A stretch of DNA of 64,000 bases, taken from the NCBI GenBank assembly GCA_026418615.1, contig JAOAAY010000008.1, positions 1-64,000 on the forward strand, given 5' to 3'. The DNA is from Candidatus Sumerlaeaceae bacterium (lineage in GTDB: Bacteria; Sumerlaeota; Sumerlaeia; Sumerlaeales; Sumerlaeaceae). The notes beneath the pieces are model-generated. The model ran no database searches, had not been told where the DNA came from, and saw only the letters and a list, made by a program, of their open reading frames with translations. This document shows, one piece after another, positions 1 through 64,000 of the stretch. A program made the position numbers and the translations under genes. Position 1 is the first letter of the stretch. Each line of letters starts with the position of its first letter.

Positions 1-1519
1 GAATATAGGGAACCGCCACCGAGACTGCAAAGGCGGAAAGCGCCAGCATCCGAATCGGGCGCGACACGGGGGCACGATCCTCGAACCACGCAACGGCTCC
101 CGCCACAGCCGGAAAGATAACAGGAAAACATTGAGCAAAATACCGGGCCAGTTCGTTAGTGCCCACCGTCCAAAACTGCGCCCCCCATTGAGCCAGTGCG
201 ATGGCGCCGAAGACCCGGGCGAGGGGATGTCGCAGCACCAAGGCCGAAACAACCGCGGCGTGCAGGATAAAACCCGGCGAACGCGTGTAAGCCATGTGCT
301 GGAATTTTTGCGGCCAAAACTCCATGCTCTGCAGCAAGCCCTGCCATGTGGGCGGGAACACCGACAGATGGCTTGGGTTGCGCAGCAGAATCTCCCAGCC
401 CTCGCGAACAGGGAGCCACCAGCGAGCCAGCGGATAGATCGGATTGCCGCAACCGTAGAGGGCGCTTCGGACAGCCCAAGGCAGAAAAGGCAACAGCGTA
501 AGAGCCAGAGCGGCCGGGGTGGCCCAACGCAGATGGGGGCGTCGCCAAACCGCCCAGAGACACAGGCCGAACCACGCAGGAATCATGTAGCCCAAAGTGG
601 TGATCTTGACCGCCAGAGCACAGCCCAGCAAAAACCCCGACAGACACCAGAGTCGTTGCGATTGGCGCACTTGGCCGCTTGCTCCGGCTCCGGCAGGCAG
701 GCCGAAAAGCACATGCACGGCGGTCAGCAGGCCTGTCGTGGAAAACATGGCCACCGGCAGATCCGAGCCGGTATGAAAGGGAGCAAACCATGTGTGAGCC
801 GCGTAAGCCGTGGCGCACAAGTACCAGCACCAGACGGCTGCAGGCCGGCCAAACCATAGCCGTGAGTACAGCGCCGCACTGCCAAAGCAAATGAATCCAC
901 ACAACCCGTTGATTAGCGCACAATGGATCTCGTCGCCCATGGTCAGAGCGATCGCGTACAGCACGCTATGGAGCAGTGAGTAGTTGGACGGAAAAACCGT
1001 GGCAAAAGCGTCGAAGCAGTCCCACTCCACCCACGCGCGCGCCACCGACAGGTGATACCATAGCGAATCCATCTGGCAGTCCGGCGCAAGCGCGTTGAGC
1101 GTCACATTGATAGCGGCCAGCGCGCACGCCACTACGAGCGCGATTTGCAGCCAAGAGAGCGGTTGCGCTACCGGCGCTGTCGCTGCCGAACCCCGCTGCG
1201 CAATCCAAGCCCGGACAAGTAACCCCATGCCGACCGCGGCAAGAATCCCCGACCACCAAGGCAAAGACGATACGATAAGGCCGTGAAACTTGCCGCGCAA
1301 AGCGGCTTCGGCGGCCACGGCCGTTGCAAGAAGGCCGGCTCCGGTCGCAACCCCGAGGCAAAAATGGAGGGCGCGCGGCAGTCCGGTGTCCGCCGCGGCC
1401 GTTTTTCGCGGGGGCAAAAGCCCGGTCAGCAGCCCCAGCGCGTAGGCTCCGCTCGCCATGGCTGCCGCATGGACAAGGTACATGACCGTGAGCAACGCTG
1501 TAGCGGCGGCATTGTGCAT
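1..1519 (-). CDS. GT-C-type polytopic membrane protein, 3' end beyond the window
   Basis: The reading frame stays open from an ATG at 1519 to the left edge, giving about 506 residues with no stop. The protein is a multi-spanning membrane protein with the pattern D-S-L-W-Y-H-L followed by a run of helices, typical of GT-C glycosyltransferase-like proteins that use polyprenyl-phosphate sugars. It is a close paralogue of the next gene: starts (MHNAAATALL against MSNAAATALL), the DSLWYHLSVARAW stretch and the ARYFAQC/WFEDRAPVSR stretches all align without gaps, and identity looks near 60 % by eye. The two genes lie head to tail 77 bases apart, so they arose by tandem duplication and may be co-transcribed. 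Substrate is unknown. Sugar transfer is inferred from fold and context. The start is chosen by matching the paralogue; no strong ribosome binding site is visible. Confidence 0.85.
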   Translation of the reverse strand, partial: MHNAAATALLTVMYLVHAAAMASGAYALGLLTGLLPPRKTAAADTGLPRALHFCLGVATGAGLLATAVAAEAALRGKFHGLIVSSLPWWSGILAAVGMGLLVRAWIAQRGSAATAPVAQPLSWLQIALVVACALAAINVTLNALAPDCQMDSLWYHLSVARAWVEWDCFDAFATVFPSNYSLLHSVLYAIALTMGDEIHCALINGLCGFICFGSAALYSRLWFGRPAAVWCWYLCATAYAAHTWFAPFHTGSDLPVAMFSTTGLLTAVHVLFGLPAGAGASGQVRQSQRLWCLSGFLLGCALAVKITTLGYMIPAWFGLCLWAVWRRPHLRWATPAALALTLLPFLPWAVRSALYGCGNPIYPLARWWLPVREGWEILLRNPSHLSVFPPTWQGLLQSMEFWPQKFQHMAYTRSPGFILHAAVVSALVLRHPLARVFGAIALAQWGAQFWTVGTNELARYFAQCFPVIFPAVAGAVAWFEDRAPVSRPIRMLALSAFAVSVAVPYI

Positions 1520-1596
1520 GCCCAGCGGGTCTTGCCTGAAAGCACATCCCCTTCAAGAAACTTTGCTCGCCGAGCAAACGGCCAATCGGCAAGGGT

Positions 1597-3585
1597 TTAG
1601 TCGGACGGGTCGGGCGGCAGAGGCCGCAACAGCATCGCGGGCGCCCCCACCTGCACCCCGGTCGGCGTCGTGGCGGCCACCCACGGGCTGGTGTTGAAGG
1701 CGCGCCCGGGCCGCGCGACGACATAATCAATGCCGTTTTCTGCCAGCCACCGGCGCGCATCTGCCGGCGTGCGCACCCCGCGATACTTTTGAAGGAAACC
1801 GAAATAGCCGAGATTTTCGTCCCCCCAGAGGAAACGCCTTTTCACATAAAAGGGGTGGGCGATGTCGCCCATGAGAATCACTGCGTCGCGCGGGGTGTGG
1901 GCGTTGATCCATTCGTATAACGGATAATTGGGCAAATCGCAATCGCGTGCCGAGAGGTAAGCGCGCTTGTCCGCCTCAGTCAGGACAGGCAGGTAGCGCC
2001 AGCCAATGCTGTCGTGGGCACCCCATTCCACCTGTTTTGCGGCATAAGAGCCGCCGAGGAGCAGGGCCAGTGCTGCCAGGGCGGCCACACGCACGACGCG
2101 CGACACCGGCGCGCGATCCTCGAACCAGACGATCGCCCCGGCCACAACCGGAAAAACAATTGGATAACACTGGGCAAAGTACCGGGCCACTTCGTTGAAG
2201 CCGGTTGTCCAGAACTGGGCGCCCCATTGCGCGACGACGATGGCTCCTGCCGCCCGGGCCAGCCGACACCGCGTCAAAAGCCCTGCCGCCACCGCCGCGT
2301 GGAGGAGGAATCCGGCGGAACGCGAGGTGGCCATATATTCGATTTTTCTGGGCCATTCTTCCACCGCCTGCATGAAACCGGCAAGGCTGAGCGGAAATAT
2401 CGAATTGTGGCCCGGCTGACGCAGTGCCGCCTCCCAGCCCTCGCGCACGGGCAACCACTCCCGCGCGACCGGAAACAGCGGATTCCCGCAACCGTAAAGC
2501 CCGTTTCGCACGGCCCACGGCACGAATGGCAGCACCGTCAGCAACAGCGCAGCAGGGGTCCACCAGCGCAGGTCCGGGCGGCGCCACACCGCCCACAAAC
2601 ACAGTCCCAACCACGCTGGCACGATGTAGCCCAAGGTTGTCATTTTGGTCGCCAGCGCGCACCCGATGAGGAACCCGGAAAGGAGCCAGAGGGCCCGGAT
2701 GGGCTGGTGTTGTGATGGGTTCCACGCCGACGCAGGATGCGAAAACAGCAGATGCAGCGCGGTGAGCATTCCCGCCGTAGAAAACATGGCCACCACGAGG
2801 TCGCTGCCGGTGTTGATTGGCGCAAACCACGAATGCGTGGCGTGAGCCGTTGCGCAAAGGAACCAAGTCCAGACGGCCGCACGACGCCCAAACCATTGCC
2901 GGCTGAAGGCGGCCGCCGCGCCGTAACACACAAAGCCGCATAACGCGTAGAGCAGCGAGCAATGAATTTCGTCTCCGTACCGGAGCATGGCCGCGTAGAG
3001 AACGCTGTGAAGAAGCGAATAGTTGGACGGATAGACCGATGGCCATGCATCGAACCGGTCCCACTCCAGCCACGCCCGCGCCACCGACAAGTGATACCAA
3101 AGGGAATCCTGCTGCGAATCAGGTGCCAAGGCACCAATCGTGACATTGAGCGCCGCAACGGCACTTGCCGCGATCAGAACCCAATGCAGCAGCGACAGCC
3201 GGTCGCGCAACGGACACGCGAGCGATTGATGGTGTGACGATTCTGTTCCGCGCCTCACGGCGGATTCGATCCGGTCATAAAAGAGCAAGACGACGCCTGC
3301 AACAGCAAGGCTGCCTCCCCAGACGGGCAGCCAGCCAAGCACCAAACCGTGAAAGCGGCCGCGCGCCACCGCCTCAGCAGCAAGTGCCGTGGCGACCAGT
3401 CCCGCGCCGGCAGCCGTGCCGAGCAGCAAGTTTAGCGCCCGGGGCACCCCTTGTTCCCCACCGCGCCGCCGCCATCCCGGAACGAGACCGCTCAACGCGC
3501 CGGCGGCATAGGCTGCGCTCAGCATCATCAGGGCATGAGCGAGGTACTCCACGGCAAGCAGAGCGGTCGCAGCGGCGTTAGACAC
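1597..3585 (-). CDS. GT-C-type polytopic membrane protein (662 aa), paralogue of the gene to its left
   Basis: This complete 662-residue integral membrane protein has about ten or more hydrophobic segments and a soluble C-terminal part from about residue 540. The motif DSLWYHLSVARAWLEW (around residue 155) and a following PSNYSLLHS stretch sit in the first loop, where GT-C enzymes place catalytic acidic residues. The C-terminal part (LYEWINAHTPRDAVILMGD) resembles the small domain following the membrane core in many bacterial mannosyltransferase-like proteins. The start is a GTG at 3585; starting there aligns the N-terminus with the paralogue downstream. A 106-base gap separates it from the divergent DUF2298 gene, where both promoters must lie. 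Substrate and product are not known. Membrane glycosyltransferase is a family-level inference. Confidence 0.85.
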   Translation of the reverse strand: MSNAAATALLAVEYLAHALMMLSAAYAAGALSGLVPGWRRRGGEQGVPRALNLLLGTAAGAGLVATALAAEAVARGRFHGLVLGWLPVWGGSLAVAGVVLLFYDRIESAVRRGTESSHHQSLACPLRDRLSLLHWVLIAASAVAALNVTIGALAPDSQQDSLWYHLSVARAWLEWDRFDAWPSVYPSNYSLLHSVLYAAMLRYGDEIHCSLLYALCGFVCYGAAAAFSRQWFGRRAAVWTWFLCATAHATHSWFAPINTGSDLVVAMFSTAGMLTALHLLFSHPASAWNPSQHQPIRALWLLSGFLIGCALATKMTTLGYIVPAWLGLCLWAVWRRPDLRWWTPAALLLTVLPFVPWAVRNGLYGCGNPLFPVAREWLPVREGWEAALRQPGHNSIFPLSLAGFMQAVEEWPRKIEYMATSRSAGFLLHAAVAAGLLTRCRLARAAGAIVVAQWGAQFWTTGFNEVARYFAQCYPIVFPVVAGAIVWFEDRAPVSRVVRVAALAALALLLGGSYAAKQVEWGAHDSIGWRYLPVLTEADKRAYLSARDCDLPNYPLYEWINAHTPRDAVILMGDIAHPFYVKRRFLWGDENLGYFGFLQKYRGVRTPADARRWLAENGIDYVVARPGRAFNTSPWVAATTPTGVQVGAPAMLLRPLPPDPSD

Positions 3586-3691
3586 GGGATCTATGAGGCA
3601 GCAGAAACGGCCGCGGCTTCAAGAGTGATTGCCGGGGGTCATCGGGGTAATGCCTTGAAATCCCCGGCCCACGCGGTCGAATCGCCCACTC

Positions 3692-6115
3692 ATGATTGCC
3701 CTTGCCGAATCAATCGCGTGGCCGGTCCGACTGCTGATAGCCGCTCTGCCATGGTATTTGGCGGTGCAGATTCTTGCATTGTTGGCGTTGCCGCTGGTTT
3801 TCGGCATCTGCACGCGCCTTCACGACCGCGGTTACGCCCTTGCGAAAGTCATCGGTCTGCTGCTGACCACCTATTTTGTGTGGCTGTTGGGTCAGGCCGG
3901 CCGGAGCACGCCGTTCTTCGTCGGCTTCAGCATGACCGGCATTTTGATCGCTGAGGGCTTGCTGGTCGTGCTTGCCCTGGCGGGGGCGGGGCGGCGGTTG
4001 GGCGACATGCTGGCCTTTCTGCGCCAACGCCGATGGCTTGTCGCCGGATACGAGATCCTGTTCCTCGTCGCATTCGCAGCCATGCTGACGCTCCGCGCCG
4101 CGGTCCCCCAGATCACCTATGTCATCAACGACTCCGCAGCAGAGAAGTTCACCGATTTCGCGATCCTCAACGGCCTCCTGCGGTCACCGGGCTTTCCGCC
4201 GCGCGATCCGTGGGTGTCTGGCGAAACACTCAATTATTATTATTTCGGCCACCTCCTGTGGGCCGTGCTCATCAAACTGACCTCCTACACGCCCGAGGTG
4301 GGATTCAACCTCGCCCTGGCGACGGTGTTTGCCCTTGTGAGTGTGCAGGCTGCCTCCCTCGGTTTCAACGCGACCGGGCGTTTGCGATGGGGGCTGCTGG
4401 CGATGTTTCTCATCGCCCTGTCGAGCAATCTTGACGGCTCGCTGCATGTGCTGCAGGTAGCCATCGAATGGCTCGACGGCTCGCACCGCACCAGCCCTTG
4501 GTACGCCGCGTACAACTACTGGCGGCCATCGCGCGCCATCGAGAACACGATCAACGAGTTTCCTGCTTTCAGTTTCCTCCTTGGCGATCTGCATGCGCAC
4601 TTGTCGTCGCTCGTCCTGCTGCTGGCAGCGCTGGGGCTGATGCTGCAAGTCTGGCGCGCGGCAAGCGCAGAATCGTCGCTGTTGCGCTTCGAATGGCACG
4701 GCTTCGGCGAATTGTTCCTTCTGGCCGTGCTCATCGGCGCCATGTCGGCCGCCAATTCGTGGGATGTCATCACCATATCCGCCGTCTTCGCGGCCGTCGT
4801 GTGGGCCGCGCGGCCCGTGACAGCCGCGTCCCCCGCGGAGCGCGCCGGTGTGCGGTTGTTATGCGGAATCGAAACGCTGTTTCTGACAGGTCTCGTCGTT
4901 TTCGCCGCCACCCGGATCTTGTTTGCAGGATTTTTCCGGAACTTTCACCCGCCGTTTGAGACCGATTACCTATGGACGCCCTCGTGGCCTTTTCTGCACA
5001 TCCTCGACAGCCCGTTGCGTTTGGTCATGGCCTCGAACCGGTCGCACCCGGCGGAGTTTTTCACGCATTGGGTCCTGCTCATTGCGCCGGTGGTGCTCTT
5101 GTTGGGCGGCCTCGGGTGGCGGGCAGGCCGCGGGGGCGGCCGGATGACAGGCCGGGGAGACGCCTGGCCCGGCGAGGAATTCTGGGCGCTGACAGCGCTT
5201 ATGGCCGCGGGGGCGGCGGTGCTGCTTGTCCTGTTGCAGGGACTGGTCGCTGCAGCGTTGGCCGTGGCATCCGTCACGCTGCTGTTGGCGCTGCTGGCAG
5301 GCCGTCAGCCTCCAGCGGTTCGGCTCATTCTCGCCTTGGGAGTTGTTTTCACTGTTCTAACTTTTTTCTGCGAAATGTTTTATCTCGACGACATTTTCAG
5401 CGGCGAAACCGAGCGTATCAACACGGTATTCAAGGTTTATTATGGCCTTTGGCCGGTGGCGGCGCTGGCGTGCGTGCTTTCGCTGCAGCGGCTGGTGCGG
5501 TATGCGCCGCATGCGCTTCGGCGTCGGCGTGCATGGCTGGCCGCGGCCGCGCTGCTTCTGGGCGGCGGATTCTATGCGCCGGTCGGCATGCTACAGCGGG
5601 TTGATTCCACCTCGAAGCCGCCGCCGGCAACCAGCGGGCTTGAAGCGCTGGACGGCCTGCGCTACCTCGCGCTGCGCCACCCGGGCGACTACGGCGCCAT
5701 TCTCCATCTCCGGGCCACAGCCCCGCCCGATGCAGTACTACTCGAGGCAGCCGGCACGCAGTATTCCTATGCGGGGCGCATTTCGACCTGCACGGGCATT
5801 CCGGCGCTCGGCGGCTGGCTCTACCATGCCTGGGCATGGCGTCCGGCTGTGTTTCTGGCAGAACGCGACAGGCGCCTTCAAGTGGCACAGCAGATTTACT
5901 CTGCGCGCGACCCCGCCGAGGCGTACCGCCGCCTCCGGCAAGAGCGTATCACCCATGTGGTGGTCGGCGATCTCGAGCGATCAACCTATCCCCTGCTCAA
6001 CGACGCGGTTTTCGAAGTGATCGGACAACCCGTTTACAGTGCTGGCGGAACCACCGTTTACCGGCTCCATCCAAACATGCACTTTCCGGCCCGCGACGCC
6101 GCCGAGATACCGTGA
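3692..6115 (+). CDS. DUF2298 / Chlor_Arch_YYY membrane protein
   Basis: This 807-residue polytopic membrane protein carries the hallmark of the DUF2298 (TIGR03662, YYY) family: the tyrosine triplet in LNYYYFGHLLW near residues 179-189. Further family motifs are present: YWRPSRAIENTINEFPAFSF followed by GDLHAH (about residues 274-305), and ETERINTVFKVYYGLW near residue 575. A short soluble domain at the C-terminus (from about residue 650) has a pattern seen in other GT-C-like proteins (RYLALRHPGDYGAI, RITHVVVGDLERSTY). The family is predicted to be a membrane glycosyltransferase of unknown specificity. It is transcribed divergently from the GT-C pair at 1-3585, which supports a shared role in making or moving lipid-linked glycans. 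The ATG start is close to the first hydrophobic helix. Confidence 0.88.
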   Translation: MIALAESIAWPVRLLIAALPWYLAVQILALLALPLVFGICTRLHDRGYALAKVIGLLLTTYFVWLLGQAGRSTPFFVGFSMTGILIAEGLLVVLALAGAGRRLGDMLAFLRQRRWLVAGYEILFLVAFAAMLTLRAAVPQITYVINDSAAEKFTDFAILNGLLRSPGFPPRDPWVSGETLNYYYFGHLLWAVLIKLTSYTPEVGFNLALATVFALVSVQAASLGFNATGRLRWGLLAMFLIALSSNLDGSLHVLQVAIEWLDGSHRTSPWYAAYNYWRPSRAIENTINEFPAFSFLLGDLHAHLSSLVLLLAALGLMLQVWRAASAESSLLRFEWHGFGELFLLAVLIGAMSAANSWDVITISAVFAAVVWAARPVTAASPAERAGVRLLCGIETLFLTGLVVFAATRILFAGFFRNFHPPFETDYLWTPSWPFLHILDSPLRLVMASNRSHPAEFFTHWVLLIAPVVLLLGGLGWRAGRGGGRMTGRGDAWPGEEFWALTALMAAGAAVLLVLLQGLVAAALAVASVTLLLALLAGRQPPAVRLILALGVVFTVLTFFCEMFYLDDIFSGETERINTVFKVYYGLWPVAALACVLSLQRLVRYAPHALRRRRAWLAAAALLLGGGFYAPVGMLQRVDSTSKPPPATSGLEALDGLRYLALRHPGDYGAILHLRATAPPDAVLLEAAGTQYSYAGRISTCTGIPALGGWLYHAWAWRPAVFLAERDRRLQVAQQIYSARDPAEAYRRLRQERITHVVVGDLERSTYPLLNDAVFEVIGQPVYSAGGTTVYRLHPNMHFPARDAAEIP

Positions 6116-6139
6116 CCGAGGGCATGCCGCGCCGACGCC

Positions 6140-7702
6140 TCAGGGTCGGGACGGGCTCAGCCCCATCGCAGCCAGGTCCAGACGGTACATCAATTGGTTA
6201 TACTCGTATCGCGGGACGGGGTCCGCGGTACTGCTGAAAGTGCGCGTATAGGTGCCCTCGAAATAGATGACACGCCCGCTGTCGCGGGCCAACTCGGGGT
6301 GCTGGATGGGATTGTAGTAACTCATCTCGCTGTGGGCCGCGACCAGGCGCAGGTTTTCCCACGGGCCCAGCGGCGAGGGGCTGTCCGCATACCAGACATC
6401 GCCGAGAACCGAGTGGCGCCCGTACGACTGAACAAATACAGTCACATAGCGTCCGCGCCAACTGTTCCACGAGACAGTGCCCGAGGCCGGACGGATGCGA
6501 ACCTGGGTTGCCTCGTCGCGCAAGTCGAACCGGCGTTCCGAGGCGCGGATCAGCCCCGCGCTCTCGAGACGGTCCTCGTCTGCAATGCCCGTCGGTTCCG
6601 TGTTGCGCCGCCACGCATAGTCCAGCCGCCCGGCGGCGTCGCGTGCGAGGCGCGCCGGATCCGTCGAAAACCTCTCCCCCGCCTTCAGGCAGGTGTATGC
6701 CTCCCATTGACGGGGATCGGCCGCAGCCTCGAAACGGGGCCGCACCCGCGTGTGGCGTACGCAGTCCGTCAGGAGCAGCCACTCTCCGTCGCTTTCCGTC
6801 ACGCGCATGGGAACGCCGTTGGGCTGGATGGGAAAATCGAGGGGCCACGGCTTAAGCGGCACAAAAGTACTTGTCGCTCCATCGAATTCTGCCAAGGTGC
6901 GTTTCACCGTCTCCATGGGCGGTTTGATCTCGGAGACGAACCCCAGCATTCGCTCGCGTCCGGAGGCATCCGGCACGACGATAAGCGGGCCGATCCAATG
7001 CGGATGATCGGGGGGAGGCCACGGGATCAGTGGCTGGACAAAGCCACCGGTTGTTAGGTAATCTATTTGCAAACCGGTATCCGGATCCAGCCCGCCGCGT
7101 CCGGGCAGGCGGCTCGTGCCCGCACACGCCTTGAACGACCCGCCGAGGGGATGGCGCGGGTGCGTTGTGTCGCCCCAGATCCAGAAAAGTTGCCCCTGCC
7201 AGATCGCCGTGAGCGCGCTATCCTGCCCGAGCACCGATGCGTTCAGGATGGGTTCGCGGATGGGCGCCGTTCCCCCGAGCAGCACCGTATCGCGATACAG
7301 CCCCTGTCCCGTGATGCGGTAGAGCCGCTCCGCCGGCTGCGTGCGTGTCATCTCCACGGTGACGCTGGTTCCCGGCGTCGTCAGCAGCGTCCGGCCGCGA
7401 AAGCCCAGACCGTCGGGTTCAATCGTGTAGCCATCCGAGTGAAACTCAAAAAACACCTCGCGGTCCATGAGGCCCGGTTCGGCGAAAGCCACAGCCCCTG
7501 CGTTGTCGGTGTAATGGGCGATGCCGTTGAGTGTTCGCACCCGCACCAGCGGCACGCCCCGGCTTGTGGCGGTGTCCACTACGCGGATGCCAAAGTAACC
7601 CTGGCAAGCCACACCGTCCGCCTGTAACCCCGCAAGCATGAGCAGCGCCGCGCCCCACCGCAACGCGCCCCCGCATGTCAGACCGCGCAACACTCCCCGC
7701 AC
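6140..7702 (-). CDS. Secreted protein: carboxypeptidase-regulatory-like domain plus propeller-like domain, unknown function
   Basis: I do not recognise a characterised family. After a hydrophobic leader ending near A-C-Q-G, residues about 35-110 look like a small transthyretin or carboxypeptidase-regulatory-like beta-sandwich (YFGIRVVDTATSRGVPLVRV...NAGAVAF). The rest, with repeats such as LFWIWGDT, LIVVPDASGRERMLGFV and VWYADSPSPLGPWE, resembles the blades of glycosidase-like five-bladed propellers (DUF4185-like). This combination is familiar from planctomycete-type secreted proteins. The frame extends upstream to 7786, but that would overlap the CorA gene by 80 bases, so a GTG at 7702, just past the CorA stop, is preferred. 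No clear ribosome binding site decides it. A role in polysaccharide recognition or hydrolysis is inference only. The C-terminus converges on the DUF2298 gene 24 bases away. Confidence 0.7.
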   Translation of the reverse strand: MRGVLRGLTCGGALRWGAALLMLAGLQADGVACQGYFGIRVVDTATSRGVPLVRVRTLNGIAHYTDNAGAVAFAEPGLMDREVFFEFHSDGYTIEPDGLGFRGRTLLTTPGTSVTVEMTRTQPAERLYRITGQGLYRDTVLLGGTAPIREPILNASVLGQDSALTAIWQGQLFWIWGDTTHPRHPLGGSFKACAGTSRLPGRGGLDPDTGLQIDYLTTGGFVQPLIPWPPPDHPHWIGPLIVVPDASGRERMLGFVSEIKPPMETVKRTLAEFDGATSTFVPLKPWPLDFPIQPNGVPMRVTESDGEWLLLTDCVRHTRVRPRFEAAADPRQWEAYTCLKAGERFSTDPARLARDAAGRLDYAWRRNTEPTGIADEDRLESAGLIRASERRFDLRDEATQVRIRPASGTVSWNSWRGRYVTVFVQSYGRHSVLGDVWYADSPSPLGPWENLRLVAAHSEMSYYNPIQHPELARDSGRVIYFEGTYTRTFSSTADPVPRYEYNQLMYRLDLAAMGLSPSRP

Positions 7703-7704
7703 GG

Positions 7705-8622
7705 CTACCAGCGCAGCAGTTTGATCACCATGTAAAAACCTGCCAGCGACAGCGCCACCAAGGCCATGATCATGAAAAACGGCCACGATGCGTCAGCGTC
7801 GAACGGGTACTTCACATTCATGGAGAAAGTGCTGACGACAAAAGTCGGCACCATCACACCCAGCGTGATGATGGTCAGCCGTTTCATCAGGGCGTTAAGG
7901 TTGTTGCCCACAATCGAAGCGCGGGCATCCATCAGACTCGCAAGAATGTTCGAGTAGATTTCCGCCTGTTTGTAGCACTGGTCGTTATCAACAATCATGT
8001 CCTCGAGCAGTTCCTGCTCCTCCGCGGTCAGGCCGAGGCGCTCGGCGTTGGACTTCATTTTGCTCAGCAAAACATTATTGGTATGAATGGCGTTCAGGTA
8101 GTAAACGAGGCTTTTCTCCAGCGAGAAGAGGTTGATCAGGTTTTTGTTTTCCATCGCCGTGTTGATCTTGCCCTCGATCTCATCCACAATAAGGATGATC
8201 ACTTTCAGGTGCTCGAGAAAGTGGACGATAGCCCGCGAGAGCAACTTTAACATGACTTCGTTGAGTGTGTCCACCTTGCGGAACTGTTTCGTGTCGAACA
8301 GGGGAACATCCTCGCTGATAACGACGACGAGGCGGTCCTTGAACAGGAACATGCCGACAGAGGCCACCTTGAGCAGGAGTTGTCCTCCGCCGGAGTAGTT
8401 GCGCGGGCGCTTGTAAATGATGGCTGTGTGGTCGTGCTCGTATTCCAGACGCGACAATTCGTCCGGGTCGAGCGCCGAGTTCAGAGTATGTTCATCCACC
8501 TTGAGGTTTTCGACAAGGAACCGGCGCTCGTCGGCATCCGGGTCCACAAAAACCATGATCGACCCCTCGGCGGCGTCGAACTGGGTAATCTGGCTGTTAC
8601 GGATTTCGAAAACTTTACGCAT
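7705..8622 (-). CDS. corA: CorA-family divalent metal ion transporter
   Basis: The 305-residue protein matches the CorA family in size and layout. There is an N-terminal cytoplasmic alpha/beta domain, a long helical stretch (about residues 130-235) that forms the funnel stalk, and two C-terminal membrane helices at about 245-265 and 280-300. The family's GMN signature at the end of the first helix appears here as S-M-N within VVSTFSMNVKYPF, so the glycine is replaced by serine; the rest of the loop fits. CorA proteins are homopentamers that take up Mg2+ (some Co2+, Ni2+ or Zn2+) across the inner membrane. The gene lies 111 bases downstream of aspS on the same strand and directly before the secreted unknown. 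The altered selectivity-loop residue leaves the transported ion open. Confidence 0.88.
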   Translation of the reverse strand: MRKVFEIRNSQITQFDAAEGSIMVFVDPDADERRFLVENLKVDEHTLNSALDPDELSRLEYEHDHTAIIYKRPRNYSGGGQLLLKVASVGMFLFKDRLVVVISEDVPLFDTKQFRKVDTLNEVMLKLLSRAIVHFLEHLKVIILIVDEIEGKINTAMENKNLINLFSLEKSLVYYLNAIHTNNVLLSKMKSNAERLGLTAEEQELLEDMIVDNDQCYKQAEIYSNILASLMDARASIVGNNLNALMKRLTIITLGVMVPTFVVSTFSMNVKYPFDADASWPFFMIMALVALSLAGFYMVIKLLRW

Positions 8623-8733
8623 GTTTTTACCGCTTGGCGTTCAGAATCCGTCGGGGAATCCGGCTGCCAAAGCACCGCGGTTGTCGGTGCACACAGTTGC
8701 GACTGCAAGAGGCAATTGCCGTATCAGCGACAT

Positions 8734-10569
8734 TCACGGTTTCGGCGGAGTCACCACGCGGATATGTAACTCGGCCAATTGCGCGTCGTCCACCGGGCTG
8801 GGAGCGTCCACCATCAGATCGCTGCCGCTCTGCGTTTTCGGGAACGGGATGACTTCGCGGATGGACGACTCGCCGAGCAGCAGCATGAGCATGCGGTCCA
8901 CACCGAAGGCAATGCCCCCATGGGGCGGCGCGCCGTAACTGAGCGCGTCGAGCAAAAATCCGAATTTCGCCCGCGCTTGTTCCGGTCCGATCCCGATGGC
9001 GCGAAACACCCGGTCCTGCACATCCTGCCGGTGGATACGGATGGATCCGCCGCCCGCCTCCTCGCCATTGATGGAAAGGTCGTACGCCAGCGCACGCACC
9101 CGCTTGAGAGGGTGATCGTCAGGGTGCGCATCCTTCCACTTCGCAGGATCGGCGTTGTATTCGTCGAGCAGGTGGATGTCCGCCGCCGCGGGCGAGGTGA
9201 ACGGGTGGTGGCTGGGCGTGTAAACCTTTTCTCGCTCGCTATACTCGAAAAGCGGGAAATCCGTGATCCACGCGAAACTGTACGAGTCCGCCGGAATTCG
9301 GCCGGTGTCTGCCGCCACCTTTTGCCGCAGCGCCCCCAGCGCGTCGCATACAACCTTTTCGCGGTCTGCCACCATGAAGATGATGTCACCCGTTTGCGCG
9401 CCTGTGCGCTGCTTCAGCGCCGCAGTTTGCGCCGCGTCGAGAAACTTGGCCAGCGGACTCTGCAACTCCGTCTCCAGCACCTTGAACCAGGCGAGCCCCT
9501 TCGCGCCGTAAGTGCCGGCGAAGGCCGTGTAGTCGTCCAACTGTTTCCGCGAAAAGTCCGCGCCGCCCGGCACCCGGAGCGCCCGGATGCGCCCGCGCTT
9601 TTCCAAGACTTGGGCAAATACTTTGATGGCCGTCCCCTCAAAGAAGTCGGTCATCTCGGTGATCTCGAGGTCGTACCGCAGGTCCGGCTTGTCCGTGCCG
9701 TATTTTAGCATTGCCTCGTGATACGGGACCCGGCGGAACGGCAGCGGAACCTCGATACCCCGGCATTCGCGCCAGATGGCCGCAACCATCCGCTCCATGA
9801 CATCGTAAATGTCCTCCGGGGTCACAAAACTCATTTCGACATCAATCTGGGTGAACTCCGGCTGCCGGTTGGCGCGCAGATCCTCATCGCGAAAGCAGGT
9901 CGCGATCTGGAAATATTTGTCATAGCCGGCCACCATGAGCAGTTGCTTGAACAACTGCGGGCTCTGCGGCAGGGCGAAAAAAGCGCCGGGATTCAGCCGC
10001 GACGGCACGAGAAAATCGCGCGCACCCTCCGGCGTGCTTTTAGTCAGCACGGGAGTCGTGAACTCGAGGAAACCCTCGCTGCTGAAAAAATTGCGGACCA
10101 CCTGATACATCCGGTGGCGCATGAAGAAGTTGCGCTGCATTTCGGGGCGGCGCAAATCGAGGAACCGGTAGCGCAGGCGGACATCCTCGTTCACAGTCGT
10201 GTACTCGTCGAGTTTGAACGGCAGCGGACGCGAGGTGTTGAGCGTTTCGAACTCCTGCACGAGGACCTCGATTTCTCCGGTGGCCAGATTGGGGTTGACC
10301 GTGCCTTCCGGCCGCGGCCGCACGCGCCCGCGCACGGCCAGCACAAACTCATCGCGCAAGCGCCCAGCCTCCTCGAACACACCGGCCGGCAGTGTGTCCG
10401 GCTCGAAGACCACCTGGCACAGTCCCGTGCGGTCGCGCAGGTCCACGAAGATCACCCCGCCGTGGTCGCGGCGCCGATGCACCCAACCCTTGAGCACGAT
10501 CGTCTCGCCCACATTCGACGAGCGCACCTCGCCGCACATGCATGACCGCTTGCTTTCGCCCACACTCAT
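8734..10569 (-). CDS. aspS: Aspartyl-tRNA synthetase (probably non-discriminating)
   Basis: This 611-residue class IIb synthetase charges tRNA with aspartate. The N-terminal OB-fold shows GWVHRRRDHGGVIFVDLRDR. Motif 2 is the CFRDEDLRANRQPEFTQ stretch, the central GAD insertion is present, and motif 3 is GIAFGVDRMLMLLLG near the C-terminus, followed by the usual IPFPKT. His in RRRDHGG and Gly in RPEG correspond to the two residues linked to relaxed Asp/Asn tRNA specificity in the Pseudomonas aeruginosa enzyme, so Asp-tRNA(Asn) formation for GatCAB is likely (inference). The frame extends to 10605, but family N-termini start about here. AGGAGG lies 14 bases upstream of the chosen ATG and AAGG just before it. 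Confidence 0.95.
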   Translation of the reverse strand: MSVGESKRSCMCGEVRSSNVGETIVLKGWVHRRRDHGGVIFVDLRDRTGLCQVVFEPDTLPAGVFEEAGRLRDEFVLAVRGRVRPRPEGTVNPNLATGEIEVLVQEFETLNTSRPLPFKLDEYTTVNEDVRLRYRFLDLRRPEMQRNFFMRHRMYQVVRNFFSSEGFLEFTTPVLTKSTPEGARDFLVPSRLNPGAFFALPQSPQLFKQLLMVAGYDKYFQIATCFRDEDLRANRQPEFTQIDVEMSFVTPEDIYDVMERMVAAIWRECRGIEVPLPFRRVPYHEAMLKYGTDKPDLRYDLEITEMTDFFEGTAIKVFAQVLEKRGRIRALRVPGGADFSRKQLDDYTAFAGTYGAKGLAWFKVLETELQSPLAKFLDAAQTAALKQRTGAQTGDIIFMVADREKVVCDALGALRQKVAADTGRIPADSYSFAWITDFPLFEYSEREKVYTPSHHPFTSPAAADIHLLDEYNADPAKWKDAHPDDHPLKRVRALAYDLSINGEEAGGGSIRIHRQDVQDRVFRAIGIGPEQARAKFGFLLDALSYGAPPHGGIAFGVDRMLMLLLGESSIREVIPFPKTQSGSDLMVDAPSPVDDAQLAELHIRVVTPPKP

Positions 10570-10771
10570 AACCTTGACGCACTCCTCCTGGCCTCGCGGT
10601 TGCAAGGCCGCCTAATCCGCTTGCGGGTGTCGTTCCCCGTGAAGACGCCCAAGAGCCGCTTCTCAAGCCCCGCGGTCAACGCCGCTTTTTCGGCCGATTG
10701 ACTTGCGATTGACCCGCGCCGCACTGTTGCATGAGCGAAGAATCTTAGAGATTCGGACGGGGAACCCAATC

Positions 10772-11296
10772 ATGCAGCCGGCTTTTCGAATCGTAATGGC
10801 ACTGGCTCTGATGGCTGGAGTCATCGCAGGCGTCGCATCAGCGGCACGCCCGGGAGAATCTGACGGCGAATGGCGCAAGTTTGAAGGCGAATGGTTCACC
10901 GTCGAGTATCCAGCGAATTTCAAGGTGCGCCCTTCGCTGAAACTGCACAGCCATCAGACGCGGCCCGATAGCGCGTTTTTTACGGCACCCGGCGGCGAGG
11001 TCGAATTTTATGTTTTCTCGCCGCAGTGGAGCGGCGAGCCGTCAGACATTATGCCGGATCCGAAAACGGAAATCGTCAACGACGAGACAACCCGCACTGA
11101 AGGCGGGCGCACCGTCCGCGAATGGGACATCAAAGCCCGCGACGGCTCCTATTTCCGCGCCATAGCCGATACCACGGCACATGAAGGCACGGTGAGGTGG
11201 GTGTTTGGTATCAAATACCGCGACAAGGCGTCGTATGACCGCTGGCGGCCCACCTATTTGCGATTTAAGAAGTCGCTGCAACAGTTCGCAGACTGA
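10772..11296 (+). CDS. Small secreted protein of unknown function
   Basis: The 174-residue product begins with a clear signal peptide (MQPAFRIVMALALMAGVIAG, cleavage near ASA-A). The mature part starts with EWRKFEGEWFTVEYPANFKV, a pattern found in PsbP-like and other small beta-sheet lipoprotein-like domains that bind surfaces or ligands. A repeated W-F-x-V-x-Y-P start and a closing Y-D-R-W-R-P-T-Y-L-R-F motif suggest one compact alpha/beta domain. There is no catalytic signature and no lipobox cysteine. The open frame extends upstream to 10703, but the ATG at 10772 has GGGGA about nine bases before it and begins the signal peptide, so it is preferred. It is divergent from aspS and convergent with hisS. 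Function is not known. Confidence 0.75.
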   Translation: MQPAFRIVMALALMAGVIAGVASAARPGESDGEWRKFEGEWFTVEYPANFKVRPSLKLHSHQTRPDSAFFTAPGGEVEFYVFSPQWSGEPSDIMPDPKTEIVNDETTRTEGGRTVREWDIKARDGSYFRAIADTTAHEGTVRWVFGIKYRDKASYDRWRPTYLRFKKSLQQFAD

Positions 11297-11312
11297 CCCC
11301 GCCGGGGGCTCG

Positions 11313-12608
11313 TCACCGGCATGTCACCGACGGGTCGGACAGCGCTTTCAGCCGCTCAAGCGCCTCCTCGACCCGCACCTCGGTTTGGGTCCCCTCCGAG
11401 AGATCCTTCCACTGGGCCACGCCGCGGGCCGCTTCGTCGGCCCCGATGATGACAGCCACGCGAACACCGAGTCGGTTGGCCGCCTTGAGGCCTGCTTTGG
11501 GGCTGCGCGGTTGTAAATCGAGCGCCACCGGCGCACCGCTCACTCGTGCAGCCGATGCGAGCCGAAACGCCGACGGCATGGCAGCGTCATCCAGTGCCAG
11601 AACCATGGCGGCGGGCGGCGGTTCGCCCGGAGGCCGGAGGTCCAATGCTTTCATGGCAAGTATCAGGCGCTCGACTCCGATGCTCATGCCCACACCCGGG
11701 GTCGGGGGACCGCCTAACTCTTCGACAAGGTAGTCGTAGCGCCCCCCGCCCACGACAGCGTTCTGCGCCCCAAGGCCACCCTGAACAATTTCGAACACCG
11801 TGCGCGAGTAATAGTCGAGCCCGCGCACAAGATCCGGCGCGATCTCGTAAGGAACCTCGCACGCTTCCAACAGCGACCGGAGCGTGGCGAAATGCGCGCG
11901 CGCCGGTTCGCCAATAAAATCGCCGACTGCCGGCAGGCCGGCTACCAGCGCCCGGCAACGCTGCTCCTTACAGTCAAACACCCGCATCGGATTGAGGCGC
12001 GCGCGCTCGACGCACTGCGGACACCAGCCATCCGACGCCCCTCCGGCCAACACTTCGCGCAGGCGGTTGTTGTAGGCCTGCCGGTCCTCGCGGTCGCCGA
12101 GGTTGTTGAGTTTCACGCAGACATCGCGAAATCCCACCTCCCGCAGAAACTCAACGCACAGCACAATGATCTCGGCATCAGCCGCGGCATGGGCCACCCC
12201 GAACACTTCGATGCCGATCTGGTTGAATTGGCGCAGGCGTCCCTTCTGCGGCTTTTCATACCGGAACATCGGGCCGGTGTAATAGAGTTTTTGCTGCGCA
12301 CTTTCCTTGAAGACGCCGTGCTCGATCAGGGCGCGGATGACGCCCGCCGTGCCCTCCGGCCGCAGCGTGTTGCTGCGCTCGCCGGGATCCACGAAGGTGT
12401 ACATCTGCTTCGACACGACGATGTCGCTAGAATCGCCGGCGCTACGGGCAAACAACTCGGTCGGTTCCAGCAGCGGCGTGCGAATTTCGCGATACTGCGC
12501 GCGGCCAAAGACGCGGCGTGCGGCCGCCTCGAGAAACTGGAAATACACTGCCTCGTCGGGCAGCACATCTTCCATGCCGCGGATAGATTGGATGGTCTGT
12601 TTCCCCAT
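11313..12608 (-). CDS. hisS: Histidyl-tRNA synthetase
   Basis: The 431-residue class IIa synthetase charges tRNA(His). It starts with the family N-terminus (TIQSIRGMEDVLPDE). Motif 2 is in NTLRPEGTAGVIRA, the HisRS-specific signatures appear as GLDYYSRTVFEIV and GGGRYDYLVEELGG, and motif 3 is SIGVERLILAM. The C-terminal anticodon-binding domain covers about residues 335-431. A cysteine set in the insertion (CPQC...CKEQRC) looks like the zinc-ribbon-like insert of many bacterial HisRS. The frame continues upstream to 12698, but the ATG at 12608 gives the standard N-terminus. It is transcribed toward the small secreted gene and divergently from the acetolactate synthase gene, with a shared 161-base promoter region. 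Confidence 0.96.
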   Translation of the reverse strand: MGKQTIQSIRGMEDVLPDEAVYFQFLEAAARRVFGRAQYREIRTPLLEPTELFARSAGDSSDIVVSKQMYTFVDPGERSNTLRPEGTAGVIRALIEHGVFKESAQQKLYYTGPMFRYEKPQKGRLRQFNQIGIEVFGVAHAAADAEIIVLCVEFLREVGFRDVCVKLNNLGDREDRQAYNNRLREVLAGGASDGWCPQCVERARLNPMRVFDCKEQRCRALVAGLPAVGDFIGEPARAHFATLRSLLEACEVPYEIAPDLVRGLDYYSRTVFEIVQGGLGAQNAVVGGGRYDYLVEELGGPPTPGVGMSIGVERLILAMKALDLRPPGEPPPAAMVLALDDAAMPSAFRLASAARVSGAPVALDLQPRSPKAGLKAANRLGVRVAVIIGADEAARGVAQWKDLSEGTQTEVRVEEALERLKALSDPSVTCR

Positions 12609-12769
12609 GATTGCGCTTACCGGCTCGCAAGTGGCGCCTTCGCAGAGGGCACCGGCAAGCGAGATTTGCCGCTGGAGAACAGCCTTGCCTTGCGCCATCG
12701 GTGCGAATTTGCTTCGTCGCTCAGGTTAGAACCCCACACATCGCGGACAAACGGGGACGAGAGGCGAAC

Positions 12770-14653
12770 ATGATTACGGAACAAGCGGGCAAAAAGACGG
12801 CGGGCCGCAAGGCCGATACGCAGCGCAAGCACCCAGCGGCTGGCCAGACCATGACGGGCGCGGAAATGGTCATTCAGGTGCTGGCAGATGAGGGTGTGGA
12901 TACCATCTTCGGTTACAGCGGCGGGGCGATCTTGCCCACCTACGACGCCGTGTTCCGGTATAATGAGCAACACCGCAAGGGTGGGCGCGATCCGATCCGT
13001 CTGATTGTACCGGCCAATGAGCAGGGCGCCGGATTCATGGCGGCCGGTTATGCGCGTGCATCGGGAAAGGTTGGCATGTGCCTTGTCACCTCGGGGCCCG
13101 GCGCTACCAACACCGTCACGCCGGTGCGCGATTGCATGGCCGACTCCATCCCCATCGTTGTGGTCTGCGGTCAGGTGCCCCGCGCCGCCATCGGGACCGA
13201 CGCCTTCCAAGAGGCGCCCGTGTTCGGCATCATGAGCGCCTGCGCCAAACATGTTTTCCTTGTGCATGACCCGGAGCAACTCGAGCAGACCGTCCGCACG
13301 GCCTTCCACATCGCTCGCACTGGGCGCCCCGGCCCGGTCGTCATTGACCTGCCCAAGGATGTGCAGAACTGGTCGGGCGTGTTTGAAGGCAGCGGTCTGT
13401 TGAACCTGCGCGGCTACCACCAGCGCCAGCAGCAACTGCTCGAGTCGCGGATTTCGAAGGACCAGGCCAAAGAATTCTTCAACATGCTGGCCCGCAGCGA
13501 GCGACCCCTCATCTATGCGGGAGGCGGCGTCATCAACTCCGAGGCGGCGCCCGAACTGAGAGAGTTTTCCCAGCGCTTCGGCATCCCGGTGGTCACGACG
13601 CTCATGGGCATCGGCTCCGTGGACACCACGAGCCCACTCTCCCTGCGCATGCTCGGTATGCACGGGGCCGCGTTCGCCAATTACGCGGTCGAAGACTGCG
13701 ATTTCCTCATCGCCGTCGGAGCCCGCTTCGATGACCGTGTCGCCGGCAAGGTTTCCGAATTTGCCCCCAACGCCAAGTTCATTGCCCACATGGACATTGA
13801 CGCCGCTGAAATCGGCAAGGTGAAGGCCGTGACCTGGCACCACACCGGCTCGGCCAAAACCGCCCTCGCGGACCTGATCCACTACGGTAAGAACTTCAAG
13901 AAGGACTACTCCGCATGGCACGCCCACACGGCGCAATTGAAGCGCGAATATGCCATGAACTATGACCGCAACAGCCCGCTGATCCAACCCTATTATGTTC
14001 TCGAGGAACTCAACAAAATCACCAAGGGCGATGCGATCGTGACGACTGGCGTGGGCCAGCACCAGATGTGGGCCGCACAATACCTTGACTTCCACCGGCC
14101 CCGCACCTGGATCACTTCCGGCAGCATGGGCACGATGGGGTTCGGCCTGCCGGCTGCCATCGGCGCCCAACTGGCCAACCCGGACAAACTCGTCATTGAT
14201 GTCGACGGCGACGGCTCGATCCGCATGAACCTCGGCGAACTCGAAACACTGACGACCTACGACATCCCCGTTAAGGTCCTGCTGCTGAACAACCTCGGCG
14301 ACGGCATGGTGCGCCAGTGGCAGAAACTTTACTTCAGCCACCGGTTCTCGGGCAGCGACAAGAGTCTGCACAAGAAAGACTTTGTCAAGGCAGCCGAGGC
14401 GGACGGCTTCGAGTTTGCGCGGCGCCTGACCGATAAGGCCGAAGTTCGCAAGACGCTCGAGGAGTTTGTTCACTTCGACGGTCCGGCCCTGCTCGAGGTC
14501 ATGATTGATCAGGAAGCCGGAGTCTATCCGATGGTCGGGCCGGGCATGGGATACAAGGAGATGATCACCGGCGACTGGATTCCGTGCCGCAAGGTCGAGA
14601 AGAAAACCGACGAGCCGGCTGTGGACTTCGACAAGATCCCCGATCTCTTCTGA
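12770..14653 (+). CDS. ilvB: Acetolactate synthase large subunit (thiamine diphosphate enzyme)
   Basis: The 627-residue enzyme condenses two pyruvates to acetolactate, or pyruvate with 2-oxobutyrate, as the first common step of valine, leucine and isoleucine synthesis. The N-terminal ThDP-binding domain (GYSGGAILPTYDAV and the catalytic Glu in PANEQGAGFMAAG) follows a basic extension of about 40 residues. The central FAD-type domain contains the GARFDDRVAGK signature, and the C-terminal ThDP domain has the Mg-binding motif from DGDGSIRMN to LLLNN. A tail of about 25 charged residues (KVEKKTDEPAVDF) exceeds the usual end. GAGG lies a few bases before the chosen ATG; the open frame itself runs back to 12611. 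The small regulatory subunit gene ilvN does not follow, which is unusual. Confidence 0.93.
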   Translation: MITEQAGKKTAGRKADTQRKHPAAGQTMTGAEMVIQVLADEGVDTIFGYSGGAILPTYDAVFRYNEQHRKGGRDPIRLIVPANEQGAGFMAAGYARASGKVGMCLVTSGPGATNTVTPVRDCMADSIPIVVVCGQVPRAAIGTDAFQEAPVFGIMSACAKHVFLVHDPEQLEQTVRTAFHIARTGRPGPVVIDLPKDVQNWSGVFEGSGLLNLRGYHQRQQQLLESRISKDQAKEFFNMLARSERPLIYAGGGVINSEAAPELREFSQRFGIPVVTTLMGIGSVDTTSPLSLRMLGMHGAAFANYAVEDCDFLIAVGARFDDRVAGKVSEFAPNAKFIAHMDIDAAEIGKVKAVTWHHTGSAKTALADLIHYGKNFKKDYSAWHAHTAQLKREYAMNYDRNSPLIQPYYVLEELNKITKGDAIVTTGVGQHQMWAAQYLDFHRPRTWITSGSMGTMGFGLPAAIGAQLANPDKLVIDVDGDGSIRMNLGELETLTTYDIPVKVLLLNNLGDGMVRQWQKLYFSHRFSGSDKSLHKKDFVKAAEADGFEFARRLTDKAEVRKTLEEFVHFDGPALLEVMIDQEAGVYPMVGPGMGYKEMITGDWIPCRKVEKKTDEPAVDFDKIPDLF

Positions 14654-14705
14654 AAGCCCCCGCCGCAGCGCTTGGACGCTGCAACGGGTAGGGACGACTG
14701 GCGCC

Positions 14706-15173
14706 ATGAACTACTGGCTGATGAAATCCGAGCCGGATGTTTTCTCCTTCGACGATCTGATGCGGTCGCCGGGCCGGCGAACCTGCTGGGACGGCGTGCG
14801 CAATTATCAGGCACGCAATCTTTTGCGCGACGCGATTCAGCCGGGCGACGGCGTCCTGTTCTATCATTCCAACGCCAACCCGTCCGGCGTGGCCGGAATC
14901 GCGCGTGTCGTGCGAGGCGGATATCCCGACCACACCGCTTTCGATCCCGCAGATCCCCATTACGACCCGAAAAGCCGTCCGGAGGCACCGACTTGGTACA
15001 TGGTGGACATCGAGGCGGTGGAGCCCTTACCGCGCCTGCTGACCTTGGCAGAGATCAAGGCTGCCAAGGGGCTGGAAAAGATGGTCTTGCTCACAAACAG
15101 CCGGCTGTCCGTTCAGCCAGTGACCGAATCGGAATGGCGCATTGTGCGCCGTCTCGCCGGACTCAAGCCCTGA
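14706..15173 (+). CDS. EVE domain protein
   Basis: The 155-residue protein consists of a single EVE domain (PUA-like fold, thymocyte nuclear protein 1/YdeI type). The family start NYWLMKSEPDVFSFDDL is followed by W-D-G-V-R-N-Y-Q-A-R-N and the GDGVLFYHSNA strand, and ends with LTNSRLSVQPVTESEW. EVE domains are thought to bind modified bases in DNA or RNA, such as 5-hydroxymethylcytosine or N6-methyladenine, but the bacterial role of stand-alone copies is unclear. It follows ilvB by 52 bases on the same strand and could be co-transcribed with it, with no obvious functional link. No restriction-modification gene is nearby. The ATG start matches the family N-terminus. Confidence 0.92.
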   Translation: MNYWLMKSEPDVFSFDDLMRSPGRRTCWDGVRNYQARNLLRDAIQPGDGVLFYHSNANPSGVAGIARVVRGGYPDHTAFDPADPHYDPKSRPEAPTWYMVDIEAVEPLPRLLTLAEIKAAKGLEKMVLLTNSRLSVQPVTESEWRIVRRLAGLKP

Positions 15174-15263
15174 CCCGTGGTTCGGCCATGCCGTCGAATC
15201 GCGTAGGGCATTCCTGCGTAAGTTGCACGCAGTTAGGCGCCGCCTGTGGGTTCCGATGCCGAC

Positions 15264-15746
15264 ATGATGACGCGCGAACTGCGCCGCAATGTGCTTGCCC
15301 GGTTGCGACCCCGCCGTGCCGGGGCGTTTGCTGGTAAAATGCGTCCATTATGGGCCGCCTACTTGGCGTTCTACCGTCGCATCCGCCGGGGCCTGTTCCT
15401 TGGCTTGGGGGTGCTTTTCGTCATCCTCGGTGTCGTCGGTTTGTTTCTGCCGGTGATGCCAACAACGGTGTTCATGATCCTCGCAGCGGCCTGCTTTGCG
15501 AAATCCAACCGGCGCCTCGAGCAATGGCTTGTGAACCATCGCCATTTCGGGCCTCACATCCGGGATTGGCGCGCCCACAAAAGCATCCGGCTCTCGGTCA
15601 AGGTCGTTGCGATCGTTCTGATGGGGGGGTCGCTGTTGTTTTCGATTTTCGTGTTGCAGTTGCCGTTCTGGGCTCTGGTTGCGGCCGGCGCGATGGGGGC
15701 CGCCATGGTTGGCGTCTTGCTCTGGATCCCCACACGCCGCGGATGA
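15264..15746 (+). CDS. DUF454 (YbaN-type) small inner membrane protein
   Basis: The protein has about 160 residues. A basic N-terminus (residues 1-35) is followed by the family core: a hydrophobic helix with GLGVLFVILGVVGLFLPVMP-TT, the motif CFAKSNRRLEQWLVNHRHFGP, and two further hydrophobic helices at the C-terminus. This is the YbaN/DUF454 pattern. The role of the family is not established; members sit in the inner membrane. Starts at 15246 (GTG), 15264 (ATG), 15267 (ATG) and 15339 (ATG) are all in frame; homologues usually begin close to the first helix, so 15339 is possible. It lies 90 bases after the EVE gene on the same strand and 41 bases before the RNase P RNA. Confidence 0.85.
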   Translation: MMTRELRRNVLARLRPRRAGAFAGKMRPLWAAYLAFYRRIRRGLFLGLGVLFVILGVVGLFLPVMPTTVFMILAAACFAKSNRRLEQWLVNHRHFGPHIRDWRAHKSIRLSVKVVAIVLMGGSLLFSIFVLQLPFWALVAAGAMGAAMVGVLLWIPTRRG

Positions 15747-15787
15747 ACGAAGTCAGCACGCCTCATGCTTGTACTTTGGTCGTGGCA

Positions 15788-16226
<439 letters not shown>

Positions 16227-16263
16227 GGCCTTTTATGACCCTCCCGCGGTCGAACCTTGCGAC

Positions 16264-17046
16264 TCAGGGGGCGCTTGTTGTCGCTTCGGTGGCCGTTGTG
16301 TTTGCGCCCGTCTCCGGTGATGTGGCCGGCAATTCCGCCAAATCCTTGAACATCTCCGTTTCCAACCGCGTGTAATAGTCGAGCACTTTCGCCCGATATT
16401 CCGGATTATTGGCAACCACCTTGAAGTGTTCCACAGCCTTGCGGTAGGCGCCGCGTTTGAATTCGAGTTCGCCCAGCGCAAATCGCGCACGCGGATCGAG
16501 ACGGTCGTGCTCCATGCCGAGTTTCAAATGTTTCTCAGCATTAACAAGGTCGCCCTTGGCGAAATAGGCCAGTCCGAGATCCGTGTTAAAGTCGGGCGGG
16601 GGCGGTTTCTTCCCATCCTCGCTGGCGGGGATGTTGTTGCGCTTTTCCTGCGCTTCCGTAAACCATTTCACGGCTGATTCCGGATCGCCGATCTTCAGGT
16701 AGGCACGGCCAATTTCCAAGCGGTAAAAGGGATTTTCCGCATTTTCCGCCGCAAGGCTCTTGAGCAACGGAATGGCCCCGGCGTAATCGCCCTCACGCTG
16801 CTTTTTCAGCGAGCGGTAACGGGTGAAATCGCGCTGAAACGCCGGCCACATCAGCCAGACGACAAGAATCCAAACGACAGCGAAGATGCCCAGCAAAACG
16901 GGGATGGGAATGATGTCGTGGGTGCGAACGCCCGCCGCAGCGCGCAGCGGATCCAGCGGCGGAGGCGAAGCGGCGGCGACAGCCGATCGCTGCAAGCCCT
17001 GATCACCGCGGCGTGCCTGCGGACGCCCATCCGATTCTTTAGCCAT
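16264..17046 (-). CDS. Membrane-anchored TPR protein
   Basis: The 260-residue protein starts MAKESDGRPQARRGDQGL, has one transmembrane helix at about residues 47-68 (IPIPVLLGIFAVVWILVVWLMW), and then about four to five tetratricopeptide repeats. These include GDYAGAIPLLKSLAAENAENPFY, YLKIGDPESAVKWFTEAQEK, YFAKGDLVNAEKHLKLGME and KRGAYRKAVEHFKVV. It ends in a short helix and a Thr/Ala-rich tail. TPR arrays bind other proteins; the partner is unknown. The frame runs upstream to 17145, but GGGAGAG lies 5-11 bases before the ATG at 17046, deciding the start. It is downstream of the secreted subtilase by 98 bases and convergent with the RNase P RNA. Confidence 0.82.
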   Translation of the reverse strand: MAKESDGRPQARRGDQGLQRSAVAAASPPPLDPLRAAAGVRTHDIIPIPVLLGIFAVVWILVVWLMWPAFQRDFTRYRSLKKQREGDYAGAIPLLKSLAAENAENPFYRLEIGRAYLKIGDPESAVKWFTEAQEKRNNIPASEDGKKPPPPDFNTDLGLAYFAKGDLVNAEKHLKLGMEHDRLDPRARFALGELEFKRGAYRKAVEHFKVVANNPEYRAKVLDYYTRLETEMFKDLAELPATSPETGANTTATEATTSAP

Positions 17047-17144
17047 GAACCGCTCTCCCGTCATGCGTGTTACCGGATCGCAAGATCCCGGAGGAAGCCG
17101 TATTCGCAACGCTGAATCCGCCGCACGCAACGAATTTGCATGCA

Positions 17145-19754
17145 CTACCGGTGTTCGGCGGGAGTTTCATCATAGTTTCTCCACGCGGCAACCGACGATG
17201 CCGGCGGATCGGGGGTCAAGAGTCGGAACAGAACGGCATCCGCGAACACCTCGCCGCTTGACGCCCCGGAGGCGTCCACGAGCACCGATCCGGAGTCCGG
17301 ACGACGGCCGTATTCGAACCGGTAGGTGCCAAGGCTGACCCAGCGGTTGGCCAGCGAAGTATGAGACTGATTGACGGTAACCGTCGTGACGCCGCCCGCG
17401 TGAGAGATGCCAAACGGCACCGCTGCGCCCGTCGCCGTGGGGTGCCAAGTGGTAAAAACTTCGTAATCGCCCGGCGTGGTGATCAGCGGCACGAATAGCG
17501 CCTGCGCCCCGATCGTGCCGGCGGTGACACTGCGGGCCACCAGCGATTCCAGCCGCGCCGCGCGCGACTTCAGACCCGACCGGGTCGTCCAAGTATCCGA
17601 GGTTGGGAACTCGCGGTAGGCCGGCGGCTCGTTTCGAATGGAAAAATAGTCTGCGCTTTCCACGATCTGCTCGCGGAACTCGGCCACTGCTCCGACGCCA
17701 TCATACAGACGGATATCGTCGAGGTACACGCCATCGTCTACGAATGAGTCGTCATCGGAAACGAACAGAAAACGGATACGCAGATCCGTCACGGCGGCGA
17801 AATCATCGAGCGGGACAACATGGCGACGGGGCGGGCTGCATGCCTTCGTAAATTTGCGCAGGGCGGTCCACGACGACCCGCCGTCCGCCGAGACCTGCAC
17901 TTCCAGCCGGTCCCCCTGCGAAAGGCGCGATGGGAAATTATGCTCGAGATAAAAAGACAGGCGCGGCCGCGCGAGGCCGGAGATGTCAAAACCGCTGCTC
18001 GTCAGCGTGGCTTGCGTGCCCGTGGTGTAGAGCGCGCCCGGGCTGTCCTGCCAACTCCGGGTGCCCGTAGCGGCGGTTCCAGTCGTGAGGCTGAAACCGG
18101 AGGCGGCCCACACCGGCGAGGTCGTGTCGCAGGGGTCATCAAATAACATTATGGGATTCGGGGTGGTGACACTCACCAGATTCGAAATGCTACCGGCGTT
18201 GCCAGCCTCGTCCACAGCCACCACAGCCAGATAATAAGTTTTTCCGAACTCCAGATCATTCAGCACGATCCGGTCCACTGAGCCGGCCGCGGTCGGACGC
18301 GTATACGGATACGCGATAGGGGCGGATCGGAAGTTGCCGGCCGTGATGGGTTCGGAGGAAACACGCACATCGTAAAATGCGGCCGTCCCGCTTGAGCCGT
18401 CATCGCCCGGCGCGGTGAAGCGCAAAACCACGCCGTTGGGACCGACACGCTCCGTGGCCAAGTCGGTGATGGCTGACGGCGGAGCAAGATCGGCCGCCCG
18501 GACGGCTGCGTTCAGGTCGAGCCGGCCGGACGCTGCATTGCGCCATTGCACTGGCGCTACCGGTGCGGCCGTGGCCATGAGCCGGTGACGAAGGGCGTTG
18601 GGTTCCATCCCGGGCGCGATGCTCAGCACCATCGCCGCCGCCCCGGCCACCATGGGCGAGGCGTAGGAAGTGCCGCTGCCTGTGCCGTAGGCGCTGCCGA
18701 AGCGGGTGTGGTAGAGCAGGCGCGCAGGCGCCGATACGCCCACGGACTGCTCACCGTAGTTGTAGAGGGGCGAGTCCGTGTGATCTGTGCCGCCGACGGC
18801 AAGGATCGCGTCGCTGGCCAGATTGGCTGGATAAAAGGGATACGCGTCGCCATCGAATCCGAAGTTGCCGGCTGCCGCCACGATGAGCACGCCCTGCTGC
18901 TGGGCGTGGCGGGCCATGTCCGCAAAAAGAGGCGACCAGTACGGCGCTCCCCAACTGGCATTCACGACATGCGCACCGTTATCCACGGCGTACCACACGC
19001 CGTTAACCACATCCACATCCTGCGCACTGCCCGAGGGCGAGAAGCACGCAACCGTCATGATGCGCGCGTTCCAGTCAACGCCCGCGACACCCGTGCCGTT
19101 GTTGGTGGTCGCGGCTGCCGTCCCGGCAACCGCCGTGCCATGCCCGAGAGTGTCGTAAATGTTATTGTTGTTCAAGTAGAAACTCCACCCCAAAATGTCA
19201 TCCACGAACCCGTTCAGATCGTCGTCAATGGCATTTCCGGCGATCTCGCCCGGATTCTGCCACAGGCGGCCTGAAAGGTCCGGATGCACGGTGTCCGTGC
19301 CGGTGTCGACAATGGCGATGACAATGCTGGCGCTGCCGGTCGTCACATCCCAAGCCTGCACGGCTTTCACATCGGCGCCCGGCAGGCCGCCCGTCTGGCC
19401 CGTGTTGCGCAATTGCCATTGATTGGAGAACAAGGGATCGTTGGGCACCGTGTCGGCCAGTTGCACCATGCGGCTGCGAAAAGCGTACTCGACACCCGGA
19501 TCCGACGCGAGGCGTGCGACGAGTGCGTCGGGGGCGGCGCCGCCGTCCACCACGGTTACGCCGGGCGCCAGGACGCGTTTGCGGACCACAAGCCGGCGGG
19601 CAAACGCGGCCCGCTCCGCATCGTGCTTGTCCTTGGCAGCGCGAAACTTCACGACCACATCGGAACCGGCGAAGGGCGTGCCGCTCACCGTCGCCGCGGC
19701 GGCAAAGATCGCGACAATCAGCAGAGTCAGCCGGAGGGCCCGTTGGAAACCCAT
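17145..19754 (-). CDS. Secreted subtilisin-like serine protease (S8) with fibronectin III and golvesin-like domains
   Basis: The 869-residue protein has a signal peptide (residues 1-24), a short propeptide (about 30-100) and an S8 catalytic domain. The triad is Asp150 (AIVDTGTD), His205 (DTLGHGTAVAGT) and Ser363 (GTGSGTSYASPMVAGA), with Asn297 (VAAAGN) forming the oxyanion hole. After about residue 420 comes a fibronectin type III-like domain, then a jelly-roll-like module (LSFYLEHNFPSRLSQGDRLEVQVS...). A C-terminal domain ends in LGTYRFEYGR...SGEVFADAVLF, like the golvesin/XLY carbohydrate-associated domain. The C-terminal modules suggest attachment to a surface or polymer. The longer frame to 19931 adds a non-signal N-terminus, so the ATG at 19754 is preferred. 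It is 34 bases downstream of a GT2 gene. Confidence 0.92.
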   Translation of the reverse strand: MGFQRALRLTLLIVAIFAAAATVSGTPFAGSDVVVKFRAAKDKHDAERAAFARRLVVRKRVLAPGVTVVDGGAAPDALVARLASDPGVEYAFRSRMVQLADTVPNDPLFSNQWQLRNTGQTGGLPGADVKAVQAWDVTTGSASIVIAIVDTGTDTVHPDLSGRLWQNPGEIAGNAIDDDLNGFVDDILGWSFYLNNNNIYDTLGHGTAVAGTAAATTNNGTGVAGVDWNARIMTVACFSPSGSAQDVDVVNGVWYAVDNGAHVVNASWGAPYWSPLFADMARHAQQQGVLIVAAAGNFGFDGDAYPFYPANLASDAILAVGGTDHTDSPLYNYGEQSVGVSAPARLLYHTRFGSAYGTGSGTSYASPMVAGAAAMVLSIAPGMEPNALRHRLMATAAPVAPVQWRNAASGRLDLNAAVRAADLAPPSAITDLATERVGPNGVVLRFTAPGDDGSSGTAAFYDVRVSSEPITAGNFRSAPIAYPYTRPTAAGSVDRIVLNDLEFGKTYYLAVVAVDEAGNAGSISNLVSVTTPNPIMLFDDPCDTTSPVWAASGFSLTTGTAATGTRSWQDSPGALYTTGTQATLTSSGFDISGLARPRLSFYLEHNFPSRLSQGDRLEVQVSADGGSSWTALRKFTKACSPPRRHVVPLDDFAAVTDLRIRFLFVSDDDSFVDDGVYLDDIRLYDGVGAVAEFREQIVESADYFSIRNEPPAYREFPTSDTWTTRSGLKSRAARLESLVARSVTAGTIGAQALFVPLITTPGDYEVFTTWHPTATGAAVPFGISHAGGVTTVTVNQSHTSLANRWVSLGTYRFEYGRRPDSGSVLVDASGASSGEVFADAVLFRLLTPDPPASSVAAWRNYDETPAEHR

Positions 19755-19788
19755 CGTGCCAACCACTACAAGCGGGTGGCGGCGGGAA

Positions 19789-20508
19789 TCACCGCCGTGC
19801 GACACTGCCACGCAGCCGCAGGTGCGGAATATAGGCAAGGCTGCGGACGGCAATGCGCCAGTTGAATGTGCTCTGTCCCGCCCGGCGATTCTCAAACAGG
19901 ATCGGGCGCTCGGCGAACCGGAGGCCTGCAAGGCGTGCCTCCCATAAAACCTCTTGTACGATTTCCGGTCCGCGCGCCGTCATCTGCTCCCACGGGATGG
20001 TCTCGAGGGCGCGCCGACTGAACACACGGAAACCGCTCGTGCAGTCGCGAAGCGGCAGTCCCAACACCAGAGCGATGTAAGAGTTGGCCGCGCGCGTGAT
20101 GAGAGTCCGCGCGACATGGCGTCCCTGCTCGCCGCCGCCGGCCACAAGGCGCGAACCCACGACGATGTCAGCGGAGCCGTCCAACACCGGCTCGACAAGC
20201 GACGGGATGAAACGCGGGTGGTGGGAAAAATCGGCATCCATTTCCACGACAGCATCCGCACCTGCGTCGCGTGCGGCGATAAACCCCGCCAGCCCCGCCG
20301 TGCCCCGTCCGCGGTCCGTCGTGCGGTGAAGCAGTTGCACACGCGGCTCGCGCGCCATCATCTCGCGGACAAGGCGCCAGGTTCCGTCGGGCGAGTTGTC
20401 GTCCACCACCAGCACATGGTAAGCGTCGCCAAGGGCAAGAATCTCGTTGGCAAGAGGCACAATATTGTCCGCCTCATTATAAGTGGGCACGGTTGCAATG
20501 ATCTTCAC
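19789..20508 (-). CDS. Dolichol-phosphate mannose synthase-like glycosyltransferase (GT2)
   Basis: The 239-residue protein is a single-domain GT-A glycosyltransferase of the DPM1/polyprenol monophosphomannose synthase type. It starts KIIATVPTYNEADNIVPL, shows VLVVDDNSPDGTW, the DXD-type metal motif in EMDADFSHHP, the GSRLVAGG turn and the DCTSGFRVFSRRALE stretch near the acceptor site. It has no added membrane domain. It would transfer a sugar from a nucleotide donor onto polyprenyl phosphate at the inner face of the membrane, supplying donors for GT-C enzymes such as those at 1-3585 and 33849-35423. That link is inferred from chemistry. A second GT2 of the same general type lies at 52850-53596. 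Confidence 0.93.
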   Translation of the reverse strand: MKIIATVPTYNEADNIVPLANEILALGDAYHVLVVDDNSPDGTWRLVREMMAREPRVQLLHRTTDRGRGTAGLAGFIAARDAGADAVVEMDADFSHHPRFIPSLVEPVLDGSADIVVGSRLVAGGGEQGRHVARTLITRAANSYIALVLGLPLRDCTSGFRVFSRRALETIPWEQMTARGPEIVQEVLWEARLAGLRFAERPILFENRRAGQSTFNWRIAVRSLAYIPHLRLRGSVARR

Positions 20509-20560
20509 GGGACCTTACCGCACGGTGCGAAGGTGCACACCGATAGTGGGACATGCTCTG

Positions 20561-21343
20561 TCACGGCGAAACGGGCACAAACTTCACCTCGAAGAGTTTC
20601 GGCCAGAGTTTGCCGGTGATGAGGAAATGCCCCGTCGCGGGATCATGCGCAATGCCGTTCAAGACATCCGCCCGCGCACGCTCGCCGGGCGCCAGCAACC
20701 CGCTGCAGTCAATCTCGGCCGTGACGATCCCCGACTCCGTGTCAATGCGCAAGATGTTCTCCTCGCCAAGAACATTTGCGAACAGTTGGCCCTCCGCCCA
20801 CTCGAGTTCGTTCAGCCGGTCTTGTGGCACGCCTCGGCGCAGAACCGTAAGAGTGGAGAGAAGATCAAAGGTCTTGGTGTCTCTGAAAAACAATTGGGCG
20901 GAACCATCGGTCATGATGAAACGCTTGCCGTCATGAGCCAGCCCCCAGCCCTCGCCCGCGTAGCGGCGGCGCGTGCGCTCGGCCAGCGTCTTGGGATCGC
21001 GCTCCAGCGCCACACCCTCGCGCCAGGTTAACTGCACCAGACGGTCGCCCCCGAACGCCAGACCCTCGCCAAACAGGGCAGTCGGCAGCGTTTCAATGCG
21101 CACCAGCGAACCGCTGACAGGGTCATAGGCCCGAATCGAGGAGCGGCCGTAGAGACCCGTGCTCTCATACAATAAACCATTGTGCAGAAGCAAACCTTGC
21201 GTGAACGCTTCCGGATCGTGCTGACGCACCGCCACCACCTCGACCCGCAGGCGTTGCGGCGCGGTCGTCTGGGCCGCGACTGCAGCCGCAAGCAGAAACA
21301 CAGCCACGACGCCAGAAATCCATTTTGTTCCGCGCATTGCCAT
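20561..21343 (-). CDS. Secreted glutaminyl-peptide cyclotransferase
   Basis: The 260-residue protein has a signal peptide (MAMRGTKWISGVVAVFLLAA, cleavage near VAAQ) and then the plant/bacterial-type glutaminyl cyclase fold, a five-bladed beta-propeller. Family motifs are present: HDPEAFTQGLLL, LYESTGLYGRSSIR, FGEGLAFGGDRLVQLTW, LNELEWAEGQLFANVLGE and the closing VLNGIAHDPATGHFLITGKLWP. The enzyme converts N-terminal glutamine to pyroglutamate in exported proteins, protecting them from aminopeptidases. A secreted subtilase and an M1-type peptidase in this window make protection of exported proteins a plausible need (inference). Starts at 21343 and 21337 are equivalent; the frame extends to 21421 without sense. 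The next upstream gene ends 93 bases away. Confidence 0.9.
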   Translation of the reverse strand: MAMRGTKWISGVVAVFLLAAAVAAQTTAPQRLRVEVVAVRQHDPEAFTQGLLLHNGLLYESTGLYGRSSIRAYDPVSGSLVRIETLPTALFGEGLAFGGDRLVQLTWREGVALERDPKTLAERTRRRYAGEGWGLAHDGKRFIMTDGSAQLFFRDTKTFDLLSTLTVLRRGVPQDRLNELEWAEGQLFANVLGEENILRIDTESGIVTAEIDCSGLLAPGERARADVLNGIAHDPATGHFLITGKLWPKLFEVKFVPVSP

Positions 21344-21436
21344 AGACCGCCCGTCTGAAATCCCCCCAATTCTAAGGATTGCATGTCTCAGGTTGGCCGC
21401 ACAGGCAACCTCTTCTTGCAAAGTCCCCGCCTCGCG

Positions 21437-22324
21437 TCAACTGCGCTGCAGACTGTCGTACAACTCCCGGTACTGCACGGCAACAGCGGCGGCATCGAAG
21501 TGCTCCGCGGCCGCCAACCGTGCCTGTTCGCCAAACGATTCGCTAAGGACGGGGGACGCCGAAAACTCCCGCATGGCTGATTCAAGGGCCCCACGGTCAC
21601 CGTCGGGCACAAGGACGGCGCTAATGCCCCCCGCGAACACAGACCCGATCTCAGGAGAGTCCACACTAATGATGGCACACCCCCTCGCCGAGGCCTCGGC
21701 CAGTGCCGGCGTCAGGTGCTGGCGTAGGTGGACAAACACATCAGCGGACAACAAGGCATCCGGCCATTGCGGCGAATCAAACCCGGCCGTGCACAAGCGA
21801 GTCGGGACACCGCACCGGATCATGGGCAGATCGGGATGAGAGTCCGTGAACAGAAAGAAAACCGCGTCCCCGGGCGACGCGCCGGAGCGAGCGGCAACGC
21901 GGGCCTCTGGCGCGGGCGCCTCGAACGCATCCTCCGGCAGGGCCGGGGGAATCAAGACAGTCCGGAAACCTGCGCGTCGCAGCGCAGCGAGCGCCGCACC
22001 ATCATTGGCCGCAAAAACGGTATTTCCGTTTCGCTCTTCCAACCATTTGATGGCCGCCGTGACATCCGGCGCCCCCAGCGTCACAACCAGAGGCGTGTCC
22101 GCCGACAGGTGTCCAGCGATCATTCCGGCAGGCGGCGGCCAAAACACATGCACCACCGTCTCCTCTCGGCCTGATAACGATAACAAGCGCGCAACCGCAT
22201 CTGGGCCGGCCCAGTGGTCGCAAAGAACCGATTCCGAAGCCAAACCCGCGCAAATAGCCGAGGCTTGGCGAACAGAAAACGGGCGGATTGGACCCACACT
22301 GGCAGATACAATATATGGTCGCAT
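21437..22324 (-). CDS. GT4-like glycosyltransferase
   Basis: The 295-residue protein has a GT-B layout shorter than usual. The N-terminal half (from MRPYIVSASVGPIRPFSVRQ) contains Rossmann-like strands such as VLIPPALPEDAFE. The C-terminal half holds the GT4-type donor-binding region LLSADVFVHLRQHLTPALAEASARGCAIISVDSPEIGSVF and GISAVLVPDGD with a following SFGEQARLAAAEHFD helix. These fit retaining GT4 enzymes, but conservation is weak and I cannot name a substrate. AGAGAT lies about six bases before the ATG, which supports this start; the frame reaches upstream to 22435. Upstream is a 439-base gene-poor stretch shared with the divergent WecA-like gene. Confidence 0.68.
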   Translation of the reverse strand: MRPYIVSASVGPIRPFSVRQASAICAGLASESVLCDHWAGPDAVARLLSLSGREETVVHVFWPPPAGMIAGHLSADTPLVVTLGAPDVTAAIKWLEERNGNTVFAANDGAALAALRRAGFRTVLIPPALPEDAFEAPAPEARVAARSGASPGDAVFFLFTDSHPDLPMIRCGVPTRLCTAGFDSPQWPDALLSADVFVHLRQHLTPALAEASARGCAIISVDSPEIGSVFAGGISAVLVPDGDRGALESAMREFSASPVLSESFGEQARLAAAEHFDAAAVAVQYRELYDSLQRS

Positions 22325-22763
22325 CAGATCTCTTTTACGTCTCCCTCCAACCCCGAGGGACACCACGAAGCAACTTTTCGGCCATGCCCTGTGAAAAAAT
22401 ATCACCCCATGCATTTTCGATTTGACACAGCCCAAATGTTGCGGTTACCGAGGTATCAAAAGACGATATGTTGTAGAGGAGACGACTACTCCAGCAGATT
22501 CCTCGACTCGAACATAACAAGTTTGGCATCCGGGGCGGTACACAATCTGGCGGTTCCCCGCTCGGGGGATTACCCGGTTGAGGCTTTTTGACCCAATACA
22601 AGGGCTTGTCGTACGCGCCCCTCTTTTTTTGCCTTTCAGAAGCCGTGATTTTTTGTTCTCACTTGGAAGCAATCATGCGGGGGCGAGCCGTTTCCCAGCC
22701 CCCTGTTGAGCGCCTAAGTCCTTGGTTGAACCAGCCGCCGTCGAGGGGTAGGCACTCGGTTCC
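22325..22763. other. Gene-poor 439-base divergent intergenic region, AT-richer than its surroundings
   Basis: Between the GT4-like gene (leftward) and the WecA-like gene (rightward) I see no convincing gene or RNA. The stretch is richer in A and T than the flanks, with runs such as GTGAAAAAATATC, CTCTTTTTTTGCC and GTGATTTTTTG. It contains a small inverted repeat (CCCCGCTCGGGG near 22556) followed by a T-run near 22585. Both promoters of the divergent genes must lie here. Short frames in it have no coding character. I could not make out a known riboswitch or sRNA, and cannot exclude one. Confidence 0.5.
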
Positions 22764-23867
22764 ATGGCTTTACCGCTTGATGCCGTTTACGGGGCGTTAG
22801 CCCTTTTTTCGTTTTTGCTGGCCCTTGTCTTTGTGCCGGCGGCGCGGCTATTTGGAAAAACCTTTGGCTTTGTGGACGCGGTCAACCCCACCAAGATTCA
22901 CCGCGAACCGATGGTGCGGTGCGGCGGGTTGGGGATCTGGTTGGCGTTCATGGGCTCGCTTGGCATCGCTGTCGGCTGCGCCGGGCTCGCGTCCGAGCGG
23001 CTTCTGCCTGCGCCGCTGGCTGAGATTGCGCCGAACATCGTTTTTGTCGTGCCGAAACTGTCGGCGCTGCTGGCTGGAGCGACGCTTCTCTTTCTTGTGG
23101 GTCTGGCGGATGATCGGCGCCCGCTGCCGCCGCTGCCCAAGTTGCTGCTCCAGATTGTCTCGGCCCTGCCCCTGATCGCGGCCGGCATCACCATCAAGGC
23201 TTTCGTTCCGGGCGAGATTCCGGCCGCCCTGATGACGGTCGCGTGGGTGGTGCTGCTCACGAATGCCTTTAATTTCCTGGACAACATGGACGGCCTCAGC
23301 GCCGGTGTTGCCGCCGTGGCATTGTTCAACTTTTACATTATCTCGCGGGCCGGCGGCGAATTGTTCATGATGGCGATGTTTGCGCTTCTGTTTGGCGCCG
23401 TGTGCGGCTTCCTGGTCTTCAATTTCCCCCGCGCGCGCCTGTTCATGGGCGACAGCGGGTCGCTCTTCATCGGCTACATGCTGGCCGCGCTCAGCGCGAT
23501 GGTGACCTACTACGAGGCGGGCGTGCCCACGCAACTGCCCGTCGTCGCGCCGCTCATTGTGCTGGGCGTGCCCTTGTTCGACACGGTCTCCGTCCTGCTC
23601 ATCCGGTGGCGCAACGGTGCCCCACTGATGAAGGGCGATCTCAACCATTTTTCTCACCGGCTGGTGGCTCTCGGATTCTCGCGCACACAGGCAGTCGTGT
23701 TCATTCATGTGCTGACACTGACCGTGGGGCTGACGGCGGTAAACCTGCGCCATCTCGACTGGCCGGGCGCCTGCCTTGCATTGGCTCAGGTCGTGCTGTT
23801 TTTTGTGGCCATTCACCTGCTGGAACGGGCAGCCCGCGCCACCGGGGAAAAGGAGCGCGTGCCATGA
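22764..23867 (+). CDS. Undecaprenyl-phosphate N-acetylglucosaminyl 1-phosphate transferase-like protein (WecA/MraY family)
   Basis: The 367-residue polytopic membrane enzyme has about ten or eleven helices. Family motifs are the Asp-Asp pair in LVGLADDRRP (residues 116-117), NAFNFLDNMDGLSAG (168-181), the F-M-G-D-S-G-S-L-F-I-G loop (about 228-238) and KGDLNHFSHRL near residue 290, whose histidines bind substrate. Such enzymes attach a sugar-1-phosphate to undecaprenyl phosphate, beginning synthesis of O-antigen, teichoic acid or other lipid-linked glycans. The absence of a MraY-type sequence context argues for WecA/TagO-like function rather than peptidoglycan. Its stop overlaps the cdd start by four bases (ATGA), so cdd is translationally coupled to it. 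Confidence 0.92.
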   Translation: MALPLDAVYGALALFSFLLALVFVPAARLFGKTFGFVDAVNPTKIHREPMVRCGGLGIWLAFMGSLGIAVGCAGLASERLLPAPLAEIAPNIVFVVPKLSALLAGATLLFLVGLADDRRPLPPLPKLLLQIVSALPLIAAGITIKAFVPGEIPAALMTVAWVVLLTNAFNFLDNMDGLSAGVAAVALFNFYIISRAGGELFMMAMFALLFGAVCGFLVFNFPRARLFMGDSGSLFIGYMLAALSAMVTYYEAGVPTQLPVVAPLIVLGVPLFDTVSVLLIRWRNGAPLMKGDLNHFSHRLVALGFSRTQAVVFIHVLTLTVGLTAVNLRHLDWPGACLALAQVVLFFVAIHLLERAARATGEKERVP

Positions 23868-24271
23868 ATCCTTTGGATGATACCCGGCGGCTGGAACTCT
23901 TGCGGGCGGCCCGCCTTGCGCGGGCGCACGCCTACGCTCCCTATTCGCGCTTCCGCGTGGGTGCGGCCGTGCTTTGTGGCGATGGCCGCATCGTGCCCGG
24001 CTGCAATGTGGAGAACTCCAGTTTCGGCCTCACCGTCTGCGCCGAGCGCGTTGCCATCGGAGCCGCTATCGCGCAGGGTGCGACCGGTTTTCATGCCATT
24101 GCCATCGCGGCCTCGCCTCCGGCCATGCCGTGCGGCGCATGCCGCCAGACGCTCGTCGAGTTCAACCCGGACATGGTCGTCCTCATTGCCGGCCCCGACG
24201 GCGACTTGGATGAAACGCGCGAGATGCGCGCGGCCGATCTGCTGCCGGACTCCTTCCGGTTCGAGCCGTGA
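23864..24271 (+). CDS. cdd: Cytidine deaminase
   Basis: The 135-residue protein deaminates cytidine and deoxycytidine to uridine and deoxyuridine in pyrimidine salvage. It shows the N-terminal APYSRFRVGAAVL substrate stretch, the NVENSSFGLTVCAERVA motif with the zinc-ligand Cys59 and catalytic Glu61, and the PCGACRQ motif with the zinc ligands Cys90 and Cys93, characteristic of the small homotetrameric form. The frame is open upstream inside the preceding gene, but the ATG at 23864, with AAGGAG eight bases before it, gives the normal N-terminus. It overlaps the WecA-like gene and the psuG gene by four bases each, so the three are one translation unit. Confidence 0.96.
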   Translation: MNPLDDTRRLELLRAARLARAHAYAPYSRFRVGAAVLCGDGRIVPGCNVENSSFGLTVCAERVAIGAAIAQGATGFHAIAIAASPPAMPCGACRQTLVEFNPDMVVLIAGPDGDLDETREMRAADLLPDSFRFEP

Positions 24272-25179
24272 CCGCCCCGCTGCGCCTGAGTGCGGAGGCA
24301 GCGGCTGCGCTCGCGGCCGGGCGGCCGATCGTGGCGCTCGAAACAACCATTTTATCGTTTGGTCTTCCCCAGCCTGCCAATGGCCGCGTAGCCCATGCTT
24401 GCGAGCGGGCCATTCGCGAGGCTGGAGCCGTGCCTGCCACCGTTGCTGCCCTCGGCGGTGAAATCCGCGTGGGGCTCGACGCCGCGGAACTGGACTTCTT
24501 TTGCTCGCGCGATGCGTCCATCCGCAAGGTCAACACGCAGAATCTCGCCGCCGTTCTGGCCGCCGGAGCGCCCGGCGCGTTCACCGTGGCGGCCAGTCTC
24601 CGGGCCTGCGATCTGGCGGGCATCCGCGTCTTTGCCACGGGCGGCATCGGCGGCGTGCACAGGGGATACGCAGAAACCATGGACATCTCGGCCGACCTGA
24701 CGGCGCTGGCGCGTCACCCGGTCGTGACCGTATGCTCCGGAGCAAAGTCCATCCTTGATGTGGCGGCAACACTCGAAGCCCTCGAAACCCTTGGCGTGCC
24801 GGTGGCCGGCTTCCGAACGGATGTTTTTCCACGGTTTATCTGTAGCCAGAGCGGTCATATGCTGGACATCCGCGTGGACGATGCGGCGGACGCCGCTCGC
24901 CTGGCCGCGACCCACTTCGCCATCAGCAGAGCCGGTCTTGTGCTTGCCGTCCCGCCGCCAGCGGAGGTTTCCGTCCCGGCCGCCGACCTCGACGCATGGA
25001 CCGCCGAAGCCTTGGAGGGTGCCCGTCGGGCCGGCGTGCGCGGCAAAGCCTTGACGCCGTTTCTGCTCGAACGGCTCGAGACGCTCTCGGCCGGCGCCAC
25101 GCTCCGGGCCAACGAAGCGCTCGTCGTGAACAACGCCACCGTGGCCGCACATGTGGCTGTTGCTCTTGCCCGGCCATGA
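24268..25179 (+). CDS. psuG: Pseudouridine-5'-phosphate glycosidase
   Basis: The 303-residue enzyme reversibly cleaves pseudouridine 5'-phosphate to uracil and ribose 5-phosphate. Family features are the N-terminal VALETTILSFGLPQPAN stretch, GGIGGVHRG, the DISADL element and GAKSILD, whose lysine forms the ring-opened ribose Schiff base. In the first motif the usual E-S-T-I-I-S-H-G reads E-T-T-I-L-S-F-G, so the histidine of the E. coli enzyme is a phenylalanine here. The start is GTG at 24268, overlapping the cdd stop by four bases (GTGA). The partner kinase gene psuK is not adjacent. Pairing with cdd indicates pyrimidine nucleoside salvage. Confidence 0.93.
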   Translation: MTAPLRLSAEAAAALAAGRPIVALETTILSFGLPQPANGRVAHACERAIREAGAVPATVAALGGEIRVGLDAAELDFFCSRDASIRKVNTQNLAAVLAAGAPGAFTVAASLRACDLAGIRVFATGGIGGVHRGYAETMDISADLTALARHPVVTVCSGAKSILDVAATLEALETLGVPVAGFRTDVFPRFICSQSGHMLDIRVDDAADAARLAATHFAISRAGLVLAVPPPAEVSVPAADLDAWTAEALEGARRAGVRGKALTPFLLERLETLSAGATLRANEALVVNNATVAAHVAVALARP

Positions 25180-25235
25180 AAACGCCCCGTGCCGTGTAAT
25201 GCCTTGCGTTCGTCCGGCCGCCAAACCAGGAGGAG

Positions 25236-26171
25236 ATGCGATTGCGTCTTAGAGAAATTTATGAGAGCCACCGCCCGGCTGTCTCGGTGGAGTTCTTTCC
25301 GCCGAAGACGCCGCAGGGAGAGCAGAGCCTGGCGGCACGCATTCCCGACATTGCCGCCCTCAAGCCCGCGTTCTGTTCCGTCACATACGGCGCAGGCGGC
25401 AGTACGCGCAGCAAAACCCTTGAGTGGGTAACCCGGCTGCGTCACGAATTCGGACTCGAGGTCATGTGCCACCTGACCTGCGTGGGACACTCACGCGGCG
25501 AATTGGACGCGATCCTTGCGCAATTGGCTTCGGCGGGCATCGAAAACATCATCGCCCTGCGGGGCGATCCCCCGGCCGACAGCCCCGGCTGGCAGCCGCA
25601 TCCCGACGGTTACACGCACGCCGTGGAATTGGTGCGGGCGGCCCGCGCCACCGGCCGCTTCTCCATCGCTGTCGCCGGTTTTCCCGAAGTCCATCCGGAG
25701 GCCCCCGACCGGGAGACCGACCTGCGCTATCTGGCCGAAAAGGTGGCTGCCGGCGCGGACGCGATCATAACCCAACTGTTTTTTGACAACGACGATTACT
25801 TCCGCTTCGTCGAAGATCTGCGGCGCCTCGGGGTGACGGTGCCCGTTGTGCCGGGCATCCTGCCCTTCCGGACGGCCGCGCAACTGCGCAAGTTTACAAC
25901 CGTCTACGCCCGCACCAAGAACGGCCCGGCGCATATTCCGCGCGACCTTGAGCGGCGCGTGGCCCGCGTGGAAAACGACGATGAGGCCGCGGCCCGGCTG
26001 GGTGTGGATTACGCCACTTGGCAATGCCGCGACCTGCTCGACGGCGGTGCGCCCGGAATTCATTTTTACTGCCTGAACGAGTCCCGATCCGTTGAGGCCA
26101 TCCTGCGCAACCTCAACCTGGCCGGCCAGGCCGCGCCGGGAACCCAAGGCCTTACCGCCCCGGCTTCTTGA
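25236..26171 (+). CDS. metF: Methylenetetrahydrofolate reductase
   Basis: The 311-residue FAD enzyme reduces 5,10-methylene- to 5-methyltetrahydrofolate for methionine synthesis. It starts with the barrel strand SVEFFPPKTPQGEQSL and shows FCSVTYGAGGSTRSKTLEW, HLTCVGHSRGELD and the IIALRGDPPAD stretch that binds FAD and folate. The length fits the bacterial catalytic domain without a regulatory C-terminal domain. CAGGAGGAG lies immediately upstream of the ATG, a strong ribosome binding site. Its 3' end overlaps the convergent era gene by 20 bases. It follows psuG by 56 bases on the same strand but is not functionally linked to it in an obvious way. Confidence 0.96.
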   Translation: MRLRLREIYESHRPAVSVEFFPPKTPQGEQSLAARIPDIAALKPAFCSVTYGAGGSTRSKTLEWVTRLRHEFGLEVMCHLTCVGHSRGELDAILAQLASAGIENIIALRGDPPADSPGWQPHPDGYTHAVELVRAARATGRFSIAVAGFPEVHPEAPDRETDLRYLAEKVAAGADAIITQLFFDNDDYFRFVEDLRRLGVTVPVVPGILPFRTAAQLRKFTTVYARTKNGPAHIPRDLERRVARVENDDEAAARLGVDYATWQCRDLLDGGAPGIHFYCLNESRSVEAILRNLNLAGQAAPGTQGLTAPAS

Positions 26172-27048
26172 AACCGAAGCGGACAAGGTCAGGCTCGCGC
26201 CGACGCCAGTTTTTGCGGACCTTTACCCATAGTTCCAGGTAAGCGGGCCGCCCCGTCAGCGCCTCGATTTCCTGCCGGGCCTCGCGGCCGATCTGCTTCA
26301 GGGTCCGACCACCTTCCCCGATGACAATGCCTTTCTGGCTCTCGTGTTCCACATAAATGATTATGCGGATGAAGTCCTTTTGGGGCCGCTCTTCAAAGGC
26401 GTCCACCTCCGTGTAAACGGCGTAGGGGACCTCCTGTTGCAAGTACAGGAAAACTTTTTCCCGGACGGCTTCGGCGGCAAAGAACCGTTCGTCGCGATCC
26501 GAGAGTTGGTCCGGGTCATAGTAAAGCGGCCCGGCGGGCAGGTGGCTGACGATCTCGGCAATGAGCCTGTCGAGACCCGCGCGTTGGAGCGCAGACACCC
26601 GCACCGTGGCAGCATAGTCGGCGGAATCCAAGCCCGGCGGCAGCCGGTCGCGATGTTCGGGCGCCAGCAAATCCGTTTTGTTTACCACAAGCAGCCGGGC
26701 GCGAGGCCGGGCGCGCGCCAGCAGCGCGGTGAGACGCTCGTTAGGAGGTTCGCGGTCCGTCGCGTCCACCAAATGCAGCAGAACATCCACATGTTCGATG
26801 GCCTCCTCGGCGCGAGCCATGAGCGACTCGTTCAGGCGGTCGCGCGGAACAATGACACCCGGGGTATCAACGAACACAATTTGGTAATCGTCGCCCGTCA
26901 GGATGCCGCCGATGCGATCGCGCGTGGTTTGCGGCTTGTCGGACACGATGGCGATCTTCATCCCCACAAGGGCGTTCATCAGGGTGGACTTGCCCGCATT
27001 GGGCTTGCCCAAGATCGCGGCGTATCCGGAGCGAAACGGTTTGTCCAT
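26152..27048 (-). CDS. era: GTPase Era
   Basis: The 298-residue GTPase assists 16S rRNA maturation and 30S assembly. Motifs in order are the P-loop G14-K-P-N-A-G-K-S21, the G2 threonine in KPQTTRDRI, the G3 motif D61-T-P-G, the G4 motif NKTD in LLVVNKTDLL, and a C-terminal KH domain with GEGGRTLKQIGREARQ. The start at 27048 gives a standard N-terminus (MDKPFRSGYA); the open frame reaches 27117. The C-terminus overlaps metF on the opposite strand by 20 bases. The next gene, on the plus strand, starts 109 bases upstream. Confidence 0.97.
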   Translation of the reverse strand: MDKPFRSGYAAILGKPNAGKSTLMNALVGMKIAIVSDKPQTTRDRIGGILTGDDYQIVFVDTPGVIVPRDRLNESLMARAEEAIEHVDVLLHLVDATDREPPNERLTALLARARPRARLLVVNKTDLLAPEHRDRLPPGLDSADYAATVRVSALQRAGLDRLIAEIVSHLPAGPLYYDPDQLSDRDERFFAAEAVREKVFLYLQQEVPYAVYTEVDAFEERPQKDFIRIIIYVEHESQKGIVIGEGGRTLKQIGREARQEIEALTGRPAYLELWVKVRKNWRRREPDLVRFGFKKPGR

Positions 27049-27157
27049 GTCAGTCCTGCAAGACAAGTCGCGCGGGCGGCGCGGAAACAAAAGCAAAATT
27101 GCCTCCGAACGGCGCATAAGCCCGCCGCTTTAAGGATAGTTCCCGCGTTTGGAAATC

Positions 27158-28189
27158 ATGCATCAGGGCGTGCAAAGACAACTGCTGAGCCGTGCGGTGG
27201 CGGCCTTGCTGGGATTGGCAGCAAGCATCGGCTGGCCCTACAATCCTGCGGCGGGCGATTACTCCAAAGCCAACCCGTCGCATATACGGCTGGCCTCGTG
27301 GAATGTCGCGCGCAACTGGGGGTCGTCCACCCCGTCCATTGACGCCGCCATGACGCGTGTGTTGCGCCTGATCAACCCGGATGTCCTTGCGCTGCAGGAG
27401 ATTCCCGAGTCGTTCACCGCGGCGCAGGTCCAAGCCAAAATGAATACGATTCTGCCGCTGCCCGGCGGCCAGCAGTGGCAGGTGCATCTGGGTATCTCCG
27501 ACGGATACATCCGCAACGCTTTGCTCACACGACGCCCCATGACCATGCAAATCACGGATACCGTGCCCTCCTCGGAACTGCGCGGCGTGACAGGCGCTCT
27601 CGTGGATCTCGAATCCACCGTGCCGCGCGATCTTTACGCGATGTCTGTGCACCTGAAATGCTGTACGGGCGTCACCGAGACCTCGCGGCGACAGCGTCAC
27701 GCCAACGCCCTTGCCAAATGGTTTGGCGACATCAGAACCCCCGGCGGCTCCATCAACCTCCCAACCCACACCCCGGCCGTGGTCATGGGCGACTTCAACT
27801 TCGTTGATCCGGATCCGCAGCAGCCCGAGGTGACACTGCGCACCGGCGACATCACCGACAACGCAACCTTCGGTCCGGACATCAAAGGCGACTGGGACGC
27901 CTCCGACCTGCTCGATGTGCTTCCGACCGATCCGTTTACCGGTGATCCTGACACTTGGCCCGCCAGTTCGTCATCGCCGTCGTCGCGCCTCGACCGTTTC
28001 TACCTGACGGATTCAGTGCTGACCGTCGCCAACAAGTTCGTCGTAAACACCCGCACGATGACGGCCGCCGCACGCACGGCGGCGGGAGTCCAGCAATTAG
28101 ATGTGGAAACGGCGTCTGACCACCTGCCTGTCGTGCTTGACCTGACCAACATCGTGCCGGTGACCGTCTCAGAATTCTTCCTGGAGTAA
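27158..28189 (+). CDS. Secreted endonuclease/exonuclease/phosphatase (EEP) family hydrolase
   Basis: The 343-residue protein has an N-terminal hydrophobic leader (AVAALLGLAASIGWPY) and then an EEP catalytic domain. Motifs are LASWNVARNW, LALQEIPES with the metal-binding Glu, MSVHLKC, VVMGDFNFVDPD and the closing SDHLPVVLDL, covering the metal and catalytic residues of DNase I/inositol-phosphatase-like enzymes. It ends in NIVPVTVSEFFLE without a sorting signal. Substrate, nuclease or phosphodiesterase, cannot be told from sequence. Candidate starts are TTG at 27149 and ATG at 27158; I chose the ATG. The gene is divergent from era and convergent with mutS2. Confidence 0.87.
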   Translation: MHQGVQRQLLSRAVAALLGLAASIGWPYNPAAGDYSKANPSHIRLASWNVARNWGSSTPSIDAAMTRVLRLINPDVLALQEIPESFTAAQVQAKMNTILPLPGGQQWQVHLGISDGYIRNALLTRRPMTMQITDTVPSSELRGVTGALVDLESTVPRDLYAMSVHLKCCTGVTETSRRQRHANALAKWFGDIRTPGGSINLPTHTPAVVMGDFNFVDPDPQQPEVTLRTGDITDNATFGPDIKGDWDASDLLDVLPTDPFTGDPDTWPASSSSPSSRLDRFYLTDSVLTVANKFVVNTRTMTAAARTAAGVQQLDVETASDHLPVVLDLTNIVPVTVSEFFLE

Positions 28190-28209
28190 CCGGCCCGCTT
28201 TTCCGGCGC

Positions 28210-30576
28210 TCAGCGCAGATCCACGATCGTGACCGAGCCGCCCCCCTCATTGGGCGTTCCATGGCGGTAGCGTTTGACAAGCGGGTGGCCGCGCAGGTGC
28301 TCGTGCAGCGCGCGCCGGACAGCCCCGGTGCCGTGGCCATGCACCAGCCGCACAAAATTTAATCCGGCGGCCAGCGCCCTATCCAGAAATTGGTCCGTCT
28401 TTTCCAGTGCCTCTTGCACGCGCATGCCGTGCAAATCGAGCGAAAGGGGAACTTCGGCAGGCCGTTTATAGGAAACAGCGCCCGTACCGGCGGGCGGCGG
28501 CGCCGACACCCCCCCGTCGGGCGTGCCCACCTCGGAGGCCATGCGCAGGTCATCATATGCCACTGTGGCCGTCACCTTGCGCAGTCTGACGCGCACGGCG
28601 TTGCGCTGGGGAAGCACTTCCTCCACCGTCCCATCTTCATTGAGGCTGGCCACACGGACCCGGTCGCCCTTTTGCAGCGTCGCAGGATCCGGGACGCCGC
28701 TCGCCCCCCCGTGCTCGCGGCGCTCGGCGACGGCCGCACTCTGCGCCGCTTCGAGTTCGCGCTTGGCGGCAAGCAGTTCCTGTTTGGAGGGCTGGCGGGC
28801 CAGCAAGGCCTCCACCTTCGCACGCAGGGCTGCCAACTCCCGCTCCTTCTCAGCGGCCATTTCCGCCCGCAACTTGCGCCGCTGTTCGGCCAGACGCCGG
28901 CGCTCGGCCTCCATGTCCACGGTGGCCGTCTCAAGCGCAGCGCGCGCCTCTTCCGTCGCAGCCAATTGCGCAGCCAACCGGTTTTCTTTCTCCTGCAGGC
29001 TCAGGATGAGCGCCGTCGCATCCAGTTCGCCCTCCGGCCTCAGCGCCCGCGCCCGCGCGATGATTTCCGGCGGAATGCCCACCTGCTCGGCTACGACGAG
29101 CGCCTCGCTGATGCCCGGCACATCCAGTTGAAGCCGGAAAGTGGGCCGGTGGCTTGTCGGGTCGAGCCGGAACGATGCGTTGCGCCCCCCGGGGTAGCCC
29201 TCGGCCCAGTTCTTGAGCACGGCGAGATGGGTCGAGACGATCGTCAGGGCGCCGCGCTCGGCCAGCGACTCGAGGATCGCCACGGCCAGCGCGCCCCCCT
29301 CGCCGGGGTCCGTGGCCGTGCCGAGTTCATCGAGCAGCACGAGGGCGCGCGGGCCGGCCCGACGCAGGATTTCGCAGATACGCCGCATGTGGGCACTGAA
29401 GGTGCTCTCACCCTCCAGCACGCTCTGCTCGTCGCCAATGGCGGCCAGAATTTCCGTGAACACGGGCAGATGGCTGCGCTTGTCCGCCGGAACGGGCACG
29501 CCGCACTGCAGCATGAGCGCCGTCAGTCCAATAGTTTTCAGTGCCGTCGTCTTGCCGCCGGCATTCGGCCCCGTGATGATCAGCACACGGTCGGCCGCAT
29601 CGAGCGCCAGATGGAGCGGCCGCGACGCGGAGCGATCCGCTGTGTACAGGAGCGGGTGGTGGGCGCCAGCCAGTCCAAGCGGGCGCTCCGGCCCGGTCAG
29701 CACCGGGAAGGTGCCGTCAAATTCCATCCCGAACCGGGCCTTGGCCTGAATGAAGTCGAACTCGGCAAGGATTTCCAGATTCGTCAGCAGAACATTCATT
29801 TCGTCGCGGGCGTGATTGGCCACGCGCAGCAGAATGCGGAAGATTTCCTCGCGCTCGCTCAGTTTGAGGTCGGCCAAATGGTTGGATTCCTCGAGGATGG
29901 CGAACGGCTCGATGAAAACCGTCTCTCCCGTGTTGGAGGAGTCGTGGATGATGCCGGGCACCTTGCCCCGGTTGGTGCTTTTGACCGGCAGGACATAACG
30001 GTCGTTGCGCAGGGTCCAGAAATCGTCCTGAAGATCCCCGCTGTCCGCAAGCGATCGCACCATTTTCTGGAGTTCCCGCTGGAGGCGCTGTTCCGTTGCA
30101 AAAATCTCGGCGCGCAGCCGCTGAAGGGCTTCGCTCGCCGTGTCGCGCACGGTGGCATCAGGCCCGATTTTCTCGTCAATAGACCGGATGAGTGCCGGGG
30201 CGTGATGCAGCGGCATGGCGAGGCTGTGAAGGTTGCGGCAGGTTTCGCGGCGCGGTTCGAGGAATGACCGCATGCGGCCGGCCGTCTCGAGAAAATGGCG
30301 CAGATCGAGCAACTCAGCGGGGTCGAGGATGGCGCGTTCGCGGGCCACCTTGCGCAAATGCAGCGTCACATCGCGCAACTCGTGGATCGGCGGCTCGGTT
30401 CGCTCTGCCAACAGATTCATGTACTCGCGCACCAGCGCGATAGCCATCTCGAGGTCGGCCTCGGCCGTCATGGGCCGCATTTGCTCCACACGGCTGCGGC
30501 CAAGGTCGCACACGCAGCGGGCCGCAAGCAGTTCGCGCACGGCCGGCATTTCGAGCCGGCGTTCGTCAAAACTCAT
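28210..30576 (-). CDS. mutS2: Endonuclease MutS2
   Basis: The 788-residue protein has the MutS2 domain order: a long helical lever/core region from residue 1 to about 310, an ATPase with Walker A ITGPNAGGKTTALK (about 330-343), Walker B VLLDELGTATDP, and then a coiled-coil linker rich in Glu, Arg and Ala (about 520-640). A C-terminal Smr endonuclease domain (about 708-788) shows LDLHGMRVQEALE and LVHGHGTGAVRRALHEHL. It lacks the mismatch-recognition domain I of MutS. MutS2 proteins act in recombination control and in rescue of collided ribosomes. The start at 30576 is typical. The region between it and the oxidoreductase beta gene is 92 bases. Confidence 0.96.
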   Translation of the reverse strand: MSFDERRLEMPAVRELLAARCVCDLGRSRVEQMRPMTAEADLEMAIALVREYMNLLAERTEPPIHELRDVTLHLRKVARERAILDPAELLDLRHFLETAGRMRSFLEPRRETCRNLHSLAMPLHHAPALIRSIDEKIGPDATVRDTASEALQRLRAEIFATEQRLQRELQKMVRSLADSGDLQDDFWTLRNDRYVLPVKSTNRGKVPGIIHDSSNTGETVFIEPFAILEESNHLADLKLSEREEIFRILLRVANHARDEMNVLLTNLEILAEFDFIQAKARFGMEFDGTFPVLTGPERPLGLAGAHHPLLYTADRSASRPLHLALDAADRVLIITGPNAGGKTTALKTIGLTALMLQCGVPVPADKRSHLPVFTEILAAIGDEQSVLEGESTFSAHMRRICEILRRAGPRALVLLDELGTATDPGEGGALAVAILESLAERGALTIVSTHLAVLKNWAEGYPGGRNASFRLDPTSHRPTFRLQLDVPGISEALVVAEQVGIPPEIIARARALRPEGELDATALILSLQEKENRLAAQLAATEEARAALETATVDMEAERRRLAEQRRKLRAEMAAEKERELAALRAKVEALLARQPSKQELLAAKRELEAAQSAAVAERREHGGASGVPDPATLQKGDRVRVASLNEDGTVEEVLPQRNAVRVRLRKVTATVAYDDLRMASEVGTPDGGVSAPPPAGTGAVSYKRPAEVPLSLDLHGMRVQEALEKTDQFLDRALAAGLNFVRLVHGHGTGAVRRALHEHLRGHPLVKRYRHGTPNEGGGSVTIVDLR

Positions 30577-30668
30577 GGTTGCCCACCGCCGTCATGATGG
30601 CCCGCATGCTCGCTGCGCCGGGCCTCCCAAGGCAAGCCGCAACCTCGGCCGACCCGGGGCGACACGCG

Positions 30669-31748
30669 TCAGCGGTAGGCTTCCATGACCTCGGCCAACA
30701 CCTCGGCTGCCGGACGCACGCGTTCCTCGGGCAGGTGCGCGAGTGGTTCGTCCACCAAGTTCATTTGCTCGGCCAAGGTGCGGCCGCGCACCGGACTGTG
30801 ATAGATCAGGCCTGTCAGAAACAGGCGTTCCTCTTGCGCCCGGTGGCATAGTTCGAGCGCCCGGATTTTATCGCGCGGGTCGTAATCATGCTCGAGTTTG
30901 CGCAACAGCAGTTTCGACTGGTCCGGCAGGTCAATGGTAATCGTGGTGCCCTCGGCATAATCCGCCGTAATCGGTTCATAATAGGGAACGAATCCGACCT
31001 CATGCAGCGGATCTTCGTTTTCGCGCGCAAACTTGAGGCTCTTCGTCGAACCTTCGTGATTATTGAAGGTCACGCACGGCGACACCACATCCACCACCGC
31101 CGACCCGCCATGCGCCAACGCGCCTTTGAGCAACGGCACGAGTTGTTTGACATCGCCGGAAAACGACCGGGCGACATACTCGCAGCCCATTTCGATGGCC
31201 AGCGCGCAGCAATCAATCGGCGTCTGCTCGTTCTCAAAACCTTTTTTATGTGTCGAGCCCTTGTCTGCCGTGGCAGAAAACTGTCCTTTGGTCAGGCCAT
31301 ACACGCCGTTGTTCTCGATCACATAAACGATCGGCAGGTTGCGCCGCAGCATGTGAAGGAAATGCCCGAGCCCGATGGATGCCGTGTCGCCGTCACCGCT
31401 GACGCACACATGGACAAGACGGCGGTTGGCCAGATAAGACCCAGTCGCAATGGCCGCCGCGCGCCCGTGAACACCGTTGAAACCATGGGACAGGCTCATG
31501 AAATAGGCGGTGGTTTTACTCGAACACCCGATACCGCTCATCTTGGCGACATCGTACGGGCTGATGCCCATCTCGAAAAACGCCTTGATCAACTGGCTCG
31601 TGATGGAGTCGTGGCCGCAGCCTGCGCACAGGGTGGACGCTGCACCCTTGTAGGCTGCCATCGTCTCACCGATGCGGTTGGTGGGGGCCGGCTTGGCCGC
31701 CGGGGCCGCGGCAACCGCCGGCGCGCCGGCTGGCTCGCTGATGCTCAT
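30669..31748 (-). CDS. 2-oxoacid:ferredoxin oxidoreductase beta subunit
   Basis: The 359-residue protein is the thiamine diphosphate-binding beta subunit of a 2-oxoacid:acceptor oxidoreductase. After an Ala/Pro-rich extension (residues 1-26), iron-sulfur ligands Cys41 and Cys44 (CAGCGHDS) and Cys75 (SGIGCSSKTT) are visible. The ThDP/Mg motif runs from G118-D-G through E145-N-N, and GVYGLTKGQFSAT follows. This is the 2-oxoglutarate/pyruvate ferredoxin oxidoreductase (KorB/PorB) pattern; the substrate cannot be fixed from sequence. The gene overlaps the alpha subunit gene by four bases, so the two are translated together. Ferredoxin-type gamma/delta genes do not follow within the window. Confidence 0.94.
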   Translation of the reverse strand: MSISEPAGAPAVAAAPAAKPAPTNRIGETMAAYKGAASTLCAGCGHDSITSQLIKAFFEMGISPYDVAKMSGIGCSSKTTAYFMSLSHGFNGVHGRAAAIATGSYLANRRLVHVCVSGDGDTASIGLGHFLHMLRRNLPIVYVIENNGVYGLTKGQFSATADKGSTHKKGFENEQTPIDCCALAIEMGCEYVARSFSGDVKQLVPLLKGALAHGGSAVVDVVSPCVTFNNHEGSTKSLKFARENEDPLHEVGFVPYYEPITADYAEGTTITIDLPDQSKLLLRKLEHDYDPRDKIRALELCHRAQEERLFLTGLIYHSPVRGRTLAEQMNLVDEPLAHLPEERVRPAAEVLAEVMEAYR

Positions 31749-33592
31749 GGAGCGTAGGATCCTTTCGAGAGGACGCCCTCGACCACAGTATGCGCGTCGA
31801 GGGGAAGCCCGTTGTAATGCACAATGCCGCCAATGCGCGGCGCAAGGTCGGGATACTCGGCTTGAAGGATTGCGGCGACCTGCGCGTCGCGGTTCTGCTC
31901 GACCACGAAAACCCGCGAGTGCGCCGCGATGAATTCGCGCACGCTGTCGGCGGGCGGCAGCGCACGCAGCCGGAGATAATCCGTCGGGGTTGCGTGCTGC
32001 GTGGCGAGAATGTGCCTCGCCTCGGCAATGGCCTCATCGCTCGTGCCATAGCCAATCAGGGCGGCGCGGGGGTTATCCATCGTTTGGATTGCAGGCTGGG
32101 GCAGATTGTTCCGCGCGCCGTCAATCTTGCGCCGCAAGCGATCCAGGTTGTTCTGCCAGTCGGCCGGCTTTTCCGAACGCTTGGCTGCGTCGTCATGCCC
32201 CGCACCCTGCGTGAAATAGGCCGCCTTCGGGTGGCGCGTACCCGGAAGCGTCCGCCACCCGATGCCGTCGCCATCCACATCGCGGTAGCGCGCGAATCCG
32301 CCGAGCCGGTCGAGGTCTTGGGCTGTCAGCACCTTGCCGCGGTCCATCGGGCGCGTCGGCGGAGCAAACGGTTCGCTCATCCACAGGTTCATTCCCAGGT
32401 CGAGATCCGACATAATAAAAACCGGCGTCTGGAGCCGTTCCGCCAAGTCAAGGGCTTGCATGGCAAACTCGTAGCACTCGGCAAGGGTCGCCGGAATGAG
32501 CAGTGGGTGGCGGGTGTCGCCGTGAGACAGGTAATAAGCCGACATCATGTCGCCCTGACTCGTCCGCGTGGGCAGGCCTGTGCTCGGCCCGACGCGCTGC
32601 ACATCAATGACAACGGCCGGAATCTCGGCAAAATGTGCCAGTCCGACGATTTCTGCCATGAGCGAGATGCCCGGCCCGGAAGTTGCAGTGGCCGCTCGCG
32701 CTCCCGCCCACCCCGCACCCGTCACGATGCCGATGGCGGCCAGTTCATCCTCAGCCTGCACGATGGCGTAGGTCGCCTTGCCCGTTTCGGCGTCATGCCG
32801 GTACTTGGCCATAAAATCGGTCAACGCCTCGGCCAGACTGCTGCTGGGCGTGATGGGGTACCACGCGAACACGGTCAGGCCGCCATACATCAGGCCCAGC
32901 GCCATGGCCGTGTTGCCGTCCATGATGATCTTGCCAGCCGTTCGGTCCATTCGCCGGATCACAAACGGGCGATGCGGCGGCAAGTTGGCTTCGGCCCACG
33001 CGTGACCGGCCCGCGCTGCGGCAAGATTCAGGTCGGCAGCCTTGGGTTTGCCCGAAAACTGCTTGGCTATGGCGCGCCCGACTTCCTCCATGTCCAGTTC
33101 GAGGAGCCACGCCACCACTCCCACATAAATCATGTTCACCACCAGACGCCGCAACCGGGCATCCGGGCAAACCTCCGCCACCAGCCGCCCAAACGGCACC
33201 ACATGGACAATCAGATCATCGCGTGTCAGGTGCTTTTCCAGATCCGCATGAAGCACCAGCGTTGCCCCCGGCCGCAGCGCCGCAATGTCCTCCTCGACCG
33301 ACTCGACATTCATCGCGACAAACAGATCCGCATCGCGTCGCCGGGCCGTCCATCCCTGCGCGTTCGCACGAATGGTGAACCAAGTGGGAAGCCCCTGAAT
33401 GTTGGACGGAAACATGTTCTTGCCGCCAACAGGAACGCCCATCTGAAAAATGGTGCGCAAAAGAACCAAGTTGGCCGATTGGCTGCCGGTGCCGTTGGAG
33501 GTGGCTACCTGAATGACCACATCATTGATGACGGGCTCGTTGTCCTGAGTTGTGTTTCGGAAAGCCGGCTGGGTGCTCGGAGATGCCGTCAT
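31745..33592 (-). CDS. 2-oxoacid:ferredoxin oxidoreductase, fused gamma-alpha subunit
   Basis: The 615-residue protein fuses an N-terminal gamma (catalytic linker) domain of about 200 residues (NGTGSQSANLVLLRTIFQMG) with the pyrimidine-binding alpha domain. The latter shows GNTAMALGLMYGGLTVFAWYPITPSSSLAE, the conserved Glu region AEDELAAIGIVTGAGWAGARA-TATSGPG and RVGPSTGLPTRTSQGD. This is the KorA fusion form found in many anaerobes and thermophiles. With the beta subunit it forms a complex that reversibly converts a 2-oxoacid plus CoA to an acyl-CoA, reducing ferredoxin. The first gene of the operon starts at 33592. Upstream on this strand lies an imperfect inverted repeat that could be a control site. 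Confidence 0.94.
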   Translation of the reverse strand: MTASPSTQPAFRNTTQDNEPVINDVVIQVATSNGTGSQSANLVLLRTIFQMGVPVGGKNMFPSNIQGLPTWFTIRANAQGWTARRRDADLFVAMNVESVEEDIAALRPGATLVLHADLEKHLTRDDLIVHVVPFGRLVAEVCPDARLRRLVVNMIYVGVVAWLLELDMEEVGRAIAKQFSGKPKAADLNLAAARAGHAWAEANLPPHRPFVIRRMDRTAGKIIMDGNTAMALGLMYGGLTVFAWYPITPSSSLAEALTDFMAKYRHDAETGKATYAIVQAEDELAAIGIVTGAGWAGARAATATSGPGISLMAEIVGLAHFAEIPAVVIDVQRVGPSTGLPTRTSQGDMMSAYYLSHGDTRHPLLIPATLAECYEFAMQALDLAERLQTPVFIMSDLDLGMNLWMSEPFAPPTRPMDRGKVLTAQDLDRLGGFARYRDVDGDGIGWRTLPGTRHPKAAYFTQGAGHDDAAKRSEKPADWQNNLDRLRRKIDGARNNLPQPAIQTMDNPRAALIGYGTSDEAIAEARHILATQHATPTDYLRLRALPPADSVREFIAAHSRVFVVEQNRDAQVAAILQAEYPDLAPRIGGIVHYNGLPLDAHTVVEGVLSKGSYAP

Positions 33593-33628
33593 GAAATCAA
33601 CCTGCCCGTTGATGACTTGGTCATGGCG

Positions 33629-33647
33629 CTAATCTCTACCGAATTAG
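33629..33647. promoter_or_regulatory. Short inverted repeat upstream of the oxidoreductase operon
   Basis: CTAAT and ATTAG, separated by nine bases, lie 37-55 bases upstream of the alpha-subunit start, between two divergent genes. The surrounding bases are AT-rich, unlike the neighbouring coding DNA. This could be an operator for a redox-responsive regulator. The arms are only five bases long, so chance is a real alternative. Confidence 0.2.
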
Positions 33648-33848
33648 TAGCGATTTAGTCTTTTTTCTTGGGACAGGTTGAAATTCTCAAAATGCCAACT
33701 CCTATGAGGGCGGATGGAGCGTTATGTTTTTCCGCGGGCGATTCCTGCGAGGAAGTCATTTTGCCATGATCCGACGAACGAGACTTGACGAGACAGGCGC
33801 ACGAACTGTGCCCGCGTGCCAGCCCACCGGACGGCGGCGGCAACGCGG

Positions 33849-35423
33849 ATGACGCCGCTCGCGCAGAGAACTCGCTGGCCCGGATTTTTTTCACCGGCCG
33901 CATGGGGAGGACTTGCGGTCCTGCTCGTGATCGCGACCACAGCCTGGAGGCTGCGTGTCATCGCTGACCCTGCCAATCTGCTCGTCGCTGAAGAAGCCCA
34001 CTACTGGGAGTGGTCACGGCGGCTGGATTGGGGCTATTTCAGCAAGCCGCCCATGATTGCCTGGCTCATCCGGCTCTGCACCGAACTCGGCGGCTCCACC
34101 GCGTTTTCCGTGCGCGCGGGTGCGGTGGTGATTTCCGTCGGTTTGGCCGCGCTGACTTGGCCGTTTGCCCGCGCCCTCGGACTCACGCCGCGCGCCGCGT
34201 TCTTGTCTTTGCTGGCGTTCAGTGTTGCCCCGCTGTTTGCCGCGGGATCGGTAACCATGACCACGGACACGCCGCTCATGTTGTTTTGGGCCGCGGCGCT
34301 CTGGTGTGTGTGGATGGCGACAGAGGGCGGCAACCGCTGGCTGTGGCCTGCCGCGGGCGTATTTTTCGGGTTGGGAATGCTCAGCAAATACACGATGGCG
34401 TTCCTGATTCCCTCCGTGGCGATCTATCTGGCCTTGTCCCCCGCGCACAGGCATTGGCTCCGGCGTCCGCATCCGTATCTCGCCGCAACCGCAGGACTGG
34501 TGCTGATGAGCCCGGTCCTCTGGTGGAACTGGTCCCATGATTGGGTGTCATTCCGGCATGTGGCTTCCGACGCGGGTGTGGATCGCGGCTGGCAAATCGT
34601 CCCGCGGGAGTTCGTCGAATTCTTAGGCTCGCAACTTGGCGTGATCTCGCCGGTCTTGTTTGCCCTGCTGTTGACGGTAGCGGTTCGGGTTCTGTGGCGT
34701 CGCCGCCTCGTACCCCTGACAGAAACGGAGCGTTTCCTGCTATGCATGACGCTGCCCGTTTTTCTTGGTTATTCGGCCAAAGCCCTTCAGGATAAGGTGC
34801 AAGGCAACTGGACCGCGTTGTGTTACTACCCGTGGGTGCTTTTAGCGGTGGGGCACTTCGATGCATGGGCTCGCGCACGGGAGGCCGCCGGCCGCCCGTG
34901 GCTCCCACGGGTGCTGGCGGCGACAGCCTTGGCACCCGCTTTCGTCATCACTTGGTTCCTGATGGAGCCCATGTCGTTTGGCGGGGTGACGATGAGGTTT
35001 CAGCCCGCCGTCCGCCACGGCGATTGGCGCGCGCTGGCCAGGGCCGTGGACCGGGCGCGAGCCAACATGCCCCGCCCCGAACAAACCTTTATCGTGGCCC
35101 GGGAGTATCAAACCGCTGCGCTGCTGGCCTTTTACATGGACGGCCAACCGCAGGTTTTTCTGGCACCTGACGCCAAGCGCCGCATGAGCCAATATGATTT
35201 CTGGCCCAGTTACGAGGCTTTGGGCGGATGGGACGCCCTGTATGTGCGCCGGGGCAACCCGAAGCCCGGCGCACCTCTCGTGGCCGATCACTTTACCACA
35301 TGCGCCTCAGGCCTGTTGGTTGACATTGCGCTGCCCGGCACGAAAAAGCGGCCGTACAGTATTTATCCGTGTTTTGGTTTCGACCCGACGCGGTTCGTGC
35401 GGATTATTCCCTCCCGTCACTGA
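33849..35423 (+). CDS. ArnT-like membrane glycosyltransferase (GT39/GT83 type)
   Basis: The 524-residue polytopic membrane protein has about eleven hydrophobic helices and a soluble C-terminal domain from about residue 390. The first periplasmic loop contains the family signature AEEAHYWEWSRRLDWGYFSKPPMIAWLI with the catalytic acidic pair, as in ArnT and protein mannosyltransferases. A second motif, ALQDKVQGNWTALCYYPW, also fits. Such enzymes move a sugar from polyprenyl phosphate to a lipid, protein or glycan on the outer face of the inner membrane. I cannot say which. The ATG at 33849 starts a basic N-terminus before the first helix; a GTG at 33816 would add 11 residues. It is divergent from the 2-oxoacid oxidoreductase operon. 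Confidence 0.88.
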   Translation: MTPLAQRTRWPGFFSPAAWGGLAVLLVIATTAWRLRVIADPANLLVAEEAHYWEWSRRLDWGYFSKPPMIAWLIRLCTELGGSTAFSVRAGAVVISVGLAALTWPFARALGLTPRAAFLSLLAFSVAPLFAAGSVTMTTDTPLMLFWAAALWCVWMATEGGNRWLWPAAGVFFGLGMLSKYTMAFLIPSVAIYLALSPAHRHWLRRPHPYLAATAGLVLMSPVLWWNWSHDWVSFRHVASDAGVDRGWQIVPREFVEFLGSQLGVISPVLFALLLTVAVRVLWRRRLVPLTETERFLLCMTLPVFLGYSAKALQDKVQGNWTALCYYPWVLLAVGHFDAWARAREAAGRPWLPRVLAATALAPAFVITWFLMEPMSFGGVTMRFQPAVRHGDWRALARAVDRARANMPRPEQTFIVAREYQTAALLAFYMDGQPQVFLAPDAKRRMSQYDFWPSYEALGGWDALYVRRGNPKPGAPLVADHFTTCASGLLVDIALPGTKKRPYSIYPCFGFDPTRFVRIIPSRH

Positions 35424-35678
35424 CCGCCTTCGCGTGGGGCTTTACGGCTGGCATCCGCGCCGGGGCAGGCAGAAGCGATCACACAGGTTGTTGTCCCCTC
35501 AAATCCTGCCCTGAGCGACAAACTGCAGAAACTTCCGGCAAAACAGTGCCGACCACACGGTGCGCCTCAGGGACAGGGCTTAACCGCCCCGGCGCAGTCC
35601 GAGCCTTTGCGTCAACGACAGTGTTCCACCCGGTCGCGTGCCGGTCGCCCGTAGAGCGGGATCAAGAGGTTGTGCGGG

Positions 35679-36428
35679 TCAGAGGCCGTACGCGAGGCGC
35701 TCGGCCAGTTCGATCGGCAGGCCCTGCTCGCGGATAGTGTCTTGGGCGCGGGTCATGTCGTACTTGGTGCGGCGTATTTCCAACCGGCGCGCCTCGCGGT
35801 CGTAAACGCAATAACAGGCATCCGGGTTGCGGTCGCGCGGCTGGCCGACGCTACCGACATTGACAAGATACCGGCAGCCCTCGCGCAGGGTAATCTCCGG
35901 CTTTTCAGGGCAGGAGAGGTTGCCTCCCTCGTTTTCGACGATGAACGGCGTGTGGCTATGGCCGATGAAGCACACGCGCTGGCCGTAATGTTTGAAACTC
36001 TGGCGCGCATCGCCCATCGTAATGATATAATTCCACGCCTCCGGATTGCGCGGCGAGGCGTGGACAAAGAGCATCTCCGAAAGTTCCACCGTCAGCGGCA
36101 GGGCGCGCAAGTATTGCTCGTTTTCCGGCGTGAGGGTTTTCCGTGTCCAGTTGATGGCCCGCTTGGCGACCTCGTTGAAGTAAGTGATATCAATCTTCGA
36201 CAGGGCCGCATAGTCGTGGTTGCCCGCTATCGTCGGGATGTTGCGCTCGCGCAGCAATTCGCAGCATTCGTTGGGATTCGCTCCATAGCCCACCACATCG
36301 CCGCAGCAAACCATGAGATCCACGGACATGCTGTCCAAGCATTGGATCACGCTCTGCAGCGCCTGAAGGTTGCCATGGATGTCCGAAAACACTCCGACGC
36401 GGCGAGGGTTCAGTCCCTCAAGTCGCAT
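35679..36428 (-). CDS. Calcineurin-like metallophosphoesterase
   Basis: The 249-residue soluble protein has the metallophosphoesterase motifs in order: FSDIHGN (D16, H18), CGDVVGYGANP (D44), AGNHD (N70, H71), FVHASPRNP and FIGHSHTPF. The whole sequence looks like the YfcE/MJ0936-type family of small phosphodiesterases with broad or unknown substrates. Its start codon lies inside the 3' end of the FHA gene (11-base overlap), with AGGCAGGG just before it, so it is the last gene of a translationally coupled block. The partnership with the FHA protein suggests a signalling or phosphodiester task, but that is inference. Confidence 0.92.
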   Translation of the reverse strand: MRLEGLNPRRVGVFSDIHGNLQALQSVIQCLDSMSVDLMVCCGDVVGYGANPNECCELLRERNIPTIAGNHDYAALSKIDITYFNEVAKRAINWTRKTLTPENEQYLRALPLTVELSEMLFVHASPRNPEAWNYIITMGDARQSFKHYGQRVCFIGHSHTPFIVENEGGNLSCPEKPEITLREGCRYLVNVGSVGQPRDRNPDACYCVYDREARRLEIRRTKYDMTRAQDTIREQGLPIELAERLAYGL

Positions 36429-37677
36429 ATTCCCTGCCTGTCAATTTCCTGAGTTGTTCCGCGGCCCGTTTACGGATGAGCGGGCTTTTGTTTTGCAAGG
36501 CCTTTTCCCAGATGGCGATTTCCTGCTCCCGATCAGGCAGTGGACGATGCGGCACTTGGTAGTCTTCCGCCGGCCCGCTCAAACCTGCCGCCTCGGAGAC
36601 GGGAACAGGCTGCGCCTCGACCTCTCCCGCGAGGGCCTGCTGAACCGCGTCCGCCGGCTGCGCACCCGTGTCCGAGGTGCCACGCGAGGAAAACTCGACA
36701 GTGTGGTACTCCTCACCGCGCTCACCGCGGCGTTGACGCAACTTATGGCGTTTGCCGCGCCCCATCGGCTGGGACGGCTCATCAATCTCTGCCGGTTCCT
36801 CGGGGGCTTCATCTGACCCGATCCGAGCCAGCGCGGCGTCCGCAGCGGGAGATTCGACTGGCTCCGGCGTTTCTTCATCGGGCACCGGGGATTCTTCCAC
36901 CGGAACCTCGAATTCCGCCGCCTGCGGCTCAGCCGCCGGCGGAGCAGGTGCCACGCCTGAAAAAATACTGTCCTCCGCCGCCAGTTCACGCGGCACACGG
37001 CCTGTCGCCGGCGGAGCAAGAGGCTCCTCGGCCAGCCGAAACTCGCAACGCGTGCTACCAAACTCGATGACATCGCCCGGTTTGAGACGAACCGGTCCCT
37101 GCAAGGGTGCGCCATTGAGCCGGGTCTTGCGGTAACTGCCATAATCCTGCAATTCGTAACCGCTCGAGAGCGCGCGGATCACCGCCTGTTTCTTCGACAT
37201 GAACCAGTCGTCGGTGATGACAATGTCGTTGTTCGGCGCTTTGCCGATCGTCGTTTCGGTTTTGGTCAGGCTGAACTCTTTCCCAGCCAGTTTTCCTTTC
37301 GTTACAGCGAGAACGCCCTGCGGTGTGCGCTCGACCACCACCGTGCGATCGGCGCCCAGCGCGTCCACAATCAGTTCCTCGTCAGATAAAACCGTGTTGA
37401 GGAACTGAATCGTGTACTTGCCGAGCGTGATCACATCGTTGTCGGCAATCTCGGTCTTCGAAACGCGCACATTGTTGACATAGGTGCCGTTGGCGCTGTT
37501 CAGATCCGTCAGGATGTATTTGCCATTTTGGCGTCTCAGCCGCGCGTGGTTGCGCGACACGCTGAGATTGTCCACGACGATATCGTTGTCGCGCGACCGG
37601 CCGATGCTGATGATATCCTTGTCAAAGACATACCGCTGCACCACGGTATCGCCCAATTTAAGGATCAGTTCAGGCAT
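36418..37677 (-). CDS. Dual FHA-domain protein
   Basis: The 419-residue cytoplasmic protein has two FHA domains. The first (residues 1-95) has the phosphothreonine-binding set IGRSRDNDIVV with R27, SRNH (41-44) and N63. The second (residues about 120-215) reads IGKAPNNDIVI and SKKQA where an intact domain would have GR and SRxH, so its key Arg and His are replaced by Lys and Gln; the later Asn in TRLNG remains. A Pro/Glu-rich linker (about 217-300) is probably disordered, then comes a basic patch (GRGKRHKLRQRRGERG), and the C-terminus (380-419) is a helical repeat-like segment. It probably binds phosphoproteins. It is downstream of a YhaN-like ATPase gene (72-base gap) and overlaps the phosphoesterase gene. 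Confidence 0.88.
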   Translation of the reverse strand: MPELILKLGDTVVQRYVFDKDIISIGRSRDNDIVVDNLSVSRNHARLRRQNGKYILTDLNSANGTYVNNVRVSKTEIADNDVITLGKYTIQFLNTVLSDEELIVDALGADRTVVVERTPQGVLAVTKGKLAGKEFSLTKTETTIGKAPNNDIVITDDWFMSKKQAVIRALSSGYELQDYGSYRKTRLNGAPLQGPVRLKPGDVIEFGSTRCEFRLAEEPLAPPATGRVPRELAAEDSIFSGVAPAPPAAEPQAAEFEVPVEESPVPDEETPEPVESPAADAALARIGSDEAPEEPAEIDEPSQPMGRGKRHKLRQRRGERGEEYHTVEFSSRGTSDTGAQPADAVQQALAGEVEAQPVPVSEAAGLSGPAEDYQVPHRPLPDREQEIAIWEKALQNKSPLIRKRAAEQLRKLTGREYAT

Positions 37678-37749
37678 AATGCATCAGCCCCTGCTTTGTG
37701 TAAGAGGATGGCATTGATGGCTCAAAAGTCGGGCAGAATCGGGGTGAAG

Positions 37750-40626
37750 TCAAAGGCTTTTGCCCGGGTTCTCCAAGCGGGTTATGTGCAAGGATTTGGC
37801 CAGATCCGGATGCGTTTGGACAAGACGCTCGAAACGCCACCCGTGACACGACAAAACCAAGACTTGATGGCGCGAGGCAAGGGCCGATAGAAAACGCATC
37901 CCAGCCACAAATCGCTCGTCGTCCCAGTGTCCGAATGGCTCGTCAAGCGCCAGAGGCAGCAGGCCGCAATGTTCCGAAAGGTACTCGCTGACGGCCACGC
38001 GGAGGGCCAACGCCATCTGGCCCCGCGCCCCAGTGGACAAGTAGGCGAGTTCTCGGGACGACAGCCGCCGGCCGGCCTCGTGTGAGAAAACGCTCACATC
38101 GAGATCCTCCGTCACCGTCACATCCGAGTAACGATCCGTAATCTGGCTGATGATGCCGCCAACCCCGCGCTCGATTTCCACCGCCCAACGAGAGAACACC
38201 TGCTCGCTGATAGCGGCCAGTTCCTCGTGGGCCAATGCGGCCGCCTGCTGGAACCCTGCAATAGTGTCGCGCAGGGTCTCCAAGCGTGCAATCTCGGCCG
38301 TGTGATTAGGCCCTTCGCGCCGCCAGCGCTCAATGGCTTGGTCGGCATCTTTAAAAGCGTTGACCCGCCGCAGTCGCAAGTCGTGCAACCGTGCTTTCAG
38401 ATCGTCGAGGCGCGCTTGCAGTTCGGCCCGGGGTGCAGAGGGACGGATAGAGGCCAGCGAGGCATCCTGCGAGACCAACTCGGCCATGCGCGCGCGGGCC
38501 GCGGCTGCAAGCCGCTCGAGGTTCGCGCACTCTTCCTCGGTGGACAGGCCACCCGGCGGCCGTTCGCCGGCAAGACGGTGATACTCCGCCGCGAACTCGC
38601 ACCGGCGCTCGTACTCTGCATAAGCATCGCTTAGGCTTTGCCGGCCGCTGGGCGGGCCGATAAGCGCTTCCAAAGCCGCGCGCCGGCTCTCGGCGGAGGA
38701 CTGGGCAGCCTCCAGTTCCTCCCGAACGCGCGAGGCCTCCGACTCGAGGCGGGCCGCTGCTTCGCTGACCTCGACGCACTGCTCGAACGCGCCAATCGCG
38801 CGCTCGATTACGGCTGTGTCCAAACCTTGCGGCTCAGCGTCGGGCACCGCGAGGCGCACCAACTGCCATGCTTCGTCTGCGGTGTGGGCCGCCGTAGCCT
38901 CGGCTTGTTCCAGCGCCTGTTTGGCGGCTTGGTACTCGCCGGCTTGCCGGGCCCACGGGCCAAGGTCTCGCAAATGGTCAAGATAGGCGGCGTCCAAGCC
39001 ATGGCGCTGCAAGGTCTCCTCAGCCTCGCTGCGCAGCGCGGCGAGTCGCTCGCTCAAGCGGCTTGCCTCGGCGGTCGCGGCCAGTTGCTCCTGACGCGCC
39101 GGGTCGCGCTGCTCGGCCTCTACGCGCTGAGCCTGCTTCCACTGACGCAAACCGACGACGGCCGCTGCGACGCCGGCCAGCAGGATCAGGCCGGCGACCA
39201 CTTGGGCCCAGAGCAGGTTCATAAGAATGAGCAGGACAGCGCCGACAACGCTCGCCGCGCTAGCGCCAAGCAGCATGTAAGCCCGCCCTTGTAACCGCTC
39301 GCGATCGGCCCGGGCCGTTGCGGCACGCGCCTCAGCCTCTGCCGCCCGGCGACTGGCTTCGGCTGCCGATGCCTCCAGTTCCGATTTGCGCTGATGGTAG
39401 GTCAGCAGCATCTGGCGCTCCGGTTCCGGCAGCGCGTCGAGTTTTTGCGTGACCTGCTGATAGGCTTCGAGGGGCATTCCCTGAGCGGCCATGGCGGTTC
39501 GCAGCGTCTCGCAGTGCTGTCGCTGACGCGCGACCTCCTCGCGCGCTGCCTCAAGGCGGGTCATGAGCGCCCGCAGCCGCTCCACGGCGGCGCGAGAGGC
39601 CCGCTCGCGCAAGGCCGGGGCAAACTGCGCCAGTTTGCCAGCCGTCTCCTCCAAGGCCGGTTGCATGTCCTCGGCAAGGCGCCGTCGCGCCTCCTGCGCC
39701 CGGTCCGATTGAGCGAGCCACTCGGCATGAAGCCGCCGGGCTTCATCCCGGCGCGACAAATCCATCGCGGCGTAGGGTTCTAACTCGGCCATGCGGGCCT
39801 CGCGCGCGGCCTGAGTCTCGGCCAGCCGTGCATGGCGCTCCAAGGTTGCTTCGGCCTCCGCGGCCTCCGCGGCGAGACATTCGTAGTCGGCGCGCACCAG
39901 GGTCTCCGAGAGGGCCTCAATCTGCGCGTCCAGCCCTTCTGCCGCCGCAATTTCCTGCGCGCAGCGGGCGCGGTCCGCCTCCAAATTGTCGAGTCTCGAC
40001 TGCTCTTCTCGCAGACGCTCCTCAATGCGGCTCAGGAGCGTCGCGGTCTGCAGCGGGTTTGAGGAGAACTCGTCATAGCGGAGTCTCGGCGTTTTCAACG
40101 CCTCCAGAGCGGCTCTGACGGGCGCGTCCTCGCGTCGGCGATCCGAGACGGCTGCCCGTTCGATCACCTGCACGAGTTCTCCCCGGTCGAGCGCCTCCCG
40201 CTCGTCCTGCCGCAAGAAAAAGCATTGAAGGAAACTGGCCTGGGACATCCGGAAGAAACGCTCGCCAAAAGACTGCCGGTCCAGCGGCACGGGAGTCCCG
40301 GCTTTGAGGTCCGTCAGCGTGGTGCGCGGCGTGTTGCCAAATTCATTGACAAGCAGCAACCGGCGGCCGCCGGGTTCTTCGAGTTCCAGTTCCACGCCGT
40401 ACGACCCGGTCCCTGCCCACGGCGCATACTTGTCAAGCGGGTGCAGGTCATTGCGCCGGCCACGGCGGCTGCGCTGCGGCGGATAAAACGAATACAGGAT
40501 GGCATCCACGAGCGTGGATTTGCCAGCCTCGTTGCGCTCGCACACAACATTGCAACATCCCGGTTCGAAGCGGAAGGTGCCCGAAAGCCGCCCGAAAGAA
40601 CGCAGCGTGACACGGCGGATCAGCAT
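37750..40626 (-). CDS. YhaN/SbcC-like coiled-coil AAA-type ATPase with membrane segment
   Basis: The 958-residue protein has an SMC-like ATPase head split between the two ends. The N-terminal P-loop is E30-R-N-E-A-G35-K-S-T; the first glycine of the classic motif is replaced by glutamate. The ABC-type signature is LSTGARGQMALALR near residue 865, and Walker B is LPLALDEPFGHWDDER near 885-900. Between them is a long coiled coil (about 190-800) interrupted by two hydrophobic segments (about 447-495), as in Bacillus YhaN, so the coil tip appears anchored in the membrane. YhaN-type proteins pair with YhaO/SbcD-type nucleases; here the nuclease gene ends 33 bases upstream. The start ATG follows that gap closely. 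DNA processing at the membrane is inferred. Confidence 0.92.
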   Translation of the reverse strand: MLIRRVTLRSFGRLSGTFRFEPGCCNVVCERNEAGKSTLVDAILYSFYPPQRSRRGRRNDLHPLDKYAPWAGTGSYGVELELEEPGGRRLLLVNEFGNTPRTTLTDLKAGTPVPLDRQSFGERFFRMSQASFLQCFFLRQDEREALDRGELVQVIERAAVSDRRREDAPVRAALEALKTPRLRYDEFSSNPLQTATLLSRIEERLREEQSRLDNLEADRARCAQEIAAAEGLDAQIEALSETLVRADYECLAAEAAEAEATLERHARLAETQAAREARMAELEPYAAMDLSRRDEARRLHAEWLAQSDRAQEARRRLAEDMQPALEETAGKLAQFAPALRERASRAAVERLRALMTRLEAAREEVARQRQHCETLRTAMAAQGMPLEAYQQVTQKLDALPEPERQMLLTYHQRKSELEASAAEASRRAAEAEARAATARADRERLQGRAYMLLGASAASVVGAVLLILMNLLWAQVVAGLILLAGVAAAVVGLRQWKQAQRVEAEQRDPARQEQLAATAEASRLSERLAALRSEAEETLQRHGLDAAYLDHLRDLGPWARQAGEYQAAKQALEQAEATAAHTADEAWQLVRLAVPDAEPQGLDTAVIERAIGAFEQCVEVSEAAARLESEASRVREELEAAQSSAESRRAALEALIGPPSGRQSLSDAYAEYERRCEFAAEYHRLAGERPPGGLSTEEECANLERLAAAARARMAELVSQDASLASIRPSAPRAELQARLDDLKARLHDLRLRRVNAFKDADQAIERWRREGPNHTAEIARLETLRDTIAGFQQAAALAHEELAAISEQVFSRWAVEIERGVGGIISQITDRYSDVTVTEDLDVSVFSHEAGRRLSSRELAYLSTGARGQMALALRVAVSEYLSEHCGLLPLALDEPFGHWDDERFVAGMRFLSALASRHQVLVLSCHGWRFERLVQTHPDLAKSLHITRLENPGKSL

Positions 40627-40659
40627 GGCGCGCCGGCTCCTGACATCCCCATGTGGCGC

Positions 40660-41889
40660 TCAGCAGACATGGCGCGGCCGCAATTCCCGCCCGTGAAGGG
40701 CATCCAGGCCCAGATGCAGCGCCTGACGCACAAGGCGTTCGCGTGCCGGGTCGCCGGCCGCTTCATCAAGCAAGCGTTTCATACGGGCGGCGAACTGCCC
40801 TTCGATGCGCTTGCATGCCGTCTCGTCATGCAAAAGGGCATCCAAATTATAATCCGGCTCGACCCGCGACTGGTCTACCACCGCGTGAAAGGCAAGGTCG
40901 TCGAGCCACGCTGGGTCAAAGTCAAAACCGGTCACATCGGGGTGCGTGCGCCCCGTCAGGGTGATGTAAAGAATGTCCTCCGCTGATGCGCCGGCAGCCG
41001 CGACGGCCCCCGAAATCCGCTCTTGCGCCGCGGCGGCGTTCAGAAGGCTCGCGTCCACCTCCACCTCGAGCCGCAACACCCGCCGCGGACTGACAGAAAT
41101 CCGTTTGAGTGATCCCGGAACCACCCCGCCCTCGGCGATCTCACCCACCAGCACTCCATGGTCTCCCGTCTCGTCCAGACCACGCGGCACGGGCACGCCG
41201 GCATAGGCGCCCCTGACCCGCCCCGAATCGTCCTCGATGACCGAGTAGCGGTGGTAGTGGCCCAGCGCGGCATAATCAAAGCCGGCCGCCAGCAATTCAT
41301 CTCGCGAGAACGGCGCTGTCAAAGCGCGCTCCCCGCGACCGGCTACGAGATCGTCACGCGAGCCATGCAAAACAAGAATATTGATCATGTCCGGCCGTGC
41401 CTGCCGCACGCCGGCCAAAATCCGGTCCGTGCGGGGGACATTGGCTTCGAAACAACAGCCGTAAAAATCCACATCGGGCAGCGCAGCGACCGTGCGTCGC
41501 TCAAGCCGCGGCGACCCAAAGACCACCACATTGCGCGGATGCGGGCGCCCCGCCTTGCTTTTGTAATAAGCCGGGTTGTGATAACTGAACGCGTTGAACG
41601 GATCGTGGTTGCCGGGAGCCACGAGGACCGGCACCGGAGCCAGCAAAGCGAAGGTGTCATAGAGAAATGTGGCACTGGTAAATGCTACCGATTCGTCGTC
41701 CCACAGGTCGCCCGGACACAACACAACCTCCACCTGCTCCTCGCGCGCGATTTCGACCATGCGCGTCAGAGCCGCCTCGATATCCCGGTTCAGGCGCGCA
41801 CGCTTGTCAGGAGGAAATCCCAGCCGCGAGCCTGCAAGGGCACTGTCAAGGTGGCAGTCGGAAAATTGCAGGAATCGCACTCTGCTCAT
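40660..41889 (-). CDS. SbcD/YhaO-like DNA repair metallophosphoesterase
   Basis: The 409-residue protein begins with the Mre11/SbcD-type phosphoesterase core: FSDCHLDSALAG (D11, H13), LCPGDLWDD (D61), VAPGNHDPF (N94, H95), LVLHGSRDD and ALGHYHR. The C-terminal part (about 250-409) corresponds to the cap or ATPase-binding region. It precedes the coiled-coil ATPase gene by 33 bases on the same strand, the normal nuclease-ATPase arrangement. The product is probably a manganese-dependent nuclease working with that ATPase. The start at 41889 gives the family N-terminus; a longer frame to 41940 adds unlikely residues. Confidence 0.93.
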   Translation of the reverse strand: MSRVRFLQFSDCHLDSALAGSRLGFPPDKRARLNRDIEAALTRMVEIAREEQVEVVLCPGDLWDDESVAFTSATFLYDTFALLAPVPVLVAPGNHDPFNAFSYHNPAYYKSKAGRPHPRNVVVFGSPRLERRTVAALPDVDFYGCCFEANVPRTDRILAGVRQARPDMINILVLHGSRDDLVAGRGERALTAPFSRDELLAAGFDYAALGHYHRYSVIEDDSGRVRGAYAGVPVPRGLDETGDHGVLVGEIAEGGVVPGSLKRISVSPRRVLRLEVEVDASLLNAAAAQERISGAVAAAGASAEDILYITLTGRTHPDVTGFDFDPAWLDDLAFHAVVDQSRVEPDYNLDALLHDETACKRIEGQFAARMKRLLDEAAGDPARERLVRQALHLGLDALHGRELRPRHVC

Positions 41890-41965
41890 GGCGTCCGATA
41901 CAGGCGGCCGCGCGGGCCGATGGCAACGGGTTTCATGCATGAATCACCGGCGAAGGGCTTGCCCA

Positions 41966-43702
41966 TTAAAAGTGAAATTCCAACCGCCGCCAATGGCGAA
42001 GACCGATGATCATCGGCAAAACGATTACGCCAAGGTTGACGACCGCCAACGCCGTCAGCCACGGCCACGCCCGAACCAGCAGACCCATCGCGCGCGGCCA
42101 GTCCTGTGCTATCGGCGCCAGCCAGCCGCCAGTCTCGTTCATCACCATGAAAACCGGCGGCACCAACAGCGCGATGTTCGCAATGATGTAGCCGAGGCTG
42201 ATAACGATGTTCAGCGTGCCGCCAAGGCCGTTGGCGATGACGGCCGGATTGTCCTCCTTGAAATTCGGGAAGGTCGCTCCGAGCCCCACGGAGAGGCTCG
42301 TCAAACCCACCGCCAGCGTCAGGAAAGTCCCCAGCCCCACGACAGCCATCACAGGCCGCACATTGAGAACATAGTTGGAGAAGAGCATCAACGAGCCGCC
42401 CACAAACAGCGTTCCCGCCACGCACAGGCCGTACTTTTCCCAGATGAGCCACCGGCTTGCCGTCGGCGAGAGGCCGATCACCCAGTACTGCTTGCCTTCA
42501 AGGCTGAGCATCGGATACACAAAACGGGTTGTCAGGATGGACAACACAAAACAGGTGGCCGCCAGATTGAAAAAGGACAGAATGGTGGGCCAGTGACGGA
42601 TAAAGACCTCGATGCCCTCCAACTGGCGCGACATCCCGCGAATGTTGGCAATGTAAATGACCAACAGGCCAAACAGGATCACCAGTTGCGACCACTGCGC
42701 CGGGTCGCGCCAGAAGGTCCGCATGTCCTTGCCAAGCAAACCTTTCACAGGTGCGGGAAACAGCATGAAGACGCGGTCGAACAGCGGAAAAAGCGACCAC
42801 CTCGAGGTCGCGTAAGTGGGGCTTGAGGTCTCCTTGGCCAGCGCCCAGCCCTTGTAGTACAGGCGCGGCGCCAGCCACAGACAAACCTGCAAGGCCATGA
42901 GCGCCGTGCTGAGCAGGCACAAAAACCAGTAGCCGGCATCCCACCACCGCGCCCGCGACGCGGCCTCAAGCCCGCGCGCCAGCCAATAGTTGGGCAGCAG
43001 CGGCACGCTGCCCACATTCAGCAACGCCATGATCTGCGAAAAATCCTGAAGATTGGCGGTGACGACCATCGTCCTCAGGCCCATGAGCCGCACAATGATG
43101 GCCGTAATGCCCAGAGCCCCCGCCAGCAGGACCAGCGCGTAAAGCCGCGCTTTGCGCGCAGGCAGGTAGGCACTGATGAGCATCGTCAACATCGCGCCCA
43201 AACAGGCCGGTATGGCGAGAAAAGGAAAACCGAGCACAAAAGCCACCGGATAAAAAGCCGGCGGAGCGCCCTTCGCCACGCCGTAGGCGGCGAAAATCGG
43301 CAGGCTCAACAGCACGAACGCCCACGAACTGAAGAACAAAGACTCGGCCAATTTCACCGCGAACAGGCTGCGTGGCCGCACCGGGAACGCAAAAAGGAAT
43401 TCCGTCTCCTTGGAAATATAAGTCGTGGTCAGCGTGATGATGAGATTCGAGAAGATGAGCATCGAGAAAAACGCCAGCAGGACAATCCCCACGAGCCGCT
43501 CGAGCAGCGGCGGCCCGAACGGCTCCTGACGCAGCAGAAACCGGAAGATGAACCAGAAGAAAGCGCCGCCGCCTCCCGCGACCAGCAGCAAGGTGAACAT
43601 GCCCGCCGTCAGGTGAATCCAAAGGTACGACCGCATCTGCTCGAGAATGTTGGACACGATGCGGGCGCGCGTGCGCGCGACATTGGCGATGAGGCCGCTC
43701 AA
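41966..43702 (-). CDS. ABC-exporter-like multi-spanning membrane protein (ABC-2/ABC_export type)
   Basis: The 578-residue protein has about 12 hydrophobic helices arranged as two halves, a pattern of fused ABC exporter permeases. A basic N-terminal stretch (ARIVSNILEQMRSYLWIHLT) resembles ABC export permeases, and a central loop (YATSRWSLFPLFDRVFM) separates the halves. It has no ATPase domain. The transported molecule is unknown, but membership of a leftward block with DUF2079 and another polytopic protein suggests envelope lipid or glycan export. Its ATG overlaps the stop of the upstream DUF2079 gene by four bases. An ATP-binding subunit is not adjacent; the nearest candidate is the ABC ATPase at 59933-60916. 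Confidence 0.78.
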   Translation of the reverse strand: MSGLIANVARTRARIVSNILEQMRSYLWIHLTAGMFTLLLVAGGGGAFFWFIFRFLLRQEPFGPPLLERLVGIVLLAFFSMLIFSNLIITLTTTYISKETEFLFAFPVRPRSLFAVKLAESLFFSSWAFVLLSLPIFAAYGVAKGAPPAFYPVAFVLGFPFLAIPACLGAMLTMLISAYLPARKARLYALVLLAGALGITAIIVRLMGLRTMVVTANLQDFSQIMALLNVGSVPLLPNYWLARGLEAASRARWWDAGYWFLCLLSTALMALQVCLWLAPRLYYKGWALAKETSSPTYATSRWSLFPLFDRVFMLFPAPVKGLLGKDMRTFWRDPAQWSQLVILFGLLVIYIANIRGMSRQLEGIEVFIRHWPTILSFFNLAATCFVLSILTTRFVYPMLSLEGKQYWVIGLSPTASRWLIWEKYGLCVAGTLFVGGSLMLFSNYVLNVRPVMAVVGLGTFLTLAVGLTSLSVGLGATFPNFKEDNPAVIANGLGGTLNIVISLGYIIANIALLVPPVFMVMNETGGWLAPIAQDWPRAMGLLVRAWPWLTALAVVNLGVIVLPMIIGLRHWRRLEFHF

Positions 43703-45081
43703 CGGGCCGCGTCCTCCGGCGAAAACACATACAGGTCCGCGCGATCATGAACAAGACGGCGACGGCCAGCCTGTGCATCGTCCATCAGGCCGCGCGCGAG
43801 GGAGATGAAGGCGTCGCGCTGAAGACCATGCGGCGACTCTAGATCCAGAAAAACCCATGCCTCCGGCGGCGGAGGGGCTTCGGCGACGAGAGCGCGAGCG
43901 TCCGGGCGTGTCGGTGTGACGCCCCACAACCCAAATTGCAGCACGGCCGGCCCCTCGCGCGGCAACACATCGCGTGCCACTTCGAGACGGTACAGGTCCC
44001 GGCTCGTCACGGGAAAGGGCACACGGCGGTAGCCGTCGGTCCGGGTCGGGAGGAACATTTGCGCGAATCCCACGACGCCCATGTACAGCGCCAGCGCCGC
44101 CATTGTGCGTCCGCGAGACCAGCCAAGCCGCTCCAGCCAGCGGGCCACCGCACCGGCACCCGCCGCCGTGGCAAGCGCCAAAAACGGCAGAAACGGGTAG
44201 GAATAATAATAGAGCAGGTTGCGCATGAACGGGAAGCCAAGCAGCACGACCGGCGCCGGCACCACCGCCAGCACGAGCGCACGCCCCCCCAGTAGCGGCA
44301 ACAAACCGAACGAAGCCACCAACAGGCCCAGCGCAGTCAATCCCTCCCGACTCACCCCCCAGCCTGCCGCGCGTGCCGCGTAGTCGCCAATGTGGCCCTT
44401 TTGTCCGGATGCGGCCAGCGCCATCGCTGCCGCCGTCACGAGACCGTAGACGAGGCACAGGCCCGCAAGGCGCAGGGCGCGCACACGCCAAACCCGCTCG
44501 GGTGCCGTCGCCCACATCCACAGCGCGAAAGCCAGCAGCCACACGGCGGCATCTTCCTTTACGGACAGAGCCAGCGCCGCGGCCGGCCAGAAATATCGCG
44601 CCGGGCCGCGAGCCGCCGCGATCGCGCACAAAGCAAACAGCACATACCAGACCTCAAAATGGTTGGCCAGTTGAACGGACCCAGTGAAATGATTGGCCAG
44701 AAACAGCACGCCGCATGCCACCGCGGGGGCCGCACTCAGCCCGCACTCGCGAGCCAAGTAATAGATAGGCAAAGGACACACGGCCAGCGCAAGCATGTAA
44801 CCGGTGACGAGCGGCACCGGATAAACGCTGAGCGGAACGAAAGGCAGCAGCAGCAGCAAAAACGGCGTGAAGTGCCATGCGAAGTGGTTGCCCCCCGTCA
44901 AAGGCGAAAACATGAATCGCCCGCCCAGCGTATTGGCGAGGCAATAATGGATGTTTCCGACATCCGCGAGGTACCAGCGTCCGCTCTGCCACTGCGTCAG
45001 CGCGATCCATTCCATCCACACAAACGCCGCGGCACATAGCGCTCCCGCTGCCAGCCATCCCCAGCGGTCTGTCATGGCCAC
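43699..45081 (-). CDS. DUF2079 membrane protein
   Basis: The 460-residue polytopic membrane protein matches DUF2079. A first loop has NHFAWHFTPFLLLLLPFVPL with histidines as in the family. Then come VQLANHFEVWYVLFALCA and the family-typical ALSVKEDAAVWLLAFAL (Lys-Glu-Asp), plus a C-terminal soluble part with KGLD-free sugar-binding-like strands. DUF2079 is thought to have a GT-C-type fold and be a glycosyltransferase; no activity is established. The gene overlaps the preceding membrane gene by ten bases and the exporter-like gene by four, so the three are translated as one unit. This tight coupling suggests one pathway. Confidence 0.88.
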   Translation of the reverse strand: MAMTDRWGWLAAGALCAAAFVWMEWIALTQWQSGRWYLADVGNIHYCLANTLGGRFMFSPLTGGNHFAWHFTPFLLLLLPFVPLSVYPVPLVTGYMLALAVCPLPIYYLARECGLSAAPAVACGVLFLANHFTGSVQLANHFEVWYVLFALCAIAAARGPARYFWPAAALALSVKEDAAVWLLAFALWMWATAPERVWRVRALRLAGLCLVYGLVTAAAMALAASGQKGHIGDYAARAAGWGVSREGLTALGLLVASFGLLPLLGGRALVLAVVPAPVVLLGFPFMRNLLYYYSYPFLPFLALATAAGAGAVARWLERLGWSRGRTMAALALYMGVVGFAQMFLPTRTDGYRRVPFPVTSRDLYRLEVARDVLPREGPAVLQFGLWGVTPTRPDARALVAEAPPPPEAWVFLDLESPHGLQRDAFISLARGLMDDAQAGRRRLVHDRADLYVFSPEDAAR

Positions 45082-46760
45082 AGCACCGCCCTCACGCCAT
45101 CCTGTTCGAAAGCCAGCCGCCCCGGCATGTCGCGCATCTCATCCTGCCACCTTTGCCATTCCATGGGTCCAAGCAAGAGGCAGGTGACATGCCAGCGCCG
45201 CAGCGTCCCCGGGTCGAACCGGTGCCAAAGAGTCTCGATGGCGGCGCGCTGGCCGTCATAATCCGGCGAATTGAAATGGTGCGCTGCCAGAGCGCGGTGA
45301 TGCGTCAGCACGGGCACAAGCGTCGCCACCCGCGAATAAGGCTCCTGCAGCCCGATGGCCGCAACCGTCCGCGCCGGACGGACGGCGTCCAGTCGCTCGA
45401 GGAGCCGAAGCGTGTCCCCGTGCGCGGCAAAAACGGGGTGATGCTGGTTGAGCGTCGCCATCAGGCGATGCAACGCCAACAAGTTATCTGGCAGATGCAG
45501 TATGAGGAGCACGGACAGGAGGGCCGGCACCGCCCTGCGCCAACCGCGCGCGGCCAGCCAGCGAGCGAGGCGCCACACCCCCAGCGCTGAAAAGACGGCC
45601 AGCGGCACATGGAGATAGCCGCGCAAGAAATGCATGGGCACATGCGGCTCGGCAAACCAGAGAAGGCGGTCGTGAAACACCAGCGCCGACGCACACCCAA
45701 GCCACACGGTCATCAGCCGAACGCCCCGGTGCCTGCGCCAGTCTGCCCGAAAATCCGGCGACAACCAGTAACACCACGGCAGCAGCGCGAGCAGCCCGAA
45801 GGCCGGCATCAGCATGCCTGCAGTCATTGGATGATTCAGCGCCGCGCGAATCTGCGCGGCCACCGACGCGTGTTCCGGAAAACGGGGCAACCAGAGCAGA
45901 TAATAAAACAAAAACACGGCATTGAGCAGGGCGCACGCGCCCAGAGCGGCCAGCCCTTCGCGCCAGCCCTTTCGGGCCGCCTCCACCAGCAGGAAAACGA
46001 GCGCGATGAGGCCCAGTTCCAGCCCGGTGAACGGATGCGCCCACCAGGTGAGCAGCACGGTAACCAACGCGGCCCATGTCCGGCCGCGAATGAGCAGCAA
46101 GGCCGCGCCGAAAAACAGCACATGGTAGGCGCACTCCACGGTGTACTGCAGATTCCGGAAAACGCTGGCGCTCCACTCGCCATAGCCGCCCTCCGCCTGC
46201 GCGACCGCAGCCGGATAACCAGCCAGCCATTGTGCCGGCGTGAAGGAAAAATCCGGAGATCCAAGATTGAGCAGATAGTCCAGCGCCATTTGCTGGGCGG
46301 CCACCAGCCACGCCAGCCCTCCTCCCGCCGCAATGACAAGCGCGGCCCACCGCCGCGGTGCGCGGAGCGGCAGCGCCGCCATCCCTACGCGCATCGCCAG
46401 CGCCAGCATCGCCGCGCCGAGCACCAGCCGCCCCCCGGCGTCCAGCGCGGTGAGCGGCACGGCGGTCAGATGCCAGAGCCACCCGGCAACCAGAAACACA
46501 AAATGCGTGTACACCCGCGGGCTTGCAGGATCCGGAGAATAGGGCGACGCATAGAACAGGCCGTTGCCATTCTCGAAGATTTCCCGCGCGCATGCGTGAT
46601 AGACCGCCTGATCCACCTGCGTGAAACCCAGCGCGGTCCACCCGGCCGGCAGAGCGCGCGCCGCCTGTGCCAGCGCAAAGCAATAACCGCCCGCCAGCAC
46701 AACGGCCACCGCCTCTGGCCAAAGCCCTCTCAGGTGCCGGTTCCACCGCGCACAGTTCAT
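45072..46760 (-). CDS. Polytopic membrane protein, GT-C-like, unknown substrate
   Basis: The 562-residue integral membrane protein has about eleven helices. The first loop contains DQAVYHACAREIFENGNGLFYASPYSPD and PRVYTHFVFLVAGW, a layout seen in GT-C-like glycosyltransferases, where aspartate and histidine in this loop are functional. A C-terminal soluble part from about residue 465 has RTVAAIGLQEPYSRVATLV and a closing helix. I do not recognise a named family. Its start at 46760 (MNCARWNRHL) leaves 166 bases to the divergent ruvC gene. A frame extension to 46811 is less likely. It is the first gene of the leftward membrane block and overlaps the DUF2079 gene. Confidence 0.8.
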   Translation of the reverse strand: MNCARWNRHLRGLWPEAVAVVLAGGYCFALAQAARALPAGWTALGFTQVDQAVYHACAREIFENGNGLFYASPYSPDPASPRVYTHFVFLVAGWLWHLTAVPLTALDAGGRLVLGAAMLALAMRVGMAALPLRAPRRWAALVIAAGGGLAWLVAAQQMALDYLLNLGSPDFSFTPAQWLAGYPAAVAQAEGGYGEWSASVFRNLQYTVECAYHVLFFGAALLLIRGRTWAALVTVLLTWWAHPFTGLELGLIALVFLLVEAARKGWREGLAALGACALLNAVFLFYYLLWLPRFPEHASVAAQIRAALNHPMTAGMLMPAFGLLALLPWCYWLSPDFRADWRRHRGVRLMTVWLGCASALVFHDRLLWFAEPHVPMHFLRGYLHVPLAVFSALGVWRLARWLAARGWRRAVPALLSVLLILHLPDNLLALHRLMATLNQHHPVFAAHGDTLRLLERLDAVRPARTVAAIGLQEPYSRVATLVPVLTHHRALAAHHFNSPDYDGQRAAIETLWHRFDPGTLRRWHVTCLLLGPMEWQRWQDEMRDMPGRLAFEQDGVRAVLWP

Positions 46761-46926
46761 GACCGCGCCCCTGCCACAACGCCGACGGCCATGCACCGGC
46801 AAAGTGAGCATGGAAGTCTGCCCGGGGGCATCAAGTCAGGCCGGCCGATGCTCCGTCCTCGCGGTTCGCGTTTTCAGTCCATCTTTTCCCTCGCCCTCTC
46901 GCGACTCCTGCCCCAACACTGTGGCC

Positions 46927-47472
46927 ATGCGCATCATCGGAATAGACCCCGGCCTCGCCAGCACAGGCTATGGTGTCATTGACCATGACGGCCAGCGCTC
47001 GCGGCTTGTCACAGCCGGTTGCATCGAGACCATCCCAACCGCGCCCCTTGCCGGGCGTCTTCGCACCATTCACGACGACCTCGTCGCCGTAATTCGCGAG
47101 ACGGCGCCTGACTGTGCGGCCATGGAGCAATTGTTTTTCTGTACCAATGTCCGCACGGCCATCAGCGTTGCCCAAGGGCGCGGTGTGGCCATCCTTGCGA
47201 CCGCCGCGTCGGAAATCCCTTTGCACGAGTACACCCCTCTGCAGATCAAGCAGGCCGTCGCCGGCTTCGGCAGGGCAACGAAGCAGCAAGTCGAACTCAT
47301 GGTGCGTGCCATGCTGCGGCTGGGGACCAAACTCGATACCACTCATGCGGCGGATGCTCTCGCCGTCGCCCTGTGCCACGCTCACGCCAGCAAATTTGCC
47401 GAGGCTGTGGCCCGCGCCACCCGCACCGCCCCGCCGGCGCGCAGGCGCCCGATCAAACGCCAAACTGGCTGA
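46927..47472 (+). CDS. ruvC: Holliday junction resolvase RuvC
   Basis: The 181-residue endonuclease resolves Holliday junctions. Catalytic acidic residues are visible: D7 in GIDPGLASTGYG, E67 in AMEQLFF, and the H140/D143 group in THAADALAVALCH. The pattern GVAILATAASEIPLHEYTPLQIKQAVAGFGRATKQQV is diagnostic. The start is ATG at 46927, with an in-frame GTG six bases before; the longer frame to 46759 would overlap the divergent membrane gene. ruvA and ruvB are not next to it. Its 3' end overlaps the convergent DUF1569 gene by 20 bases. It is probably in the usual DNA repair role. Confidence 0.95.
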   Translation: MRIIGIDPGLASTGYGVIDHDGQRSRLVTAGCIETIPTAPLAGRLRTIHDDLVAVIRETAPDCAAMEQLFFCTNVRTAISVAQGRGVAILATAASEIPLHEYTPLQIKQAVAGFGRATKQQVELMVRAMLRLGTKLDTTHAADALAVALCHAHASKFAEAVARATRTAPPARRRPIKRQTG

Positions 47473-47908
47473 AATGGTGGTCCATGTGTTTTCCGTGAAA
47501 TTTGGACCACTGTGTCATCTTCAACATGCCGAGGTGCGGGTGCGGCTCGCGCAAGTCCGGCGCGTTATCACGCGCAGACATGAACCGTTCCAAGGCTTCC
47601 TGAAGGCGTTTGACCTCGGTCTCGAAATCTCCCACCTCGGTCGGCACGGCTTCTGGCGGCGCTTGCATTTTGCCCTTTGGGAACTCCCCGCCGTTGATTG
47701 TCAGCCACCGGCCCACGGTACGCGAAAAAAGGGTGCTGGAATCCGTCACAGTAACCTCACCCAGGGAAATTTCCAGCATGCGCCGCAGATGGGCCAGCAT
47801 GACGGCTGGTGTCATCCGCCCCCAGCGAGCCAAAGCCTCGGGTTTGAGTGCCTTAATGCGACCTATGAAGTAGGCTCTGTTGGCCTGTGTCACTTCCATG
47901 ACTGGCAT
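47453..47908 (-). CDS. DUF1569 / DinB-like protein
   Basis: The 151-residue protein resembles the DUF1569/DinB-like metal-binding four-helix family. It shows RIKALKPEALARWGRMTPAVMLAHLRRML with an expected metal-ligand His, a central GKMQAPPEAVP stretch and a C-terminal HMDHHFSQFGV with paired histidines. These proteins are metal-dependent, with unclear function. CAGGAG eight bases before the ATG at 47908 sets the start; the open frame extends to 48031 and would overlap the DegT gene. Its 3' end overlaps ruvC on the other strand by 20 bases. Confidence 0.85.
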   Translation of the reverse strand: MPVMEVTQANRAYFIGRIKALKPEALARWGRMTPAVMLAHLRRMLEISLGEVTVTDSSTLFSRTVGRWLTINGGEFPKGKMQAPPEAVPTEVGDFETEVKRLQEALERFMSARDNAPDLREPHPHLGMLKMTQWSKFHGKHMDHHFSQFGV

Positions 47909-47999
47909 GAGGCACACTCCTGCACTGCAGTAATGCCCCTCACCGCCCAATCCGCCCCCGCGACAGCCTGGATGCTCAGACCTCAGACTCTCTGAGACA

Positions 48000-49127
48000 T
48001 TATCCCAATTGGGGCAAAGGATTACGATCAAGGAATTCCTTCACCAGTTCCGCCACCCGCTCGATCTGTTTCCTCTTCAGCCCGGGGAACACCGGCAGCG
48101 ACAGCACGCGCTGCGTCAGCGACTCCGCCACAGGAAAGTCGCCCGCTTTGTAGCCCAAATGCGCCAGCGCCCGCGTGAGATGCATGGCCTCCTTATAATA
48201 AATGGCCGACCCGACCCCCTTCCACTTCAGATAGGCCATCAGCCGGTCGCGGTCGCGCACCTTAATCGTGTAGTTATTGAAGGTGTGACTCATGTCGTCT
48301 GGCACGGCCGGAACCTCAACCTCCGTGCCCTTCAACAATTGATAGTAAAGGCGCGCGTTATCAATCCGGTAGGCGAGAGTTTCGTCGAGTTCCTCCAGTT
48401 TCCTTTTCAGGTAAAGGGCCTGAACCGTGTCGAGCCGGCTGTTGTAGCCGATCGTGTCGTAGGTGCCGTCGGGGGTCCGGCCGTGGTCGCGGAACTTGTA
48501 AAGCGTTTCGGCGAGTCGGTCGTCATTCGTCGTGATCATGCCGCCGTCGCCGGCACCGCCAAGGTTTTTCGTGGGATAAAAACTGAAGGCGCCTGCCTTC
48601 CCGATCGTGCCCAGTTTGCGCCCCTTGTACTGGGTGCCGCACGCCTGCGCGACATCCTCAATCACAGCCAGACCGCGGCGCTCCGCGATCTCCATGATTG
48701 CGTCCATATCGCACGCCAGCCCGAACAGGTGCACGGGGCATAGCGCCTTTGTCCGCTCGGTGATCATGGGCTCAATGAGCGACGGGTTGATATTGCAGGT
48801 CACGGGGTCCACATCCACCAACACCGGGCGCCCGCCCAGACGCACGACCACATCCGCCGTGGCGATAAACCCAAAAGCCGGCATGATCACCTCATCGCCC
48901 GGGCCGATCCCGAGCGCGTGCATCGGCAACAACAGCGCGTCCGTGCCCGAGGCCACACCAATAGCGTATTTAACGCCCAAGTAGCCGGCAAAGGCACACT
49001 CGAACTCGGCCGTCATTTTCGAGTATGCGCCGATAAATTCGCACTTCGCAAAAAGGTGCTGCAGATCGCGGAAATACTCGCGGAGAAAAGTATCGTGGCT
49101 GGGCTGCAAGTCTATGAACGGTATCAT
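48000..49127 (-). CDS. DegT/DnrJ/EryC1-type PLP aminotransferase
   Basis: The 375-residue pyridoxal-phosphate enzyme belongs to the sugar aminotransferase family. It starts IPFIDLQPSHD and has GVASGTDALLLPMHALGIG, the cofactor aspartate and glutamine in VIEDVAQACGT (D158, Q161), and the Schiff-base lysine K187 in FSFYPTKNLGGAGDGG. The C-terminal part closes with SLPVFPGLKRKQIERVAEL. Such enzymes convert keto-sugar nucleotides to amino sugars for O-antigen or other glycans, matching the many glycan genes here. The exact substrate is unknown. A short inverted repeat (CTCAGActcTCTGAG, 47982-47996) follows the gene. Confidence 0.94.
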   Translation of the reverse strand: MIPFIDLQPSHDTFLREYFRDLQHLFAKCEFIGAYSKMTAEFECAFAGYLGVKYAIGVASGTDALLLPMHALGIGPGDEVIMPAFGFIATADVVVRLGGRPVLVDVDPVTCNINPSLIEPMITERTKALCPVHLFGLACDMDAIMEIAERRGLAVIEDVAQACGTQYKGRKLGTIGKAGAFSFYPTKNLGGAGDGGMITTNDDRLAETLYKFRDHGRTPDGTYDTIGYNSRLDTVQALYLKRKLEELDETLAYRIDNARLYYQLLKGTEVEVPAVPDDMSHTFNNYTIKVRDRDRLMAYLKWKGVGSAIYYKEAMHLTRALAHLGYKAGDFPVAESLTQRVLSLPVFPGLKRKQIERVAELVKEFLDRNPLPQLG

Positions 49128-49287
49128 CAGTCGGGAAATTCCACTGCCTTCCTAATGGGTGTCGAACGCGAAGGCTCAGGCCCGTCTGGGGGCGTGTCAA
49201 CGGGCAACTCCGGCCCGCGCTTGGCTCTTCCAGCGCTGATGAAGCACCGGGCAACAAAGGGCCTAACACGCGACCCGCGCCACCTGC

Positions 49288-51267
49288 TCAGGGCCGCGCG
49301 AGCGCCTCTTCGATCTTTTTATGCTTGTCTATCATGGCCGGGTGGCCGGTCCAAAGGATGCGGCCGTCGCGGCCGATCAGGAAACAGGTGGGCACGCCCT
49401 CGACCCCATAAACCGTCGCCGGATTTTGCGGCCCCTCCTCGCCACACCAATACTGCTTCACATCCGTCCACTGCTTGCGCTTGATGTGCTGCAGCACGCT
49501 CTCGCGGTCGTCATCAACGCTGGCACCCAGCAGGGTCACCTTGCCCTCCCACTCGGCCGCCTTCTCGCGCGCAAGGTCGTTGAGCGCGCCCATCGGCCCC
49601 TGGCACGGCCCGCACCATGTCGCCCAGAAATCAATGAACACCACCTGCCCCTTCAACTCCGACAGGCGCAGCATTCGCCCCTCCTCCGTCACGCTGGCGA
49701 ACTCCACATCGGGTGCCATGTCGCCGACGACCGGCGGCAGGCGAAACTCAAAGGTTTTCTCCGTGGCGCGGTCCGGAAGCGGTTCCAGCAACTCACGCTG
49801 ACGGTCGTAGGAATACATCCGAATCGTCCCCACTTGAGTCCCGCTGACCAGCAAGTCGTACGGCCTAATACGCTGCGCTTGCGGCGCGGTCGTTGAAACG
49901 ATTTCCGTGGTTCCACACAGCCCGTCAAAGCGCAACTCACCGGAATCTGGAACCGTTCCCCGGCTCACCTCGAGGTCACCGTAGAGTGCATCGGACACCG
50001 TCAGGGCATACTTGGCTCCCGATGCCGGGCTACCGTCAGCCCTCAAAACCTTTACGGTGGCGGCGAAGTCGCCACGGTAGCGCGCCGGGTTTTTCAACCA
50101 ATATTGGGCCGAGACGGGCGGATTGTCGCCCGGGGCGAGCACCAACCTGTGCATTTTCACCGACACAGTGCGGCCCTCGGTCAGCCAGCCGTACGGATGT
50201 TGAGCGCGAAACGCCACCAAGTACTCGCCGGGGGCCAAATCCGTGAACTCGTGCCGAAGTGTCGGCTCCCGCGTTTCTTGTGTCTCCAAATCAAGCCAGG
50301 AATGCACATCGAACCACTGCAGCACACCCGGACTGCTGGCTGAAACCTCAACACTCAGCCGGTGAAACGGTTTACGGCCTGTTATCGGGGTCTCCGGTTC
50401 CAGACAAACCTGCAGGCGCGCTGGCCGCGGCAGCCGCAGGGTGATCTTGCCGCCACGCACTTCATCCGACGACAACGCCGGAATGCTCCAAGAGCGGATC
50501 TGCCCGGGCGCGTCCACATACACAGCCACTGTCGAGTCCGGATCGGCATCAAAAGTATAGACGCCCGGGGCCTCTTCTCTCGCCTCGTTGAAACGCTTCA
50601 GCACCTTGCGCGGGAAATACCCGCTGCTCTTACCCGGCACGAAGATCAAGTGGTCGGGGTTTCCCGCATAAACAGTAGCCGTGGTGGTCAAAGGTTGCCC
50701 GTCTGCCGTCTCCAGACGCAGTTCCACGCGCTTTGCGGATCGCAGGGAAATCTCCAACGGCCCCGAGGTAGGCGTCCAACCTGTCACAACTTGCCCAACC
50801 AGTCCCGGAGAAATGGCAAACACCCGAAAGGAGGGCATCTCATCCGGTTTAATCAGGATAGAGGAGGTGATTTCGCCCATCGCGTCGCGGATCTGGCGCA
50901 TGGTAGGGCGGAATTCGCCCTCGGTCATCGGAATTGCGGCAGCCAATTCGATCCCGCACCCCTCACACCACAAAGACACCCACACACTGCCGGTGGTGAG
51001 GCGCTGACCATCCGGGCCGAGCAACCGGATGGGAGGGAGATTTTCCGGCACGGTGGACTCGGCCACTTCCCCCGCGGTGCCGGTGGTTTCCGACGCTGCC
51101 GTCGCCGGGCCTGCCCCTTGCCCTGCCGTGGTTCCTTTCGAAAGCGCCGTCACAGCCTCGCTCGGCGCGCCCACTGTGGGGGCATCCTCTGCGCACACCA
51201 CGCCCGCACACACACAGAACATGGCGACAACCCCCGCCACAGCAATCATCACGCCCAACCGTTTCAT
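49288..51267 (-). CDS. Secreted TlpA-like thioredoxin-domain protein with beta-sandwich modules
   Basis: The 659-residue protein has a signal peptide (MKRLGVMIAVAGVVAMFCVC), a low-complexity Ala/Thr/Gly linker (about 30-75), then several beta-rich domains (about 80-520). The C-terminal part (about 510-659) is a TlpA/ResA-type thioredoxin domain with WATWCGPCQGPM (CGPC, about 551-554) and the later VPTCFLIGRDGRILWTGHP containing the cis-Pro loop. It is probably anchored or secreted outside the cytoplasm, where it could reduce or exchange disulfides. The N-terminal modules have no clear match. GGGAGGATCG lies just before the ATG. The upstream 363-base region is shared with the divergent livM. 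Confidence 0.87.
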   Translation of the reverse strand: MKRLGVMIAVAGVVAMFCVCAGVVCAEDAPTVGAPSEAVTALSKGTTAGQGAGPATAASETTGTAGEVAESTVPENLPPIRLLGPDGQRLTTGSVWVSLWCEGCGIELAAAIPMTEGEFRPTMRQIRDAMGEITSSILIKPDEMPSFRVFAISPGLVGQVVTGWTPTSGPLEISLRSAKRVELRLETADGQPLTTTATVYAGNPDHLIFVPGKSSGYFPRKVLKRFNEAREEAPGVYTFDADPDSTVAVYVDAPGQIRSWSIPALSSDEVRGGKITLRLPRPARLQVCLEPETPITGRKPFHRLSVEVSASSPGVLQWFDVHSWLDLETQETREPTLRHEFTDLAPGEYLVAFRAQHPYGWLTEGRTVSVKMHRLVLAPGDNPPVSAQYWLKNPARYRGDFAATVKVLRADGSPASGAKYALTVSDALYGDLEVSRGTVPDSGELRFDGLCGTTEIVSTTAPQAQRIRPYDLLVSGTQVGTIRMYSYDRQRELLEPLPDRATEKTFEFRLPPVVGDMAPDVEFASVTEEGRMLRLSELKGQVVFIDFWATWCGPCQGPMGALNDLAREKAAEWEGKVTLLGASVDDDRESVLQHIKRKQWTDVKQYWCGEEGPQNPATVYGVEGVPTCFLIGRDGRILWTGHPAMIDKHKKIEEALARP

Positions 51268-51630
51268 GAACGATCCTCCCTCTTAGGTTCCTGCCACAAA
51301 ACGATTACCCTTCCACAATCACCCTGCCGCGGACATCCCCAGCGTGCGGGTGGGACACGGCCGAGCCACAACATCACCTTGCATCCCCCACACTCGGATG
51401 CCCGACGGCCTACCACGCACGGGCTGCGGTATCACCGTGAGTAACGGGGATCCGCAAACCGGCATCAAAACCCCACGGTGCACTGCCGGATCGTCATCAT
51501 CTTCGGCGCTACGACTTCTTTCTGACAAGGTGGTCACTCAGGGAATACGAAGTCTCAATCGAAAATCCCACGCGTTCGACCGCTTGACGCGATGGGCGCT
51601 GTGCACCCATGAATGTTTCCCAACTAACCC
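51268..51630. other. Divergent intergenic region without recognised features
   Basis: The 363 bases between the TlpA-like gene (leftward) and livM (rightward) contain no convincing gene, RNA or repeat. The leftward ribosome binding site GGGAGGATC is at the left end; no equally strong site precedes the livM start. Both promoters should be here, but I cannot pick them with confidence. Confidence 0.45.
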
Positions 51631-52788
51631 ATGACCGTGCCAACCGTGAGCCTCCTCTCGAGCCTCGCCGCCGTCGTGCGCGGACGCGCCTTCGCGTGGC
51701 TGCTCTATTTCGCCGTGGCGGCGGCGCTCCCGTTCCTGCTGCAGGCCGTGCTCGGCGAGTCATTCTCCTGGGGTGCCCGCACGCTGTGCTATGTCGGCAT
51801 TTACGCCATTGCCGCGTTGGGGCTCAATATTGTCGTTGGTTATTGTGGCCTGCTGAACCTTGGGTTCGGAGGGTTCATGCTCATTGGCGCCTACACGACC
51901 GGCATCCTCATGAAAGAATATGGGTTCTCCTTTTGGGCGGCCGCACTTGTCAGCGTTGGCCATGGCGCGCTCTGGGGCATCATCTTGGGCATTCCGACGC
52001 TGCGTCTCACGGGCGACTACTTCGCAATCGTCACCTTCGGATTCAGTCAACTCGTCACCATGACAGCCATGAACTGGGACCGCATCACCCGCGGCACCAA
52101 AGGTTATCCCGGCATCCCGCGCCCGGAGGTGGATCTGACCTGGATCCCGGGCGTGTCATTCCGCCATCAGTTCCAAATCACAAGCATCTACGAGTATTGG
52201 TATCTGGTGGCCGCGTTGCTGGCCCTGTGCCTGTTTGTGGCCGACCGCCTGCTGCGGTCGCGGCTGGGACGCGCGTGGCAGGCCCTGCGCGAGGACGAGG
52301 TGGCCGCCGAGGCCTGCGGCATCAACGCCATGTGGTACAAGACCCTCGCCTTCGCCATCAGCGCCGGCTATGGCGCACTGGCCGGTTCGATCATCGCCAC
52401 CTACGATACGATGATCTCCACGAAGGTCTTTGACTTCATGACCAGTGTTTATGTGTTGTGCTATGTCGTGCTCGGCGGCATGGGCACGGTGCTCGGCCCT
52501 CTGGCCGGCACGGCGCTGTTGGTCACCCTGGTCGAGTGGCTGCGCGAAAACCCCGCCGCCCAACTGGCCCGCGTCATGTCGTGGTGGCCGGCCGCCGCCG
52601 ACTGGCTCGCAAGGGTGCCCTACCAGCCCGATATGCGCTTTGTCCTCTACGGTATCCTGCTGATTCTGATGATTCGGTTCCGACCCGAGGGGCTACTGCC
52701 CAACCGCGCGCGGGCGCGCGAACTCCACGAGCACGGCGAAGCCGGCGACCCCGATCACGAATCCCTGTTCGAACTGCGCCAGCGGTAG
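51631..52788 (+). CDS. livM: Branched-chain amino acid ABC transporter permease (LivM type)
   Basis: The 385-residue polytopic membrane protein is of the LivM class: GIYAIAALGLNIVVGYCGLLNLGFGGFMLIGAY is the first conserved block, followed by TLRLTGDYFAIVTFGFSQLV, the EDEVAAEACGINAMWYKTLAF cytoplasmic loop that contacts the ATPase, and GGMGTVLGPLAGTALLVTL near the end. It would form the membrane channel for leucine, isoleucine and valine or a related amide-type substrate. The partner permease LivH, the two ATPases and the binding protein are not adjacent, so it is an isolated subunit here. A hairpin with a T-rich tail follows the stop. The ATG has no strong ribosome binding site. Confidence 0.93.
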   Translation: MTVPTVSLLSSLAAVVRGRAFAWLLYFAVAAALPFLLQAVLGESFSWGARTLCYVGIYAIAALGLNIVVGYCGLLNLGFGGFMLIGAYTTGILMKEYGFSFWAAALVSVGHGALWGIILGIPTLRLTGDYFAIVTFGFSQLVTMTAMNWDRITRGTKGYPGIPRPEVDLTWIPGVSFRHQFQITSIYEYWYLVAALLALCLFVADRLLRSRLGRAWQALREDEVAAEACGINAMWYKTLAFAISAGYGALAGSIIATYDTMISTKVFDFMTSVYVLCYVVLGGMGTVLGPLAGTALLVTLVEWLRENPAAQLARVMSWWPAAADWLARVPYQPDMRFVLYGILLILMIRFRPEGLLPNRARARELHEHGEAGDPDHESLFELRQR

Positions 52789-52807
52789 CAGTCCTTGGGA
52801 TAATCCT

Positions 52808-52835
52808 GCGGATTGGTCTGATCAGGCTCATCCGC
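52808..52835 (+). terminator. Probable transcription terminator after livM
   Basis: A 28-base nearly perfect inverted repeat (GCGGATTGGTCTGA / TCAGGCTCATCCGC, one mismatch and two wobble pairs) sits 20 bases after the livM stop, followed on the plus strand by CAGATTTTCTCTT. This fits an intrinsic terminator for livM; it lies between two convergent genes and might also stop the leftward GT2 transcript, though that side lacks a T-run. Confidence 0.5.
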
Positions 52836-52849
52836 CAGATTTTCTCTTG

Positions 52850-53596
52850 CTACCGGTGCAGCACAAGCAGGCGCAGCGTCTCCCAGATGGTGCGCAGCAG
52901 CGGCATCTTGCTGCGGCCGCGCTTTTGGTCATAGCGCAACACGAACGGCACCTCGCCCACGCGGCGCGTGATCCCCGCCAGTTTCACCAGCAGTTCGTCC
53001 GTGCAGGCAAACCCTCGCCGCGTGATGAGCGCATCGCCGTAGCGGCGCAGCGCCTCACGCAGCAGACCTACCCGGTAGGCGCGGTAGCCGCAGGTGTAGT
53101 CGCGCACCTCGGGCAGCCGCAGCGCGAGCCGAAACACGAGCCGTGCGCCGCGGCTCATCAGCCGCCGAACAAGTGGCACGCCGACCTCGCGGCTTCCGCC
53201 ACGGAACCGCGACGCAATGACGATATCGCACCCCGCTGCGAGTTTCTCCACCATGGGCACAATGTACGCCGGATCATGCGTGTTGTCCGCGTCCATGTTC
53301 ACGACGATGTCATCGTCCGACTCGGCGGCCTCCACGGCCGCGCGGATGGCCGTCATGATAGCCGCGCCAAGCCCGCGGTTCTCCGGGTGCGGCACCACGC
53401 GCACCGGCCGCCCCTCCGCCGCCATCGCGTCCAGCACCGCCCGCGTCGAATCCGTGGAACCGTCATCCACTACGATGATCTGATACGGGAATCTCGCCCC
53501 CTGAAAAGTCCGCTCCGCCGCCGTTATAAGCGGCGGCAGATTTTCGGCCTCGTTAAACGCCGGCAGCGCCAGTATAATGCGCGGGACGGCCGTCAT
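52850..53596 (-). CDS. Polyprenyl-phosphate glycosyltransferase-like protein (GT2)
   Basis: The 248-residue soluble GT-A protein starts RIILALPAFNEAENLPPL and carries IIVVDDGSTDSTRAVLDAM, the metal-binding NMDADNTHDPAY, the SRFRGGSREVGVP loop and DYTCGYRAYRVGLLREAL near the acceptor site, all typical of the DPM1/GtrB group. It would make a polyprenyl-phosphate sugar donor. It lacks the GtrB membrane helices. It resembles the GT2 at 19789 in layout but the two are only distantly alike. It is convergent with livM and divergent from a small membrane-anchored gene 257 bases upstream. Confidence 0.92.
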   Translation of the reverse strand: MTAVPRIILALPAFNEAENLPPLITAAERTFQGARFPYQIIVVDDGSTDSTRAVLDAMAAEGRPVRVVPHPENRGLGAAIMTAIRAAVEAAESDDDIVVNMDADNTHDPAYIVPMVEKLAAGCDIVIASRFRGGSREVGVPLVRRLMSRGARLVFRLALRLPEVRDYTCGYRAYRVGLLREALRRYGDALITRRGFACTDELLVKLAGITRRVGEVPFVLRYDQKRGRSKMPLLRTIWETLRLLVLHR

Positions 53597-53853
53597 GCCA
53601 CGCGATCAAGCCGGGCATTGGTGTGCCGCGCGCTGGAGAACACTCGAATCACAATGACCGGAGAGACACTCCCACGGCGGGCGATATTTCCCCGGCCTGG
53701 CGCGGCGCAAGCCATCAAACCGCTTGCGTCCGGGCACACGATGCGCTTTCTGGCTGGCGACAGGTGGTGCATGGCCTCAAGAAGGTTACTCATCAGGCGG
53801 GTTGCGGCAATTGATTTCGCAGCACGCCATCAGAATGCGGGCCGAGGCGCGCC

Positions 53854-54216
53854 ATGACCCGCCCACACGAGCGCCCGTCGCGCATTCCGATCGTCCTCGC
53901 GTCGGTCATAGCAGTCCTTTTCGCGCTCGGCTCGTACTTCTGTGTCTGGCCCCCCGATGTGGTCACCGGTGCTGTCCACACTGTCGGCCGCGCGCAAACA
54001 GCCGCCGGCGACCGCTTTGAGGTCGTCCATTACTGGAACTACTTCGACTTTTACGACACGGTGCTCGTGCACACCAGCCCCGCGGGAGTCGTGACCTCCC
54101 ACACGCTCGATGGCGACGACAGTAAAACTTGGCACGCACCAGTCACGGTGAACGAGGCGGACCGCGAGGTCACCGTCCGGCTGAGCGGCAGACGGAAAGT
54201 ATCAGTACAATACTGA
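53854..54216 (+). CDS. Small membrane-anchored protein of unknown function
   Basis: The 120-residue product has a basic start (MTRPHERPSRIP), one transmembrane helix (IVLASVIAVLFALGSYFCVW) and a small beta-rich domain (TAAGDRFEVVHYWNYFDFYDTVLVHTSPAG...TVNEADREVTVRLSGRRKVSVQY). This arrangement puts the domain outside the cytoplasm. I do not recognise a family. Codon use looks ordinary for the window. It stands alone between the GT2 and the gene-poor stretch before the KAS II gene. Confidence 0.6.
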   Translation: MTRPHERPSRIPIVLASVIAVLFALGSYFCVWPPDVVTGAVHTVGRAQTAAGDRFEVVHYWNYFDFYDTVLVHTSPAGVVTSHTLDGDDSKTWHAPVTVNEADREVTVRLSGRRKVSVQY

Positions 54217-54727
54217 CGAAACCTCGGGACAGCCTCAGTCCTCTGGTCTTCTTGAGGCTGGCCCCAATGGTCAGAACCGGCGTCTGTCCCGTGAGTCCAC
54301 TGCAACGCCCCTGCCGCAAGGCCGCCACGCATCCGCAGGCGCCCGGACGGCCCCTTGAGAACCAACATTGTGCCGGGGGACTTCCCTGCAGGAATGCACC
54401 AAAGCCCCGCGGTTTGCCGTCAACAAATTCTCCGGAATAACGGCCGTTGTACACGCCTTGTCATAGCCATGCACACCGCACCCGCGCGGCATGCATGCGC
54501 CACAGGGCGGAATACAGAAAGTTGGCAGGCCAACGGTCTGCAAGGGAATGGCTTCTGGCCGGGCGATAAGCAACCAGGCAAGGTCTGATTCTCCGCCCGT
54601 CGCGGAAGGCAGGAAGACCGCTGAGTGGTCCGGCGCGGAAGCCGTGAATGCGCACCGATCATCAGACTCCCGCGCCGGTTTTCTTCGGTTGCACTGGCCT
54701 CCTGACGATGTTAGCGCGTCCGGCTTT
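54217..54727. other. Gene-poor 511-base stretch, possibly holding gene remnants
   Basis: Between a small membrane-anchored gene and the KAS II gene I see no intact gene. On the minus strand near 54380-54454 a short reading frame has a single MORN-like unit (YNGRYSGEF, then GFGAFLQG), preceded by a stop three codons before and followed by unrelated sequence. It may be a remnant or chance. No tRNA or repeat was recognised. Confidence 0.4.
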
Positions 54728-55981
54728 ATGGGTCAGGAGAGGGTGGTCATAACAGGCGTCGGGGCCGTGACGCCAATCGGGTGCACGCGCCAAACCATCG
54801 CCGCAAACTTGCGGCGTTGCGAAACGGCTCTTGTGCGGCATGACTTCGGGCACGAGGTCATGTGCTATTTCGGGCAGGTGACTCCGGATGTGCACGAGGT
54901 GGGACGCGGTGTGCTCGACTGGCTCGATGAGGAAGAGCACGCGCTCCTGACGGTAGACAGCGGAATTCTTTACGGGTTAACGGCCGTCCGCGAGGCGCTT
55001 CGGGAGGCAGATCTGGCGCTGGACTCGCTCGACCCATGGCGCATCGCGACGATCGTCAGCGCCAGTAAAGGCCAATTCCGCAGCCTTCGCCTCGCCATGA
55101 ACATGCTGCAGGAACTGGGGCCATGCCCGGCATCGGAGGCCGACCGCAAGCGCATGGGCCAGTTGGTGCGCAACTATCCCGGCGACACACTGGGCTTGCT
55201 GATCGCCCGCCGTTACGACCTGCGCGGTCCGGTGCTCAATTACCCCGCCGCATGTGCCACAGGCATCTTTTCCCTTGCTGCGGGCATGCAACTGCTGCTC
55301 GAGCACCGCGCCGACGCCGTCCTGGCGGGCAGCGCCGAAAGCACCGGCAATGCCACCACACTGGCCAGTTTCATCAACATGGGCGCCATCTCGCCCGAAA
55401 TGGCACGACCCTTTGACAAGCGCCGCGGAGGCTTCAATCCGGGCGAGGGGGCAGCCGTTTTTGTCCTCGAGCGCGAGAGCGACGCACGCGCTCGCGGCGC
55501 CACTATCCGCGGAATTCTCTCCGGCTGGGACTCGCGTTCGGACGCTTTTCACATTACGGGCGTGGACACGGAGGGCGTCGTCGTCGAGTATGCCATGCGC
55601 GCTTGCCTCGAACGCACCGGCTGGGATCCCGCCAGCGTCGGCTACATCAATGCGCACGGCACTGGCACAGAACTCAACGACGCCACCGAGGCGGGGGTCA
55701 TTAGCCGCATCTTCGGCGAACCCGGACCGTGGGTTTCGAGCCTCAAATCAACCGTCGGCCATCTCCTTGGCGCGAGCGCCAGCGTGGAATTGGCCATGAG
55801 TTGCATCGCGCTCGATGACGGATTTGTCCCGCCCACCGTCGCGCTTGAGCAGCCGGACGAGGCTTTCCACTGCCGGTTCGTGCCGCCTCAAGGGGCTCAG
55901 GAACAAATCACACGCTTTATGAAGAATTCACTGGGCTTCGGGGGGCATATAGGGATATTAGCCGTCGAACGAGGTGGCTGA
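54728..55981 (+). CDS. Beta-ketoacyl-ACP synthase II-like enzyme (stand-alone)
   Basis: The 417-residue condensing enzyme starts GQERVVITGVGAVTPIG. The catalytic residues are Cys176 (NYPAACATGI), His310 (INAHGTGTELNDATE) and His345 (SLKSTVGHLLGASASVE), with Lys340 in the same motif; the glycine-rich end SLGFGGHIGILAV is family-typical. It should elongate an acyl chain on ACP with malonyl-ACP. No acyl carrier protein, FabG or other fatty acid genes are next to it, so it may serve a special lipid or a secondary product. The frame is open back to 54491, but the ATG at 54728 gives the family start; no strong ribosome binding site is visible. Confidence 0.92.
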   Translation: MGQERVVITGVGAVTPIGCTRQTIAANLRRCETALVRHDFGHEVMCYFGQVTPDVHEVGRGVLDWLDEEEHALLTVDSGILYGLTAVREALREADLALDSLDPWRIATIVSASKGQFRSLRLAMNMLQELGPCPASEADRKRMGQLVRNYPGDTLGLLIARRYDLRGPVLNYPAACATGIFSLAAGMQLLLEHRADAVLAGSAESTGNATTLASFINMGAISPEMARPFDKRRGGFNPGEGAAVFVLERESDARARGATIRGILSGWDSRSDAFHITGVDTEGVVVEYAMRACLERTGWDPASVGYINAHGTGTELNDATEAGVISRIFGEPGPWVSSLKSTVGHLLGASASVELAMSCIALDDGFVPPTVALEQPDEAFHCRFVPPQGAQEQITRFMKNSLGFGGHIGILAVERGG

Positions 55982-56024
55982 ACACGGCGGTCACCCCCGG
56001 GGGTAGAAAGAAGTTCATACAGCG

Positions 56025-58433
56025 ATGATTCGAGCAACATGGACGGCGCTTCTGCTAACAGCAGCAGCGCTATCGGCGGGGAAACCCATCAACCTCGAAG
56101 GGCGCGATGTCGCCTTGGTCGTCAGGGAAGACGGCGCCGTATCGGCCAGCGGAGTCATTCGTCGGCAGGCGGCCGCCTCACGCGTCTTCACCGCGGAATT
56201 TGACCGAACGCAGCGCCAACTCGGCGCTGTCCATGGCCTGCTGGTGGCCGGCTCGAAGCACCCTGAGGTTTACATCAACGGCCTGCGGGTCGAATCTGCG
56301 CCGCTGCCCCGACCCGAAGGCTGCATCGTGCGCATTCTGGAAACTTATTTCCTGCCCGGCAAAAACGAGATCGAGATCCGGCGCGCGGACGATGAACCCG
56401 CCGCCCCGTGGGACGGCACGGCGCTCTTCGCGCTGGATGGCACTTCCGAGGAGGTTCATTTCGGCCGCGCTTTCACCGTGGAACCGATGGCCCAGCCGCC
56501 AGCCCATCCAACGCAAGCCAAATTCGATGTTCTCTGGTACGACTGCACCTGGCAACCCAACTTAGCCCTGCCATCGTCGTCGGGCGTCGGCGCATCGCTC
56601 ACATCGGCCACGGTGATGATCGGCATGAGAAGCCTCGACTCGACGCTCAACCAGTGCGTGCTCGATTATGATCCGAACGGCTCATCGTCGCCCACGCTGC
56701 CCGTCTCGCGCGTGGATTCGGGCCCCGGCACCCCCACGCTGCCGTATACCTTGGACAACACCAACGACCGGATCACTATCACGCTGCCGGCTCCGGTGCC
56801 GGCCGGGGAGGAATTCCGCGTGCGTATTGCCTATTCGGGCACGCCATCCACCGCCGGAACCTTCGGTCCGCCCTTCGCCCGCGCTCGCCACGGCTCGCCG
56901 GCCACTACGGTGCTCTACACTTTCAGCGAGCCCTATGGCGCGCGCAAGTGGTGGCCGTGTAAGGACCTGCCTGACGACAAGGCCACTACCACGATTCAGC
57001 GGATCATCGTCCCGTCCGGGGCGGGATGGCAGGTGGTCAGCAACGGCAAACTGCAGGGCATCACCAACAACGGCAACGGCACCGAGACCTGGACATGGGT
57101 CAACAGTTTTCCTATCACCACTTATCTCGTTTCCATGTGCATTTCCAATTACATTTATGTCAGCGCGGTGTACACCAGCCGCGACGGCTTGACGACCATG
57201 CCCATCAGCCATGCCATTTATCCGGAGAACATCGGGCTGGAGGGCAGCGGCGCAGTGGGTACGCTGGAGGTCATGAATTTCTTTGCCGATACTTTCGGAG
57301 AGTACCCGTTCCTGCCCGAGAAATATTTCACAGCCTCTCACTACAGCGGCTCCGGCATGGAGCATCAGACCTGCACCAGTATGCCCGGCGGTGATGTTCA
57401 GGACGGGCGACAGCGGCGCAATGTCCATGAACTCGCCCACATGTGGTTCGGCGACAAAGTCACCTGTCGCACTTTCGATCACCTGTGGCTCAATGAGGGC
57501 TTCGCCACTTACGCCGAGGCGCTCTGGGTGGAGCATTCTCAGGGCAAAGCGGCGTTTCATTCGTATGTGAACGCGTGGTCCGTGACCACGACCGTCCCCG
57601 TGATCGGCCCCAATTCCGATTCGTTCTCCGGCAGCGTGGTGTACCGCAAGGGAGCGTGGGTCCTGCACATGCTGCGCCGGGTGGTCGGCGACCCGGCCTT
57701 TTTCCAGATTCTGCGCGACTACACGGAGGTGCCCTCGATCAAATACGGCACCGCGCTGACGCCCGACTTCAAGGCCGTGGCCGAGAGCGTGTCGGGGAAA
57801 AACCTGACATCGTTCTTCAACCAATGGCTTTACCGCCCCGGGAGCGAGGCTCCCGGCACCGGCGGAGTGTATGAACCCTCCGCACAGCCCACCTACTGGT
57901 ACTGCGGCAGCGCCCAAAAGTCGGGTGCGGACTGGGTTACCTCGCTGACGATCACCCAAACACAGGCCGGCACGCCGTTTGTCATGCCCATTGACATTGA
58001 TTTCATTGACGCGACCAGCGCCCGCCAGCGCCGCGTGGTGGACAACGCCAGCGCCACCCAGGATTTCTCCGTCAACACAGGCTCTTTCGTCCCTGTCGAA
58101 ATCGAGTTCGACCCTGATAATTGGCTGCTCGAATCGCGTTCGCTGAGCATCAACACCGTGGGCCTGCCCGCCGGGCAGCGGGGAACGGCCTACTCGCGGT
58201 CCCTGCGCGCGAGTCACGGTACCACACCGTATACTTGGACAGCCGGAGCAGGCCTGCCGCCGGGCATCACCCTCTCGTCGGGCGGCGTGCTCTCGGGCAC
58301 GCCCACAGCCGCCGGCACCTACACCTTCCCCGTCACCGTGCGCGACAATGCCAATGTGTCGCGCACCACGACGCTACGACTCGAGATCCAGCCGCCGTCG
58401 GGCGTGGACGACTGGCCGCTGCAGACGCGCTGA
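56025..58433 (+). CDS. Secreted M1-family metallopeptidase with C-terminal Ig-like domain
   Basis: The 802-residue protein has a signal peptide (residues 1-19), an unrecognised N-terminal domain, an M1-like N-domain (about 160-380) and the catalytic domain. The zinc motif is H468-E-L-A-H472 in NVHELAHMWFGD, and the third ligand is Glu491 in LWLNEGFATYAEAL. The exopeptidase motif of the family (usually GAMEN) reads G-S-G-M-E-H-Q-T at 442-449, so Asn is His. The usual helical ERAP1-type C-terminal domain is missing; instead, a putative Ig-like He_PIG domain (about 705-790) ends the protein. It probably hydrolyses peptides outside the cytoplasm. It follows the KAS II gene by 43 bases on the same strand. 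Confidence 0.92.
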   Translation: MIRATWTALLLTAAALSAGKPINLEGRDVALVVREDGAVSASGVIRRQAAASRVFTAEFDRTQRQLGAVHGLLVAGSKHPEVYINGLRVESAPLPRPEGCIVRILETYFLPGKNEIEIRRADDEPAAPWDGTALFALDGTSEEVHFGRAFTVEPMAQPPAHPTQAKFDVLWYDCTWQPNLALPSSSGVGASLTSATVMIGMRSLDSTLNQCVLDYDPNGSSSPTLPVSRVDSGPGTPTLPYTLDNTNDRITITLPAPVPAGEEFRVRIAYSGTPSTAGTFGPPFARARHGSPATTVLYTFSEPYGARKWWPCKDLPDDKATTTIQRIIVPSGAGWQVVSNGKLQGITNNGNGTETWTWVNSFPITTYLVSMCISNYIYVSAVYTSRDGLTTMPISHAIYPENIGLEGSGAVGTLEVMNFFADTFGEYPFLPEKYFTASHYSGSGMEHQTCTSMPGGDVQDGRQRRNVHELAHMWFGDKVTCRTFDHLWLNEGFATYAEALWVEHSQGKAAFHSYVNAWSVTTTVPVIGPNSDSFSGSVVYRKGAWVLHMLRRVVGDPAFFQILRDYTEVPSIKYGTALTPDFKAVAESVSGKNLTSFFNQWLYRPGSEAPGTGGVYEPSAQPTYWYCGSAQKSGADWVTSLTITQTQAGTPFVMPIDIDFIDATSARQRRVVDNASATQDFSVNTGSFVPVEIEFDPDNWLLESRSLSINTVGLPAGQRGTAYSRSLRASHGTTPYTWTAGAGLPPGITLSSGGVLSGTPTAAGTYTFPVTVRDNANVSRTTTLRLEIQPPSGVDDWPLQTR

Positions 58434-58475
58434 CAGCCGCGGCTTTTCCCTTGTGGCCGCCAGCCCTGCCGCCGC

Positions 58476-59936
58476 ATGGTCACATGCGAGGAGCGCAGCC
58501 GCGTGGACGACATTCAAATTGTTGAGTGCCTTGAGGCCATCCGCAATTACCTGCTGGCCGAAGACCCAAAGATTGGCGAGACGCTGCGCGACACCCAGAC
58601 CAACGGGCTCCTACGGCACCCCGGGCAGATGAAGCAACGCTTGATTGCGGTTGTCCTCGGTCTGGACGACACGCTGCCCGCGGCGCGACGCAAACTGCGG
58701 CGCTTTGCCGCCATGCACCCGACCCTCGCTGATCATCTCTCCCCTGTTGATTTCGTGGCCGAGGAGTCCGGTTCGAATGATGGTTTGTGTCTGCCCCGGC
58801 GACGGCAGGAATTACTCGAGAAAAGTCTCGCGGCCTTCGACGGGTTCGATCAGGAACTGGCGGCCTGCACCACACCCAGTCAGGCGGCTGCGCTGACCAG
58901 ACAGCGCCTGCCCATCCTGCGCGGGCGCCGCGTGCAGGAGTATCTGGCCGCCGTCGGATTTCCTGTGTTGCCGCGCAGCACCGGCATCGAGCGGGTCATG
59001 GTCCGGTTGGGGCTGGTGACCGGCCGCAGCGCCGCGGAGTTCGAGTCGGCCGCCGAGCGTGCTTGCCGTGCCGCGGTCATCACCCATGCGGAACTGGCCC
59101 TGCTGCTGGGGCTTTTTTCCGGAGCCCGTCGCCACGCCCGCCATGAGCCAATCTGCACCCTGCGACCGCGCTGCCATGCCTGCCCCTTAACAGCGCACTG
59201 CCTCTATTGGCGGGTCCATGGCGCGCCCAGTCCCGCACCGGTTCGGAATTACACGCCCATCCGCGATTGGACCGAGGACGCCCGCCCGCGCGAGCGCTTG
59301 CTCAACGGGCACCATCTTCCTGATGCCGAGTTGCTGGCCATTGTGCTGGGAACCGGCACCGGCAGCACCTCCGCCGTGGACCTTGCGCGGGTCCTGCTCG
59401 GCCGCTTCCAAACCCTCCACCGGCTCAGCAAGGCGACGCCCGGCGAGTTGAAATCCATCAAAGGAATTGGCGCGGCCAAGGCAGCCCACATCCTCGCAGC
59501 CCTCGAACTCGGCAAACGCGCTGCCGCACGGGAGGCCGACATCCGCGTAGCCCAAGAGGCGCCTTTCACCGACAGCGCCGGCGTCTTCGAGCGCTACCGG
59601 GCGCGCTTCATGGGTGAGACGCAGGAGCGGTTTCTCGCGCTGCTGCTCAACACGCGCAATCGTCTCATCCGCGAGGTCGAGGTCTCGGTCGGCACGCTCA
59701 ACGCCAGCATCGTCCACCCCCGGGAGGCTTTTCGCCACGCCATCACCGAGACCGCTGCAGCCGTCATCTTCCTCCACAACCATCCGAGCGGCGATCCTTC
59801 GCCCAGTGCAGCCGACCGCGAAATGACCCGCCGGCTGGTGGAAACCGGCCAGATCGTGGGAATCCGCGTGCTTGACCATGTCATTATCGGAGCGCACAGC
59901 CACTACAGTTTCGCCGATAACGGAGAGATCTCTTGA
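58476..59936 (+). CDS. Fusion: N-terminal FeS/HhH-GPD-like domain plus RadC (UPF0758)
   Basis: The 486-residue protein has two parts. Residues about 265-486 are a complete RadC: RPRERLLNGHHLPDAELLAIVL, the HhH motif SIKGIGAAKAAHILAALELGKR (327-348), and the JAB metal motif HNHPSGDPSPSAAD (H434, H436, D447). Residues about 15-250 resemble DNA glycosylases of the endonuclease III/MutY group: GFPVLPRSTGIERVMVRLGL (161-180), then C227-x5-C233-x2-C236-x5-C242, a near copy of their 4Fe-4S motif (normally C-x6-C-x2-C-x5-C). The catalytic Asp position is occupied by Ser168 and the catalytic Lys motif is not visible, so it is probably a DNA-binding, non-catalytic module. I do not know of a described example. 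The stop overlaps the ABC ATPase start. Confidence 0.85.
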   Translation: MVTCEERSRVDDIQIVECLEAIRNYLLAEDPKIGETLRDTQTNGLLRHPGQMKQRLIAVVLGLDDTLPAARRKLRRFAAMHPTLADHLSPVDFVAEESGSNDGLCLPRRRQELLEKSLAAFDGFDQELAACTTPSQAAALTRQRLPILRGRRVQEYLAAVGFPVLPRSTGIERVMVRLGLVTGRSAAEFESAAERACRAAVITHAELALLLGLFSGARRHARHEPICTLRPRCHACPLTAHCLYWRVHGAPSPAPVRNYTPIRDWTEDARPRERLLNGHHLPDAELLAIVLGTGTGSTSAVDLARVLLGRFQTLHRLSKATPGELKSIKGIGAAKAAHILAALELGKRAAAREADIRVAQEAPFTDSAGVFERYRARFMGETQERFLALLLNTRNRLIREVEVSVGTLNASIVHPREAFRHAITETAAAVIFLHNHPSGDPSPSAADREMTRRLVETGQIVGIRVLDHVIIGAHSHYSFADNGEIS

Positions 59937-60916
59937 CGCCCGCCAGCCCGCAACCCGTCCCCGTGTTGCGCCTTGAACACCTGACCAAGCGGTTCGGGCA
60001 CATCACGGCCGTGGATGATGTGTCGTTTGAGGTCTTCGAGGGCGACATCTTCGGCTTCCTCGGCCCCAACGGCGCAGGGAAATCCACGACGCTGTACATG
60101 ATCGCCGGACTCGTGTGGCCGACAGCCGGGCGCATCGAAATCTTTGGCCGTCCTCACACGGATTTTCTGGCTGTGCGTTCGCGCGTCGGTGCCCTGCTGG
60201 AAACGCCGGCTTTTTACGAGTATTTGTCCGGCCGCAAAAACCTGGAATTGCTGGCCCGCTTGCAGCCGGGCATTTCACCCCGCCGGGTGGACGAGGTGCT
60301 GGAACTGGTCGGCCTCTCCGCCCGAGGGCGCGACCGCGTGGGAGACTATTCGCACGGGATGAAGCAGCGCCTCGGCATTGCCCAGACGCTGCTGAACCGC
60401 CCCCGCTTGCTGCTGTTGGACGAACCCACCAGCGGCCTCGATCCCGAAGGCAGCGCGCAGGTGTGGGCGCTGCTGCGCCGGCTCGTAGCCGAGGAGACCA
60501 TCACCGTCGTCATCTCCAGCCACCTGCTCCACGAGGTGGAGGAAGGCTGCAATCGCATCGCGGTCATCAACGAGGGGATGATTGTCGCCTGTGATGAGGT
60601 GCGCAACCTGCTGTTTTTCTCCAAGGATGACTACCTCATCGTGTTTGACACCCCGGATGCGTGCCGGGCGGCCGAGGCGTGTTTGCGCACGCTCGACGGC
60701 GTCGAAGTATTGGCCACCGGCGATGACGCCGGCGAGATTCTCGCCCGCGTGGTGGAAGGCCATCTTGTCTGGGTGCGCTTGCAGGAGGGTGTGGCACCTG
60801 CGGTCCTGACGCGTCTGGTCGAGGCCGGACTTGCTCCGCGCGAGTTCGTTCGCCAGCGCAAGACTCTAAAGCAGTTCTTTTTCGATCTCACTCGCCGCCA
60901 GCCTACCCGGATCTGA
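59933..60916 (+). CDS. ABC transporter ATP-binding protein
   Basis: The 327-residue ATPase has Walker A GPNGAGKSTTLYMI, the Q-loop region GALLETPAFYEYLSG, the signature YSHGMKQRLGIAQ, Walker B LLLLDEPTSGLDPEG and the switch histidine in VVISSHLLHEVEEG. A C-terminal extension of about 100 residues resembles the CcmA/NatA-type export group. It would energise an ABC-2 exporter. No permease is adjacent; the double permease at 41966-43702 is a candidate. Translation starts at TTG 59933, which overlaps the RadC-fusion stop (TTGA), with GGAGAG six bases before. This coupling to RadC is unusual. Confidence 0.92.
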   Translation: MTPASPQPVPVLRLEHLTKRFGHITAVDDVSFEVFEGDIFGFLGPNGAGKSTTLYMIAGLVWPTAGRIEIFGRPHTDFLAVRSRVGALLETPAFYEYLSGRKNLELLARLQPGISPRRVDEVLELVGLSARGRDRVGDYSHGMKQRLGIAQTLLNRPRLLLLDEPTSGLDPEGSAQVWALLRRLVAEETITVVISSHLLHEVEEGCNRIAVINEGMIVACDEVRNLLFFSKDDYLIVFDTPDACRAAEACLRTLDGVEVLATGDDAGEILARVVEGHLVWVRLQEGVAPAVLTRLVEAGLAPREFVRQRKTLKQFFFDLTRRQPTRI

Positions 60917-61041
60917 CGCTCCGCCGTCCCAAGTCCGTCGGTCGCCAACACAAGGTTTTTGTTTTCATCCGAAACCGATTGCTTTACTGTGGCCCCAAAC
61001 CTTATGGCTCGCTCCACCAGGCGGCACACGGAGAGGAACGA

Positions 61042-63528
61042 ATGAACGGCTTGAGGCAGGCGCTGAGGAGTCAAACATTCTCGTGGGGACGGGCAATCAT
61101 CCTTGCCCTTGTGGGCTTTGCCATCGCGAGCAGAGGCGCCGCAGCCGGCAAAATCGTCAATCCGGTGCGGCTGTTGCCGACACAATCCGTCGTGTCGGGG
61201 ACCACCAGTGTGCTGCGCCTCGACGATATTTTCCTGGAAGACCCGGGCACCCTGAGACCCGATGCTCTGCCGCCGTCGCCCGTCAGCCTGAGTGACGGCC
61301 CGGGTCTGCGCGAGATCTCCCTGTCGGTGCCGGAGAATCTCCAGGGCGTCGTGCCTGTGACCGTTGTGCTCGAGCGGGCGCGCTTTGTCGTAGTCCTTCG
61401 CTGTGAGCGCAAACCGAAACATGAATTTATTTGCAAGCCCGACAATCCGGCCAAAAAGGTTTTTCTGGTGGGCAGTTTCAACGGATGGAATGCCGGCGCC
61501 GAGCCGATGGACGGGCCGGACGCCGAAGGCCGCTTCCGCCGCATGCGCGAACTGGAGCCCGGACGCCACCAATATAAATTTGTCATAGACGGCAAGTGGG
61601 TCCATGACACCGCCAATCCCAACCGCGAACCGGACGGCTTTCAGGGATTCAATTCGATCCTCGAGACGGGCGACAGCGCGGGCGTGGCCGGGCCGCCCCC
61701 GCGTATCGTCCGGGTTTCGGCCAAGCCGGCGATCCCCAACGCCTCCCCCGCGCGCGAACACCTTTTCGAACTGGCCCTCGACACCGGCGGCGCAACACCG
61801 ACCCTCGAAGCCGCCTCCATCATTGCCACCATGGACAACGAGCGGCTGGCCGTCGAAGATGTCTCGGCGCGCGGCAATCGCATCTTCCTGCGCATCCCCA
61901 AACAGCCTGCCGGGCGCCATAGCGTCAGAGTGAACGCGCGAGACACGGCGGGACGATGGGCGGACGAGTGCGGTTTTACCTTTGACAGCGGCCCGGCTGA
62001 CAAACTGCCCCCCAATTGGCGTGACGAAATTCTTTATTTCGCCTTCACGGACCGCTTTCATAACGGCGATCCAGCGAACGACCAGCCGGTCACTGGCGTC
62101 GAGGGACTGGCCGCGCGAGCCAATTACATGGGCGGCGACTGGGCCGGGTTGCGCCAGAAGATCGAGGAAGGATATTTCAAGCGCCTCGGCGTCACGGCGC
62201 TGTGGATTTCCCCCGTGCAAAAGAACGCCGAAGGCGCCTGGGGCGACGCCCTTCCGCCCCATCGCAAATTCACCAGTTATCACGGATACTGGCCCATTGC
62301 TGCCCGGGAGCCCAATCAACGCTTCGGCACCATGGATGAACTGAAAGCCCTGGTTCGCACCGCCCACAAGCACGGGCTCAAGGTGCTCGCCGACTTCGTC
62401 TCAAACCATGTCCACCAAGATCATCACTACTTCCAAGAGCATCCCGAATGGTTCGGCACGATGTTTCTCGACGATGGAACATCCAACATCCGCAAGTTTG
62501 ACGAACACCCCCTCACGACATGGTTTGACGATTTCATGCCGGACTTTGACTATGACAAGAATCCCGACGCGCTGGCAGCGGTGGTGGACGATGCCCTGTG
62601 GTGGATCCGCGAGGCCGGTTTCGACGGCTTCCGACACGACGCCACCAAGCATGTCAGTCACGCCTTTTGGCGGAGCCTGACCCGCGCCATCCGGCGCGAA
62701 ATCGAAATCCCCAACAACACGCATTTCTATCAGGTGGGCGAGAGCATCGTCGGACGCGAAAAACTCATGGAATATGTCAACCCGGGCGAACTCGACGGCC
62801 AGTTTGATTTCCCGTTGTTCTGGGACATGCGCAGCGCGTTCGCCAGTGAAAGCATTGGGTTTGACCAGTTGAACAAGACGCTCACAGGGCTCCTCCGCTA
62901 CTACGGCCCGTGGGCGCTCAACTCCGCATTCGTCGGCAATCACGACTTTGCACGGTTCATGGCGTTTGCCGAGGGCGATCTGATTTCCGGCGACGACAAG
63001 ATCGAAAGGGAACTGGGCTGGGAACGCGACCTGAAGGTGACCAAACAGTCCAGTTACGCAAAAATACGAAACGCTTTTACATTCGTCCTGACCCTGCCCC
63101 AGGTGCCCATGATCTACTATGGGGACGAAATCGGCATGACCGGCGCCGGCGACCCGGACAACCGCCGACCGATGCGCTTCGACCGAGAGGTGACTCCGGC
63201 CGAGCAGGAAGTGTTCGACCATGTGGCGAAACTGACCGGCGCCCGGCGCGCTCACCGTGCGTTGCGCGAAGGGGATCTGACTCCCTTGCTGGCCGAAACC
63301 GATGTGTATGTTTACCTGCGCTCAACTTTCGACGAGCGACTGGTCGTGGCTTTCAACCGCTCCAATACCGAAATAAAGAAAAAGGTTCGGATGCCTGACT
63401 GGTGCCCGCCGGCCAAGGCTGCCAAGTCCATCGTCGGGCCGGCCAAAGCAGCCGTTCAGGGGCAGGCGATGGAACTCTCCTTGCCGCCCGCCAGCAGCAC
63501 GATCCTGTTGCTCACCTCCAGCAAATAG
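61042..63528 (+). CDS. Secreted GH13 alpha-amylase-family enzyme with starch-binding-like module
   Basis: The 828-residue protein has a signal peptide (hydrophobic core 17-30), a beta-rich N-terminal region, a CBM48/AMPK-type glycogen-binding module (about 138-207: VFLVGSFNGWN, HQYKFVIDGKWVHD), another beta domain (about 215-320), then the GH13 barrel. Conserved regions are DFVSNH (451-456), GFRHDATKH with nucleophile Asp533, GE with acid Glu567, and NHD with Asp635. A small C-domain follows, so it probably hydrolyses alpha-glucans outside the cytoplasm, such as starch, glycogen or pullulan. GAGAGGAACG before the ATG at 61042 sets the start; the frame reaches back to 60979. Confidence 0.93.
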   Translation: MNGLRQALRSQTFSWGRAIILALVGFAIASRGAAAGKIVNPVRLLPTQSVVSGTTSVLRLDDIFLEDPGTLRPDALPPSPVSLSDGPGLREISLSVPENLQGVVPVTVVLERARFVVVLRCERKPKHEFICKPDNPAKKVFLVGSFNGWNAGAEPMDGPDAEGRFRRMRELEPGRHQYKFVIDGKWVHDTANPNREPDGFQGFNSILETGDSAGVAGPPPRIVRVSAKPAIPNASPAREHLFELALDTGGATPTLEAASIIATMDNERLAVEDVSARGNRIFLRIPKQPAGRHSVRVNARDTAGRWADECGFTFDSGPADKLPPNWRDEILYFAFTDRFHNGDPANDQPVTGVEGLAARANYMGGDWAGLRQKIEEGYFKRLGVTALWISPVQKNAEGAWGDALPPHRKFTSYHGYWPIAAREPNQRFGTMDELKALVRTAHKHGLKVLADFVSNHVHQDHHYFQEHPEWFGTMFLDDGTSNIRKFDEHPLTTWFDDFMPDFDYDKNPDALAAVVDDALWWIREAGFDGFRHDATKHVSHAFWRSLTRAIRREIEIPNNTHFYQVGESIVGREKLMEYVNPGELDGQFDFPLFWDMRSAFASESIGFDQLNKTLTGLLRYYGPWALNSAFVGNHDFARFMAFAEGDLISGDDKIERELGWERDLKVTKQSSYAKIRNAFTFVLTLPQVPMIYYGDEIGMTGAGDPDNRRPMRFDREVTPAEQEVFDHVAKLTGARRAHRALREGDLTPLLAETDVYVYLRSTFDERLVVAFNRSNTEIKKKVRMPDWCPPAKAAKSIVGPAKAAVQGQAMELSLPPASSTILLLTSSK

Positions 63529-63634
63529 CCCGGACCACGCCCCGCGATGACCGCGGCAACCTGCTGAACTGCCGCAGGAGCCTTCCTGAAATCGTTAACA
63601 ATAGCGAGCGCGGCGGTGACACGGCGCGCGCGAT

Positions 63635-63680
63635 TGGCAACCACGGCCAACTCTTCGATTCCCCGAAACGGGGGTTGCCA
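63635..63680. repeat. Inverted repeat between the GH13 gene and the next gene
   Basis: TGGCAACC at 63635-63642 and GGTTGCCA at 63673-63680 form 8-base arms around a GC-rich inner stretch that holds CCCCGaaaCGGGG. It lies about 80 bases upstream of the next start and could be a 5' leader structure or a weak terminator without a T-run. Confidence 0.3.
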
Positions 63681-63758
63681 TTGGCGGGCTCGGGATGCAG
63701 GTGCGGGGGATGAATGACGGGCGCTTTAGCCCGCAAGGCATGCCGGGCGGGGATGATC

Positions 63759-64000
63759 ATGAAAACACGACGGATTCGGACGCTCATCGGCGCCGTGATG
63801 TTCGCTGGCGCTACAACGGTCGCAAGCGCGGCCGACAGTGATTCAGACCCGGGCTTCCGCATCGATGCGCCGGAGACGGCCAAACCGTACACGCACCTGC
63901 GATTCAACAACCGCGCGAGAAACTTTCAGTTTGCCGTCATGGCCGACCGCACGGGAGCGAACCGCGCGGGCGTGTTTGAAGACGCCATCGCCAAGATCAA
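63759..64000 (+). CDS. Secreted phosphoesterase-like protein, 5' part only
   Basis: The frame begins at an ATG at 63759 and is open to the right edge (80 codons). It encodes a signal peptide (MKTRRIRTLIGAVMFAGATT, cleavage near ASA), a linker and the start of a domain reading NFQFAVMADRTGANRAGVFEDAIAKI. This matches the beginning of calcineurin-like phosphoesterases in which D-R-T-G replaces the usual D-x-H. The GGGCGGGG block ends six bases before the ATG. It lies on the same strand as the GH13 gene, 230 bases downstream. The rest of the gene is outside the window. Confidence 0.72.
   Translation, partial: MKTRRIRTLIGAVMFAGATTVASAADSDSDPGFRIDAPETAKPYTHLRFNNRARNFQFAVMADRTGANRAGVFEDAIAKI

Follow-up and report, generated by a model that had tools for sequence, protein, structure and literature searches.

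A YhaO-YhaN-like nuclease-ATPase pair beside a dual-FHA and phosphoesterase pair in Sumerlaeota: probably two adjoining gene modules

Introduction

Nucleases of the Mre11/SbcD type carry a set of metal-site motifs (DxH, GD, GNHD, H and GHxH), a hydrophobic hairpin at mid-coil is a trait of the YhaN (AAA_27/SbcE) family, and the conserved G-R, S, H and N of the FHA fold are its phosphothreonine-site residues. The described system closest to the nuclease-ATPase genes reported here is SbcE (YhaO-YhaN) of Bacillus, for which DNA-end processing has been reported (PMC3896406, with Krishnamurthy 2010 as reference). A protein-interaction network of Bacillus subtilis lists YabT, a Hanks kinase, and SpoIIE, a phosphatase, as contacts of SbcE (YhaN) (PMC4205851).

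Here we examined four genes in a window of 64,000 nucleotides (contig JAOAAY010000008.1) from a genome of Candidatus Sumerlaeota, for which an initial annotation had proposed that phospho-signalling controls a membrane-linked DNA processing complex. We consider it probable that the block consists of two adjoining modules, a putative DNA-end processor (YhaO-YhaN) and an FHA-phosphoesterase unit with a promoter of its own, and the apparent four-part system is corrected to these two. The main new point is the FHA-phosphoesterase pair, which is core to an uncultured phylum.

Results

The four genes are as follows.

35679-36428, minus strand: calcineurin-like phosphoesterase, 249 aa (module 2)
36418-37677, minus strand: dual-FHA protein, 419 aa (module 2)
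37750-40626, minus strand: YhaN-like Rad50/SMC-type ATPase with a predicted membrane hairpin at the coiled-coil apex, 958 aa (module 1)
40660-41889, minus strand: YhaO-like Mre11/SbcD-type metallophosphoesterase nuclease, 409 aa (module 1)

An alternative in-frame start of YhaO at 41940 is possible; alignments of its homologues begin at about 41889. YhaO and YhaN are separated by 33 nt, and the initial annotation was right about the 72 nt between YhaN and the FHA gene, about the overlap of the FHA stop with the phosphoesterase start (11 nt) and about the identity of the four proteins, with which the Pfam domains agree. Its single leftward block stands as far as the shared strand is concerned, but the same-strand run continues upstream.

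The YhaO-like protein matched Pfam Metallophos (1.8e-10) and SbcD/Mre11 in the PDB (1.2e-14), and shows 41-63% identity to its counterparts in six other family genomes. It has the Mre11/SbcD metal-site motifs, with D11, H13, D61, N94-H95-D96, H175, H211 and H213 invariant in all eight aligned sequences. Although the pair shares the nuclease-ATPase architecture of SbcCD, that identity was rejected: YhaO scored 41.8 bits against the SbcD model TIGR00619 (cut-off 77.65), and a separate SbcD encoded on contig C42 scored over the cut-off. The YhaN-like gene, present as a single copy in the source genome, encodes a protein matching Pfam AAA_23 (4.2e-9) and SbcC_Walker_B as well as Rad50 in the PDB (3.8e-11), and a Foldseek search with its structure model returned Smc5/6 and Rad50, including Rad50 chains of Mre11-Rad50-Nbs1 (MRN). 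Its score against Pfam AAA_27 was 17.5 bits, under the gathering cut-off of 22; AAA_27 matches five of the eight aligned homologues at an E of 0.01. The Rad50-like head, long coiled coil and adjacent Mre11-like partner are those of the YhaN type (AAA_27/SbcE), and YhaO adjoins YhaN in all 13 genomes carrying both. The mid-coil hairpin of that family was located by hydropathy.

39139-39285, minus strand: predicted transmembrane hairpin of the YhaN-like ATPase (residues 448-496)

Strong hydrophobicity marks these residues and the corresponding stretch of 8/8 homologues, and in the model the coiled-coil apex is where helices 401-468 and 472-541 come together, with a predicted hairpin turn at 468-472, in agreement with the earlier suggestion that the ATPase is membrane-inserted. 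YhaO-YhaN would be a membrane-anchored Mre11-Rad50-like nuclease-ATPase pair and, by analogy with Bacillus SbcE, most likely processes DNA ends.

We rejected assignment to the Lamassu, Gabija or Septu defence systems, since PADLOC gave weak SMC/AAA matches only (LmuB at 39.5 bits, confined to part of the YhaN coiled coil and head), with no match for YhaO or FHA and neither an effector nor a strong match. In three family genomes (G001, G002 and G004) pseudopilin genes clustered with a gene for an LTD-domain protein lie directly upstream of YhaO-YhaN, and a fourth (G007) has a single pseudopilin gene there. A role of the pair in competence is noted and is not claimed here, because the LTD protein is encoded elsewhere in G000, G003 and G005.

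The FHA protein matched Pfam FHA over two stretches (9e-39), and its structure model comprises two FHA sandwiches, a disordered linker and a C-terminal two-helix element.

37396-37674, minus strand: FHA domain 1 (residues 2-94), predicted phosphothreonine-site residues intact
37033-37317, minus strand: FHA domain 2 (residues 121-215), with a partly altered site (K146, Q164)
36439-36531, minus strand: C-terminal two-helix HEAT-like element (residues 383-413)

The site residues of FHA1 (G26, R27, S41, R42, H44 and N63) are invariant in both alignments made (14/14 and 17/17). At the FHA2 site the family genomes have GK with SKKQA or AKKQA, whereas most other families have GR with SKKHA. The C-terminal element was modelled with pLDDT 86-96, and W390, A393, L394, N396, S398, R402, A405, L409, T413 and G414 are invariant over 17 rows.

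The phosphoesterase is assigned to the calcineurin-like enzymes by its Pfam matches to Metallophos and Metallophos_2 (4.3e-20 for the latter; 72.7 bits against a cut-off of 27) and by metal-site motifs invariant in 16/16 sequences. Module 2 most likely pairs FHA1, as reader of phosphothreonine, with a candidate phosphatase; the two proteins would be translationally coupled, and the Hanks kinases of the source genome, of which there are 12, may feed the pair. Among the annotated solved relatives of the phosphoesterase are both a diadenosine tetraphosphatase and a protein phosphatase, which is a point against the phosphatase reading. An enzyme acting on nucleotides or phosphodiesters (diadenosine polyphosphates, for example), scaffolded or regulated by the FHA protein rather than erasing what it reads, is possible though we are doubtful of it, and it would be compatible with two modules. 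The diadenosine tetraphosphatase 2qjc (2.1e-7) and the YfcE/MJ0936-type proteins among the PDB relatives are consistent with such an enzyme, as are the NCBIfam YfcE score (43.9 bits, below the cut-off) and the best PDB match, 3rqz (1.9e-60), an entry named just Metallophosphoesterase; however, the protein also matches PDB 1g5b (SERINE/THREONINE PROTEIN PHOSPHATASE, 6.4e-6) and the NCBIfam protein Ser/Thr phosphatase model PRK11439 (at 41.2 bits, well short of the cut-off of 326), and dual-FHA relatives elsewhere adjoin a protein phosphatase.

The FHA-phosphoesterase pair is a core operon of Sumerlaeota. The two genes are adjacent in 33 of 39 genomes of the class, and also in G039 and G048 outside it, and a search by name gave 17 Sumerlaeota loci, all with the pair and three of them also with YhaO-YhaN. 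A strong YhaN was found in 7/8 genomes of the window's family and in no other genome of the class. In five of these seven genomes the two pairs touch, in the same four-gene order, and this order is kept while the outer neighbours differ, an observation that counts against two modules and points to possible selection for linkage. Over the class, module 2 lies beside YhaO-YhaN in just five of the 33 genomes with an adjacent pair and is kept in 28 without it. Eight of the 13 genomes with YhaO-YhaN have no FHA-phosphoesterase next door; for the more distant of these pairs (G010, G015, G024, G039, G044 and G046) none was present within the 8.5-18 kb examined. Inside the family, the FHA gene of G002 is unlinked from the nuclease pair, and G003 has YhaO-YhaN with no FHA gene found. 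Phosphoesterase branches are longest in the two FHA-less family genomes, G003 (0.94) and G006 (1.14), against 0.04-0.52 in other members, and the YhaO branch of G003 is of ordinary length, so the partner of the phosphoesterase looks to be FHA and not the nuclease, an argument drawn from two genomes of which one is 66% complete. Conservation of the neighbourhood, which the initial annotation had proposed as a check, was thus seen in five of the seven YhaN-bearing members of the family and not across the class, where the FHA and phosphoesterase genes are unlinked from the nuclease pair in most relatives. On the best reading the modules came to adjoin in the common ancestor of the family to which the window belongs, and for the most part they have remained adjacent.

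Upstream of the FHA gene we identified a promoter-like element.

37748-37754, minus strand: promoter-like TTTGACT of the -35 type, assigned to the FHA-phosphoesterase unit and overlapping the stop codon of YhaN

This element lies 77 nt before the FHA ATG, and TTTGAC(A/T) precedes the FHA start by 62-99 nt in all six FHA-bearing family genomes, including the unlinked G002, compared with 2/104 other ORFs in the family loci. For the wider comparison 35 FHA upstream regions were reduced to 32 by dropping G020, G025 and G039, in which no start was found; FHA starts were set by pattern, which misplaced some of them (G005, G010, G013, G015, G021 and others) by anything from a few codons to some tens. 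Of the 32 genomes, 12 carry TTTGAC(A/T) no further than 150 nt upstream of FHA (2000 shuffles gave a mean of 0.37 and at most 3); among other ORFs it precedes 3/207, the background being ORFs of at least 120 aa in 21 loci. It was absent before FHA in six genomes of family f13 and four of f7. The window has the weakest form (TTTGACT) and a poor -10 box (2/6); few family members have a good -10 box, with 5/6 reached by G005 alone. The exact pattern AAAANCNTTTGACA had 38 sites among the matches listed, in 21/39 genomes; six of these precede FHA (G001, G004, G007, G019, G028 and G030), and in the first three the site is the sole copy in the genome, while the FHA upstream regions of G000, G002 and G005 gave no match to it. 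The element would act as a promoter, and judged by sequence the FHA-phosphoesterase unit probably has its own promoter. Terminator-like sites numbered 29 in the window (14.1 in shuffles), with none at the YhaN-FHA junction there or in G004 or G005, so read-through from YhaN into FHA is possible.

We weighed whether the block might be one functional unit, in which FHA reads phosphothreonine on the membrane-anchored YhaO-YhaN complex or on proteins partnering it, and the mark is reset by the phosphoesterase, so that kinase signalling controls DNA-end processing. The retained gene order in the family, the terminator-free junction and the YabT and SpoIIE contacts of B. subtilis SbcE would all fit, but we think such a unit unlikely in view of the 28 class genomes in which module 2 stands apart, the eight YhaO-YhaN genomes without it next door, the FHA-less G003 and the promoter-like element of the FHA gene itself. 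The single phospho-controlled system first proposed is unsupported, because the pairs part at class level and FHA has a promoter-like element even where it is separated from the nuclease pair.

The block has no clear upstream boundary, since three overlapping same-strand ORFs (41966-46811; Pfam ABC_tran_2 and DUF2079) end 25-76 nt before YhaO. That the four genes are the tail of a longer transport or membrane operon, neighbours by read-through alone, is quite improbable given that none of these ORFs is common to the YhaO neighbourhoods of relatives, where the pseudopilin genes described above occupy the place instead in four genomes.

Discussion

We favour two modules, which would have no physical complex joining them. 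If the phosphoesterase removes phosphothreonine marks, the pair represents another bacterial route to building circuits around Hanks kinases; its junction with an SbcE-type complex at family level is a specific candidate for phospho-control of DNA-end processing. Our limited literature search (FHA in Sumerlaeota; operons of FHA with metallophosphoesterase or calcineurin-like genes) found no description of the pair.

Compared by description, B. subtilis YhaO-YhaN (SbcE; yhaONM) likewise has an adjacent Mre11-like nuclease and SMC/Rad50-like ATPase, and differs in that the window's YhaN falls short of the AAA_27 cut-off. The eukaryotic MRN complex also unites Mre11-like, Rad50-like and FHA proteins, but the window's FHA protein has no BRCT domain in the Pfam scan, so identity with MRN (FHA-BRCT, Nbs1) was rejected; moreover, the FHA pair here is conserved without the nuclease pair, and the coiled-coil apex has a membrane hairpin. 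It is highly improbable that in this family FHA serves as an Nbs1-like subunit recruiting a membrane-anchored Mre11-Rad50 complex to phosphorylated partners, with the phosphoesterase resetting it, as an independently assembled MRN-like machine.

For the FHA protein the closest solved folds are OdhI/GarA (Foldseek 5e-10), also its strongest NCBIfam match, below cut-off; unlike these it has two FHA domains, a long disordered linker and the C-terminal helical element. Homologous dual-FHA proteins (28-35% identity) lie beside a phosphatase in other phyla, in operons of CHASE2-Ser/Thr kinase, PP2C and dual FHA in Nitrospirota and Elusimicrobia and as PP2C with dual FHA in a Deltaproteobacterium; the loci with the CHASE2-Ser/Thr kinase are L099 and L124. 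The phosphatase there is PP2C, whereas here it is a calcineurin-like phosphoesterase with no adjoining kinase, and such a phosphoesterase was found in 0/63 of the dual-FHA loci from other phyla within the flanks examined. The calcineurin-like partner of the dual-FHA protein in Sumerlaeota seems to occupy the place that the PP2C phosphatase holds in other phyla.

Composition of the four-gene block

The block is real and is composed of two modules, of which YhaO-YhaN is an ordinary nuclease pair and FHA-phosphoesterase is a core pair. In order of transcription, its genes are:

41889-40660, minus strand, YhaO-like nuclease
40626-37750, minus strand, YhaN-like ATPase
37677-36418, minus strand, dual FHA protein
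36428-35679, minus strand, calcineurin-like phosphoesterase

Gaps of 33 nt and 72 nt separate YhaO from YhaN and YhaN from FHA respectively, while the FHA and phosphoesterase genes overlap by 11 nt. Pfam and solved-structure searches confirmed the identities of the four parts and, with the coordinates, bore out the four genes as the initial annotation had described them. Three overlapping same-strand ORFs (41966-46811; Pfam: none, DUF2079 and ABC_tran_2) end 25-76 nt before YhaO, and a longer transcript from there into YhaO is possible. Plus-strand ORFs at 28390-30267 (625 aa) and 31790-33658 (622 aa), opposite large minus-strand genes, are likely GC-rich antisense frames.

Distribution of the two modules

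Our class sample comprised 39 genomes, 8 of them from the window's family; relatives found by name were Candidatus Sumerlaeota/BRC1. The FHA protein (E 1e-25) and the phosphoesterase (E 1e-60) were each identified in 35 of the 39 and adjoin in 33, 27 of these adjacencies being read directly and 6 from coordinates (G017, G021, G025, G032, G035, G037). Of the remaining six, G018 and G011 are cases at contig ends, G003 and G006 have a phosphoesterase without an FHA gene, and G023 and G024 yielded neither gene at the E values used. Outside the class, the pair was seen in G039, of the same phylum, and in G048, which belongs to another group. Counting only loci with both frames intact and both genes picked, the coordinates give an FHA stop/phosphoesterase start overlap of 8-32 nt in 16/16, window included. 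Where the FHA gene is missing (G003 and G006), the phosphoesterase branches measure 0.94 and 1.14, while those of all other family members fall within 0.04-0.52; the YhaO branch of G003 is ordinary (0.34). FHA and phosphoesterase thus belong together, the branch-length support comprising two cases only.

The gene 3' of the pair belongs to one cluster in three class genomes (L054:8386-10416, L051:3945-5993, L053:3-353), whose scanned member (L054) is an NAD-dependent DNA ligase. In family f12, FHA is preceded by a beta-CASP nuclease-like gene.

Strong YhaN hits were obtained in 7 of the 8 family genomes, the exception being G006 (66% complete), and YhaO adjoins YhaN in all seven. More distantly related pairs were seen in G010, G015, G024, G039, G044 and G046. 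The modules touch in G000, G001, G004, G005 and G007 and are separate in G002 and G003. This contact rate (5/7 in the family) falls to 5/13 genomes with YhaO-YhaN and 5/33 class genomes with the FHA-phosphoesterase pair, so that the proposed linkage of FHA and phosphoesterase to the nuclease pair does not extend to most relatives at class level. The full four-gene order is found at L081 (QZM1.54), L082 (SKW119) and L083 (SSF23).

The junction between the modules

Outer genes vary among G000, G005 and G004 whereas the four-gene set stays intact, which argues for a meaningful junction. Against this, FHA has its own promoter-like element: TTTGAC(A/T) lies 62-99 nt ahead of the FHA start in 12/32 genomes (shuffle mean 0.37), including 6/6 family genomes with the gene, among them G002, where YhaN lies elsewhere. 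Before other ORFs of the same loci it occurs in 3/207 cases overall and 2/104 in the family. The window's element is a weak TTTGACT overlapping the YhaN stop codon (best -10, 2/6); in G005, TATATT follows the element by 16 nt. The stretch separating YhaN from FHA contained no terminator-like site in the window, G004 or G005. A separate FHA start plus some read-through from YhaN fits these observations best.

The YhaO-YhaN pair

The YhaN-like ATPase is present in one copy in its genome. Its predicted structure contains an antiparallel coiled coil with a turn at residues 468-472, within a hydrophobic stretch (448-496), at the position matching the zinc hook of Rad50; the overall shape is uncertain because the model derives from a four-row alignment (pTM 0.40). 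The YhaN of G001 (L049:8639-11347) lacks its first ∼97-100 residues in frame and in G002 the FHA gene (L047:7559-9008) is broken across two frames; both defects are probably either assembly errors or genuine breaks.

Immediately 5' of YhaO, three family genomes carry a gene for an LTD-domain protein together with five pilin-like ORFs (L045:1483-7616; L046:3-5963; L049:13114-19001). Four of the L045 pilin-like ORFs have prepilin methylation motifs and two match T2SSG; G007 has a single pilin-like gene at a contig end (L048:7217-7633). The LTD protein itself occurs in 34/39 class genomes. Taken with the competence role reported for SbcE, the B. subtilis YhaO-YhaN relative, this neighbourhood offers a lead.

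The LexA/SOS group listed for B. pumilus includes yhaO and yhaN, and yhaONM is described as a cluster with a putative role in double-strand-break repair (PMC3896406). For B. subtilis SbcE, YabT (a kinase) and SpoIIE (a phosphatase) are listed as contacts (PMC4205851), which keeps phospho-control alive as a hypothesis for SbcE-type proteins generally, without FHA proteins.

The FHA-phosphoesterase pair and dual-FHA homologues elsewhere

The phosphothreonine-binding residues of FHA1 are kept in every aligned row. FHA2 (37033-37317) no longer carries the canonical Arg and His in the window's family (GK, SKKQA or AKKQA), whether or not the modules are linked; GR and SKKHA persist in most other families. 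Conservation in the FHA protein extends to a C-terminal two-helix element, and the phosphoesterase retains its metal-site motifs. Hanks kinases occur in 39/39 class genomes, with 12 in the window's genome. We infer that the pair combines a phosphothreonine reader with a candidate phosphatase of another fold. Literature searches on FHA-domain/phosphoesterase operons and on Sumerlaeota FHA domains yielded no description of it.

Among 63 loci with dual-FHA homologues from other phyla, no such phosphoesterase was present in the flanks examined. Among the loci with annotated neighbours, CHASE2-kinase, PP2C and FHA occur together at L099 and L124; PP2C lies beside the dual FHA at L100 (a further, unannotated 509-aa ORF stands upstream), and at L106 a kinase lies downstream, with PP2C absent among the scanned ORFs. 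At these four loci from other phyla, dual-FHA genes neighbour PP2C and/or Ser/Thr kinase genes, whereas the partner in Sumerlaeota is a calcineurin-like phosphoesterase.

Follow-up and report, generated by a model that had tools for sequence, protein, structure and literature searches.

Throughout the bacterial class Sumerlaeia, RadC carries an additional N-terminal domain (NTD) that has the predicted fold of the HhH-GPD DNA glycosylases and a conserved four-cysteine loop, fused in one reading frame to a complete RadC. On balance, we favor a reading in which the NTD is an Fe-S DNA-binding module that arose from a glycosylase and guides the JAMM domain of RadC to DNA, giving a lineage-defining form of RadC. 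An earlier sequence-only reading had proposed a structural or sensing Fe-S module joined to RadC; the fold prediction, the cysteine conservation, and the recurrence of the fusion all support this view.

The window, the whole stretch of Sumerlaeota DNA that we analyzed (64,000 nt), contains an intact 486-aa open reading frame without internal stops at 58476-59936 (+). The ATG at 58476, taken previously as the start, probably precedes the true initiation codon, as the aligned homologues begin at the position of a GTG at 58503, where the profile match from the same genome also begins. The gene is laid out as follows.

58503-59936, + strand: radC-fusion gene, from GTG (probable true start) to stop, based on the open reading frame and homologue alignment
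58503-59225, + strand: NTD, an Fe-S-type domain of predicted HhH-GPD fold, residues ~10-250, based on AF2, Foldseek, hhalign, and an OGG2 profile match
58875-59012, + strand: degenerate helix-hairpin-helix/GPD segment, residues 134-179, based on alignments and profile search
58977-58979, + strand: codon of Ser168, in the column of EndoIII Asp138, based on the alignment of 30 homologues
59154-59201, + strand: Fe-S-type loop C227-X5-C233-X2-C236-X5-C242, based on sequence and a weak Pfam EndIII_4Fe-2S match (E 0.043)
59259-59486, + strand: RadC N-terminal HhH module UPF0758_N, residues 262-337 (Pfam PF20582, E 7e-23)
59568-59924, + strand: RadC JAB domain, residues 365-483 (Pfam PF04002, E 3.8e-42; Foldseek match to RadC 2qlc)
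59775-59816, + strand: JAMM metal-site segment H434-N-H436-PSGDPSPSAA-D447, based on conserved positions, with Glu384 upstream at 59625-59627

A complete RadC (UPF0758_N plus JAB) occupies residues 262-483, and both Pfam matches lie far above cut-off. The protein likewise exceeds the curated cut-offs of the NCBIfam RadC models TIGR00608 (201.8 bits against 133.85) and NF000642 (229.6 bits against 180), and Foldseek matches its C-terminal part to RadC 2qlc with a TM-score of 0.9 on the target. The JAMM residues E384, H434, H436, and D447 are all present, and these four positions are conserved in homologues wherever the sequence is complete, except for one His to Gln change. Given where Pfam places the two RadC parts, approximately 250 N-terminal residues are extra, which bears out what had been proposed from the letters alone.

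Structure prediction assigned these N-terminal residues to the HhH-GPD fold. The AF2 model of the NTD has a pLDDT of 87.6 and a pTM of 0.83 (mean pLDDT across models 87-88), and its first 17 Foldseek matches in the PDB are all EndoIII, OGG2, MutY, or MUTYH. The top match is EndoIII (1orn), with a best E-value of 6.4e-3 at probability 1.00; the best TM-scores, 0.53/0.64, are with TmOgg (3n0u). These E-values are modest and the TM-scores on the query span 0.36-0.53, so that the HhH-GPD fold is a prediction on which all leading matches agree. Comparison with an EndoIII/MpgII-like set by hhalign gave 96.9%. The HhH-GPD Pfam model PF00730 did not match the window protein or any member of the NTD profile A1 at E 0.1, and none of the Pfam or NCBIfam models reaches its cut-off over the NTD; the best NCBIfam match, MonDNAglycDR2438 (E 0.01), falls far below its family cut-off. 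In profile searches, the Sumerlaeia NTD matches OGG2 enzymes over the core (E 3.4e-5, OGG2 profile positions 88-208), while its EndoIII/MutY matches fall mainly on the Fe-S loop, indicating an OGG2-like core with an EndoIII-like cysteine loop. This refines the resemblance to EndoIII and MutY first noticed in this protein: by profile search it falls mainly on the loop, and the core is closest to OGG2.

Cysteines 227, 233, 236, and 242 of the window protein form the pattern CX5CX2CX5C. EndoIII has the spacing C-X6-C-X2-C-X5-C, also seen in MutY, so the spacing noted earlier as almost that of endonuclease III is correct in its positions and one residue short. The pattern CX5-6CX2CX5C arose in none of 20,000 shuffles of the window protein. 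Among 45 outside RadC frames, CX5CX2CX5C occurs only in a gene from genome G086 (the same gene is present twice in the set). The cysteines are conserved in homologues, with the exact motif in 29 of 30 Sumerlaeia proteins and in all 29 distinct long proteins of a second phylum. Cys227, Cys236, and Cys242 are invariant in the 30 Sumerlaeia sequences, and Cys233 is present in 29. The loop is most probably the site of a putative [4Fe-4S] cluster.

The fusion is a property of the class. Searching with the window NTD sequence found the domain in 34 of 61 genomes; profile A1 detected it in 37 of 39 Sumerlaeia genomes and in all 20 with at least 90% completeness, the 37 including a few contig-end fragments or split frames (G008, G018, G028) and one weak match (G009). 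All matches in a scan of named contigs with related NTDs of the class were in Candidatus Sumerlaeota/Sumerlaeia MAGs. Almost every full RadC match in the A1-positive genomes lies in a frame of ~490-600 aa, and the same domain order is thus found in one frame in almost every Sumerlaeia genome. In G028 (C304, 2779-3539), the fused gene is in two frames, broken between NTD positions 129 and 130, probably by a frameshift. Short RadCs are the exceptions, in genomes G013, G002, and G017. On the tree, the short JAB-only RadCs of three Sumerlaeia genomes (L081, L082, L083) nest within the fused RadCs; L082 adjoins a conjugation-type ATPase gene, which suggests capture by a mobile element. The NTD is under purifying selection: of six usable pairs, five gave a dN/dS of ~0.16-0.25, and the sixth, whose members are very close, gave 0.41. 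The corresponding values for the RadC part are 0.05-0.15, and the NTD evolves ~2-5 times faster.

Comparison of Sumerlaeia neighborhoods revealed no conserved repair-gene neighborhood around the fused radC, and gene order is conserved only within the window's own family. There, radC is followed by an ABC-transporter ATPase gene in 7 of 7 examined members, an order not shared by the rest of the class; in the window this gene (59933-60916, +) begins with a TTG, giving a four-base overlap with the radC stop. The gene directly upstream (56025-58433, +) resembles an M1-type aminopeptidase (HELAHMW...LNEGFA), carries a putative Ig-like domain at its C-terminus, and is absent from other Sumerlaeia radC neighborhoods. 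A mobile-element origin of the fusion was rejected, as tblastn gave no match in 72,556 plasmid and 50,697 phage records and none in viral contigs. A defense system was also rejected, PADLOC having returned just weak generic JAB matches.

With A1 and the combined profile A6, a search of 386 genomes from across the domain matched, outside Sumerlaeia, G086 and G118/G259. In the second phylum, that of G259, a diverged NTD is present in 40 of 52 genomes, including 15 of 15 good ones, and most RadC matches lie in 459-550-aa frames. A second-phylum profile built without Sumerlaeota recovered nothing from the 386 genomes, at E<=1e-5, beyond 12 Sumerlaeia fusions and the two members of its own phylum, and hhalign of the two NTDs gave a probability of 97.8%. 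The hhalign match of the second-phylum NTD to EndoIII is confined to the Fe-S loop, and no GPD core is recognizable. Pfam did not detect UPF0758_N in any of five second-phylum proteins tested; here the NTD appears to replace RadC's own HhH module. In G259 itself, the Fe-S RadC (L088, 1372-2811, -) is interrupted by an in-frame TAA in the region expected for UPF0758_N; the Fe-S part forms a frame of 292 aa and the JAB part one of 187 aa, reflecting either decay or two separate proteins. G086, the sole genome examined of a third phylum, encodes a RadC (L080) that retains UPF0758_N but has lost the glycosylase core; its fused part consists of just the final core helix with the Fe-S loop and follows a low-complexity Pro/Ala-rich stretch.

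The Fe-S-type loop and the JAMM domain are common to all three phyla. In a JAB-only tree, a branch supported at 94/98 separates 44 Fe-S RadCs from 37 ordinary ones; the support is 98/98 with the three short Sumerlaeia RadCs included, which nest in the Sumerlaeia group. The tree was built from 128 columns, and this branch lies slightly below the strictest (starred) support threshold. The pattern is consistent with a single origin of the Fe-S RadCs, followed by either vertical descent or transfer between phyla. A 454-aa RadC from another phylum (G260, L089, 1477-2838, +) carries an unrelated ~235-aa N-terminal extension.

We then consider the residues on which base excision depends. The catalytic-Asp column of the 30 Sumerlaeia homologues contains Asp in 19, Glu in five, Ser in four, and Arg and His in one each; the window protein has Ser168, and five aligned members of its family have Ser, Glu, Arg, Ser, and His. 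The Asp to Ser replacement reported previously is therefore real in the window protein but is not a trait of the homologues at large, given the 19 with Asp and five with Glu, and the retained Asp rules out that the family as a whole simply lost catalysis. Asp loss in the NTD is lineage-specific. In the column of the catalytic Lys of the HhH, the window protein has Arg151; Lys is found in one of the 30 homologues (lost in 29), and 14 have Leu. Arg177 is invariant (30/30), as are other NTD core positions, and Arg173 is present in 21; the window protein keeps both arginines. Overall, the Fe-S-type motif and the JAMM metal site are retained throughout, whereas the glycosylase catalytic residues are not.

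A precedent cautions against equating loss of the Asp with inactivity. Sis-HhH-GPD has Ser where the Asp would be and is nevertheless active as an alkyl-base glycosylase; this Ser is non-essential and a Glu performs the chemistry, while R157 and R161 are near DNA and matter for activity (PMC11754123). Arg173 and Arg177 of the window protein lie at the corresponding offsets. Because a Glu does the work in Sis-HhH-GPD, Ser at this position would not by itself prove inactivity, and since the column is acidic in 24 of 30 homologues, some fused members may still be catalytic. The NTD could then be a working glycosylase, possibly non-canonical like Sis-HhH-GPD, with RadC processing the abasic site in a one-protein excision module. 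This explanation also draws on the core, nearest by profile to OGG2, an 8-oxoG glycosylase/AP lyase, but we judge it unlikely. The Lys column is mostly Leu, the window's own family is variable at the Asp column, and the second phylum and G086 keep the Fe-S loop and RadC while the former lacks a recognizable GPD core and the latter most core helices. Moreover, every Sumerlaeia genome also carries separate HhH-GPD genes, so that glycosylase activity of the NTD could be redundant.

We attach a low probability to a second alternative, in which the loop senses redox state or iron and thereby switches RadC on and off, with little DNA-targeting role. The cysteines are more constant than any DNA-contact or catalytic residue of the NTD and persist in G086 without the glycosylase core, as such a switch might predict; however, Arg177 and other core positions are likewise invariant in Sumerlaeia, no redox gene recurs among the neighbors, and the cluster in EndoIII-type proteins is usually structural or DNA-binding. 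Zinc binding, which would make the NTD a structural HhH-GPD-like DNA-binding appendage, also seems improbable to us: four cysteines by themselves do not separate zinc from Fe-S, and one Sumerlaeia member (L023) has just three of the four, but the spacing and the following sequence match EndoIII/MutY Fe-S loops, and 9 of 22 members match Pfam EndIII_4Fe-2S, the strongest of them at E 9.5e-4. Finally, although the genomes are mostly many-contig drafts, nothing specific points to an assembly or sequencing artifact joining two genes, and we dismiss it because the fusion is conserved class-wide in one frame, recurs in dozens of independent assemblies, the single-contig genome G004 among them, and has halves that evolve together (r 0.80, Mantel p 1e-4).

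In the favored reading, the HhH-GPD domain fused in front of a complete RadC, with its four-cysteine loop, derives from a DNA glycosylase and would have ceased base excision. The Fe-S loop and the arginines of the GPD helix would now serve to bind DNA, perhaps where it is damaged or abasic, and the domain would bring the JAMM metal center to the bound site, where the substrate may be nucleic acid or a protein on DNA. More tentatively, and with somewhat less than even confidence, we suggest that the three phyla share an ancient RadC clade in which the former glycosylase is an Fe-S damage- or structure-sensing clamp controlling the JAMM enzyme; if so, RadC acts on DNA or DNA-attached protein.

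RadC is widespread in bacteria but poorly understood, and its name is disputed. A fusion kept across whole phyla despite decayed glycosylase catalysis physically ties RadC to DNA recognition and provides a concrete, purifiable protein with which to ask what RadC does. The same family offers an HhH-GPD glycosylase apparently converted into a binding module and a possible case of RadC swapping its DNA-binding module for a different one.

A literature search found no paper on a RadC-EndoIII fusion, on a glycosylase-like Fe-S domain fused to RadC, or on RadC in Sumerlaeota. The suggestion of an undescribed DNA-repair architecture thus stands for the architecture, whereas "repair" is uncertain because RadC's own repair role is disputed (PMC5512222, PMC11981726); mutating radC in E. 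coli leaves DNA-damage sensitivity normal (PMC11981726). On present evidence, we regard the protein as a new phylum-wide form of RadC and not as a new kind of enzyme.

Compared with RadC as defined by UPF0758 plus JAB (TIGR00608/NF000642), the window protein has the same C-terminal ~220 residues, with the HhH and all JAMM residues. The ordinary RadCs listed outside the three phyla have ~190-340 residues, with G260 as the exception, whereas the window protein adds an Fe-S-type domain of ~250 residues. The NTD shares the HhH-helix-GPD arrangement of the OGG2 8-oxoguanine DNA glycosylase/AP lyases up to one residue. To our knowledge, OGG2 has no Fe-S cluster; in contrast, the Sumerlaeia NTD carries, outside the stretch that matches OGG2, a cysteine loop like that of EndoIII and has lost the Lys in 29 and the Asp in 11 of 30 members. 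With EndoIII and MutY, the window protein shares the four-cysteine loop, but it lacks the LPGVG hairpin, has Arg for Lys and Ser for Asp, and is fused to RadC. Among MagIII/MpgII-like monofunctional glycosylases, at least one such-looking HhH-GPD protein (L085) has the CX5CX2CX5C loop, but these enzymes are encoded by separate, unfused genes. Related fusions join the RadC JAB domain, as here, to a DNA-handling part: RadC has been found fused to HhH, ArdC-N, and DinG-type helicases (PMC5512222), and in RadC-like DinG proteins RadC is N-terminal to the helicase (PMC11981726), DinG being an Fe-S helicase family. Comparative work has argued from the HhH and DinG-type helicase fusions that RadC is a nucleic-acid-processing domain (PMC5512222), and these fusions support RadC acting on nucleic acid. 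The window protein reverses the DinG order, with a glycosylase-fold domain N-terminal to RadC in place of a helicase C-terminal to it.
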